42,267 nt of DNA from Anaerolineae bacterium (GTDB lineage: Bacteria > Chloroflexota > Anaerolineae > Fen-1058), in assembly GCA_003154115.1 (NCBI GenBank), contig PMCF01000237.1, forward strand, positions 1 to 42,267. Direction: 5' to 3'. The number at the start of each line of letters is the position of its first letter. Within the stretch, counting starts at the first letter, position 1. Shown here piece by piece: positions 1 to 42,267 of this stretch. The notes beneath the pieces are model-generated. The model saw nothing but the letters and a program-made list of their open reading frames with translations. It was not told where the DNA came from and searched no databases. A program made the translations under genes and the position numbers.

Positions 1-1083
1 GGCGTCGCTCAAATCGGCGAGTTCGGCACGCAGACTTCGTACTACCTCGTCGATGGCGTGGGCAGCGTGCGGCAAGTGGTTGATCAGAACGCCAGCATCG
101 TCTTCGCGCGCTGGTATGATCCCTTCGGCCAGATCATCAAACAAAACGGCGGCGGGGATGCGTTGTATGGCTACCTCGGCGCGCAGTTTGATCGCATCAG
201 TGGATTGCTGTACATCAATGGCGCATACTACGATCCCGTGACGGGACGGTTCCTCTCACCCGTCGGCGATGGGCAGAATCCGTATGTGCCGCTGGGCGGA
301 GCAGCCCTTGCGCCGATCTTGATCCTCGCGCTGCTGGGCCGCAGGAAGAAAGGCAAGATTTGGACCGGCTGGGTGGTGATTGCGCTGATGATGAGTGTCG
401 GGCTGACGCTCGCGGCGTGTGGTGATCCCAACAAGGACAACCAACCACCTAAGACGGCCACCCCCAGACCAATTCGGGGGATCACTCCAACAAATCCACC
501 AACACCTGTGCAAACTCCGTCGGCAACAACACCGCCATCGGCAGTGCCGTTGCCGTCGCCCACATCAACATGCACGCCAACGCCTACATCCTTTACTCCT
601 CAATGGCTCGAAGGTGAATATCACATTACTCACTACATTTTTGCTCTGGAAAGTGATCCTGAGTACGCGAACGATCCGAAGGTGTCAGCCAATGGTTTAC
701 CATCAGATAGGAAATACCGGCAGGGTTTCTTATATGGTCCAGCAGGTATTTTGCTGCAGGGAACCGGCCTCGCAGAAGACGGAAACTACATTACGATTGA
801 TTGGCAAAATGGAGGGTCGCAAGGCAACGGCATCTATTTCAAATATGGAATCGGCGGAAGTTCTGCACCACCCGTCGCTTGGCAAACTGTTGCGGCTGGC
901 GATCCTAGACTTCCCGCTGGTACTCGAGTTGTGATCGAAGTTTATCCCGACAAAGTGTTTACGGTGACGGATACTGGAGGATCTATCGGGCCGCGCAATA
1001 TTGATATATTCGTGGGCGCGATGACTCTTGCTGAGACTTATCAACTTGGTACATATACTTCACGTGTTGCAATCGTGCCGTGA
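1..1083 (+). CDS. Rhs-repeat protein, C-terminal part with 3D-domain tip (5' end outside window)
   Basis: The frame is open from base 1 and gives the last 360 residues of an Rhs protein. Residues about 1-95 are the end of the Rhs core, ending in a YINGAYYDPVTGRFLSP-type motif. Two hydrophobic stretches follow at about 105-140, the second ending in a lipobox-like LTLAAC. A Thr/Pro-rich linker covers about 140-200. The last ~150 residues resemble the 3D domain of MltA/YabE-type lytic transglycosylases: a DPRL...GT segment at 901-930, then DTGG (about 970-981) and NIDIF (about 997-1011), supplying the three conserved Asp. In Rhs proteins the variable tip after the core is usually the effector, so a cell-wall-cleaving activity is inferred, not shown. 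A lipoprotein gene follows after 10 nt and may be its partner. Confidence 0.82.
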   Translation, partial: GVAQIGEFGTQTSYYLVDGVGSVRQVVDQNASIVFARWYDPFGQIIKQNGGGDALYGYLGAQFDRISGLLYINGAYYDPVTGRFLSPVGDGQNPYVPLGGAALAPILILALLGRRKKGKIWTGWVVIALMMSVGLTLAACGDPNKDNQPPKTATPRPIRGITPTNPPTPVQTPSATTPPSAVPLPSPTSTCTPTPTSFTPQWLEGEYHITHYIFALESDPEYANDPKVSANGLPSDRKYRQGFLYGPAGILLQGTGLAEDGNYITIDWQNGGSQGNGIYFKYGIGGSSAPPVAWQTVAAGDPRLPAGTRVVIEVYPDKVFTVTDTGGSIGPRNIDIFVGAMTLAETYQLGTYTSRVAIVP

Positions 1084-1093
1084 AAGGAGATCT

Positions 1094-1570
1094 ATGCGTT
1101 TGCGTTTACTCTTAATTTTGGGGATTAGTTTTTTGGCGGCCTGTGCTAATCCATCTAAGACACCAACAGCAACAGCGACCCTACCGGACCCACATCACCA
1201 CGTTGATGACATCAATAACAACTCACTATGGCAGCAAAACCTAGAGGGATTCAAGATTGAAGAATCTTCAATTGAGCCAGAGCAACAAAAGGACAATATC
1301 ACTGTAAATCCAAGCCGTACGATGCAAGCATTCTCCAGCTGCAACCATGCCTGCCATGTCTTTTTTGAAGACCTATCTGCAGGCAAGGTTTACGAAATTC
1401 AAATGCCGTCTTTTTTACCTGGACGCCCATTTTCAAGTCTCGATTGGGTGACTGACGAAGTTCTGGTTTTTGATCAATGGACTCAGCCACATTATGGAGT
1501 ACATTACGCGATAAACATTCACGAAAAGAAGCTGGTGTTAGCTTCGCCTTTCCCAGACAAACTACCATGA
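1094..1570 (+). CDS. Small lipoprotein, possible partner or immunity protein of the Rhs tip
   Basis: A 158-residue protein. ATG 1094 is chosen because a strong AAAGGAGA ribosome site lies at 1083-1090, directly after the Rhs stop, and because a lipoprotein signal follows (MRLRLLL, hydrophobic core, lipobox FLAAC near residue 16). An upstream in-frame start at 1028 would overlap the Rhs gene and spoil the signal peptide. The mature part has no family I recognise; its aromatic and acidic C-terminal half could be one or two blades of a beta-propeller-like protein. Position and tight coupling suggest an exported immunity or accessory protein, since the predicted target of the Rhs tip is cell wall. 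The stop lies at the point where a second Rhs segment begins, so the gene may have lost its 3' end. Confidence 0.7.
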   Translation: MRLRLLLILGISFLAACANPSKTPTATATLPDPHHHVDDINNNSLWQQNLEGFKIEESSIEPEQQKDNITVNPSRTMQAFSSCNHACHVFFEDLSAGKVYEIQMPSFLPGRPFSSLDWVTDEVLVFDQWTQPHYGVHYAINIHEKKLVLASPFPDKLP

Positions 1571-2471
1571 TTATCAACTAACCTACGATGTGCGGGCAAC
1601 GTGACGTGGTAAGGTCGATGTTGAATCGACAATCTGGTACTACCGCTACGACGGCAACGGCAACCTGGTGGAGATGACGCCCAATGGCACGAGTCCCGCC
1701 AACGGCGCGATTCGCTATTCCTACGACGCGGCCAACCGCTTGAACAAGGCCGAGACTTACGCTGGCGCAGCGTATGCCACTCTCGCCCAGATGGCGTATG
1801 ATGGCCTTGGCAGCCGGGCGAGGTTGGTTGGCTGGGTCAGTGGCGTCGCTTACACGACGACTTACGCCAGTCGCTTCGCGGGCAAGATCGAACTGCTGCA
1901 AGCGACCACAGGCGCAAACACGACGACGTATCTCAATGGCGTCGCTCAAATCGGCGAGTTCGGAACGCAGACCTCGTATTATCTGGTGGATGGCGTGGGC
2001 AGTGTGCGGCAAGTGGTCGATCAGGCAGGCAGCATCGTCTTTGCACGCTGGTACGATCCCTTCGGGCAGATCATCAAGCAGAACGGCGGCGGCGACGCGC
2101 TGTACGGCTACCTCGGCGCGCAATTTGATCGCCTCAGTGGGTTGATGTACATCAATGGCGCGTACTACGATCCCGTGACGGGACGGTTCTTGTCGCCGGT
2201 GGGTGATGGACAGAATCCGTATGTGCCGCTGGGCGGAGCGGCCCTGGCGCCAATCTTGATCCTCGCGCTGTTGGGACGCCGAAAGAAGGGCAAGATTTGG
2301 ACGGGCTGGTTGATCATCGCAGTGATGGCAAGTGTGGGACTCAGCGTTGCAGCATGTAATAACCCTCCAATAAACTGCAAGGGCCAGCACTTGCTGAATG
2401 GAGGGTGCAAAGCGGAAAAGTTGGGTCAGGTTGGGCACAAGTGGGCGGTCAGAATTGAATCGCAGAAATGA
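1566..2471 (+). pseudogene. Orphan second Rhs core end plus membrane segment, frameshifted and cut by an IS
   Basis: From about 1566 the DNA again reads as Rhs core, first as YQLTYDVR, then one base appears to be missing near 1595 and TGA at 1602 closes the frame. The frame from 1605 continues (WYYRYDGNGNLVEMTPNG...) through the same core end as bases 1-410; of the first 60 aligned bases (1-60 against 1939-1998) 54 match. It ends with the same membrane stretch and AAC motif, then only about 10 residues before an insertion sequence begins at 2403. No start codon with a ribosome site is seen. This is the usual look of a displaced orphan Rhs tip, kept as a silent cassette behind the active one. 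Its own effector domain has been lost or interrupted by the IS. Confidence 0.78.
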
Positions 2472-3804
2472 TCCCACCTGCCGGCGGCCCACTGGCAGCG
2501 CGCCTGTAACATGATTTCAGCGTGTTCGACTAACCAGAACTTGCCCGCGCCTTTGATGCGCAGATTCACCACCTGCCGGAGTAAACTCTCGACCGCGCCG
2601 CTCCCAAGGGGTAATTTCAAAGCGGCGACCTGCGCGTACTGCAAGCGCGGCAGACGGGTTTGAAAGTAGTCGAGTTCTTGGGTCAAGCTGGCCGCCCGCT
2701 GGGGTTTGGCTTGAGCGCACCGGGTTTGCATGTGTCGCAACAAGGCTGCCGCGTGGCCCCGCTTGAGCTTCGCACAGGCTGGCTTGAACCACTTTCGCGC
2801 GGCGTTCGAATTGGAAAAGGCGACCTCGGCAAAGGCACTCAGATGCTCGGTCGCATGATAAAAGTCGAGCAACTCGATGAGTCGGTCGGCGGGCAGCCCC
2901 AGTCGCAACAGGAGCGCGGGAATCCGCTCCCACAATGGTCAGGACTTTGGGTTCTTTCCATTCACCCGAGTAACCATGCCGTCCGCTGGCTTTGCGCCGC
3001 CCGCCTTTGGTGCGCCGCAACCGCGCGTGGCCGCCATCCGCCGACAGCACCCCCCGTTGACCGGCCAGAAGTTGCCCTTCTGGCAAGGTGCCGTGCTGCA
3101 CTTGGTCCAGTTGGCGCTGGCGCAGCTCCAGCCCGACTTGGCCAAACCGGTAGGTCAAGCGCGCGATGCGTTTCGCGCTCAGAATGATCCCCCAGGCGTG
3201 CAAAGTGTCGCGGGCCGCTTCAAACGAGGCTTGGAGTACTCCGTATTTAGCCACTGTCGTCCAGACCAGGGGCGTGAGACCTTCCTCAATCCCCAGCCAA
3301 GCCAAGAACGGATAAAAGTTGGCGTCTTGGGCGACGCCCCGATGGCCCGGGTGCCGCGCGCGCTTGCTCTGGCGGCGGGTCACGACATAGGGGACCTTGA
3401 GTCGCACCGCGACATTCCCGATGGTCAGGACCGTGACCATACGCTGCCCATGCCCTTGGCTGCCCCCCCAGCGCAGCCGCTGGGGGGCTGTCGTCTGGGC
3501 TTCAGCCGAACACGTCAAGCGGTGCAAGAGCAACGCGATGCACTGCCTGGCCAGCACCAGCGCCGCCCAGACAATCTGCGCCTCGCGCGCTTTGAACTGG
3601 CAGCCATCCCACGTCTGGGCCTCGCCGATCTCCAGCAATGGGACGACGCTAGTCCGAAAGGCTTGGAGAGCTTGGTCAAAATCGAGCAAGGCGGCGGTAT
3701 TGGACTCCACGATAGACGCTCCTGGCAGTATAGGCTCAGGCGTCATTCTACCAAATGCAGGTCACGGCCCCAATGGACTGACCCAACTTTTCCGCTTTGC
3801 ACCC
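2403..3804 (-). mobile_element. Degenerate ISKra4-like insertion sequence, 1402 bp
   Basis: The two ends, 2403-2429 and 3778-3804, are perfect 27-bp inverted repeats (outer end GGGTGCAAAGCGG). Between them lies a broken transposase gene on the minus strand. I see no convincing target-site duplication: the left flank ends in ...GAATGGA and the right flank starts CGTTACT. The element sits in the effector region of the orphan Rhs cassette. Family assignment rests on the transposase C-terminus. Confidence 0.85.
2426..3746 (-). pseudogene. ISKra4-type transposase, frameshifted with probable internal deletion
   Basis: The N-terminal part reads from ATG at 3746 and contains a likely catalytic Asp in LSADGGHARLRR. 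It runs in frame to KEPKVLTIV near 2940. From 2935 the coding signal moves to another frame: WERIPALLLRLGL, then LLDFYHATEHL and the C-terminal block LPLGSGAVESLLRQVVNLR...KGAGKFW, typical of ISKra4 transposases. In that family a segment of roughly 70-80 residues holding the next conserved Asp normally lies between the two blocks, so a deletion as well as a frame change is inferred. The enzyme is almost certainly inactive. The last codons overlap the left inverted repeat. Confidence 0.8.
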
Positions 3805-3900
3805 CGTTACTACTCAGCCGTCAATCTCATTAAGTTAGCGAGTCGGTCACGTCACGCTTCGCACCGAACGCTGAGGTGTACAATCACCAGTGAAACAAAG

Positions 3901-3928
3901 TTGACCCGCCCCCGACTGATGGTATAAT
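3901..3928 (+). promoter_or_regulatory. Sigma-70-type promoter of efp
   Basis: TTGACC at 3901-3906 and a perfect TATAAT at 3923-3928 are 16 bases apart. The start of transcription would be near 3935, leaving about 57 bases before efp. An AGGAG ribosome site is at 3974-3978. Confidence 0.8.
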
Positions 3929-3991
3929 CGCTCCGCCATCTTATACTCGCTGGCGTCTTTCAGCGACAGAATCAGGAGCAGTTGCAGCACT

Positions 3992-4549
3992 ATGATTGAC
4001 GTGAATGAACTCCGCAAAGGCACGACGTTTGAACTGGAAGGTCGGCTCTTCCGCGTGCTGGAATACTCGCACAACAAGCCGGGCCGGGGCAATGCTACCA
4101 TCCGCACCAAAGTGCGCGACATCCGCAGTGGATCGACATTTGAAAAGACGTTCCAATCGGGCGATCGCGTGCAGGACATCCGCATCGAGAATTTGCAGAT
4201 GCAGTATCTGTATCACGATGGCGATCTGTACCACTTCATGGACACGAGTACCTACGATCAGATCGCGCTGGATGCCAAGCTGCTGGACGACGCCGTGAAT
4301 TATCTGAAAGACGGCATGAATGTCATCGTACAGGACTACAACGGCGAAGCGCTGGGCGTGGACATGCCCATCACCGTCGATCTCAAGATCGTGCAGGCGG
4401 ACGTCGCCGTGAGAGGCGACACGGCTTCCGGCGCTAGCAAACTGGTCACGGTCGAGACGGGTTATCGGGTGCAGGTGCCGCTCTTCGTCAACGAAGGCGA
4501 TACGATTCGCATCGACACGCGCACCGGCGAATATCTGACCCGGGTGTAG
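3992..4549 (+). CDS. efp: Translation elongation factor P
   Basis: 185 residues, the normal EF-P length. EF-P binds the ribosome beside the peptidyl-tRNA and relieves stalling at proline runs. The N-terminal KOW-like domain (about 1-62) carries the loop HNKPGRGNA, the two OB domains follow, and the C-terminal signature is seen in GDTIRIDTRTGEYLTRV. The residue at the loop tip is Arg32, where many bacteria have a modified Lys; no earP, epmA or epmB gene lies in the window. The start is fixed by the AGGAG site and by the match to the family N-terminus (MIDVNELRKG). It is transcribed alone from a strong promoter and ends at a strong hairpin. Confidence 0.97.
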   Translation: MIDVNELRKGTTFELEGRLFRVLEYSHNKPGRGNATIRTKVRDIRSGSTFEKTFQSGDRVQDIRIENLQMQYLYHDGDLYHFMDTSTYDQIALDAKLLDDAVNYLKDGMNVIVQDYNGEALGVDMPITVDLKIVQADVAVRGDTASGASKLVTVETGYRVQVPLFVNEGDTIRIDTRTGEYLTRV

Positions 4550-4551
4550 AG

Positions 4552-4596
4552 CTAAGAAAACCTGTGAGGTCTTCAAGACCTCACAGGTTTTCTTAG
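4552..4596 (+). terminator. Perfect 22-bp hairpin after efp
   Basis: The arms 4552-4573 and 4575-4596 are exact reverse complements separated by one base. The hairpin begins three bases after the efp stop and carries A-rich and T-rich outer parts, so it can end transcription from either side. Confidence 0.8.
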
Positions 4597-4602
4597 GACT
4601 AG

Positions 4603-4633
4603 AAACGGGCGAGGTCATTGACCTCGCCCGTTT
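4603..4633. terminator. Second perfect hairpin in the convergent spacer
   Basis: The arms 4603-4617 and 4619-4633 (AAACGGGCGAGGTCA and its complement) are exact, with a one-base loop. It lies between efp and the oppositely oriented SWIM gene and probably serves the latter. Confidence 0.7.
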
Positions 4634-4651
4634 GTATTTGATTGGAATGGA

Positions 4652-4900
4652 TTAGCTGATGCGGGGAATGGCGCCGGGCAAAGTACGGCCCAGCAGCTTC
4701 TCTACCGCGATGGTATGGCTGCACTGCTGATGGGTGATGAAGAACTCGCAATTACACTTCCACTGGCCGCCGTCAAACTCCACCGGGTGAACTTGATGAG
4801 CGCCCTGCACCTTGACCTTGAGTTGGGTAAATTCAAAGCGTTCTGTCTCGTAGGAATACTTGATACCTTTTTCGATCTTCACTGCCATTTCTGAATTCAT
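4652..4900 (-). CDS. Small SWIM zinc-finger protein
   Basis: 82 residues. The C-terminal half shows the SWIM pattern CxC...CxH (WKCNCEFFITHQQCSHT), a zinc-binding fold that mediates DNA or protein contacts. No other domain is present, so this is a stand-alone finger of unknown role. ATG 4900 is preferred over the upstream in-frame ATG at 4939 because AAGGAGG lies just before it. The gene has its own consensus promoter and a roughly 140-base leader holding a terminator-like hairpin, so its expression is probably controlled by attenuation. Confidence 0.82.
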   Translation of the reverse strand: MNSEMAVKIEKGIKYSYETERFEFTQLKVKVQGAHQVHPVEFDGGQWKCNCEFFITHQQCSHTIAVEKLLGRTLPGAIPRIS

Positions 4901-4940
4901 ACCGCTGCCTCCTTGGGAGAGTGAGAGTGTGCTAAACAAA

Positions 4941-4973
4941 AAAGCACGACGCCCGTTAAGGCCATCGTGCTTT
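4941..4973 (-). promoter_or_regulatory. Attenuator-like terminator in the SWIM gene leader
   Basis: On the minus strand AAAGCACGA (4973-4965) pairs with TCGTGCTTT (4949-4941), followed at once by a run of six T and TGTTT. It lies after the promoter and before the gene, so it is a candidate attenuator, not an end-of-gene terminator. Its 5' arm overlaps the last codons of a possible leader peptide. Confidence 0.65.
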
Positions 4974-5021
4974 GGCGACCACGCTTAAAACTTTTGCTGA
5001 ACTGCGGCTTGCGATGTGCAA
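4956..5021 (-). CDS. Possible 21-residue leader peptide
   Basis: A TTG-initiated frame of 21 codons plus stop, preceded by AAAGGAGG (5038-5031) at 9-base spacing. The peptide is basic and ends in Lys-Ala-Arg-Trp-Pro-stop. The codons for Lys-Ala-Arg are the 5' arm of the terminator hairpin, so a ribosome held at the end of the frame would keep the terminator open. That arrangement resembles tnaC-type control, but translation is not shown and a frame this short could be chance. Confidence 0.4.
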   Translation of the reverse strand: MHIASRSSAKVLSVVAKARWP

Positions 5022-5047
5022 GGGAGATATCCTCCTTTCTTAGGTTT

Positions 5048-5077
5048 AGTATAGGCCAGAACGCCCACCCCTGTCAA
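5048..5077 (-). promoter_or_regulatory. Consensus promoter of the SWIM gene
   Basis: On the minus strand TTGACA (5077-5072) and TATACT (5053-5048) are separated by 18 bases. Transcription would start near 5040, giving a leader of about 140 bases. Confidence 0.8.
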
Positions 5078-5216
5078 CCCTTGAATTTCGTGTTTTTCCC
5101 GACGATTGTCATACGCTTCCAGCACGCTAAGTGATTATGACGTTTATTCCCCGCCCGATCGGCCTTCGCACCCTGGGGAAACTCAGACGCTGATCTCAAA
5201 TATACCTCCGCCCCGT

Positions 5217-5245
5217 TTGCGGCGAATCCCGGCGTGCGATATACT
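5217..5245 (+). promoter_or_regulatory. Promoter of zwf
   Basis: TTGCGG at 5217-5222 and TATACT at 5240-5245 with 17-base spacing, about 45 bases upstream of zwf. The rest of 5078-5216 shows nothing I can assign. Confidence 0.65.
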
Positions 5246-5289
5246 CATCCTAGCCAAGCACCCCGTCATTTCTCAGCTAAGGGAAGATT

Positions 5290-6759
5290 ATGCTCAATTC
5301 ACGGAAACCTCTGTCACCGTTTTCGATTGTCATTTTTGGCGCAACCGGCGATTTGACACACCGCAAGATATTGCCGGCGTTCTATGCGCTGGCTCAGCAA
5401 GGCTTGCTGCCCGAGCAATTCCACATCATCGGGTTCGCGCGCCGCGATTGGACGGACGAAACGTTCCGCGCCGAGATGCAGCACAGCGTGGAGCAGTTTG
5501 GGCGCATCAAATTTGATGCAGCCGAGTGGGATAAATTTGCGGCGAATCTGCACTATCACCGATCGGACTTTGATCAAGCCGATGGCTATCCGCGGTTGTG
5601 CGAACTGCTCGATCGGCTGGGTTCACCGGCCGCCGATAACCGCTTATTCTACCTGGCTACGCCGCCGGAAGCGTACCCCACCATCGTGCAGCAGCTGGGC
5701 GCCGCCGGGCTGAATCATAGCGAACACGGCTGGACACGCATCATCATCGAAAAGCCGTTCGGGCGCGATCTGCAATCGGGCGTGGCGTTGAACCAGCAAG
5801 TGCACGAGGTCTTCGCCGAAGAGCAGGTGTATCGCATCGATCATTATCTGGGCAAAGAGACCGTGCAGAACCTGATCGTCTTCCGGTTTGCCAACGCGAT
5901 CTTCGAGCCGATCTGGAATCGCAACTACATCGATCACGTGCAGATCACGGTGGCCGAAACGGTGGGCGTGGAATCGCGCGCAGGGTATTATGATACGGCC
6001 GGCGTGGGGCGCGATATGCTGCAAAGCCACTTGCTGCAACTGTTGACGTTGACGGCGATGGAACCGCCGTATGCGTTTGATGCGCGCGCGCTGCGCGATG
6101 AAAAAGTGAAAGTGCTGCAAGCGTTGCATCCCATTCGACCCACCGACACGCTGCCCGCGCAGTACATCGGCTATCGCAACGAAAAAGGCGTCGCGCCCAA
6201 ATCGCAAACACCCACGTTTGCGGCCGTGAAACTGGCCGTCGACAATTGGCGCTGGCAGGGGGTGCCGTTCTTCTTGCGCTCCGGCAAACAGCTGGCCGAT
6301 AAGACCACGGAAATCTCGATCGTGTTCAAACGCCCGCCGCACTCACTGTTTCCTTTGGCGCCCGATGAGCTGCTCACGCCCAATGCGTTGACGTTGTGCA
6401 TTCAACCCGACGAAGGCATGCACTTGCGCTTTGAGGCGAAACTGCCCGGCGCCGGCATGCAGCGTCAGACCGTGGATATGGATATGAATTACGCGCAAGA
6501 CTTCAATGGCGCGCCGCTGCCCGAAGCGTATGAGCGCCTGCTGCTCGACGCGCTGCAAGGCGATGCCGCCTTGTTTACGCGGTCTGACGAAATTGAGCTG
6601 GCATGGCAGGCGATCGATCCGGTGATTCATGCCTGGGAAACGGGCGCTGTCCCGCTGTTCTTTTATGAGCCCGGTTCGTGGGGACCCTACGAAGCAGCGA
6701 AATTCCTGGGAGAAGATCGCGGTTGGCGCGGGCACTGTGGTGATTTTGATGAGGCCTGA
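5290..6759 (+). CDS. zwf: Glucose-6-phosphate 1-dehydrogenase
   Basis: 489 residues, full family length. It oxidises glucose 6-phosphate to 6-phosphogluconolactone with NADP+, the first step of the oxidative pentose phosphate pathway. The nucleotide-binding motif FGATGDLTHRK lies at about 16-26 and the substrate/catalytic motif RIDHYLGK at 182-189; EKPFGRD and the late block FFLRSGKQL also match. ATG 5290 follows AGGGAAG. No other pentose phosphate gene is adjacent; a chemotaxis-receptor remnant and then the convergent pilus locus follow, so zwf appears to be a single-gene unit. Confidence 0.97.
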   Translation: MLNSRKPLSPFSIVIFGATGDLTHRKILPAFYALAQQGLLPEQFHIIGFARRDWTDETFRAEMQHSVEQFGRIKFDAAEWDKFAANLHYHRSDFDQADGYPRLCELLDRLGSPAADNRLFYLATPPEAYPTIVQQLGAAGLNHSEHGWTRIIIEKPFGRDLQSGVALNQQVHEVFAEEQVYRIDHYLGKETVQNLIVFRFANAIFEPIWNRNYIDHVQITVAETVGVESRAGYYDTAGVGRDMLQSHLLQLLTLTAMEPPYAFDARALRDEKVKVLQALHPIRPTDTLPAQYIGYRNEKGVAPKSQTPTFAAVKLAVDNWRWQGVPFFLRSGKQLADKTTEISIVFKRPPHSLFPLAPDELLTPNALTLCIQPDEGMHLRFEAKLPGAGMQRQTVDMDMNYAQDFNGAPLPEAYERLLLDALQGDAALFTRSDEIELAWQAIDPVIHAWETGAVPLFFYEPGSWGPYEAAKFLGEDRGWRGHCGDFDEA

Positions 6760-6764
6760 TATGA

Positions 6765-6944
6765 CCACCATGCGCAACGCGCAAGGCGGAACACAGTTCG
6801 ACTCTCGCCGCCTATTCGGGCCTCGCCACCACTCAAATGCTGGAGCAGATTAAAGTTACGGCTGAACTGGCCCACGAAATTTCACTGGCGACACAACAAC
6901 GGGGTCAAGCAAGTGAGCAAGTAACCCGCACCCTGCACGATAAG
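6765..6944 (+). pseudogene. Remnant of a methyl-accepting chemotaxis protein
   Basis: After the zwf stop the frame from 6765 has no start codon but encodes a helical stretch including QMLEQIKVTAELAHEISLAT and QASEQVTRTL. This matches the style of the C-terminal signalling helix of chemotaxis receptors (IS.AT.Q....SEQV). Only about 55 residues remain and the frame runs on into pilT antisense. Probably a decayed fragment; the resemblance is by eye. Confidence 0.45.
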
Positions 6945-6945
6945 G

Positions 6946-8007
6946 CTACCTACCCATCAAGCGCTTCAAGTTCTCCGGGTCAGCCGCATTGGCGAGGGCT
7001 TCGTCAAGGGTAATCGCCTGATCACGGTAGAGATCGCGCAGGCTCTGATCCATCGTTTGCATGCCATATTCGCTGCCGGTCTGGATGACGTTCATCATCT
7101 GCGGCGTCTTGTTTTCGCGAATGAGGTTGCGAATCGCCGGTGTGCCGATCATGATTTCGCAAGCGGCCGTGCGGCCATGACCGTCCGCGCGCAGCACCAG
7201 TCGCTGTGTGATCACGCCGCTCAGTGTCATTCCCAACTGCACGCGGACCTGGGCCTGTTGATGCGGCGGGAACACATCGACGATGCGATCGATCGCTTCC
7301 GGCGCGCTGGGCGTGTGCAGCGTTGCCAGCACCAGGTGACCGGTCTCGGCCGCCGTCAATGTCGCGGCGATCGTTTCCAAGTCGCGCATCTCGCCAACCA
7401 TGATCACGTCCGGATCCTGGCGCAGCGCGTGCTTCAGCGCCGATGCAAACGAACGCGCGTCGCGGCCCACTTCGCGCTGGGTGATCACACTGCTGTGATC
7501 CGTAAACACATACTCGACCGGGTCCTCAACCGTCACGATGCGACGATAGACCGACGTGTTGAGGTGATTGATCATGGCTGCCAGCGTCGTGGACTTGCCG
7601 CAGCCGGTCGGGCCGGTGACCAGCACCAGTCCGCGTGACGCCGAAGCCAGACGTGAGCAGACCGTCGGTAGTCCCAATTCGTCCAACGTGGGCGCTTGCA
7701 TGCGAATGTTGCGGAGCGTGAAGTACAGGCTGCCCAACTGATAGCCCGCGTTGACGCGGAAGCGCGCCACGCCGCGTAATTCATACGCCCAGTCGAGTTC
7801 CAGGTCGCGTTCCAAAACCACGCGTTGATCATCCTCTGTCAACGTCACCAGGACCTCATGCAATGTCGAAGATTCCATTTTCGGCCAGTCGGGTTGCTCG
7901 ATGAGCTGGCCGTGGATGCGGAGTACCGGCGGCCGATCGGCCTTGAGATGCAAGTCGGACGCACCACGCTCTACGACAAGCCGCAGCAACTTCTCAAGTT
8001 CAATCAT
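6946..8007 (-). CDS. pilT: Type IV pilus retraction ATPase PilT
   Basis: 353 residues, the usual PilT length. This hexameric motor depolymerises the pilus at the inner membrane base and drives twitching. Walker A is GPTGCGKST at 132-140; the Asp box ITVEDPVEY-type, Walker B (DPDVIMVGEMRD) and the His box follow. The C-terminal motif AIRNLIRENK is specific to the PilT branch. It is the last gene of the minus-strand pilus block, 32 bases after the peptidase gene. Confidence 0.96.
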   Translation of the reverse strand: MIELEKLLRLVVERGASDLHLKADRPPVLRIHGQLIEQPDWPKMESSTLHEVLVTLTEDDQRVVLERDLELDWAYELRGVARFRVNAGYQLGSLYFTLRNIRMQAPTLDELGLPTVCSRLASASRGLVLVTGPTGCGKSTTLAAMINHLNTSVYRRIVTVEDPVEYVFTDHSSVITQREVGRDARSFASALKHALRQDPDVIMVGEMRDLETIAATLTAAETGHLVLATLHTPSAPEAIDRIVDVFPPHQQAQVRVQLGMTLSGVITQRLVLRADGHGRTAACEIMIGTPAIRNLIRENKTPQMMNVIQTGSEYGMQTMDQSLRDLYRDQAITLDEALANAADPENLKRLMGR

Positions 8008-8039
8008 GAATGGACCTCTCGCTGTCTGGCGGTTCGGAT

Positions 8040-8819
8040 CTAACCACCATGCAACATGCGCGACAATGCTTCAAAAGCGCGAACGGCCGTCTCACTGCCG
8101 ATCAGCATGATGAACGCTCCGCCGACCGCCAGAAACGGTCCCAGCGCGATCGTCTGACCGCGCTGCTTGCGGCGGGTCGCCAGCAACACTCCGCCGACGA
8201 TGCCGCCCGATACAAAAGCCACGAACAACGCAAAGGGCAGGCCATTCAGGCCGACGACGAGTCCGATAAAGCCGGCAAGTTTCGCGTCACCCCAGCCCAT
8301 GCCGCCGGGCACCAGCCAGATAATCAACGCGATAAGACCCGCGCCGATCGCGCCGCCCAGTAGATGCGCCGGCAGAGCCGATACCTCCGTGATCACCACG
8401 CCCATGACGGCCACCGCGATGGCCGGATAGATCACCACGTCAAGGATGAGTTGATGCTCGATGTCGGTCACTGTCACCGTAATGAAGACAATCAGATACA
8501 GGCTGATCAAAATCATGCGCAGCCAACCCGCCACATCCGCTGGCGCGATTTGCGCCGCAACGCAAGCAAAGAGCGCACCGGTCAGCAGTTCGACCCAGAA
8601 GACACGCGGCCCAATCGACGCGCCACAGGTGCGACAGCGTCCGCGTAAGGCGAGATAACTGATGACGGGGATCAGATCGAGCGCGGTCAAGCGTCGTCCG
8701 CACGCGCCGCAGTGCGAGAGCGGCGTCGCAATGGATCGGGAGGCGGGCAATCGATCAGCGACGACGTTGATGAAGCTGCCAATCGAAACACCCAGTAACA
8801 GCCAGAAAAGAATCAACAT
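8040..8819 (-). CDS. pilD: Prepilin leader peptidase / N-methyltransferase
   Basis: 259 residues, polytopic membrane protein of the type IV aspartyl peptidase family. It cuts pilin leaders after Gly and methylates the new N-terminus. The cytoplasmic zinc site typical of bifunctional enzymes is present as C37, C40, C62 and C65. The catalytic aspartates fit D119 (VTDIEHQLI) and D178 (GMGWGDAKL, the GxGD motif). Substrates are in the same locus (pilin at 24173 and the minor pilins at 16.3-17.2 kb). Confidence 0.95.
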   Translation of the reverse strand: MLILFWLLLGVSIGSFINVVADRLPASRSIATPLSHCGACGRRLTALDLIPVISYLALRGRCRTCGASIGPRVFWVELLTGALFACVAAQIAPADVAGWLRMILISLYLIVFITVTVTDIEHQLILDVVIYPAIAVAVMGVVITEVSALPAHLLGGAIGAGLIALIIWLVPGGMGWGDAKLAGFIGLVVGLNGLPFALFVAFVSGGIVGGVLLATRRKQRGQTIALGPFLAVGGAFIMLIGSETAVRAFEALSRMLHGG

Positions 8820-8847
8820 GATGGAAGTCGATTAGCCTCTTGGTTTT

Positions 8848-8938
8848 GTAGTCGAGTAGTCGGGTAATTCTCTCTTTCGCAGAGCCGTAGCTGGTGGGGA
8901 AACTACGTGACTACCAGACGATTGGACGATGCGACTAC
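8848..8938. repeat. TAGTC-word repeat between pilD and pilN
   Basis: GTAGTCGAGTAGTCGGGTAA at 8848-8867 is followed at 8901-8938 by a stretch of GACTAC words in opposite orientation, so the segment can fold on itself. It belongs to the same word family as the insert in the cobalamin riboswitch at 33273-33354. It fills the 115-base gap between two operon genes. Confidence 0.6.
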
Positions 8939-9504
8939 TGAGCCATTTCGATCACGAACTGCACATCGGGCGCGAGGCCGCGCGCATCAACATTTACCAT
9001 CGAGACGATGCGGACACGCCACTGAGCAGCCGGCACGTTTTGCAGCGCGCGAGCGTAATCAAGCACGATGGCTTGACTGCCAGCCTCACCACTTACGGCG
9101 TATCGACTGCCGCTCTGCGTGAGGGATATAAGCGTCACCCCCGGAACCACCACCTGAATCGCGATGGCTAACCCGGCCGCGCGTGAAGGCTGCCCGGCGC
9201 CAAGACTCTGTGATTCAGCTCGCAAGCGCGCCGTTTCGGCCCGCAGACCATCGATCTGTTGTTGCAGCGCGGTCAGATCAACTTTATCGGTCGGCGGCTT
9301 GGCCAGCTCCGCTTTGAGCAGGGCGAATTGATCTTCTTGTTCTATCGTCTGCGCCTGCACCCCGTTCAACGTGAGCAGCAGCACGCCCAGCACAGCGAGC
9401 AAAACCACCACACCCAAGGCAGGCAGCATCTGCTGGCGCGAGATAGCCTGCCGTCGATACTGCGACGGCAAGATATTAATGTCAATCATCTGAACCTGGG
9501 CCAT
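8935..9504 (-). CDS. pilN: PilN-like pilus assembly protein
   Basis: 189 residues. The short cytoplasmic start has the PilN signature INILP (MAQVQMIDINILPSQYRR), followed by one membrane helix at about 25-50, a coiled-coil segment and a ferredoxin-like periplasmic-side domain. PilN links the actin-like PilM to the trans-membrane alignment complex. The ATG at 9504 with GGAGA just upstream is preferred over the TTG five codons earlier. It follows pilM by 46 bases. Confidence 0.85.
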   Translation of the reverse strand: MAQVQMIDINILPSQYRRQAISRQQMLPALGVVVLLAVLGVLLLTLNGVQAQTIEQEDQFALLKAELAKPPTDKVDLTALQQQIDGLRAETARLRAESQSLGAGQPSRAAGLAIAIQVVVPGVTLISLTQSGSRYAVSGEAGSQAIVLDYARALQNVPAAQWRVRIVSMVNVDARGLAPDVQFVIEMAQ

Positions 9505-9550
9505 ACCTTCTCCTTGCAATCCAGCCAGATCCGATAGGTTTTCAATATCC

Positions 9551-10429
9551 TCAGATCTTCTTAAGCGCCAGCCCGATATTGGTGAGATACAACAGCAAGG
9601 GCAAATCGGCCGGCACAGTCACCAGCAGCGCCGGTTGTACCAACGGCCAACGCGCGCCGATCCTCTGACGCAGAGTGACGTCATCGCCCAGCATCCCCGT
9701 TAGACACACCGCCGGCGACCAGGGCGTTCGCCCGGAAGCCATACTCGATTGATAGAAATCGAGCGCGCGCTGAATCTCCGCCGCCAGCGCATCCGCTTGT
9801 TCGGCGGAGGTGCGCAAGGCAGGCGGCGTGCCAAGCGAACGCACGATGAGCGGCACGCCGTCGCGCACAAGGATCACGTCCTGCGTCGCAGCTTCGGCGT
9901 CGGCGATCAGCACATCGGGCAAATTGACGGCCCGTACCAGCGCCAACGGTTTGAGATCCATCGCTACCGGCTGCACGCCAGCCGCGTGCAGCCCGACCAG
10001 GCAGGTATCGATCGTTTCGCGCGGGATGCCCAGCGTAAAGGCTTGCTTGCGTGGCAGCGTACCATTTTCTAGCAGCTGCCACGCCAAGTACAGCTCATCG
10101 ATCGGCAGCGGCAGTTCGCGGCGAGCCTCTCGGCGCACGGTCTCTTCGAGCAGCTTGGGTTCGACCGGCGGCAGGTTGAGGATGCGCACGAGCGAGCGCT
10201 GGCCGCTGAGACCCACCACCGTTGACTGACGCGCCGCGTTGCGCCGCTCAAACAACTTGTTCAAGGCGCGGCCCAGTTCTGCGGGCTGAGCCACCTGCCC
10301 GTTACGCAGCGTGCCATCGGGCAACGCGATGCTGTCCCAGCGCAAAATGCGGCCACCGTTCATCACCAATAACCGCGCTTCGGTGGCTTCGATATTCAGG
10401 GTAACCGTTTCACGTTTGAGTAAACTCAT
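9551..10429 (-). CDS. pilM: PilM-like actin-fold pilus assembly protein
   Basis: 292 residues. The N-terminus (TVTLNIEATEARLLVMNGGRI) matches the phosphate-1 region of the PilM/FtsA actin fold. The segment VVGLSGQRSLVRILNLPPVE, then an acidic/basic helix of the type EETVRREARRELPLP, are typical of PilM. It is cytoplasmic and recruits PilN. It lies 6 bases after the PilO-like gene, so the usual M-N-O order is changed to O-M-N. Confidence 0.85.
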   Translation of the reverse strand: MSLLKRETVTLNIEATEARLLVMNGGRILRWDSIALPDGTLRNGQVAQPAELGRALNKLFERRNAARQSTVVGLSGQRSLVRILNLPPVEPKLLEETVRREARRELPLPIDELYLAWQLLENGTLPRKQAFTLGIPRETIDTCLVGLHAAGVQPVAMDLKPLALVRAVNLPDVLIADAEAATQDVILVRDGVPLIVRSLGTPPALRTSAEQADALAAEIQRALDFYQSSMASGRTPWSPAVCLTGMLGDDVTLRQRIGARWPLVQPALLVTVPADLPLLLYLTNIGLALKKI

Positions 10430-10435
10430 CGTCGG

Positions 10436-11797
10436 CTAATAACCTCGCCGCCAATCCAGTTCGATCTGATTCGAACCACAATCGGCCTGTGAGTCGACTT
10501 CGGTCACCGCCGAAACACTGCTGCCATTCTGCCGCAGCTCTACTTGCCAGCGCTCTTCGCGCGGATGATTGTCGAGATAGATTTCGTATTCGCCGCTGGC
10601 GCTCGTCGTGGTTTTGACGCCGTCAAAACCGGGCGCTGTGATCTTAACCGTCAACCCGGCCACGGGATAGTTGCTGGCCGTCGAGACACGGCCAAAGAAG
10701 CCAAACCAATTGCAGCCTAGCCGCGGATAGCGAGTGTTGCCGGTGGCGACTAGATTGAGCACGTAATACGGCCACGGGGTCGGCCCGATGGTGGGCGTGG
10801 GCGATGGCGTCGGGGTCCGTGTGGGCGACGGCGTGGGCGTTATGGTTGGCGTAGGGGTCGGCGTCAACACGACGAGCAAGCGCAGCTGGGTGTCGGCGGC
10901 CTCATTGGCAGGATCGATCTCAAGCACGGCCCGCCAATCGGCGCCGGCCTGATCATATTGCCCGGCGTCGAAGCGACGCTGGCCGTCGTTGAGATAGGCC
11001 TCGATCAGCATCGGCTCGATCGACGGGTCGGTCGAGCCGAGCTGCTTGAGCGCCAGCAGCAGACTGATCGAATAGGCCCAGTCGTCTTGCTGGCGGGCTT
11101 GCTCCAGCAGTTTCTTGATCTGATCGATCCGCGCTTGTTGCGAAATAGGGGTGCGCGGCGCGACCGGCGTGGTGCCGGCTCCAGCCAATCGAACGCGCAC
11201 GATGATGACCAGTGAGGTCCGATACAGCGGCGGATCGATCGTGGGTGTGGGCGACGAGATGGCATGGAGCGTCGGCAAAGGCGTCAGTGTCGCAACCGGT
11301 GTCGGCAAGGCCTGAATGGTGATCTGATCCAGATTCAATGTACCGACCGGCCCCTTCTCAACCTGGGTGAGAAAAGCCGAGACATTATCCAGCTCGCCTT
11401 CAGCCGCGACATCGTAGGCAAAGATCAGATAGCTGCTGGAACCCACCGTCGACGAAACCGGCTCGCGCGCCTGAATGCTGCGCAGCGTGACGCGGTTCAA
11501 CGCGGCGGTGGCAATGACATGCGCCAACACCTCAGTGCTATCGACTTCAGTGGGGAAGGATAACTGAGCCGCGTTGTAATCTGCTTCGACCGTCACCAAT
11601 TCGGCCTGGCGCGTCTGGACCACCTGCGCGCCGCCGGCTTGTGCAGTGAGCGCCGACCGAACGGGGCCGATCTGATCGGCATAGCCGGATTGCAGTTCGG
11701 TTTGATGCTGAATCTCGCCGATAATCAGGGCGAAGACGACCAGCATTGCCAGGCTGCCGATCACGGCGCCAAGGATCATGACTGTCCGTCTATTCAT
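10436..11797 (-). CDS. PilO-like protein fused to TPR-like, Pro/Thr linker and Ig-like domains
   Basis: 453 residues. The N-terminal 200 residues look like PilO: a short cytoplasmic tail, one membrane helix (about 7-27), a coiled coil and a small domain. Unlike PilO it continues with a Thr/Pro stretch, a helical segment of about 100 residues resembling tetratricopeptide repeats (LNDGQRRFDAGQYDQAGADW), a PTPTPTITPTPSPTRTPTP-type linker, and a C-terminal domain of about 95 residues like carboxypeptidase-regulatory or SdrD-B folds (PVAGLTVKITAPGFDGV...GEYEIYL). The extra parts would lie outside the membrane. Start and end abut neighbours, supporting an intact fusion. The function of the extension is unknown. 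Confidence 0.78.
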   Translation of the reverse strand: MNRRTVMILGAVIGSLAMLVVFALIIGEIQHQTELQSGYADQIGPVRSALTAQAGGAQVVQTRQAELVTVEADYNAAQLSFPTEVDSTEVLAHVIATAALNRVTLRSIQAREPVSSTVGSSSYLIFAYDVAAEGELDNVSAFLTQVEKGPVGTLNLDQITIQALPTPVATLTPLPTLHAISSPTPTIDPPLYRTSLVIIVRVRLAGAGTTPVAPRTPISQQARIDQIKKLLEQARQQDDWAYSISLLLALKQLGSTDPSIEPMLIEAYLNDGQRRFDAGQYDQAGADWRAVLEIDPANEAADTQLRLLVVLTPTPTPTITPTPSPTRTPTPSPTPTIGPTPWPYYVLNLVATGNTRYPRLGCNWFGFFGRVSTASNYPVAGLTVKITAPGFDGVKTTTSASGEYEIYLDNHPREERWQVELRQNGSSVSAVTEVDSQADCGSNQIELDWRRGY

Positions 11798-11872
11798 GGC
11801 TGCCTTTGCCCTTTTCCCCGCTTCTGGGGAGGGCCGCCTGGCGCCTTTGAGCTGCTAAAGGTAAGGTAGCCA

Positions 11873-14800
11873 TCAAGGTAGGAACTCCCACGAAAGAATC
11901 ACAGGTAGGTTATTCACCAGCCGCACCCGCACTCGAATCGTTTGCGATCCGGTCTGGGCGGTGATCAAATACTCGGGCCAACCCAAACAAGCCAGATTGT
12001 CAGCGGCGACGAGGCCGATCGATCCCTGGATGGTCACGCCCGCGCTGTTGCAGGCGGGATTAACGCCGGTTGTCGCCACAAAGGTCAGCGTTGCCGTGCT
12101 ACCCGCTGGAATCGACGGGCGCAGCGGACTATACGACCATGTAATCGTTTGACCGCTGACGTTTATGGCCTCGGGAAAACGAATGACGCTAGTCGCCGTG
12201 GTCGTGACGTATGTAAACCCGACGGGCAGCGTATCCGTGATCTGCTGCACCGGGACGCTAGTTGGCCCGGCATTCGTGATCAGGATTGTGTAAGTCACCC
12301 ACTGGCCCGCGCCCGGAAACGTCGTGGGCATCACGGTTTTACCGATAGAGACCTGACCTGCTACAACCGTTGTGTTGATCGCCGTGGCCGTGGCCGAAAC
12401 GCCCTGCGTGCTGGTCATCGTCACCTTATTGGTTAATGTCGTGCCGCCGTTGACGTGCACCGTGACGACGATCGTGTGGGGACCGTCGGCGCTCAATGCG
12501 CCGATGCTCCAGACATTGTTGCCGCTAGTCGGCGCCGGAACAGCCGAAATGAAGCTCACGTTAGAGTCGTATGTTTCGGTGATCACGACGCCGGTCGCGT
12601 TGCCGCCCACGTTTTGATAATTGATATTGTACGTCAGATTGCTGCCGATTAAAACCGGATCGGGCGCGCCGGATTTCGTCAGCACGAACGAGGGCGGCTG
12701 CGGAATCACCGTCGTTGTGACTGAAGTTGTGACCGGCGGCGTTTGAGCGCTATCGATGGCCACGACATTCGTCAAGACACCCACTGCATTAGGCGTCACA
12801 GAAATAACGATGGTGTTCGATACGCCGGCCCCGACACTGCCAAGATTCCATACGTTGTTGCCTACGCTCGGCGGTGGATTGGCCGACTGATAAATCACGC
12901 CGGCATCATACGTCTCGGTGATGACGACGCCCGTCGCGGTTGTGCCCCCCGTGTTGGCGTAAGTGATGGTGTAGACCAGCGTGTTCCCCATCATCACCGG
13001 ATCGGGGGCGTCTCGTTTGCTGATCGTCATGACCACTGGCGAGATCACGGTAGTCGTGACCGAAGCCGTATTGTTGGCCGTGATCGTCTCGGTGGTGGTC
13101 GTGGTAATCACGGCTTGATTCGTCAAGACGCTGCCGCCCGGCGCCGTGACCGTCGTTGTAAACACAATCTTACCTGATGCTCCCAACGCTAACGTCGGCG
13201 TGAACCAGGCCGGCGGGGTCGTGCCGGTAAGTGTGATCGGCGGCACCGCACTGGTGACACCGCCCCAGGTGACACTCACCGGCAGCGTGTCTGTGATCCG
13301 CACATTCAGTGCAGCGAACGGCCCGATATTCGTATAGGTCAAAGTATACGTCAGAATTCCGCCTGACACTACCGGCGACGGCGCAGCCGCTTTGCTGATT
13401 TGCAGATTGGCAATCGCGGCATCGATGATGATCAGCGTTGCGGGATTGGGTGGGCCGAGCACGGCGTTGCCCGGCGCACTCAGCGTCAAAGTGACGGTTT
13501 CATTCGGCTCGACGATCGGATTGTTCACAATCGTCACTGTAAAGGTTGCCGTGGTTGCGCCCGGAGCAAACGTCAACGTGCCGGTTGAGGTAAGATAGTC
13601 GCTCGGCGCGGTCGCCGTGCCGTTGCTTGTCGCATAATTCACCGTCGCCGGCAGAAGCGAGCGGGCGTCGAGCGTCACGGTCATGATGGCCGTGCCCGCG
13701 TTCTCCATCACCGTGTAAGTGGCGCTGCTGAAACTCACCCGCGGCACGAGCAGCGTCGTCACCACATTGCTCGATCGGATTCCGCTGCCCCATGGAATTT
13801 GGAATGAATTGGTAATTGGCACACCGCGCGGCACCGAGGCATTGGCCGTGACCGCGTAAGTCAGCGTCGTTTGATTGCCGGCCGAGAGATCGGTATTCCA
13901 GGTAATGGCCTGATTGCCGGCGTTATAACTGCACGTGCCCGAGGTACAACTCGGCCCGCTGGCGTAGGTGGTCGAGGGCGGCACCGTATCGCTGATCACG
14001 CCGCCGATCAGCGGCGCAATCCGATCGGGATTGCTGATGACCAGCGTGTACGTCAACAGATCACCTGCCCCGGCCATCGCCGGCGTGACCGTTTTGGTCA
14101 GCGTGAGCGATCGGATTTCGTCAAAGCCAATGTCCCAGGTAGTGCCCAGAGGGCGAGCATCGCCATCGTAATCGTCAGTGGGCAGCCCGACACCGGTGTT
14201 TGTGCCGTCGTCAATGGCCGGCGAACCCTGGCGTAGATGATGCCATTGCGCCAGGTCTCCCGCGCCGAGCAACCACGGATCCGCCTGAAGATCATTCGCG
14301 GCCGGCCCAAGAGTGCCGCCATACAGGGCATAGTTCGCGTCAGCCGGGGCGGTATTGCCCCCAACGTCGTTATAGTCACGCGTGATGCCGGTATTCTGCG
14401 AAAGGTATATGCCGCCGCCCCGGGTTCGCGCCGTGTTGCTGACAATGATGTTGTTGTAGAATGTCACCTGCCACTGAAGACCCAATCCACCGCCTACCCC
14501 GGACGTGTTGCTGACCACCGTGTTATTCACCAAAGTAGGCCGGGTAGTCGCATCTGTGCCGACGCCAAATATCCCGCCGCCAGCGGCGTCTTCCAAATTA
14601 TAGCCGCCGGCCAACGGACAAGCGATATCACACAAGCTCACGTTACCATAGATCAGGTTATTGGAGGCCGTGGCACGGTTGTTCGCGTAAAAGTCAATTC
14701 CTCCACCCTCGGCGAAGGCGATGGGCGTCGTAGGAGTGCCGGGGCTGGTGACTGTATTGTTGTATATCACATTGCCGTCGATGAGTGCGGCGTTGGCGTT

Positions 14801-15892
14801 CAGAGCGAGCCCGATGCCGCCGCCACCAGCCTCGTGCGAGCGGTTCACGTTGCCGCCTATCCAGTTATCGCGGATCACAGTTCCCGTATTGTCCCAGATG
14901 CTAATGCCAGCGCCCTCGGCATAGCTGCTCGAGTTGGACAGCAGCAAGCTATTGGTTGTCACATAACTGTTTTGGATAACGGGCGACCCGGTCCCGCGGA
15001 TAGAAATTCCGCCTCCATAGCCGGGAGTGCCGGGAGTGGTAACCAGATTCTGATAGACGCGAGAGTTGACGATCTGCGGCGAACCTGCGTCAATGGCTAT
15101 CCCGCCGCCATAGACAGTGTTACTCCCTTGAACCACGTTGGTGTAGACAAGCGTGTTGGTGATCAAGGGGTTTCCAGTTTGAATGTAGACGCCTCCTCCA
15201 AAGGCGCTGCCGCTGCCCTGGGAAACAGCAGCGTTTTGGAAAATCTGACAGCCTTGAATGGTCGGCGTCCCGGCCACGATATAGAGGCCCGCCCCCAGTG
15301 AATTGCCATTCACCGAAGAGGTCGTGTTGCTGTAAATCTGTGTGTTTGAAATCAGCGGGGAACCCAGCTGGATCGTCAGTCCCGCGCCAGAGGCGGCGGT
15401 GTTCCCGCCGGTTTGCTCGAGATTGTAGCGCAGCGTGCTGTTAGAGATGGTGATCGGATTGGCCGTATTGAGTGCGACAGCCTGTTGGGCGTATTGAACT
15501 GTTGCCGCATTGAGGTAGCCGGTGCTGCCGGCCGCATAGAGGATGCCCTGCCATGCGCCGGGGATGGCAGAGGAATCTGTAAAAGTGATGGGGCCATCGC
15601 TGTGCAAGTTCCCATTAATGGTGAACAAGCGGTTCCCGACAACGCGAACGGTCGTGTTGGGAGCGACGGTGATGATCACGCCTGCGTTGATGACTACATT
15701 TGATGTGGCTGTGATTATCCCCGGCCCCCACGTGCCAGAGGTCGTCTGGGGAGAGACGATAGTGCTGCCGTTCGGCTGATTCTGGCGCAAGGGCGCGCCC
15801 AACGCGATCTGCGGCTGAAGGCCGGCAAACATCCAGACCAACGCGAATAGCACGCCGCAAACCGAGAAAGCCAACACACCCAGCTTACGCAT
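11873..15892 (-). CDS. Giant secreted beta-helix / DUF11 / Calx-beta surface protein, candidate adhesin
   Basis: 1339 residues with a signal peptide (hydrophobic core about 5-30). Residues about 80-560 are a right-handed parallel beta-helix with many GGG-I turns (GAGLTIQLGSPLISNTQIYSN and relatives). The rest consists of five DUF11-like repeats, each opening with a 'K...P.P....G..LTYTI.Y.N' pattern, and one Calx-beta-like domain (VSFSSATYTVMENAGTA) after the first of them. No LPXTG motif or C-terminal anchor is visible. It sits inside the pilus operon between a PilX-like minor pilin and the PilO-like gene, where other systems carry PilY1-type tip proteins. A pilus-associated adhesin is therefore a reasonable inference, but there is no sequence link to PilY1. 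Confidence 0.85.
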   Translation of the reverse strand: MRKLGVLAFSVCGVLFALVWMFAGLQPQIALGAPLRQNQPNGSTIVSPQTTSGTWGPGIITATSNVVINAGVIITVAPNTTVRVVGNRLFTINGNLHSDGPITFTDSSAIPGAWQGILYAAGSTGYLNAATVQYAQQAVALNTANPITISNSTLRYNLEQTGGNTAASGAGLTIQLGSPLISNTQIYSNTTSSVNGNSLGAGLYIVAGTPTIQGCQIFQNAAVSQGSGSAFGGGVYIQTGNPLITNTLVYTNVVQGSNTVYGGGIAIDAGSPQIVNSRVYQNLVTTPGTPGYGGGISIRGTGSPVIQNSYVTTNSLLLSNSSSYAEGAGISIWDNTGTVIRDNWIGGNVNRSHEAGGGGIGLALNANAALIDGNVIYNNTVTSPGTPTTPIAFAEGGGIDFYANNRATASNNLIYGNVSLCDIACPLAGGYNLEDAAGGGIFGVGTDATTRPTLVNNTVVSNTSGVGGGLGLQWQVTFYNNIIVSNTARTRGGGIYLSQNTGITRDYNDVGGNTAPADANYALYGGTLGPAANDLQADPWLLGAGDLAQWHHLRQGSPAIDDGTNTGVGLPTDDYDGDARPLGTTWDIGFDEIRSLTLTKTVTPAMAGAGDLLTYTLVISNPDRIAPLIGGVISDTVPPSTTYASGPSCTSGTCSYNAGNQAITWNTDLSAGNQTTLTYAVTANASVPRGVPITNSFQIPWGSGIRSSNVVTTLLVPRVSFSSATYTVMENAGTAIMTVTLDARSLLPATVNYATSNGTATAPSDYLTSTGTLTFAPGATTATFTVTIVNNPIVEPNETVTLTLSAPGNAVLGPPNPATLIIIDAAIANLQISKAAAPSPVVSGGILTYTLTYTNIGPFAALNVRITDTLPVSVTWGGVTSAVPPITLTGTTPPAWFTPTLALGASGKIVFTTTVTAPGGSVLTNQAVITTTTTETITANNTASVTTTVISPVVMTISKRDAPDPVMMGNTLVYTITYANTGGTTATGVVITETYDAGVIYQSANPPPSVGNNVWNLGSVGAGVSNTIVISVTPNAVGVLTNVVAIDSAQTPPVTTSVTTTVIPQPPSFVLTKSGAPDPVLIGSNLTYNINYQNVGGNATGVVITETYDSNVSFISAVPAPTSGNNVWSIGALSADGPHTIVVTVHVNGGTTLTNKVTMTSTQGVSATATAINTTVVAGQVSIGKTVMPTTFPGAGQWVTYTILITNAGPTSVPVQQITDTLPVGFTYVTTTATSVIRFPEAINVSGQTITWSYSPLRPSIPAGSTATLTFVATTGVNPACNSAGVTIQGSIGLVAADNLACLGWPEYLITAQTGSQTIRVRVRLVNNLPVILSWEFLP

Positions 15893-15919
15893 CGTTTATC
15901 GAATCACCCCATCGACTGA

Positions 15920-16252
15920 TCACGGCGACGGCGTCGTGCGCGTGATGATGATCGTCACCGTGAGATTGTTGATCTGAGTCTGTGTTATCACCGAAGAACC
16001 GATCGTCGTCAGCGTCTGAGTCAAGCCGCCATATTGCAGCCACCACAGGCCGCGTTCGATCCCGGCATCGGACGAATAGCGCTGCGTCGTCTGATTGATC
16101 GCCGACGTGGTCGCACGCTGGCTGGTGCTGGCAAAATACAGAAAGCCCGACACCAACACCACGCCCAACAGCAGCGCCAGCAGGACCAGCACCAGCGCCT
16201 GGCCGCTCTCGGAATTTCTGATTTCTGATTTTTGATTGCTGATTGCTGACAT
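15920..16252 (-). CDS. PilX-like minor pilin component
   Basis: 110 residues. The start has a polar stretch, then SGQALVLVLLALLLGVVLVS, the N-terminal hydrophobic helix typical of PilX-type proteins, which lack Glu5. The globular part is very short. ATG 16252 is used; a GTG three codons earlier is possible and neither has a clear ribosome site. The first ~15 codons (SAISNQKSEIRNSES) come from the 'TTTCTGATTTCTGATT' word repeat found in spacers elsewhere in this window, so the leader appears to be made from repeat DNA. Confidence 0.7.
   Translation of the reverse strand: MSAISNQKSEIRNSESGQALVLVLLALLLGVVLVSGFLYFASTSQRATTSAINQTTQRYSSDAGIERGLWWLQYGGLTQTLTTIGSSVITQTQINNLTVTIIITRTTPSP
16216..16252. 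repeat. CTGATT-word repeat forming the PilX-like leader
   Basis: Tandem words TTCTGATTTCTGATTTTTGATTGCTGATTGCTGA lie over the start of the PilX-like gene. Related word runs occur at 18717-18735, 21660-21706 and 35533-35563, all in spacers or gene ends. Confidence 0.6.
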
Positions 16253-16307
16253 AGTCACCACGACACCATTGTTGACGACTAACGATTGACCACTAACTAC
16301 CGATCGC

Positions 16308-16778
16308 TTACTTCACGCGCAGCGCCACCGTGATCGTCGTGCTACTGGAGACACTGCCACTGCTGGAAGTGAACATGACCGTGACCAGTTGACCTGACGG
16401 CACACAAATCGGCGCAGACTTGAGATGATGCGCTACGGCGATCGTGCTGCCGCCGCTGCTAGCGGTGCGATTCAATGTCCCCGCCACATACGAATAGGTG
16501 TAACTGATGTTGCGCGTCGCGCCCGTATAAAAAACGCCGCACGTGCCGCCCGGCGTAAACGACTGGCTTTCGTTGCCATCGTGCATCAGCCACAGATTGG
16601 CCGTGCGAAAATCGGCATCGATCGCCAGGCGCGCGTTACCGTTGGCCGGCACGATCAGCAGCTGGTAGATCGCCATTAGCGTAACGCCCGTCACCAACGA
16701 CAACGATCCCAGCACGACAATCAGTTCGAGCAAGGTAAAGCCACGTTGACGCACGCCGCCCGGGTTGACTCGTTTCAT
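16308..16778 (-). CDS. Minor pilin (PilW/GspJ-like)
   Basis: 156 residues with a classical class III leader: 13 residues ending in Gly, cut before FTLLELIVVLGSL, with Glu at mature position 5. The rest is a short, Ser/Thr-rich globular domain with two Cys (GGTCGVF and APICVP) that could form a disulfide. It starts one base after the stop of the previous prepilin gene, so the two are translationally coupled. Minor pilins prime pilus assembly and may form the tip. Confidence 0.83.
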   Translation of the reverse strand: MKRVNPGGVRQRGFTLLELIVVLGSLSLVTGVTLMAIYQLLIVPANGNARLAIDADFRTANLWLMHDGNESQSFTPGGTCGVFYTGATRNISYTYSYVAGTLNRTASSGGSTIAVAHHLKSAPICVPSGQLVTVMFTSSSGSVSSSTTITVALRVK

Positions 16779-16779
16779 G

Positions 16780-17229
16780 TCACCGATTCACTTTGTAATT
16801 CGAAACCTTGAACGAACCGCCATTGAAAACGACCGTCACCGTGATTTGTTGCAATCCGGTAACCACCAGGCTCTGCGTAATCGAGATGATGTAACCCGGC
16901 GGCTCAGCCACTTTCGTGTACGCTGCGCCATACGGCTGCGCCTTGATGCTCTCTAGCTGCACAGCGGCTAGATTACTGGCCGTCGTCAGCGTATCGGTCG
17001 ATCGCACGGCAAACGAGCCGGTCGATAGTCCGGCGATCAAGATCACGATCGCCGACGCGAGAATCCCCAGCGCCACCAGCACTTCGATCAACGTCGCACC
17101 GGTCTGTGCGCCACGCACCGGGGCCTCGCGCTCCTCAACCGCGTCCGCGCGGTTGAGCCGACCGCGTCCGCGCGGTCGGGGAGCGAGGTTTAGAGATAGG
17201 TTGGGCCGCTTACACTTCCACTTCAACAT
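16780..17229 (-). CDS. Minor pilin (PilV/GspI-like) with an unusually long leader
   Basis: 149 residues. The prepilin motif is TG/ATLIEVLVALGILAS, with Glu at mature position 5. ATG 17229 overlaps the stop of the preceding membrane protein gene (TGATG), which supports this start. The leader is then 44 residues instead of the usual 6-25, because a nested palindromic repeat (17124-17188) lies in frame between the start and the cleavage site. A GTG seven codons before the cleavage site would give a normal short leader and is an alternative. The C-terminal half is a small beta-rich pilin head. Confidence 0.78.
   Translation of the reverse strand: MLKWKCKRPNLSLNLAPRPRGRGRLNRADAVEEREAPVRGAQTGATLIEVLVALGILASAIVILIAGLSTGSFAVRSTDTLTTASNLAAVQLESIKAQPYGAAYTKVAEPPGYIISITQSLVVTGLQQITVTVVFNGGSFKVSNYKVNR
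17124..17188. repeat. Nested palindromic repeat inside the PilV-like leader
   Basis: Two 18-base self-complementary units, 17137-17154 (AACCGCGTCCGCGCGGTT) and 17160-17177 (GACCGCGTCCGCGCGGTC), lie within outer arms CCTCGCGCTCC and GGGGAGCGAGG. It is translated as RPRGRGRLNRADAVEERE in the pilin leader. Confidence 0.7.
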
Positions 17230-17441
17230 CAATGTGGCTTTCTCCATTGCACTCGAACGTACACCGCCGCCCATCCGCCGATGATGGTCAAAATGATCAC
17301 ACTGAACACGCAGACTGGCACCTGCCCTGGTGGCATCCCGTTGATCACCGCCGATAGCAACAGCCACTCGCCGCCGAATACGATTAACATCAGCCAGACT
17401 ACCCATAAGCCGCAGCCCAGTCGTCGATGGGGATACATCAT
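17229..17441 (-). CDS. Small two-helix membrane protein in the pilus operon
   Basis: 70 residues with two predicted membrane helices (about 10-32 and 40-62) and a basic C-terminus (VRVQWRKPH). Not a family I recognise. Its stop overlaps the start of the PilV-like gene and it lies about 70 bases after pilC, so it is part of the pilus operon. The gap 17442-17509 holds nothing else. Confidence 0.6.
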   Translation of the reverse strand: MMYPHRRLGCGLWVVWLMLIVFGGEWLLLSAVINGMPPGQVPVCVFSVIILTIIGGWAAVYVRVQWRKPH

Positions 17442-17509
17442 GACTCACTTTGCCCTTGCGCTGGGTTCTGTCTGGATCGATAGGCTTCGCCTCCAGCCCG
17501 CGCCAGGTT

Positions 17510-18715
17510 TTATTTGATCGACGACAACACCGAATACATCGGCATCACGATCGAGACGGCGATAAAGCCGACGATGCCGCCCACCAAGACCGTCAGCGCC
17601 GGTTCCATCAAGGAAGCCAGAGTCTTGACGCTGCGATCGGTTTCGTCTTCATAAAAATCGGCCAGCGTCGCCAGGTTGGCCTCCAGTGTGCCGGTCTCTT
17701 CACCGACCATTACCATCTGGGACAACATCTGTGGAAAGATCCGCTCGGCGGCCAGCGGACCGGATAAGCCCTGGCCGGAGAGCAGCGCCAAACGCACTCG
17801 ATCGAGCGCAGCATACACGACCGTATTATCGACCGTCTGCAGAATCAGTTCCATCACCTCGGCCAACGGCAGGCCGGCCTGGATCAACACCGAGGCGGTG
17901 CGCGTAAACCGTGCGACTTGTCCTTGCAAAATCACTTTGCCAATAACCGGCAGCCGCAGAAACAATCGATCGCGGATGCGCCGTCCGCTGGGCGTTGAGC
18001 CATACCAGATCGCCACCAGCAACAACACGATCGCGCCGAAGATCAAGAGCGATCCATAGCCCGACGCGAATTTGCTGATGCCGATCAAAATCTTGGTCGG
18101 TACGGGCAGGTCCGCATGGAACGAATCAAATAGATCGACGATGGGGGGCAGCGCCACGGCGACGACGATCACCACGACAAACACGGCCACGCCCAGCACA
18201 AACGCCGGATAAGTGGCCGCATCTCGCAGCTTGCGCGACAACGCCTGCTCTTTTTCGAGAAACGTGGCCAACTGGCGTAGCGTATCTTCCAGGTGACCGG
18301 TGCGTTCGCCAACAGCCAGCGTGCGCGCATACAACGTTGGAAAGGCCGTGGGATGCGCCGCCAGCGCCGCCGACAAGGATTGACCTTGCTGCAGCGACTG
18401 TATCACTTCGATCAGCACTTCACGCAGCGCGCGCCGGCTGGATTGGAGCAGCAGTTGCAGTCCGGTCAAAATGCCGATGCCCGACTCAATCAACGTCGCC
18501 ATCTGGCGCGAGAAGATAATCAGATCCTGGCGCTTGACGCCGAAGAACGACGGGAACAGCGTCCGCAGCGATACCCGGGGTTTGGCCGGTGACAACCGCA
18601 CGATGGTCAAGCCCTGCTGCCACAGCGCATCTTCGGCCGCCGTCTCATTGGGCGAAACCATGATACCGGTTTGGCGTTGTCCATTTTTATCGAAGGCTTC
18701 GTAGCGATAGTTCAT
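17510..18715 (-). CDS. pilC: Type IV pilus inner-membrane platform protein PilC
   Basis: 401 residues, normal for PilC/GspF. It shows two T2SSF cytoplasmic domains (about 65-185 and 265-390) separated by membrane helices near 165-190 and 215-240, and a last helix near the C-terminus. Typical motifs are FSRQMATLIESGI, the PTAFPTLYARTLAVGE-type segment and its second copy MVMVGEETGTLE. The platform connects the PilB/PilT motors to the growing pilus. ATG 18715 is taken since the upstream codons are in an AATCAACAATCAAC word repeat between pilB and pilC. Confidence 0.95.
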   Translation of the reverse strand: MNYRYEAFDKNGQRQTGIMVSPNETAAEDALWQQGLTIVRLSPAKPRVSLRTLFPSFFGVKRQDLIIFSRQMATLIESGIGILTGLQLLLQSSRRALREVLIEVIQSLQQGQSLSAALAAHPTAFPTLYARTLAVGERTGHLEDTLRQLATFLEKEQALSRKLRDAATYPAFVLGVAVFVVVIVVAVALPPIVDLFDSFHADLPVPTKILIGISKFASGYGSLLIFGAIVLLLVAIWYGSTPSGRRIRDRLFLRLPVIGKVILQGQVARFTRTASVLIQAGLPLAEVMELILQTVDNTVVYAALDRVRLALLSGQGLSGPLAAERIFPQMLSQMVMVGEETGTLEANLATLADFYEDETDRSVKTLASLMEPALTVLVGGIVGFIAVSIVMPMYSVLSSIK

Positions 18716-18737
18716 TTTAGCAATCAACAATCAACAT

Positions 18738-20444
18738 TCAGCGAATCGTGTACGCATTGCGCATCACTTCGCGCACGGTCGTGATGCCCTCGCGCGTTTT
18801 CAACATGCCATCGCGCCACATGCTGATCATGCCCTCGCTCAAAGCCTGGGTACGAATGTCATCCGCGCTGGCGTTGGCGATCAACAGGCGGCGGATCGAT
18901 TCACCCACCGGCAGGACTTCAAACACACCCGTGCGGCCGCGATAGCCCGTCTCGGCGCAGAAGTTGCAGCCCTGTCCGCGTTGAAACTGGGCTGGCCCGG
19001 GGCCGAGTTCGGTTTCATAGGCCAGCCGCTCTTCCGGGCCGATGTCGCTGAGCGTCAGGCAGCGATCGCACACGCGGCGCACCAGCCGCTGCGCCACAAT
19101 CCCGATCAGGGCCGAGGCCGCCAGGAACGGCTCAACGCCCAGATCGATCAATCGGAACAACGCGCCCACGGCATCGTTGGCATGGATCGACGACAACACC
19201 AGGTGACCCGTCAACGCGGCCTGCACCGCGATCTGGGCCGTTTCTTGATCGCGGATCTCGCCGACCAGAATCACATTGGGATCGAGCCGCAAGATCGCGC
19301 GCAGACCGTTGGCAAAGGTGATGTTGGCCTGCCGGTTGACCTGAATCTGGCTCATTCGATCAAACTGGTACTCGATCGGATCTTCAATCGTGATCAAGTT
19401 CTGCTCGACGCGATTGAACTGGTTCATCATAGCGTACAACGACGTCGTCTTGCCGGCGCCGGTCGGGCCGGAGACCAGCAGCATGCCGAACGGCAGCGTA
19501 TACAATTGCTCGACCGAATGCAGCGCCTGGGGCAAGAAACCCAGATCCTTCAGCTGCAACAAGGAGATCGACTTATCGAGAATGCGCAGCACGGCCATTT
19601 CACCGCGCACGGTTTCGGCCGTAGACACGCGCACATCGACTTCACCGTGATCGCCGGTGAACGTGAACTGGCCGTCCTGCGGCCGGCGCCGCTCGGCGAT
19701 GTTCATCTCGGCCAGAATCTTGATGCGGCTGATGAGCGGCCCGTGCACATTGAGCGGCACTTGCAGCATGTCATGCAAGATGCCGTCGATCCGGTAGCGC
19801 ACCCGCAGCGTATCGCTGTCCGGCACGATATGTACGTCCGAAGCGCGATCGCGAATGGCCTGGCCGATGATCAGCTCGACCACGCGCGCCACCGGGTTTT
19901 GCGCCACGGCCTCGACCGTCAAGCGCGGCTCGACGGCGGGCGCCGACTCCGGCACGATCTGTCCGAGGTGGCGCTCGATCTCGACGCTCGATCGATAATA
20001 CTGCGCCAGCGCTTCTTGAATATCGTCGTGCACGCCGATCGCGGGCCGCACCCGCATCCCGGCGCGCAGCGACACATCCTCCAGCCCCTGCACATCTAGC
20101 GGATTTTCGGTCACGACGACCAACTCGCCGTTGATCACGTCGAGCGGAATCAGTCCATAGCGCCGCGCCAGCTGCTCGGGCACCAAGGCCAGGGCTTGCG
20201 GCTGTACGACATGGCGTTTGAGTTCGATCAACGGCAGGCTGAGCTGCAAGCTGAGCGCCATCGCCACATCGCGCGGGCCGATGACCTTTTGCGCCAGCAG
20301 CACATCGACCACGCTTTTCCCATTCGTGGCCGACAGACGAGCCGCCTCGACTTGGGCAGCGCTGACGAGATCCGAGTCGATCAACACTTCGATCAGATCG
20401 CGCCGCGCGACGGGGGGCTCACGCAAAGCGGCTGGTGTACTCAT
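18738..20444 (-). CDS. pilB: Type IV pilus extension ATPase PilB
   Basis: 568 residues, full length. The N-terminal T2SSE/MshEN-like domain spans about 15-155 and the ATPase core follows. Walker A is GPTGAGKTT at 326-334, with ITIEDPIEY (Asp box), DPNVILVGEIRD (Walker B) and the His box HLVLSSIHAND. The CDRC and CNFC pairs form the zinc site typical of PilB. It polymerises pilin at the membrane. It overlaps the receiver-domain gene by 4 bases (ATGA), so the two are translationally coupled. Confidence 0.96.
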   Translation of the reverse strand: MSTPAALREPPVARRDLIEVLIDSDLVSAAQVEAARLSATNGKSVVDVLLAQKVIGPRDVAMALSLQLSLPLIELKRHVVQPQALALVPEQLARRYGLIPLDVINGELVVVTENPLDVQGLEDVSLRAGMRVRPAIGVHDDIQEALAQYYRSSVEIERHLGQIVPESAPAVEPRLTVEAVAQNPVARVVELIIGQAIRDRASDVHIVPDSDTLRVRYRIDGILHDMLQVPLNVHGPLISRIKILAEMNIAERRRPQDGQFTFTGDHGEVDVRVSTAETVRGEMAVLRILDKSISLLQLKDLGFLPQALHSVEQLYTLPFGMLLVSGPTGAGKTTSLYAMMNQFNRVEQNLITIEDPIEYQFDRMSQIQVNRQANITFANGLRAILRLDPNVILVGEIRDQETAQIAVQAALTGHLVLSSIHANDAVGALFRLIDLGVEPFLAASALIGIVAQRLVRRVCDRCLTLSDIGPEERLAYETELGPGPAQFQRGQGCNFCAETGYRGRTGVFEVLPVGESIRRLLIANASADDIRTQALSEGMISMWRDGMLKTREGITTVREVMRNAYTIR

Positions 20445-21511
20445 ATCGCCTCCCCTTCGCGGCGCGCCGGCTTTTCGCTACGTTGATGTAAGCGCACCGC
20501 CAACGCCGCAAATGACGGATCTTTGGAATCAGCCGAAGCGGCCAGTGTGGCCAGAACTTCACGGCCCAGATCGGGTACCGGCGTAGCCGCAGCGCCGATC
20601 AGGATCAAACCGATCTGCGAGCTGCCTACGCCCAGGCGATCGAGCAGGCCCAGGGCCGATCGGGTCGCGGCCAGCCCCGCCGGATCAATCGGCGTCGCCA
20701 CGGCGATCAAATTCGATCGGGCGGCCACATCGCGCAGCAATTCAACCGGATACAGCGGAAGGCTTAACACCACGTAGTCGCCTTGAGGCAGCAGCCCGTC
20801 TAGCACTGCCACAACATCGGTTGAGGTGATTTGACCTATCTCGCCGCTGCCTGCCAAGTTGTTCAATAGGCGGAGTCCGCCGGGATGCGTGACCACTCCA
20901 TCTCGCTCGATCGCCGCCGGATCGTGCTGGGCCAGCTCGAATGAATCGACGCGCGGTGTCAAGCCCAACAACAAGCAGTGTTCTATTGAAAAGGGCCGCA
21001 GGTCCACCAGCGTGGCGCGTGACCCGGCGCCAGTCAGAGCCAGGGCCGTGTTGACCACCGCGCGGGTGATCACTTCGGATTCACGCGCCCCGACGATCGC
21101 CAGTGCAAAACCGACCTGGGTTGCCGAGGCAACCGCTGCGGCTTGAGACTGATCCAGAAGCAGGCGCACTTGCGCGATCAATTCTTTACGCTCATAGGGC
21201 TTGGTCAGGTAACCATTGGCGCCGACTTTCGCGCCGGCCATTCGATCGGTTTGATGTGACTTGGACGAGACGATCAGCACAGGCACGCTGGCCGTCGCCG
21301 GCTCTTGGTGCAAGCGGCTGCACACTTCAAAGCCGTCGATGCCGGGCAGCATCAAGTCCAACAGCACCAGATCGGGTTGCCTGTTCTTGGCGATCTTGAG
21401 GCCCTGAAAGCCATCGGCGGCGACGGAGACCTGGTAGCCTTCATGCTTCAGCATGATCGTCAACAGTTGCAGCGCTTTTTCGTCGTCGTCAATCACCAGA
21501 ATATGTGCCAT
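20441..21511 (-). CDS. Response-regulator receiver fused to a MinD/CpaE-like domain
   Basis: 356 residues. The receiver domain covers 1-120 with acidic pocket D8-D10, phospho-acceptor D52 (VLLDLMLPG) and K104 (LTKPY). The rest resembles a MinD/ParA-type ATPase as in CpaE, with order and strand pattern kept (RATLVDLRPF, YVVLSLPLY, LIAVATPID). The P-loop has degenerated to GARESEVITR, lacking the Gly-Lys signature. It probably acts as a phosphorylation-dependent adaptor that localises or controls the pilus motor. Coupling to pilB supports this. No histidine kinase lies nearby. Confidence 0.8.
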   Translation of the reverse strand: MAHILVIDDDEKALQLLTIMLKHEGYQVSVAADGFQGLKIAKNRQPDLVLLDLMLPGIDGFEVCSRLHQEPATASVPVLIVSSKSHQTDRMAGAKVGANGYLTKPYERKELIAQVRLLLDQSQAAAVASATQVGFALAIVGARESEVITRAVVNTALALTGAGSRATLVDLRPFSIEHCLLLGLTPRVDSFELAQHDPAAIERDGVVTHPGGLRLLNNLAGSGEIGQITSTDVVAVLDGLLPQGDYVVLSLPLYPVELLRDVAARSNLIAVATPIDPAGLAATRSALGLLDRLGVGSSQIGLILIGAAATPVPDLGREVLATLAASADSKDPSFAALAVRLHQRSEKPARREGEAI

Positions 21512-21548
21512 GAAAACCCCTTGGTCGGTAGCTTGACAATGCTAGATT

Positions 21549-21629
21549 CGTCAGTGCGAGCACAGCGAAGCAATCTCCTGGCTGGACGATGGGATGGCTT
21601 CGTCGCAGAAAGCGCTCCTCGCAATGACG
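21549..21629. repeat. GTCATTGCGAG-type inverted repeat upstream of the receiver gene
   Basis: The left end CGTCAGTGCGAGCACAGCG and the reverse complement of the right end, CGTCATTGCGAGGAGCG, are imperfect inverted copies enclosing an AAGCAATCTC / GAAGCCATCCC pair. Related segments lie at 24434-24516 and 37513-37564. The remaining 21630-21684 is an AT-rich word repeat. Confidence 0.65.
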
Positions 21630-21684
21630 GTTGACTGATAATTTAACATTGTCGAGGTAGTCAGCATTTAGCAATCAGCATTGA

Positions 21685-23799
21685 TCATTGATCATTGTTC
21701 ATTGATTGCAATTGAGTCCGGCACGCTTCGCAATCGGGCGCGAGTTGCAACGCCGCCTGAAAAGCCTGCCGCGCTTCGACGCGTTGGCCTAACGCTTGAT
21801 AAGCTAAGCCGCTGTCAAAGTAAGCGGCCGAGAACTTAGGATCGATCTTGAGCGCAGCGGCGTATTGATCCAGCGCCTCCGGATAACGACCGTGATTGTG
21901 ATAGACATGGCCCAGATCATCACGCAGCGCCGCAGCAGTCGGCGCGAGCGCAAACGCGCGTCGATAATAGGTTTCGGCCAGCGGCAAACGGGCCGGATCG
22001 ATATCGGACCAGAAAGCATACAGCACGCCGCTGTTGGAATTCACTTCCAGATCGAGCGGCAGCCAACGCCGCGCAGTGGCTAACGCGCGCTCGGCGGCTT
22101 CGAGCAATTTCACGCGTAGTTCCGGCTGATCGGCGGGCAACGCGCGAGCCAGATTGTAAAAGGCTTCGCCGCGAAACTGCTGATACGCCGCCTGCCACGG
22201 AATCAGCTCGATCGCCTGATCGTACCGATCGATGCTTTTCTGCCAGGCCTGGTTTTGATCCAAAGCGCGCGCCTCACCGGCCAGCGCATTGGCCCAGATC
22301 GACGCCACATCCACGCGCAGCGCCACAATGATGATTACGATCGCGCCTGCCACAGAAACCAAGAGTTTGATACGCTGTTGTTGGTCCGACAGTTGAGCGT
22401 CCCCCTGTCGTCCGTCGTCTAACGCCGGTGGTCGTGTTAACAGCAGTGCCACACACAACCAGGCCAGCATGCCCGTCGTCGTCAGCGTAAACGCGAACTG
22501 CACTTCGACCACATGCGCGGCTAACGCCGCCAGCGGCGCAGCGATCCAGGCCCGCTGAGCCAGCGATTCGGATGCACGCCACTGCTGAAGTCCGCGCCGC
22601 GCACAGACGAGGCCCAGCACCCCATAGGCCAATAAGCCCAGCCCACCCTGCATCGTCAGCACATCGAGTCCCTCGTTGTGAGCGCGATCCCACATGCTGC
22701 TGGGATCCTCGATGTGGCCCAATTCAGGCGGGTAAACTTGCATGTAAACGATCGCGGCTGTGTCTAACCCATAGCCTAGCACAGGCCGCAAAAAATGCCA
22801 AACATCGCCAGCGGGCACAACCGACGGCCAGGTGGTGATGACTCGCCCCACGGCCTGCCACAAGATCAATCGGACGCGCCCCGTGCCCGTCTGCGCATCC
22901 TGCGCGAAATTTAAGCGATTGATCACCGGCAGTGATGAGAGTGACGACGAGATACCTCCCGGCAAATTTAAGCCGATGGTCAACACGCTCAGGCCGATCA
23001 ACCCGATCAATGCGCCGGCGATCAGGAGCCGGCGATGACGCTGCCACAGCAACAATCCGGCAAAGAGGAGGCCGCCTGCAACTGCGCCCAACAAGGGCCC
23101 GCGACTCTGAGCTAACACCAACGCGGCCAGTTGGAAGATCACCGCCACGATCAAGCTCGTGCGCGCGATCTTTTTTCTGGCCCATGGTTCGACCAACGCA
23201 GCCAGCATAAAGGGCAGCACCATAATCAGATAGCCGCTCAGAAAAATTGGATTGCCCTGCGTGCCGCCCGGCCGCCATGTCAACCAGTTTTCGCCGAAGA
23301 CAAACGGTTCGACGATGGCCGTGATCGCAGTGAGTGTTCCTCCGATCACGATCGCCAGCAACAAACGGCGGCGTTGAGCCGGCGAGCGAAGATAGGTGAC
23401 GATCAATATCACCCAGATGATCTGCAGCAGCGCGAGGTAGACACCCTGCCCGCGAAAGAATGAGCCCCACACACTATCGACCGGGCTGATCGATGTCAGC
23501 GTCGACAGGATGAGGCTGGCCGCCACGAGAAACAAAGGCCACGTGTTTCTCAAAAATACATTCGCTCCTCGCCTGGCGGAGGCGAGGAGCGAAGTATGAG
23601 AGTTACTTTGAAGCCGGGCGATCAGGTGCAGCGCCAGCATCACCAACACCAGCGCTCGAAAGAGTGCTGATCGCGGTTCGTCATACACTAAGCCATTCAG
23701 ATTGAACAGCGGTACCACCGCGACGGCGATTAGCCAGCCTGCCTCCACACCGAGTGATGCCACACGACTAATGCGAGACAGGATATTTGGACTTGGCAC
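21685..23799 (-). CDS. Wzy_C-type membrane protein with TPR tail, candidate pilin O-oligosaccharyltransferase
   Basis: 704 residues. About 12 membrane helices fill residues 15-500, with the large loop typical of O-antigen ligase / PglL proteins in the middle (WDRAHNEGLDVLTMQGGLG, matching the Wzy_C H-N motif). The last ~180 residues are tetratricopeptide repeats (ALDQYAAALKIDPKFSAAYF and similar). Such proteins transfer lipid-linked glycans to lipid A, polymers or pilin. The place between the pilin gene and the motor operon favours pilin glycosylation, but this is inferred from context. The start is a GTG without a clear ribosome site. The last codons (SMNNDQ) run into an AATGATCAATG word repeat. 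Confidence 0.75.
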   Translation of the reverse strand: MPSPNILSRISRVASLGVEAGWLIAVAVVPLFNLNGLVYDEPRSALFRALVLVMLALHLIARLQSNSHTSLLASARRGANVFLRNTWPLFLVAASLILSTLTSISPVDSVWGSFFRGQGVYLALLQIIWVILIVTYLRSPAQRRRLLLAIVIGGTLTAITAIVEPFVFGENWLTWRPGGTQGNPIFLSGYLIMVLPFMLAALVEPWARKKIARTSLIVAVIFQLAALVLAQSRGPLLGAVAGGLLFAGLLLWQRHRRLLIAGALIGLIGLSVLTIGLNLPGGISSSLSSLPVINRLNFAQDAQTGTGRVRLILWQAVGRVITTWPSVVPAGDVWHFLRPVLGYGLDTAAIVYMQVYPPELGHIEDPSSMWDRAHNEGLDVLTMQGGLGLLAYGVLGLVCARRGLQQWRASESLAQRAWIAAPLAALAAHVVEVQFAFTLTTTGMLAWLCVALLLTRPPALDDGRQGDAQLSDQQQRIKLLVSVAGAIVIIIVALRVDVASIWANALAGEARALDQNQAWQKSIDRYDQAIELIPWQAAYQQFRGEAFYNLARALPADQPELRVKLLEAAERALATARRWLPLDLEVNSNSGVLYAFWSDIDPARLPLAETYYRRAFALAPTAAALRDDLGHVYHNHGRYPEALDQYAAALKIDPKFSAAYFDSGLAYQALGQRVEARQAFQAALQLAPDCEACRTQLQSMNNDQ

Positions 23800-23867
23800 T
23801 GTGATAACACCATGATAGGTTATTCAGGCAATCCCTGGTGGTCGATTAACCAAATCCAGAACGACCA

Positions 23868-24173
23868 TTACTGCTGTGTTAACACTCCATTGGTATCCCA
23901 AGTATAGGAGTACTTAGAGGTCCGCCGCAGATAAACGCCGAAACCGGTTGTATTAGGCCCAACCAGCGTATTTGTCCCGGCTGTGACTGAAGCGTGCTGG
24001 GCCATATAGACATCAATCGCCGTCTGAACCACATCATTTTCCGCGCTCTTGGTTACTGCAGCTGCATTGCTGCCAACTCCATTCAGCGCCAGCGCCGTCA
24101 CGCCGAACAGTACTGCCAGAATCGCAATCACGACCAACAATTCGATCAGAGTGAAACCACCTTGCGTCTTCAT
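23868..24173 (-). CDS. pilA: Major type IV pilin candidate (GspG/PilA-like)
   Basis: 101 residues, short for a pilin. It has a 6-residue leader cut after Gly, then FTLIELLVVIAILAVLFGVTA with Glu at position 5, the standard class III prepilin helix. The head of about 65 residues has no Cys pair; it ends in RRTSKYSYTWDTNGVLTQQ, resembling the small T2SS/T4P pseudopilin heads. A strong AAAGGAGG ribosome site precedes ATG 24173 and an extended -10 promoter lies just upstream, so high expression is likely. It is the first gene of the pilus block. Confidence 0.88.
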   Translation of the reverse strand: MKTQGGFTLIELLVVIAILAVLFGVTALALNGVGSNAAAVTKSAENDVVQTAIDVYMAQHASVTAGTNTLVGPNTTGFGVYLRRTSKYSYTWDTNGVLTQQ

Positions 24174-24206
24174 TGTCCTTTCCTCCTTTGAGTTAGAATT
24201 GCGTAC

Positions 24207-24215
24207 ATCTTATCA
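24207..24215 (-). promoter_or_regulatory. Extended -10 promoter of the pilin gene
   Basis: The minus strand shows TGATAAGAT, a TGn extended -10 element, about 34 bases before the pilin start, in an AT-rich region. No good -35 hexamer is seen, as expected for this promoter class. Confidence 0.5.
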
Positions 24216-24433
24216 CACTAAATTCAAACTTGATCAGGAATTCAATATCAATACCATTAATATTTCATTGCAGAATGATTATCAAACCGTGCGCAAACTG
24301 CGCTTGGCCTGACTCATAACGAAAATGTCCGCGCGAGGCGGATACTGCCGCAAGCCGCGATCGTTCAGATTCAGAGGTGCCCGCGTTAAGAGTCGTCATG
24401 CTCTCGCCACGGCTATCACAAAGCCGTAGTGCG

Positions 24434-24516
24434 GTGTCATTCCAAGCCGCGTGGCGGCGAGGAATCTCTCTGACTATCACAGAGACCCCTCGCCGCCACG
24501 CGGCTCGGGGTGACAC
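24434..24516. repeat. 83-bp near-perfect inverted repeat upstream of the pilin gene
   Basis: The arms share GTGTCA at the ends and AGCCGCGTGGCGGCGAGG against its complement inside, enclosing CTCT...AGAG. It resembles the GTCATTGCGAG...GCAATCTC family. It lies in the 370-base spacer 24174-24543, which otherwise holds only the pilin promoter and ribosome site; I see no gene there. Confidence 0.75.
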
Positions 24517-24543
24517 TTTTCCGGAAGCCGCATTCACTTACGC

Positions 24544-26649
24544 TCAATTGATCGGCCCATTCTGAAGCCGCTTAAACCATGCCCGGATTCTCGCGCGCCG
24601 GCCTGTGGGCCTTGCCTCCGGCGGCAACAGCGATCGACTGTACACACGCACGCGCTGCTTCCAGTCTTGACTGGCAAAGAAGCCCGTGCCTCGCTCATCG
24701 TGCCAGGCGACCGTGATCTCCACGAATTTTGCGCCGCGCTCGCGCAGGATATTTGTCAGGTGATCGATCAACTCGCTGCCGAGGTAGCGCCGCCGCCATT
24801 GAGGATCGACATAGGTCGTGAGGATCTCGGTGACGCCGTCAGCTGCGATCCTCGCGGCAGTCGCACCGACGATGGCGGGAGTGCTGCGGGCACACACGAC
24901 CACGACTGACGGATCGTTCAACCACGTCGCCCAAGCGGTATCTTTGATCGCCAGCGCCGTTAAGCGATCGACATCGTCCAGCGTGGCGAGATCGATCTGC
25001 GGAGCCGCCACCGGAATGATCGGGCGGCCACGCAGCCGCAGCCATTTGATCGCTCCGGGAATGATGGGCAGCAACATTGCCGCGATCACGATCAAGCCAG
25101 ACAAGACGAAGTACGGATCGCTTGAGCGCAGCAAAGGCAGGGCGCCCAGTCCGGCGTTGTAAGCGAAGTGTGCCATGATCGTCGTGAACAGGCCAAAACG
25201 CAGGAAGAACAAGCCGCTGATGAGCACCGCTTCGATCGTCAATTCGATGCCGCGCAAGATAATGGGTTCGGTGACGTAGCCGGTGTGCGCAAAGGCCCAC
25301 AACATCCCGGGAATCAATAAGGCCAGCCAGCGCTTCTTGAAGGCGAGCAAGACCGCCGTAATGCCGATGAGCCGAAATAGCAATTCTTCCGTGGTCGCGG
25401 GAATGATGCCGCTCGCCAGCGGTCCCAGAAATGGAAACGGCGTCGCCACCGCATAACCGCCCGGCGCATCAAGCGGCGTCCAGCCGTTGAAGAACTTGAC
25501 GGCGATAAGGTAGAACAGGGTCACATAGCCAAAACCTACACCGCCCAGCATCAAGCCGCGCCAGCCATACAGCGACAGCCAGCGATCGCCGCGCGGCAGA
25601 ATCTTGTCCTGACGCGGCCAGCGCTGTTTAGCCAGAGCCGTGCCGCCCAGCCACAGGATGGCGACGAAGACGAAGTTGTACAGTGCGTTGAACAGAATGC
25701 CGACGATGTTACCCAGCCAGAACAACACGTAGTTGTTCGTGGTCGAGTAGCCGGTTTTGTAGAGCGGCAGAGTGTTCAGGCCGGACAGCAGTGAGATGCC
25801 GCCCACCAGCAGCGCCGGGATCAAGGCTGTGCGCCATTCAATCACGCCGCGCAGTGCGCCCAGGCCTAACGCTGCGAGGCCGATCGCGCCGAACAACGTA
25901 AAACCGGTGAAGAAAGCGGTGTTATTGATGTAGCCCGCCACATTGCGCTGGGCCGAGAAGTCGCGTTCGAACGCTTCCGGTACACGCAGCCAGGTCGTGT
26001 AATTGCCCACCCGATCGCCCTGCACGCTGATCGCGCGGCGCAGATCGCCGTCGCCGAGGGCGAAGTCGCGGCGCTTCCATTCGAAGCGATGATCGATCCG
26101 TCCGCCCGGCTGTTCCTGTGATGAGGCCGAGGTCAACTCCAGATCGTTCAGGTTCAACTGCCGATCGGCTGTCAGATATTTTTCGGCAATCGCGCGCGCC
26201 GCGTTTTGTTCGAGCGCGGCGCCGGGCGCGGTTTCCGAAATCGTGTGCGAGAAGCCAATCACTTCCCCGTCGGGCATCAGTTCGAGCGAGAATTCTTCCT
26301 GCTGCTGCGGTTTGAACCAGCGGGCTTTCCACGTCCAGATGGGCAGGCGTTCGGCCTTCACCAACCGATTGGTCTCCGCCACTCCCAGCGTGCGCTGCAA
26401 GTAGACGGATGACCACCAGTTTTGATTGAAGTCCACGACCGATTCGTAAGCGGCGACATCGTAGCCTTGCGATTTCAGGTAATTATTGGCCTGCTGCGCG
26501 ATCTGATCGCGCGAGAGCGTCAGATCGATCGCTGCGTCGGGAAAGGCTTCGTTATACAATGCTAGAAACAGCACGATGCCCAGGATACCGGCGAGTGTGA
26601 GCAGCACATCGAAACGGCGCGAGGCGAGACGTTGCATAGTGGAAGTCAT
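24544..26649 (-). CDS. CPBP-family intramembrane protease fused to a GNAT-like acetyltransferase domain
   Basis: 701 residues from ATG 26649 (an upstream TTG is less likely). A first helix (about 12-32) is followed by an extracytoplasmic domain of about 200 residues, then many membrane helices. The CPBP/Abi glutamic protease motifs are EELLFR (E421, E422, R426), FAHTG and HFAYNA. After residue about 560 a soluble domain resembles GNAT acetyltransferases: AIVGATAARIAADGVTEI, then VDPQWRRRYLGSELIDHLTN as acetyl-CoA loop, ending with FFASQDWKQRV. CPBP proteases cut membrane-anchored substrates such as CAAX-type or bacteriocin-related ones. What the GNAT part modifies is unknown. Confidence 0.82.
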   Translation of the reverse strand: MTSTMQRLASRRFDVLLTLAGILGIVLFLALYNEAFPDAAIDLTLSRDQIAQQANNYLKSQGYDVAAYESVVDFNQNWWSSVYLQRTLGVAETNRLVKAERLPIWTWKARWFKPQQQEEFSLELMPDGEVIGFSHTISETAPGAALEQNAARAIAEKYLTADRQLNLNDLELTSASSQEQPGGRIDHRFEWKRRDFALGDGDLRRAISVQGDRVGNYTTWLRVPEAFERDFSAQRNVAGYINNTAFFTGFTLFGAIGLAALGLGALRGVIEWRTALIPALLVGGISLLSGLNTLPLYKTGYSTTNNYVLFWLGNIVGILFNALYNFVFVAILWLGGTALAKQRWPRQDKILPRGDRWLSLYGWRGLMLGGVGFGYVTLFYLIAVKFFNGWTPLDAPGGYAVATPFPFLGPLASGIIPATTEELLFRLIGITAVLLAFKKRWLALLIPGMLWAFAHTGYVTEPIILRGIELTIEAVLISGLFFLRFGLFTTIMAHFAYNAGLGALPLLRSSDPYFVLSGLIVIAAMLLPIIPGAIKWLRLRGRPIIPVAAPQIDLATLDDVDRLTALAIKDTAWATWLNDPSVVVVCARSTPAIVGATAARIAADGVTEILTTYVDPQWRRRYLGSELIDHLTNILRERGAKFVEITVAWHDERGTGFFASQDWKQRVRVYSRSLLPPEARPTGRRARIRAWFKRLQNGPIN

Positions 26650-26749
26650 GGCGCAGTCCTGTGGGAAGAGGTATAACGATTGTAGTGAAGATGCGCGGAA
26701 AAGCAAATGAATTGAGTAACGAGTAATGCGTAACGAGTAAAGGAAGCCG

Positions 26750-27811
26750 ATGAGCCAACATCATTCTGACGATCACGACGACCACGATCACAACCATGAC
26801 CACGAACATGCGGAATCAGGGCTCAAAGGCTGGCTGGGGCATCTCTTCAGTCCGCACGAGCACGGCCATTACGCCACCGCGCTCGATCCGGCGATGTCGA
26901 ATGCGCGCGGTATCTGGGCGGTAAAAATCTCGCTGGTCGTGCTGCTGCTCACGGCGGTGTTTCAACTGATCATCGTGGCGATTAGCGGGAGCGTGGCGCT
27001 GCTGGCCGATACGATTCACAATTTTTCCGATGCGCTAACGGCCATCCCCTTATGGATTGCTTTCACGTTGGCGCGTCGACCGCGCAACGATCGGTATACC
27101 TACGGCTACGGCCGCGCTGAAGATCTGGCCGGGGTGCTGATCGTCGTCATGATCTTTCTCAGCGCGCTGGAGGTCTTTCAGCAATCGATCGATAGACTCT
27201 TGCATCCGCAGCCTCTCAGCAATTTAGGCTGGGTGGCCGCGGCGGCCATTATCGGTTTTATCGGGAATGAAGCCGTCGCCACGCTGCGGACTCGCGTCGG
27301 GCGTGAAATCGGATCGGCAGCGCTGGTGGCCGATGGGCTGCACGCGCGTGCCGACGGCTTCACCTCGCTCGGCGTGCTCATCGGCGTGATCGGCGTGGCG
27401 CTCGGTTTTCCCTTGGCCGATCCATTGGTCGGATTGTTCATCGGAGTGGCGATCTTGATCGTGGTGTGGAATGCCGCGCGTGATATGTGGTACCGCTTGA
27501 TGGATGCGGTCGATCCCGCCGTCAGCCAATCGATCGCGCAGACGGCGGCGCAAGTGCCGGGCGTGCAGGCGGTGCATGACGTCACCATCCGCTGGCTGGG
27601 TCATCGCCAGCGCGCCGAGTTAAATGTGGATGTGCCGGGTGAATGGCCCACCACGCAGAGCCATCAGGTTGCCGAAGATGTGCGGCACGCCTTGTTTCAC
27701 GCGCAGCCCGCACTGGTGGAAGTGATGGTGCATATCGATCCTGAGGGCGATGCGTATCACGCTACTACGGCGCATCATCGGGAGGCGTCCCACGGGGAGG
27801 CTGCGCACTAA
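26750..27811 (+). CDS. Cation diffusion facilitator, zinc-type
   Basis: 353 residues. The N-terminus is a His/Asp-rich metal-catching tail (HHSDDHDDHDHNHDHEH) and the C-terminus has a second His-rich end. Six membrane helices lie between about 55 and 245. Helix 2 carries ADTIHNFSD and helix 5 ADGLHARAD, the two HxxxD pairs that form the tetrahedral zinc site. The cytoplasmic ferredoxin-like domain follows (VPGVQAVHDVTIRW). It exports Zn2+ (possibly Co2+/Cd2+) by proton antiport. AAAGGAAG precedes ATG 26750. The last 25 bases before and into the stop are repeated in inverted form at 29222-29246. Confidence 0.93.
   Translation: MSQHHSDDHDDHDHNHDHEHAESGLKGWLGHLFSPHEHGHYATALDPAMSNARGIWAVKISLVVLLLTAVFQLIIVAISGSVALLADTIHNFSDALTAIPLWIAFTLARRPRNDRYTYGYGRAEDLAGVLIVVMIFLSALEVFQQSIDRLLHPQPLSNLGWVAAAAIIGFIGNEAVATLRTRVGREIGSAALVADGLHARADGFTSLGVLIGVIGVALGFPLADPLVGLFIGVAILIVVWNAARDMWYRLMDAVDPAVSQSIAQTAAQVPGVQAVHDVTIRWLGHRQRAELNVDVPGEWPTTQSHQVAEDVRHALFHAQPALVEVMVHIDPEGDAYHATTAHHREASHGEAAH
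27785..27809 (+). repeat. 25-bp inverted repeat, left copy
   Basis: The bases 27785-27809 are the exact reverse complement of 29222-29246. The left copy covers the last codons of the CDF gene and the first bases of its stop; the two enclose the MFS gene. Confidence 0.85.
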
Positions 27812-27833
27812 AACGTAATGCGTGAAACGCAAT

Positions 27834-27967
27834 AGAAACCGGGTTTCCCCGTTCTGGGTGCAAAGAATGCAGCAGTGGAGAAACCCGGTTTCTGTCTTTT
27901 CACAATCGGGTGTAGAATCACGCCCGAATAAAAACCGGGTTTCTTTGTTCTCGGAGAAACTCGGTTT
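27834..27967. repeat. Cluster of AGAAACCGGGTTTCT palindromes
   Basis: Four copies or near copies occur at 27834-27847, 27878-27893, 27932-27944 and 27954-27967, arranged as two inverted pairs that can form two hairpins. They fill the CDF-MFS spacer together with TACGCATTACGC words. The extended frame upstream of the MFS gene is only this repeat. Confidence 0.75.
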
Positions 27968-28007
27968 TGCTTGTCTCTTACGCATTACGCAGTACTCATT
28001 ACGATTC

Positions 28008-29174
28008 ATGTCCATCACCAAACGCAACCTTTCCATTCTTCGTTCCTACTACTTCCTGTTAGGCGTCGGCGGCGGGTTTCTTTCGCCGTTTCTGGCGCTG
28101 TTCTTCAAACAGCAGGGCCTCAGCGGCACGCAGATCGGCTTGCTCTCCACGTTCGCCGGACTGGCCGCATTAATCGCCGCGCCGATCTGGGGACGCCTTA
28201 GCGATGCCGCTTCCAAACCGCGCCGTCTGTTGCAGTTCGAATTGTTGGCTTCAGCCTGCTTGATGCTGGTACTCAGCCAGCAAGCCGCGTTCGGATTGAT
28301 CGCCGTCATCGTCGTGCTGGATGCATTTCTGAATGCGGGCTCATCGCCCAGCAGTGATGCGTTAGCGCTGGCCGTGTTGAGCAAGGTCCAATCGGGGTTT
28401 GGCAGCGTGCGCTTGTTCGCCTCGTTGGGCTGGGCTATCACGGCCTTTGTCAGCGGCTGGTTGAGTGAACGCTTCGGTTTGATCGTCGCGTTTGTTGGAT
28501 ACGCCATCGGCTACATTAGCGGTTCCGGTTCGGTGGGCTTGATCCGGCTATCGTCCAAAAACACTGCGACACAAACCGGCGAACGCCCCAAGCGCAGTCT
28601 GCGCCAGTCGACGCGCCTGGTGTTGAGCGATCCCCGCCTGCGCAGATTGGCGCTGGCGCTGGGTATCTTCCTCTTTATGATGTACGGCTTGCGTTCGTTC
28701 GAGGGCCTATACTTGAAGCAGCTGGGCGCGGGCGAAGCGATTGTAGGCTTGATGAGCACCATCGGCGCGACGATCGAACTGCCGGGGATGTTGTGGGCCG
28801 ATCGGTTGGTGCGGCGTTACGGCGCTGTGCGCCTGTTGCGTTATTCGTTTCTGCTGGAAGCGGTGCGCTTGACGGGCGTGCTGCTCGTGCCGTCGGTGCC
28901 GACGCTGGTCATCATGCGCGTGGTGGGTGGTTTCTCGTTCAGCTGGTACGTCGTCGCCGTGTTCACCTTCATCATCGAGGCCGCGCCCGAGCGGCAAGTG
29001 ACCACGACACTGGCCTTGTTCAACGTGACGCTGGCTTCGTTCATCCGCATGATCGCCGCGCCGATCAGCGGGTTCATCTTTGATCAAGTCGGCGGCTACT
29101 GGCTGTACGCGCTGGGCGCGATCGGATCGCTGGTGGCGTGGGTGGTCATGAAAACGCTGAAGAGTGAAAAGTGA
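28008..29174 (+). CDS. Major facilitator superfamily transporter
   Basis: 388 residues, 12 predicted helices. The helix 2-3 loop has the MFS signature in GLAALIAAPIWGRLSDAASKPRR (G-x-L-x-D with following basic residues), repeated more weakly in the second half (LWADRLVRRYGAVRLL). The family resembles MFS_1/LacY-like permeases; the substrate cannot be read from sequence. ATG 28008 is used because the upstream open frame to 27822 is hairpin repeat DNA. The gene is enclosed by a 25-bp inverted repeat. Confidence 0.85.
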   Translation: MSITKRNLSILRSYYFLLGVGGGFLSPFLALFFKQQGLSGTQIGLLSTFAGLAALIAAPIWGRLSDAASKPRRLLQFELLASACLMLVLSQQAAFGLIAVIVVLDAFLNAGSSPSSDALALAVLSKVQSGFGSVRLFASLGWAITAFVSGWLSERFGLIVAFVGYAIGYISGSGSVGLIRLSSKNTATQTGERPKRSLRQSTRLVLSDPRLRRLALALGIFLFMMYGLRSFEGLYLKQLGAGEAIVGLMSTIGATIELPGMLWADRLVRRYGAVRLLRYSFLLEAVRLTGVLLVPSVPTLVIMRVVGGFSFSWYVVAVFTFIIEAAPERQVTTTLALFNVTLASFIRMIAAPISGFIFDQVGGYWLYALGAIGSLVAWVVMKTLKSEK

Positions 29175-29221
29175 CGAGTGAAAAAGGCCAATCTCCTGAA
29201 GCCCGTCGCGCTTGACGCATC

Positions 29222-29246
29222 AGTGCGCAGCCTCCCCGTGGGACGC
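29222..29246 (-). repeat. 25-bp inverted repeat, right copy, flanked by GACGCATCAG direct repeats
   Basis: This is the exact reverse complement of 27785-27809. The sequence GACGCATCAG occurs at 29214-29223 and again at 29242-29251, bracketing an 18-base core. The right direct repeat includes the stop of the adenosyltransferase gene. Confidence 0.8.
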
Positions 29247-29247
29247 A

Positions 29248-29811
29248 TCAGATTCTCGAATTCCACAACGCTTCCGGCCCGTCATGCTGCTGATTCTCGT
29301 AGCGCGCCATCATAAACAGCAGATCCGATAAGCGATTGAGATACGGCATCACCAGTCCTCCGATCGGCTCTTCGCGCGCCAGGGTGAGCACATCACGTTC
29401 GGCGCGGCGGCAGGTGGTGCGCGCCACGTGCAAGTGCGCGGCCCCGATCGATCCGCCGGGCAGGATGAAGTTTTTCAACGACCCGGTGGCTTCAATCAAC
29501 TCGTCAATCCACTGCTCCAACTGGGCCACGTGCCGCTCCTCGATCTGCGGCAGCCGGTAGGCGCGCTTGTCTTCTTCGCGGAACGCCAGATCTGACCCGA
29601 GGTGGAACAATTCGTTCTGAATGACGGGCAGCATTTCCATCAGGCGCGAGCTGAGGCCGTGCGCCACTGCTACGCCGATGACGGAGTTGAGCTCGTCGAC
29701 GGTGCCATACGCAGCGACGCGCGCCGAATCCTTGGGCACGCGCTGCCCGCCGCCCAGTGAGGTCTCACCGTCATCGCCTTTGCGCGTATAGATGCTGGTC
29801 AAACGTGGCAT
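29248..29811 (-). CDS. PduO-type cob(I)alamin adenosyltransferase
   Basis: 187 residues. The ATP-binding start [20 protein letters not shown] and the later block [11 protein letters not shown]-like ([15 protein letters not shown]) with [14 protein letters not shown] are diagnostic of the PduO/MMAB family. It transfers the adenosyl group of ATP to cob(I)alamin to make coenzyme B12. ATG 29811 gives the family's normal N-terminus; upstream codons are an ACACAGATT word repeat. It is the last gene of the cobalamin uptake unit, about 205 bases after btuD, and is probably under the same riboswitch unless the spacer hairpin ends transcription. Confidence 0.93.
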
Positions 29812-29827
29812 GTCTGAATCCTGTTTG

Positions 29828-29900
29828 GACACAGATGAACACAGATTCACATCGATAATTCAAAATCTGCGTAAATCCGTGTAATCCGTGTCCTAGATCG
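29828..29900. repeat. ACACAGATT / AATCCGTGT word repeat
   Basis: The words GACACAGATGAACACAGATT and CGTAAATCCGTGTAATCCGTG lie on either side of a short AT-rich loop. Related words (ACGAATTCACACGAA, GATTCGTGTGAATTCGTGG) occur at 37330-37375, 37577-37603 and 39401-39427. Confidence 0.6.
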
Positions 29901-29929
29901 GTTCCCGTTTTGATTTACGCCACTGCTCC

Positions 29930-29951
29930 CGCTGGATGGTCACATCCAGCG
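29930..29951. repeat. GCTGGATG palindrome, copy 1
   Basis: CGCTGGATGGTCACATCCAGCG is a hairpin in the spacer between the adenosyltransferase gene and btuD. An almost identical unit lies at 37450-37469. The rest of 29901-30016 shows GC-rich hairpins and no gene. Confidence 0.6.
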
Positions 29952-30016
29952 GCTAAACAGCGGATGTAACCACGCGCAGCGGACTGCGAGCGTAAATCAT
30001 TTAGGAATTCGCTCTA

Positions 30017-30790
30017 CTACCGGTGTCCCGCGTGGACGAGCGGTGCGCCGTGCGCGGGATGTTCGTACACGGTGATGCGCAAGCCGTACGCGGGACTCAA
30101 ATTTCCTTCGGTCAACACTTCTTCCGGCGTACCAATCGCGACGATGCTGGCATTGGACAACAAAGCCACGCGATCGGCGTACTGCGCGGCCAGATTCAAA
30201 TCGTGCAGCGCGATCAAAATCGCATATTTCTCATCATGCGCCAGATCGCAGACCAGACTCAACACACCCGCTTGGTGCTTCAGATCGAGATGCGCGGTCG
30301 GTTCGTCCAGCAACAACGTGCGGGCCGACTGTGCCAGCGCGCGCGCGATCATGACTCGCTGCTGTTCGCCGCCTGACAATTCGCCGATCGGCCGATCGGC
30401 CAGCTCACGCGTGCAGGTGCGATCCAACGCTGCCCACACGGCCGATCGATCTTTCTCGCCCTCGCGGCCCAGCCAGCCGAGGTAGGGCGTGCGGCCCATC
30501 AACACGGTATCGAACACCGTGAATAATTCCGGTAGGCGCACGGCTTGTGGTACGACGGCGATTAAGCGGGCGCGTTGCTCGATCGGGAGTTTACGGAGAT
30601 CGTGTCCATCGATCAAGATGCGCCCCCCGATCCGTCTGAGGTTGCCGCTGCACGCGTGGATCAACGTCGATTTGCCCACGCCATTCGGGCCGATCAACGC
30701 CAGCACTTCGCCCGACTTCACGTCGAGCGAAATGTTACGCAGCACCGTGCGTGCTTCATAACGGATAGTGACATCTTCGATTGATAACAT
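30017..30790 (-). CDS. btuD: Cobalamin ABC transporter ATP-binding protein
   Basis: 257 residues. Walker A is GPNGVGKST at 34-42, the signature is LSGGEQQRVMIARAL and Walker B is TLLLDEPTAHLDL, with the switch His in ALHDLNLAAQY; this is the FecE/BtuD/HmuV branch. It powers import of vitamin B12 (or a related corrinoid) through BtuC. ATG 30790 is the correct start; an open frame extends 180 codons upstream but that is antisense-free shadow of btuC in another frame. The C-terminal tail is a little longer than usual. Confidence 0.92.
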   Translation of the reverse strand: MLSIEDVTIRYEARTVLRNISLDVKSGEVLALIGPNGVGKSTLIHACSGNLRRIGGRILIDGHDLRKLPIEQRARLIAVVPQAVRLPELFTVFDTVLMGRTPYLGWLGREGEKDRSAVWAALDRTCTRELADRPIGELSGGEQQRVMIARALAQSARTLLLDEPTAHLDLKHQAGVLSLVCDLAHDEKYAILIALHDLNLAAQYADRVALLSNASIVAIGTPEEVLTEGNLSPAYGLRITVYEHPAHGAPLVHAGHR

Positions 30791-30799
30791 GGCTCTTTG

Positions 30800-30862
30800 A
30801 AATGCGGAACTCGGAATGCGGAATACGCCGGTATCCTTCCGAACTCCGCATTCCAAATTCCG
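30800..30862. repeat. GGAATGCGGA inverted word repeat between btuD and btuC
   Basis: The words CGGAACTCGGAATGCGGAAT and TTCCGAACTCCGCATTCC face each other across a short loop, filling the 74-base gap between two operon genes. Confidence 0.55.
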
Positions 30863-30864
30863 AC

Positions 30865-31995
30865 TTACCAGAACGTCTGCCGCTTGGTGCGGCGCAGCAG
30901 CCACAAAAAGAACGGCGCGCCGAACATGGCCGTTACCACGCCCAACGGCACTTCTTGCGGTGCGATGATGGTGCGCGCCAGAATATCGGCCAGCAGCAGC
31001 AGCGCTGCGCCCGCGATGATCGATAACGGGATCAACCGCCGGTAATCGCCGCCCCATAGCAAGCGTACCACATGCGGCACGGCGAGTCCTACAAAGCCGA
31101 TGATGCCGGCGTAGGCCACGGCCGCCGCAGTCGTGAGCGACGCTGCGATGACGACGATCAGCTTCACCCGATCGACGTGCAGGCCCAGCTGCTGCGCTTG
31201 ATCGTCGCCAAATTGCAGCACGTTTAGCGCGCGTCCCATCAAAGCGAGCGCAATCAGTCCGATGATAATGTAAGGCAGGATGGCGATGACGGGCATCCAG
31301 CCGCCAAAGGCGAAGCCTCCCAACATCCACGAGATGGCACGGCGCAGTTCCGCCTGCGAACTCAGCATCAAGAACGTGGTGATCGCCGTGGTGAATGAGC
31401 CGATCGCCACACCGGCCAATATCAATGTGAAGACGGGTGTGGCGCGGCCCACACGCGCCAGACCATAGACCACCCCCACGGTGATCAGCGCCCCGACAAA
31501 CGCCGCGATCGGAATGACCAGCGCGCCGAGGATCGTGGCGGGCCAGTGCAGCGCCATCGCGATCACGGCACCTAGCCCTGCGCCCGAGGCCACACCGATG
31601 ATGTACGGATCGGCCAGCGGGTTGCGGAACAGTCCCTGATATGCCGCGCCACTGCCGCTCAACGCCGCGCCCGCCAGCAGAATCAACACCGTACGCGGCA
31701 GGCGGATGTCAAACAAGATCGTCTCGAAGGTAGCGGGCCACGTGGGCGTAATGTGCAAGAAAGGCAAGCGCGAGGCGATGATGCGCGCCACTTCGAACGG
31801 ATGGATCGCCACCGCGCCGATGGCCGCGCTGAGCAAGATCGCGGCGATCAGTAAGAGGAAGCACCAGACAAACGGAGACAGAGGGAGGGAGCGACGGAGG
31901 GAGGGAGAGACGGAGGGATAGGGAGACGGAGAGTTGTCCTCTCTCTGTCCCTCATTCCCCTTGTCCCTCAATCCCTCATTCCCTCTGTCGCTCAT
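30865..31995 (-). CDS. btuC: Cobalamin ABC transporter permease (FecCD family)
   Basis: 376 residues, about 10 membrane helices. The family motifs RLPRTVLILLAGAALSGSGA, then FRNPLADPYIIGVASGAGLG and GFVGLAVPHVVRLLWG (coupling helix) are clear. Compared with usual BtuC proteins the N-terminus carries about 40 extra polar residues (SDRGNEGLRDKGNEGQRED...PSLRRSLPLSP) before helix 1; they are encoded by a GAGGGA-type word repeat. The start at 31995 follows GAAGGA and lies 13 bases after btuF, so the extension is probably translated. Confidence 0.9.
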   Translation of the reverse strand: MSDRGNEGLRDKGNEGQREDNSPSPYPSVSPSLRRSLPLSPFVWCFLLLIAAILLSAAIGAVAIHPFEVARIIASRLPFLHITPTWPATFETILFDIRLPRTVLILLAGAALSGSGAAYQGLFRNPLADPYIIGVASGAGLGAVIAMALHWPATILGALVIPIAAFVGALITVGVVYGLARVGRATPVFTLILAGVAIGSFTTAITTFLMLSSQAELRRAISWMLGGFAFGGWMPVIAILPYIIIGLIALALMGRALNVLQFGDDQAQQLGLHVDRVKLIVVIAASLTTAAAVAYAGIIGFVGLAVPHVVRLLWGGDYRRLIPLSIIAGAALLLLADILARTIIAPQEVPLGVVTAMFGAPFFLWLLRRTKRQTFW

Positions 31996-32000
31996 TCGTT
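31873..32000. repeat. GGGA/TCCC word repeat at the start of btuC
   Basis: Runs of GAGGGAGGGAG and GGAGACGGAG (31873-31935) are followed by TCCCTCATTCCC-type words (31945-31995) of opposite polarity. The whole stretch is open in the btuC frame and forms its first ~40 codons. Confidence 0.65.
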
Positions 32001-32008
32001 CATTCCTT

Positions 32009-33028
32009 CTACTTGAACAGTTCAGGATGCAACAACTTCGCCATCTGCTCCAGCCCGTCGATCAAACGCGGGCCGGGACGGCTGATCAGGTTATCGTCGA
32101 ATGCGAAGATTTGTTTGCTCTTGACCGCGTCGAGCGCGTTCCAGCCGGGGCGCTGCGCCACCGCTTCGGCCGTCACGCCATACAACGCATCACCCAGCAC
32201 GATGAGGTTGGGATTCTGCTTGACCAATTCTTCCGAACTGATCTGCGCGAACGCGCCTTTCAATTCCGCGCCGATGTTCTTGCCGCCCGCCAGGCCGATC
32301 ACCAAATCAATGAAGGTGCCGGGGCCGCTGGTGTACGGCTTGGTCGGATCGGTGGCATCGATCTCGTAGAACACGGTGGGCGCATCTTTGGCCGCCGCCA
32401 ATTTCTTGACCACTGAATCATACCGCGCTTTCAGCGATTCGTTCAACTTCGCCGCCTCGGCCGATCGGCCCGTCAACTTTCCCACGGTTTCCAGATTGGC
32501 GTAGAGATCATCAAACGCCTTGGGGTTTTGCAGATAGTAGACGGTGAGTTTCAAATCCTCCAGCGCCTTCACCTGTTCCGGGCTGTTGATCTCGGCCGCC
32601 AGGATCAGATCGGGCTTGAGGGCGACAATCGCTTCGGTGTTGATCTTCTGGAAGACCGATCCGATGCTGGTGACGTTCTTCGCTTCCGCCGGATAATCGG
32701 ACAATTCTTCACGCCCGACGACTTGCTTCCCGGCGCCGAGCGCGAAGAGAATCTCGGTGTTGGACGGCGCGATCGAGACAATGCGCTGGGCGGGCGCGGC
32801 CAACTCGATCGATCGTCCCAGTCCATCGGTGAGTTTAATTGGCTCTGGGGCAGGCGTCGCCGTTGGGGCGGGTGGCTCGGTCGGGGCGACCGTAGGCGCA
32901 ATGGTCGGCGCTTGAGTCGGAGCCTGGGTCGGCGACGTAGTCGCAGTCGGCCTGGGGGTAGCCGCCGGGCTGCAGGCGCTCAGCATGATCGTGATCAGCA
33001 ACAGTAGAGACAGCAATTTGCGAGACAT
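32009..33028 (-). CDS. btuF: Cobalamin-binding lipoprotein of the ABC importer
   Basis: 339 residues. It has a lipoprotein signal (MSRKLLSLLLLITIMLSAC, lipobox LSAC), a Thr/Pro/Ala-rich linker to about residue 62 and a class III substrate-binding domain (LTDGLGRSIELAAPAQRIVSIAPSNTEILFALGA). The order riboswitch-F-C-D and the adenosyltransferase at the end indicate a corrinoid substrate. The start at 33028 has AGGAGA 7 bases upstream; an open frame further upstream runs over the terminator and is not used. Lipid anchoring instead of a free periplasmic protein fits a monoderm cell. Confidence 0.92.
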   Translation of the reverse strand: MSRKLLSLLLLITIMLSACSPAATPRPTATTSPTQAPTQAPTIAPTVAPTEPPAPTATPAPEPIKLTDGLGRSIELAAPAQRIVSIAPSNTEILFALGAGKQVVGREELSDYPAEAKNVTSIGSVFQKINTEAIVALKPDLILAAEINSPEQVKALEDLKLTVYYLQNPKAFDDLYANLETVGKLTGRSAEAAKLNESLKARYDSVVKKLAAAKDAPTVFYEIDATDPTKPYTSGPGTFIDLVIGLAGGKNIGAELKGAFAQISSEELVKQNPNLIVLGDALYGVTAEAVAQRPGWNALDAVKSKQIFAFDDNLISRPGPRLIDGLEQMAKLLHPELFK

Positions 33029-33153
33029 CGTTTCTTTCTCCTGAGGAAGCATGATTTTGAATAGCCGCTCAAGCCGCCGTCCTCGGCGGCATTTCTCTTG
33101 ACGGACTCGCGCCGGGGACGGCGCGGCGAGCGAGTATTGCGATTTTGAAACGA

Positions 33154-33183
33154 AAAGCCCCTTGTCGCAAAACAAAGGGCTTT
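33154..33183 (-). terminator. Expression-platform terminator of the cobalamin riboswitch
   Basis: On the minus strand AAAGCCCTT pairs with AAGGGGCTTT and is followed by TTCGTTTC. It lies after the B12 aptamer and before btuF, where a switch terminator is expected. Two further GC hairpins lie at 33072-33123. Confidence 0.7.
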
Positions 33184-33216
33184 AGATCGATCAACTGGTA
33201 CAATCAGGCCAGTGGC

Positions 33217-33450
33217 GTCCACCCCCTTTCGGCGAGGTTTGTGGTCGGCAATGGGGGCGGGCGACCTGGCTTGTTAGTCTTATAGTCTTGTAGTCGTCTA
33301 GTCCCGTAGTTTTTCGACTACTTGACTATAAGACTATTCGACTACCTGACTAACTTACAGTTGCGCGACAGCACCGGACTTGCACCGGCTTCGCCATTAA
33401 CGTCCTGACCATCCGGGGTTACAGGACACCCACACTGCTATTCAGTCGTG
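33217..33450 (-). promoter_or_regulatory. Cobalamin (AdoCbl) riboswitch with an 82-base repeat insert
   Basis: Reading the minus strand, the conserved core is present: GAAGCCGGTGCAAGTCCGGT, then GCGCAACTGT, and the B12 box as AAGCCAGGTCGCCCGCC (33272-33256). Between the core and the B12 box the peripheral arm is replaced by a TAGTC-word hairpin (33273-33354). A consensus promoter lies directly upstream and a terminator downstream. It should shut btuFCD when adenosylcobalamin is abundant. Confidence 0.9.
33273..33354. repeat. TAGTC-word hairpin inside the riboswitch
   Basis: The 82 bases begin GTTAGTC and end GACTAAC; both halves consist of TAGTC/GACTA words and can pair into one long imperfect stem around TTTTTCG. 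The same word family occurs at 8848-8938. Confidence 0.8.
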
Positions 33451-33455
33451 GGCGG

Positions 33456-33484
33456 ACTATACCGCAGGGCAAGAGGGCTGTCAA
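33456..33484 (-). promoter_or_regulatory. Consensus promoter of the cobalamin operon
   Basis: On the minus strand TTGACA (33484-33479) and TATAGT (33461-33456) are 17 bases apart. Transcription would begin near 33449, just before the riboswitch. Confidence 0.82.
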
Positions 33485-33539
33485 GCCGAAGATTGCACCC
33501 TCTTACACATTTCTAATACCGGGCTATGGTGAATTAAGG

Positions 33540-33545
33540 TATAAT
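33540..33545 (+). promoter_or_regulatory. -10 element of ftsH
   Basis: A perfect TATAAT lies 50 bases before the ftsH start. No good -35 hexamer is seen at the normal distance. The promoter is back to back with that of the cobalamin operon. Confidence 0.5.
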
Positions 33546-33594
33546 CTTCAACGACGAGATAGAAAGTAGTGTATGGTTGCGCGGGAGGTTTATT

Positions 33595-35529
33595 GTGAAT
33601 ACAGCACGTCCAAGAAACAATCTGGTTTACCTGTTGATCATCGTCGCGATTGGCGCCATTATCTTCACGGCGCTGCGTAGTAGCGCCACGCAAAGCCCAG
33701 ATGTGCCCCTGAGTCAAGTGGCAGCTTTGATCAATGCGGGTAAGGCCAAAGAAGTCAGCGTGTCCGGCGATGATGTGACCGTGGACACCGGCAGCGAAGT
33801 TGTCACTTCGCGCAAAGATCCCAGTACGGATCTGGCGTCACAGTTGAAAGACCTCGGCGTGGATGCCGTTAAACTGCAAGCGGTAAAGTATGTGGTCGAT
33901 CGACCGCCGGAGTGGGGCACACTGCTCAGCACGTTGAGTTTCCTGCTCCCGGGCCTGATCGTCGTTGGCTTGATCTACTTCATGTTCCGGCAAGCGCAGG
34001 GCACCAATAACCAGGCGATGTCATTTGGCAAGAGCCGTGCGCGCATGTTCACCGGCGAGCATCCGACGGTAACGTTTGAAGATGTGGCCGGCGCGGAAGA
34101 GGCCAAACACGATCTGCAAGAAGTGGTGGAGTTCCTGAAAGAGCCGGAGAAATTCGTCTCACTAGGAGCGCGCATTCCTAAGGGCGTGCTGTTGGTCGGC
34201 AGTCCGGGCACGGGTAAGACCTTGTTGGCCAAGGCCGTTTCCGGCGAAGCGGGTGTGCCCTTCTTCAGCATCAGCGGTTCCGAATTTGTGGAAATGTTCG
34301 TCGGCGTGGGCGCGTCCCGCGTGCGTGACCTGTTCGATCAAGCGAAGCGCCACAGCCCGTGCATCGTCTTCGTCGACGAAATCGATGCCGTGGGTCGCCA
34401 TCGTGGCGCCGGGCTGGGCGGTTCGCACGATGAGCGCGAGCAAACGCTGAATCAGATTCTGGTCGAGATGGACGGCTTCGATACCGATACCAACGTGATC
34501 GTCGTAGCGGCCACCAACCGACCGGACATTCTTGACCCGGCGCTGCTGCGCCCCGGCCGTTTCGATCGGCGCGTGGTGCTCGATCGGCCTGATATGAAGG
34601 GCCGCGAAGAAATCTTTAAGGTGCATATCAAAGGCAAGCCGCTGTCTGAGGATGTGGACCTCAGTGTATTGGCCAAGTCGACGCCGGGCTTTGTGGGCGC
34701 CGACATCGAGAACATGGTGAATGAAGCGGCCATCGTCGCCGCGCGCCGCGACAAGAAGATCATCGCCATGACCGACTTTGAAGAGGCGATGGAACGCGTG
34801 ATGCTTGGCCCAGAGCGCAAGAGCCGCGTGATTCAGCCGAAGGAAAAGAAGATCACGGCCTATCACGAAGCCGGCCATGCCGTGGTCATGCGCGCGCTGC
34901 CGAACAGCGATCCGCTGCGCAAGGTCACGATCATCCCGCGCGGTTTTGCGGCGGGCTTGACGTGGTCTATGCCGGAAGATGACAACAGTCACATCACGCG
35001 CAGCAAGTTGAAGGACATGCTGGCCGGGATCCTGGGCGGCCGCGCGGCCGAAGAGACCGTGTTCAGCGACATCACGACCGGCGCCAGCAACGACCTAGAG
35101 AAGGTGACGGAGATTGCGCGCAGCATGGTGCAGCGCTGGGGCATGAGTGAGAAACTTGGCCCGCTGGTCTACGGCAAGAAGGAAGAGCTCGTCTTCCTGG
35201 GCAAAGAGTTGGGTGAGCAGCGCGACTATAGCGAGGCCGTGGCGCAGCAGATTGATGGTGAAGTGCAGCGCATCGTGACCGAGGCGCATGAGACCGCGCT
35301 GCGGGTTCTCACTGAGAATCGCGACCGGCTCGATCGGGTTGCCGCGGCGTTGATCGAAATTGAATCGCTCGATCAGGAAGATTTCGAGAAAGTGTGGAAC
35401 GGCGAAGAATTACCCAAACCCGACAAGCCCAACGGCACGCCGCCCGCGACACCGCGGCCCAGCAAGTCTGCCTCAGAAGCGCCGGCGCCGGCGAGCAACA
35501 AGCCGAATACGGCGCCGCTGCCTGCGTAA
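33595..35529 (+). CDS. ftsH: ATP-dependent zinc metalloprotease FtsH
   Basis: 644 residues. Helix 1 (about 7-27), a small extracytoplasmic domain, helix 2 (about 103-125), then the AAA+ module with Walker A GSPGTGKT at 202-209, Walker B IVFVDEID, the second region of homology ([14 protein letters not shown]), and the M41 protease with zinc motif H424-E425-AG-H428. The Pro/Ala-rich C-terminal tail is disordered. It degrades misfolded membrane proteins and some regulators. The GTG at 33595 has GGGAGG at proper spacing; a TTG six codons earlier overlaps that site and is rejected. Confidence 0.97.
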
Positions 35530-35568
35530 CAAATTGCTGATGGTTGATTTCTGATTGCAGATTGAACC

Positions 35569-35604
35569 ACAAGGCGATCTGATATAGGTCGCCTTGTTTT
35601 GTTT
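35569..35604 (+). terminator. Terminator of ftsH
   Basis: CAAGGCGA pairs with TCGCCTTG around TCTGATATAGG, followed by TTTTGTTT. It lies 40 bases after the ftsH stop, downstream of a CTGATT word repeat (35533-35563). Confidence 0.75.
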
Positions 35605-35666
35605 GAGAAACGTGTTGTTGCATTCGCCACAACTTGCGATGCTTCAAATGTTGTGCAGATTGCCAA

Positions 35667-35695
35667 TTGACACGGCCCGGCGTCTATGATATAAA
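35667..35695 (+). promoter_or_regulatory. Promoter of metY
   Basis: A perfect TTGACA at 35667-35672 and TATAAA at 35690-35695 with 17-base spacing, directly ahead of the SAM riboswitch. Confidence 0.8.
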
Positions 35696-35722
35696 CTTAC
35701 CACAATTAAATATAGCAACACT

Positions 35723-35825
35723 CTTATCCAGAGAGGCGGAGGGACCGGCCCGATGATGCCTCGACAACCTGTCCAAGTGACAAGGTGCCAATTCCGGCAG
35801 TAGATTCTGGAAGATGAGAGAACGT
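35723..35825 (+). promoter_or_regulatory. SAM-I riboswitch
   Basis: The conserved elements appear in order: CTTATCCAGAGAGGCGGAGG, GACCGGCCCGATGATGCC, CGACAACC, AAGGTGCCAATTCC and the closing AAGATGAGAG. This is the S-box that binds S-adenosylmethionine and promotes termination before methionine genes. Confidence 0.95.
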
Positions 35826-35842
35826 GAGCAATCTGTCATGTG

Positions 35843-35869
35843 ACCTCTTCTTGCAGAAGAGGTTTTTTT
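35843..35869 (+). terminator. Expression-platform terminator of the SAM riboswitch
   Basis: ACCTCTTC and GAAGAGGT pair around TTGCA and are followed by a run of seven T. From 35870 to 36035 there is only a GC-rich hairpin (CACTGCACGCAGTG region) and the metY ribosome site. Confidence 0.88.
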
Positions 35870-35942
35870 GTTCCTCTTCACAAGCCTCCTCTGGATATTT
35901 TCTTAACTGACGCTCAAGGCGGACGATCGTCCACCGTTGTAG

Positions 35943-37322
<1,380 letters not shown>

Positions 37323-37329
37323 AAAGCGA

Positions 37330-37608
37330 TCCACGAATCTCCCGAATTAACACAAATCAAAGGAATTAGCGTGAATACTTAGGGCTTGCCAAGAAATAAG
37401 TCCGCACTTTCGACGCTCCCGCCGGATTGCAAATCCGGCGATGGGGGCTGGATGTAACCATCCAGCCTGGAGCAATCTGCGGAGTTGTTCTTTGACGGCT
37501 TCTTAGCCGTCGTCATGGCGACTGCGCTCACCTGCCCCGCGCCGTTGGCGGGGTCGCAATGACGGCGGTTTTGATTTGTGAAGATTCGTGTGAATTCGTG
37601 GATCGATT
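37330..37608. repeat. Repeat-filled spacer between metY and metX
   Basis: This ~290-base gap holds no gene. In order it contains CACGAATCTCCCGAATTAAC words, a CCGGATTGCAAATCCGG palindrome (37422-37439), a GCTGGATGTAACCATCCAGC palindrome (37450-37469), GACGGCTTCTTAGCCGTC (37493-37510), a GTCATGGCGA...TCGCAATGAC inverted unit (37513-37564) and GATTCGTGTGAATTCGTGG (37581-37599). Several of these words recur elsewhere in the window. Confidence 0.7.
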
Positions 37609-37620
37609 TTGGGCAGGTGC

Positions 37621-38802
37621 ATGAACAATTTAAGCTCGGTCGGGTTGATCACAACGCAATACTTCACCTTCGCGAAAGATCAGCCGCTGGCGTTGGAAAG
37701 CGGCGAAACGCTGGGGCCGATCACGCTGGCGTATGAAACGTACGGTCAGCTCAACGCCGATCACAGCAACGCGATTTTGATCTGCCATGCGTTGTCGGGC
37801 AACGCGCACGCGGCGGGTTTCAACGCGCCCGACGAGCAGGCCCCCGGCTGGTGGGACGATTGCATCGGGCCGGGCAAGGCATTTGATACGGATAAGTTCT
37901 TTGTGATCTGCTCCAATGTCATTGGCGGTTGCAAAGGATCGACCGGGCCGATGTCGATCAATCCGCAGACGGGCAAGCCGTTCGGGCTGAGTTTTCCGGT
38001 GGTGACCATCAGCGACATGGTGCGCGCGCAGACGCACTTGATCGATCACCTGGGTATCGCTAAGTTGCTGGCGGTAGCGGGCGGCAGCATGGGCGGCATG
38101 CAAGTGCTGGAATGGGCCGCGGCCTATCCCGATCGGGTGCGGGCCGCTCTGCCGATCGCGACGACGGCGCGCCACTCGCCGATGCTGATTGCCTTCGACG
38201 AAGTGGGCCGCCAATCGATCTACGCCGACCCCAACTGGAATCGCGGCGACTATTACGACGGGCCGCGCCCCAACGCCGGGCTTGCCGTGGCGCGCATGAT
38301 CGGGCACATCACGTATCTCAGTGAAGCGTCGATGCACGTGAAGTTCGGACGGCGCTTGCAGGAACGTGCGCGCTTTGGCTATGACTTCGAGACGGACTTC
38401 GCGGTGGAAGGTTATCTGCGCTACAAGGGCAATCGCTTCACGGAGCGTTTCGACGCGAACAGTTATCTGTACGTCACCAAAGCGATGGACTACTTCGATT
38501 TGAGCGATGAGCGGGGCAGCTTGATCGGGGCGTTTGCGAAAAGCACAGACTTGATCTATCTGGTGGTGTCGTTCACGTCCGATTGGCTGTACCCGCCCTA
38601 TCATTCCAAAGAACTGGTCAGCGCCTTGAGCGCGGTGGGCGCCGATGTGAGTTATCTCAACATCCAATCGACGTGGGGGCACGATGCCTTCTTGCTGGAA
38701 GTAGAGACGATGACGGCCTTGTTGTCGAGCTTTCTCGATCGGCTGGTGAAACGTTTTGAGGTGCGGCCGCCGAGCGGGGCACCGAGCGGAGGGACGCCAT
38801 GA
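37621..38802 (+). CDS. metX: Homoserine O-acetyltransferase
   Basis: 393 residues, full length. It acetylates homoserine with acetyl-CoA, feeding MetY. The alpha/beta-hydrolase nucleophile is S156 in [12 protein letters not shown]; the acid is expected in FTSDWLYPP and the catalytic His in [21 protein letters not shown] and [16 protein letters not shown] are family blocks. ATG 37621 is preferred over an upstream TTG. No strong ribosome site is seen. The stop overlaps the metW start by 4 bases (ATGA). Confidence 0.95.
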
Positions 38803-39395
38803 GCGGCGCAGGTTTGCGCGCCGACCTCGATGTGATCGCCAATTTGATCGAGCCGGGGGAGAAGGTACTGGACTTGGGCTGCGGCGATGGATCGCTGCTG
38901 CGCTATTTGATCGACACGAAGCGCATCGTAGGGCGCGGTGTGGAAATTGCCGAAGCGAAGGTGCTGGCCTGTGTGCGCCATGGCGTGACGGTGCGGCAGG
39001 GAGACTTGCACGAAGAACTGCGCGATTATCTCGATGGATCATTCGATACGGTAATCTTGAGCTATACGCTTCCGTATCTCAACGATCCGGCGTTGATCGT
39101 GACGAATATGCTGCGCGTGGGACGGCGGGCGCTGGTGAGTTTTCCCAATTGGGGACATTGGCGCTGCCGCCTGACCCTGTTGCTGACGGGCCGCATGCCA
39201 CCCGCGCCGGGCGTTCCACAGGCGTGGGATGAACCACCGCGCGCGCGCGGGCTGACCATCGCCGATTTCACGACGTTCTGCGCGGCGCATCAGGTGCGCA
39301 TCGCCACCGCGACGTATCTGCAAGGGTCCCAACGAATTCCGGATCGGTTTGATACGAATCTGCGGGCCACGTGGGCGGTGTTTGAACTGCGATAA
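38799..39395 (+). CDS. metW: Methionine biosynthesis protein MetW
   Basis: 198 residues, class I methyltransferase-like fold. The SAM-binding motif [15 protein letters not shown] is at about 23-37, followed by GRGVEIAE. The C-terminal segments [20 protein letters not shown] and [22 protein letters not shown] are specific to MetW. In other bacteria MetW partners MetX to form an active acyltransferase. The ATGA overlap with metX agrees with a stoichiometric complex. Confidence 0.95.
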
Positions 39396-39432
39396 GTCTT
39401 CCACGAATTCACACGAAGAACCACGAATGAAA

Positions 39433-39463
39433 CGCGGCGATCCGCTTCACCTGGATCGCCGCG
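39433..39463 (+). terminator. Hairpin after metW
   Basis: CGCGGCGATCC and GGATCGCCGCG pair exactly around GCTTCACCT; only a weak T-rich tail (TGATGTTTTG) follows. It is preceded by CACGAATTCACACGAAG words at 39401-39427. Confidence 0.55.
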
Positions 39464-39535
39464 TGATGTTTTGCCTCCGAGGTCTCCTCACCCCAAAATC
39501 CGAGTCCCGCGCAACATGCTCTGCCGGCGCGGTGT

Positions 39536-39541
39536 TATACT
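39536..39541 (+). promoter_or_regulatory. -10 element ahead of the hydrolase-like gene
   Basis: TATACT preceded by GGTGT, 58 bases before the gene. The -35 region is poor (AACATG at 17-base spacing). Confidence 0.4.
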
Positions 39542-39599
39542 ATCTCTGTGCCTTCACGGCATGCGCCTCGTCAACCGCAGGAACAGATAGGAGATCGCC

Positions 39600-40625
39600 A
39601 TGTCCTCAATAGATTGTCACCCACCCGCTTCGAATAAATTGGTCAACAGTCTGGTGATTGCCACCGGCGTTGCGCTCGGTTTGCCGCTGGCGCTGGCCGG
39701 CGGCTGGCTGGCTTACAGCGCGTTCGCGATCGATCATCGGTGGCCGCTGTTTCCCGCGCTGGACGCCGAACTCAGTTCGCTGTCCAGCGAGAGCGCGGGC
39801 GCGCTCAATGTTTACGTGGATCGATCGGTCCACGGCCGGCCGCTGTTGTTAATCCACAGCGTGAATGCCGCGGCATCGGCTTATGAGATGCAGCCTCTCT
39901 TCGAGCACTACCGGGTTCAACGGCCGGTGTATGCGTTGGATCTGCCCGGCTATGGTTTTTCTGAACGAACCGATTTAGCCCGGACGCCCGAGGCGTATGC
40001 CGGGGCGATCGTGGACGTGATCGCCCAGCTGATCGGCGAGCCGGCCGATGTGATCGCGCTGTCGCTGGGCGGCGAGTTCGCCGCGCGAGCCGCGCTGCAG
40101 CGCCCCGACTTATTTCACTCGCTCACGCTGATCTCGCCTAGCGGCTTCAATGCCAGCGGGACCGATCGGGCCACGCAGCAGGCCGTGGAGCAGGATCGCA
40201 CTGAGTCAGCTTATCGGGCGCTGGCCAATCCGCTGTGGGGTCGGGCGCTGTTCGATCTGATCGCCACGCGGCGCAGTATCGAGTTTTTCCTGAAGCAAAG
40301 TTTCGTCGGGCCGGTGCCGCAGGCGTTGATCGATTACGCTTACGCCACGGCGCATCAGCCGGGCGCGCATTACACGCCGCTGCGCTTCATCAGCGGGCTG
40401 CTCTTTACGCGCAACGCGCGCCAGGAACTCTACGAGCGCTTGACGCTGCCGGTGCTGGTGGTGTACGATCGCGACGCGTTTGTGAATTTTGATGCGCTGC
40501 CGGACGTGGTCGCCGCGCATGCCAACTGGCAGACCGCCCGCCTTGAGCCGACGTTGGGCCTGCCGCAGTTCGAGGCGCTGCCGCAACTGGCCGATGCGCT
40601 GGATGACTTCTGGCGCGGTCTGTGA
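39600..40625 (+). CDS. Membrane-anchored alpha/beta-hydrolase-fold protein
   Basis: 341 residues. An N-terminal helix (about 17-43) may anchor it. The hydrolase fold starts at RPLLLIHSVNAAASAYEMQP; the nucleophile elbow is ALSLGGE with S155, Ala replacing the first Gly of GxSxG. A possible acid lies in VVYDRDAFVNFD. The C-terminal block where the catalytic His is expected reads LGLPQFEALPQLADAL, with no His. Either the triad is altered or the protein is not an enzyme. ATG 39600 follows TAGGAGA. Transcribed alone. Confidence 0.78.
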   Translation: MSSIDCHPPASNKLVNSLVIATGVALGLPLALAGGWLAYSAFAIDHRWPLFPALDAELSSLSSESAGALNVYVDRSVHGRPLLLIHSVNAAASAYEMQPLFEHYRVQRPVYALDLPGYGFSERTDLARTPEAYAGAIVDVIAQLIGEPADVIALSLGGEFAARAALQRPDLFHSLTLISPSGFNASGTDRATQQAVEQDRTESAYRALANPLWGRALFDLIATRRSIEFFLKQSFVGPVPQALIDYAYATAHQPGAHYTPLRFISGLLFTRNARQELYERLTLPVLVVYDRDAFVNFDALPDVVAAHANWQTARLEPTLGLPQFEALPQLADALDDFWRGL

Positions 40626-40732
40626 TCGACGCGGTTGATGCGTGCCCAATGAGGCAACATGACGGTGTGCTGTGAAGATCGCGGGAACCTTTTGGTGTTG
40701 GCGCACGTCATAGAGAGGGTGAAATTTTCAGC

Positions 40733-40738
40733 AGGAGG
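40733..40738 (+). promoter_or_regulatory. Ribosome site of the serpin gene
   Basis: AGGAGG lies 7 bases before ATG 40746 and rules out the in-frame start at 40659. The spacer 40626-40732 has no clear promoter. Confidence 0.75.
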
Positions 40739-40745
40739 ATGCTTT

Positions 40746-42026
40746 ATGCTTAAGCCTGTTTTGCGAAAGACAATCTTGGTAGGGGTGATATTTGCTCTAT
40801 GCGCCGGGTGCGGCAGCCCCGCCCTCAACCTAACGATCGCCCAATCCGGTCTGGCACGGAATACCAACCCTCAAACGCCCGCGGCGGATGTTCAGACGTT
40901 AACGGCCGGTAATCTGGCCTTTGCGTTGGATCTGTATAACGAACTGCGCAGCACAGACGGCAATCTTTTCTTTTCGCCGCACAGCATTTCAACGGCATTG
41001 GCTATGACCTACGCCGGGGCGCGCGGCGAGACGGCGGCCGAAATGGCGCGTGTGCTCCATTTCACTTTACCGGCCGAGCAACTCTTCCCAGCTTTCAATG
41101 CCCTGGACCTGGCTTTGCAGCCAGGTAAGCCGGGTGAAAAAGAGCAGCCCTTGGAGCTACACGGCGCTAATGCGTTGTGGGGCCAGCAGGGGTATACCTT
41201 TCGTCCGGAATTTCTGGATCTACTGGCGCAAAATTACGGGGCCGGGATACGGCTGGCGGATTTTAAGACGGCGGCTGAGGCCGCACGCCAGACCATCAAT
41301 CAATGGGTGAGCGAGCAAACCCAGAATCGCATTCAAGACTTGATTGCGTCAGGCCAGGTTGGTGCGTCTACACGCTTGGTGCTGGTGAATGCGATCTACT
41401 TCAAGGGCGGCTGGCTTTATCCATTTGATCCACAGTTTACACATGAGGCGCCTTTTACGCGCCTGGATGGCAGTCAGGTGAATGTTCCTTTGATGATCTG
41501 GCCGGAGACACAGGCAGTACGTTACGCTCAGGGAACGGGTTATCAAATGGTGGAGCTGCCCTACCAGGGCGGGAACGCGGTCATGACCATCCTGTTGCCG
41601 GACGCCGGCCAATTTGCCGCGTTCGAGGAAAAGTTGACGGCGGCGCAGCTGACGTCGTTGTTGACCAGCTTGAATTCGCAAGCGGTGAAAGTGTCCTTGC
41701 CGCGTTTCCGTCACGAGAGCGCGTTTGATCTGACCGGGGCTCTGGGAAAATTGGGCTTGTCTACGGCCCTGTCCACCAATGCCGATTTTTCGGGCATGAC
41801 CGGTCAGCGCGATCTGTTTATCGGCGCCGTGATCCATAAGGCGTTTGTCGAGGTGAATGAAAGCGGGACGGAAGCGGCGGCCGCCACCGCGGTGATCATG
41901 AAGACGACGAGCGCGCCTGTCCAACCGCTGGAAGTGAAAGTCGATCGGCCTTTCATCTACCTGATTCGCGATACTCAAACGGGCGCCGTGCTCTTTATGG
42001 GGCGAGTGCTGGACCCGACACCGTAA
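40746..42026 (+). CDS. Lipoprotein serpin (serine protease inhibitor)
   Basis: 426 residues. It has a lipoprotein signal (MLKPVLRKTILVGVIFALCAGC, Cys22) and a complete serpin fold from about 50. Family motifs include FFSPHSISTALAMTYAGARG, LVNAIYFKGGW and the C-terminal DRPFIYLIRD...GAVLFMGRVLDP. The hinge EVNESGTEAAAATAV with small residues is intact, so it should be inhibitory. Counting from E372 as P17 places P1 near T388 (sequence IMKTTSAPV), though the loop is about 3 residues longer than alpha-1-antitrypsin. Target proteases are unknown; surface anchoring suggests defence against external proteases or control of the cell's own. The remaining 42027-42267 shows no gene. Confidence 0.95.
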   Translation: MLKPVLRKTILVGVIFALCAGCGSPALNLTIAQSGLARNTNPQTPAADVQTLTAGNLAFALDLYNELRSTDGNLFFSPHSISTALAMTYAGARGETAAEMARVLHFTLPAEQLFPAFNALDLALQPGKPGEKEQPLELHGANALWGQQGYTFRPEFLDLLAQNYGAGIRLADFKTAAEAARQTINQWVSEQTQNRIQDLIASGQVGASTRLVLVNAIYFKGGWLYPFDPQFTHEAPFTRLDGSQVNVPLMIWPETQAVRYAQGTGYQMVELPYQGGNAVMTILLPDAGQFAAFEEKLTAAQLTSLLTSLNSQAVKVSLPRFRHESAFDLTGALGKLGLSTALSTNADFSGMTGQRDLFIGAVIHKAFVEVNESGTEAAAATAVIMKTTSAPVQPLEVKVDRPFIYLIRDTQTGAVLFMGRVLDPTP

Positions 42027-42267
42027 AGAGCAGAGAACCATTGATCAGTTCAGAGGAAACGCACCGCAAACAAACAGGCCGGATAAACTTGAGCGTGAAG
42101 ATTGATTGAGTGCCCTGCTACCTCTTAGAGCTTGTTTAAGAAATCGCGGCTGATAGGTGTCAGGTGGGCTGATGAAAAAAGGCTCAGATGCCCTCGCGTA
42201 ACTGATCCTATTTTTGGCATGGCTCACAATCAGTTTGACACTGTGCGATATGGTCTTGTGGGGTGAT

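Follow-up and report, generated by a model that had tools for sequence, protein, structure and literature searches.

Short degenerate repeats in the P6 accessory arm of Chloroflexota cobalamin riboswitches

Background

The peripheral hairpin P6b of the Nostoc tRNA-Leu(UAA) group I intron is composed of degenerate 7 nt words that pair across both of its arms, and different classes of these words, which form similar structures, replace one another as a whole (PMC4476775). Both features, words paired across the arms of a peripheral hairpin and replacement of the entire arm, are met again in the riboswitch arm described here. However, the Nostoc case concerns heptamers in a cyanobacterial intron, whereas the present one involves octamers as well as heptamers in a cobalamin riboswitch of Chloroflexota, in which the link to the genome's own words has been measured. 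As the RNA and the phylum differ, the riboswitch arm can be regarded as working like the P6b arm without being a member of the same system. STRR sequences have reportedly been found in the RNase P RNA of heterocyst-forming cyanobacteria too, going by the title of a 1997 study by Vioque. To the extent that the title conveys, this is likewise an instance of dispersed short tandem words inside a structured RNA gene, albeit in another RNA and another phylum; in the class studied here, an RNase P array is present in one of 45 genomes.

TAACTGA heptamers form abundant intergenic arrays in scattered lineages of Beggiatoaceae, Cyanobacteria and Bacteroidetes (PMC4679880). These resemble the repeats considered here in being lineage-specific intergenic arrays of heptamers, but they are direct arrays, many of which adjoin start codons, and they are not reported within structured RNAs in the portions of that account drawn on here (PMC4679880). 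A dispersed structured repeat attached to a riboswitch leader is known from Streptococcus pneumoniae, in which BOX elements are located between T-box riboswitches; by contrast with the words described below, these are defined elements lying between two riboswitches, outside any aptamer arm (PMC3049150).

Short words in an arm of a structured RNA therefore already have precedents in the trnL intron of Nostoc and, going by the title alone, in the RNase P RNA of cyanobacteria, and the P6 accessory region of cobalamin riboswitches is known to be variable. In the open-access literature searched, no description was found of genome repeats forming the P6 accessory arm, nor any report of a short-word arm in any riboswitch or in Chloroflexota. 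The new part is comparative: the arm is recurrently rewritten among relatives in words particular to each genome, which almost invariably pair into a hairpin.

A word hairpin in a cobalamin riboswitch

The window analysed here comprises positions 1 to 42,267 (42,267 nt) of contig PMCF01000237.1, from the Anaerolineae bacterium assembly GCA_003154115.1. A cobalamin riboswitch aptamer on its minus strand (33239-33448) matches RF00174 over the full model (1-189) with 58 bits, relative to a gathering score of 31.5 (E = 5.6e-12). Core segments GGUGCAAGUCC and CGCAACUGUAA agree well with the model, as does the start of the B12 box, AGCCAGG (33265-33271, minus strand); the J6/3 core is also present, and B12 genes adjoin. 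A sequence-only reading of the window had described the conserved core and B12 box as intact, with a TAGTC-word hairpin replacing the peripheral arm between them, and the alignment bears this out. The hairpin, 82 nt long and confirmed to the base at 33273-33354 (minus strand), lies directly 3' of the J6/3 strand CAACUGUAA (33355-33363, minus strand), which is invariant across most relatives, and is separated from the B12 box by a single A. The covariance search that the same reading proposed maps the hairpin exactly to the P6 accessory region, such that it was right in regarding a peripheral arm as replaced, though variation is normal at this site.

The hairpin is made of (R)TAGTCNN octamers, with five words in each arm. 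From 33354 to 33273 it reads as the words GUUAGUC, GUAGUC, UAGUC, UAGUC and GUAGUC, separated by AG, GAA, UUA and AA respectively, and it ends in GACUAAC. The 8 nt period is strict (periodicity p 0/300), and the predicted fold has a minimum free energy of -37.2 kcal/mol (z = -6.6), with none of 200 dinucleotide shuffles as stable. Word positions are paired in this structure, and the two or three bases separating them are mostly unpaired, generating internal loops; eight TAGTC word pairs are observed in the window, compared to 0.02 expected. The hairpin was also considered as a remover of P13-L13, which could be ruled out, as L13 belongs to the expression platform and the class typically has short arms that lack it.

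Approximately 88 nt past the B12 box is an intrinsic terminator (AAAGCCCUUUGU-UUUGCG-ACAAGGGGCUUU, then UCGUUUC; 33154-33183, minus strand), found at the same spacing in all five family members (G000-G004). Its loop, UUUUGCG, is able to pair with loop L5 of the aptamer (UGCAAGU; 33378-33384, minus strand) in the window and G000; this pairing is not evident in G002-G004. In the window the complementarity would fit the usual L5-L13 contact, making the terminator loop a candidate L13. Inserted stem-loops were observed in L5 of the G002-G004 cobalamin riboswitches (L063, L064 and L065), and also in that of other class members (L036, L040 and L049). Based on five leader sequences, CUGGC at 33208-33212 (minus strand) is a candidate anti-aptamer, which could base-pair with the GCCAG in the B12 box.

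The first gene under the putative control of the riboswitch encodes a btuF-like periplasmic binding protein (32009-33028, minus strand; PF01497, 1.6e-35), the closest named relatives of which are from Chloroflexota, including Anaerolineales; a scan of genome contigs found four relatives of this gene likewise situated downstream of RF00174 matches. A btuC-like FecCD permease gene (30865-31995, minus strand; PF01032, 1.7e-93), the true start of which is probably downstream of 31877, and ABC genes also lie downstream of the riboswitch, as does a cobalamin adenosyltransferase gene on the same strand as the operon (29248-29850, minus strand; PF01923, 1.2e-61). The btuF-btuC gap hosts a second octamer-word hairpin (31877-31989, minus strand), consisting of UCCCUCNN / GAGGGA words, with a fold (TCCCTCNN / GAGGGA) at z = -4.9. 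Judged by these sequence features, 33239-33448 appears to be a cobalamin riboswitch of the working type, the platform of which is a transcription terminator, heading a B12-uptake operon that it would regulate.

Variation of the arm among relatives

Most relatives within the class have an arm that is simply a plain hairpin, approximately 14-40 nt long, the overall range being 14 to 128 nt, and a basal stem closes 88 of 94 arms, relative to around 38 expected from shuffles. The possibility that the segment is a conserved aptamer stem, raised by the sequence-only reading, consequently has a mixed outcome: the sequence of the arm is not conserved, yet a stem closing at this point is nearly universal.

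Octamer hairpins of TAGTC, TAGTG or TAGTT are found at the same arm in families f1, f27, f35 and f39, with a periodicity p of 0/300 in most members and often the same basal GUUAGU/ACUAAC. Elsewhere the arm is built from heptamers, namely CTAGCNN (G001), TRGCNRA (G051), YRTCGCN (G022), TTAGCNN (G063) and ATGAATT (G233 and G253). As well as recurring at one site across relatives, word arms turn over inside a single genus. In g1, the arm contains either TAGTC or CTAGC; in g29, it differs among the five genomes examined, comprising TAGTT octamers, TTAGC heptamers, a short stem or other words. Many neighbours of word-arm genomes in the same families carry plain stems. In L206 and L208, the riboswitches of G233 and G253, the arm is a near-perfect palindrome of ATGAATT heptamers, and the sequence of the B12 box (TTAGTCCGACTGCC) departs from the usual one.

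The presence of octamers in at least four families, often on the same basal stem, is as would be expected of an old TAGT hairpin that was inherited vertically, drifting in copy number through 8 nt slippage, with the dispersed copies either derived from it or independent. Such a history seems unlikely, however, in the light of the different words within g29 and g1, the plain stems of many family neighbours and the way in which the presence of the arm tracks the word pool of the genome (see below); the mix of words inside single genera also speaks against one ancestral TAGT arm.

At a single cut-off, arrays of 7 or 8 nt words were detected in cobalamin riboswitches of 11 of 51 relatives, scored at one riboswitch per genome in a sample whose later-added part was picked partly by length, compared with one of 45 RNase P RNAs and none of 22 TPP riboswitches, the latter drawn mostly from repeat-rich genomes. 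The control periods of 10 and 11 nt gave 2/51 for cobalamin riboswitches, 1/45 for RNase P RNAs and 0/22 for TPP riboswitches. A general habit of putting words into structured RNAs is rejected on the RNase P and TPP counts, and the description of the arm as a rare natural experiment is not supported, since 7 or 8 nt word arrays occupy the same arm across many genera of the class. The sole RNase P case, L134 from G010, has a heptamer array (GCTGATG / GCGGATA) that resembles the cyanobacterial STRR case.

Words dispersed in the same genomes

An unbiased census covering 296 kb of the 7.7 Mb draft genome containing the window identified 14 degenerate arrays of period 7 and five of period 8, with none in shuffles; no arrays of periods 5, 10, 11 or 13 were found in the same 296 kb. 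In having degenerate words of 7-8 nt, in short dispersed arrays far in excess of chance, these repeats are STRR-like. The TAGTC words noted earlier in the pilD-pilN gap are real (8848-8935, flanked by Peptidase_A24 and PilN genes), and this array folds no better than shuffles (z = 0.07). Heptamer arrays were also observed by gene boundaries at 16211-16250 (CTGATTT) and 21663-21704 (AGCATTG / ATCATTG), neither of which beats shuffles in folding.

The words in the riboswitch are linked to those of the same genome. All 18 genomes in which the riboswitch has TAGT octamers hold at least six further TAGT triples, and 17 of them at least eight, a level reached by 13 of the 54 genomes with TAGT-negative riboswitches (Fisher 1e-7); dispersed TAGT arrays are absent from the majority of the TAGT-negative group. 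The link was retained on permutation within four families (p = 0.002), with f39 uninformative because nearly all of its genomes are TAGT-rich. Two genomes from the genus of the window illustrate the pattern: G000, with 54 TAGT and one TRGC, has a TAGTC arm, and G001, with 11 TAGT and 33 TRGC, has a CTAGC arm. Possession of the words by the genome is needed, but not sufficient, for a word arm; G236, G308 and G367 are TAGT-rich, yet have other arms. G050 has TRGTC words in its riboswitch, yet no TAGT triples in its genome.

The dispersal of the words and the exchange of the whole arm between G000 and G001 could suggest that the riboswitch received, and merely tolerated, a palindromic mobile element (MITE, REPIN or BOX type) in this arm, for which the BOX elements between T-box riboswitches provide a precedent (PMC3049150). 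Yet the copies share TAGTC words alone, their spacers vary both within and among copies, and they possess neither the fixed ends nor the common core of such elements. Furthermore, 23 of 31 dispersed TAGT arrays are one-armed, and unrelated words occupy the same site in other genomes. A single mobile element, which we consider improbable, was accordingly rejected as the main reading owing to the variable spacers and mostly one-armed copies, and for want of anything but words common to the copies the earlier depiction of a mobile-like insertion loses its support. A dispersed TAGTC palindrome in G000 (L018, near 1528; C249:11789-11790) is interrupted by NN in the middle, which suggests that the longest hairpins of this kind are points at which assemblies break.

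Pairing at the riboswitch site

All 22 riboswitch arrays fold at z ≤ -3, in comparison with five of the 31 dispersed TAGT arrays, the z-scores of which are diluted because flanking sequence was folded along with them. The number of two-armed arrays, with words on both strands, is independent of the flanks: by a strict count these represent 16 of the 22 riboswitch arrays, against eight of the 31 dispersed arrays, which come from G000, G003 and G001, two genomes having supplied most. Genomes differ in the fifth base of the word, and this base meets its complement in 70 of the 82 word pairs (C-G, U-A or G-C), a test that leans towards complementarity since the pairs were taken from minimum-energy folds. 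There is an excess of paired arrays at the riboswitch site, and the arm is free in sequence and constrained in pairing.

Retained pairing, along with the regular 8 nt spacing and internal loops, might also be anticipated if the word hairpin were an added functional module, such as one that tunes the riboswitch by binding a protein or by causing a pause. This is very improbable, as the words vary by genome, arm length extends from 14 to 128 nt and the hairpin is absent from most relatives with an intact riboswitch.

Probable rewriting of the arm by genomic repeats

Recurrence in relatives, the link to genomic words, the excess of pairing and the scarcity of arrays in TPP riboswitches and RNase P RNA together argue for recurrent rewriting of the arm over one rare mobile insertion. 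We regard it as likely that a length-tolerant, pairing-constrained P6 accessory arm is recurrently rewritten by the degenerate 7 or 8 nt repeats of its own genome. The arm would be under no sequence constraint, it being enough that a helix closes next to J6/3 and the B12 box, and the degenerate STRR-like arrays of these Chloroflexota genomes would repeatedly replace or lengthen it. Paired, two-armed versions alone would be retained, because an unpaired strand at this position would disrupt the core that binds the ligand; the riboswitch arrays would then owe their two arms to selection on pairing and not to the process by which arrays are born.

Words may enter through slippage or through template switching at word homology. 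Slippage alone accounts for changes of length within one word class, and the changes of word class within one genus suggest whole-arm replacement, in line with the argument made for P6b of the Nostoc trnL intron (PMC4476775). The spacers in the window's hairpin are non-complementary, suggesting that its two arms are not recent inverted copies of each other. More tentatively, and with somewhat less than even confidence, the P6 accessory arm may be a preferred acceptor site in which lineage-specific words are written in repeatedly by a putative copying process yielding paired arms, whereby the arm mirrors the current repeat vocabulary of the genome.

Recurrent rewriting would mean that nature has exchanged a single arm dozens of times while the rest of a ligand-binding RNA stayed constant, giving a direct readout of how far riboswitch folding tolerates changes in arm length, mismatch pattern and sequence. 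For degenerate repeats of heptamers and octamers, which have been known for a long time yet lack an explanation, it likewise supplies a site where pairing is clearly constrained, and at which gain, loss and change of word can be counted on a tree.

Other features of the window

A strong SAM riboswitch (35721-35820; 86 bits) precedes a gene for a Cys/Met PLP-dependent enzyme, and no word array was seen in it. Inverted repeats of 44 nt (84%) at 27782-27825 and 29206-29249 surround one reading frame of 450 aa and resemble the termini of a small mobile unit. Similarly, a perfect 27 bp inverted repeat (2403-2429 and 3778-3804) surrounds a gene of approximately 1.2 kb.
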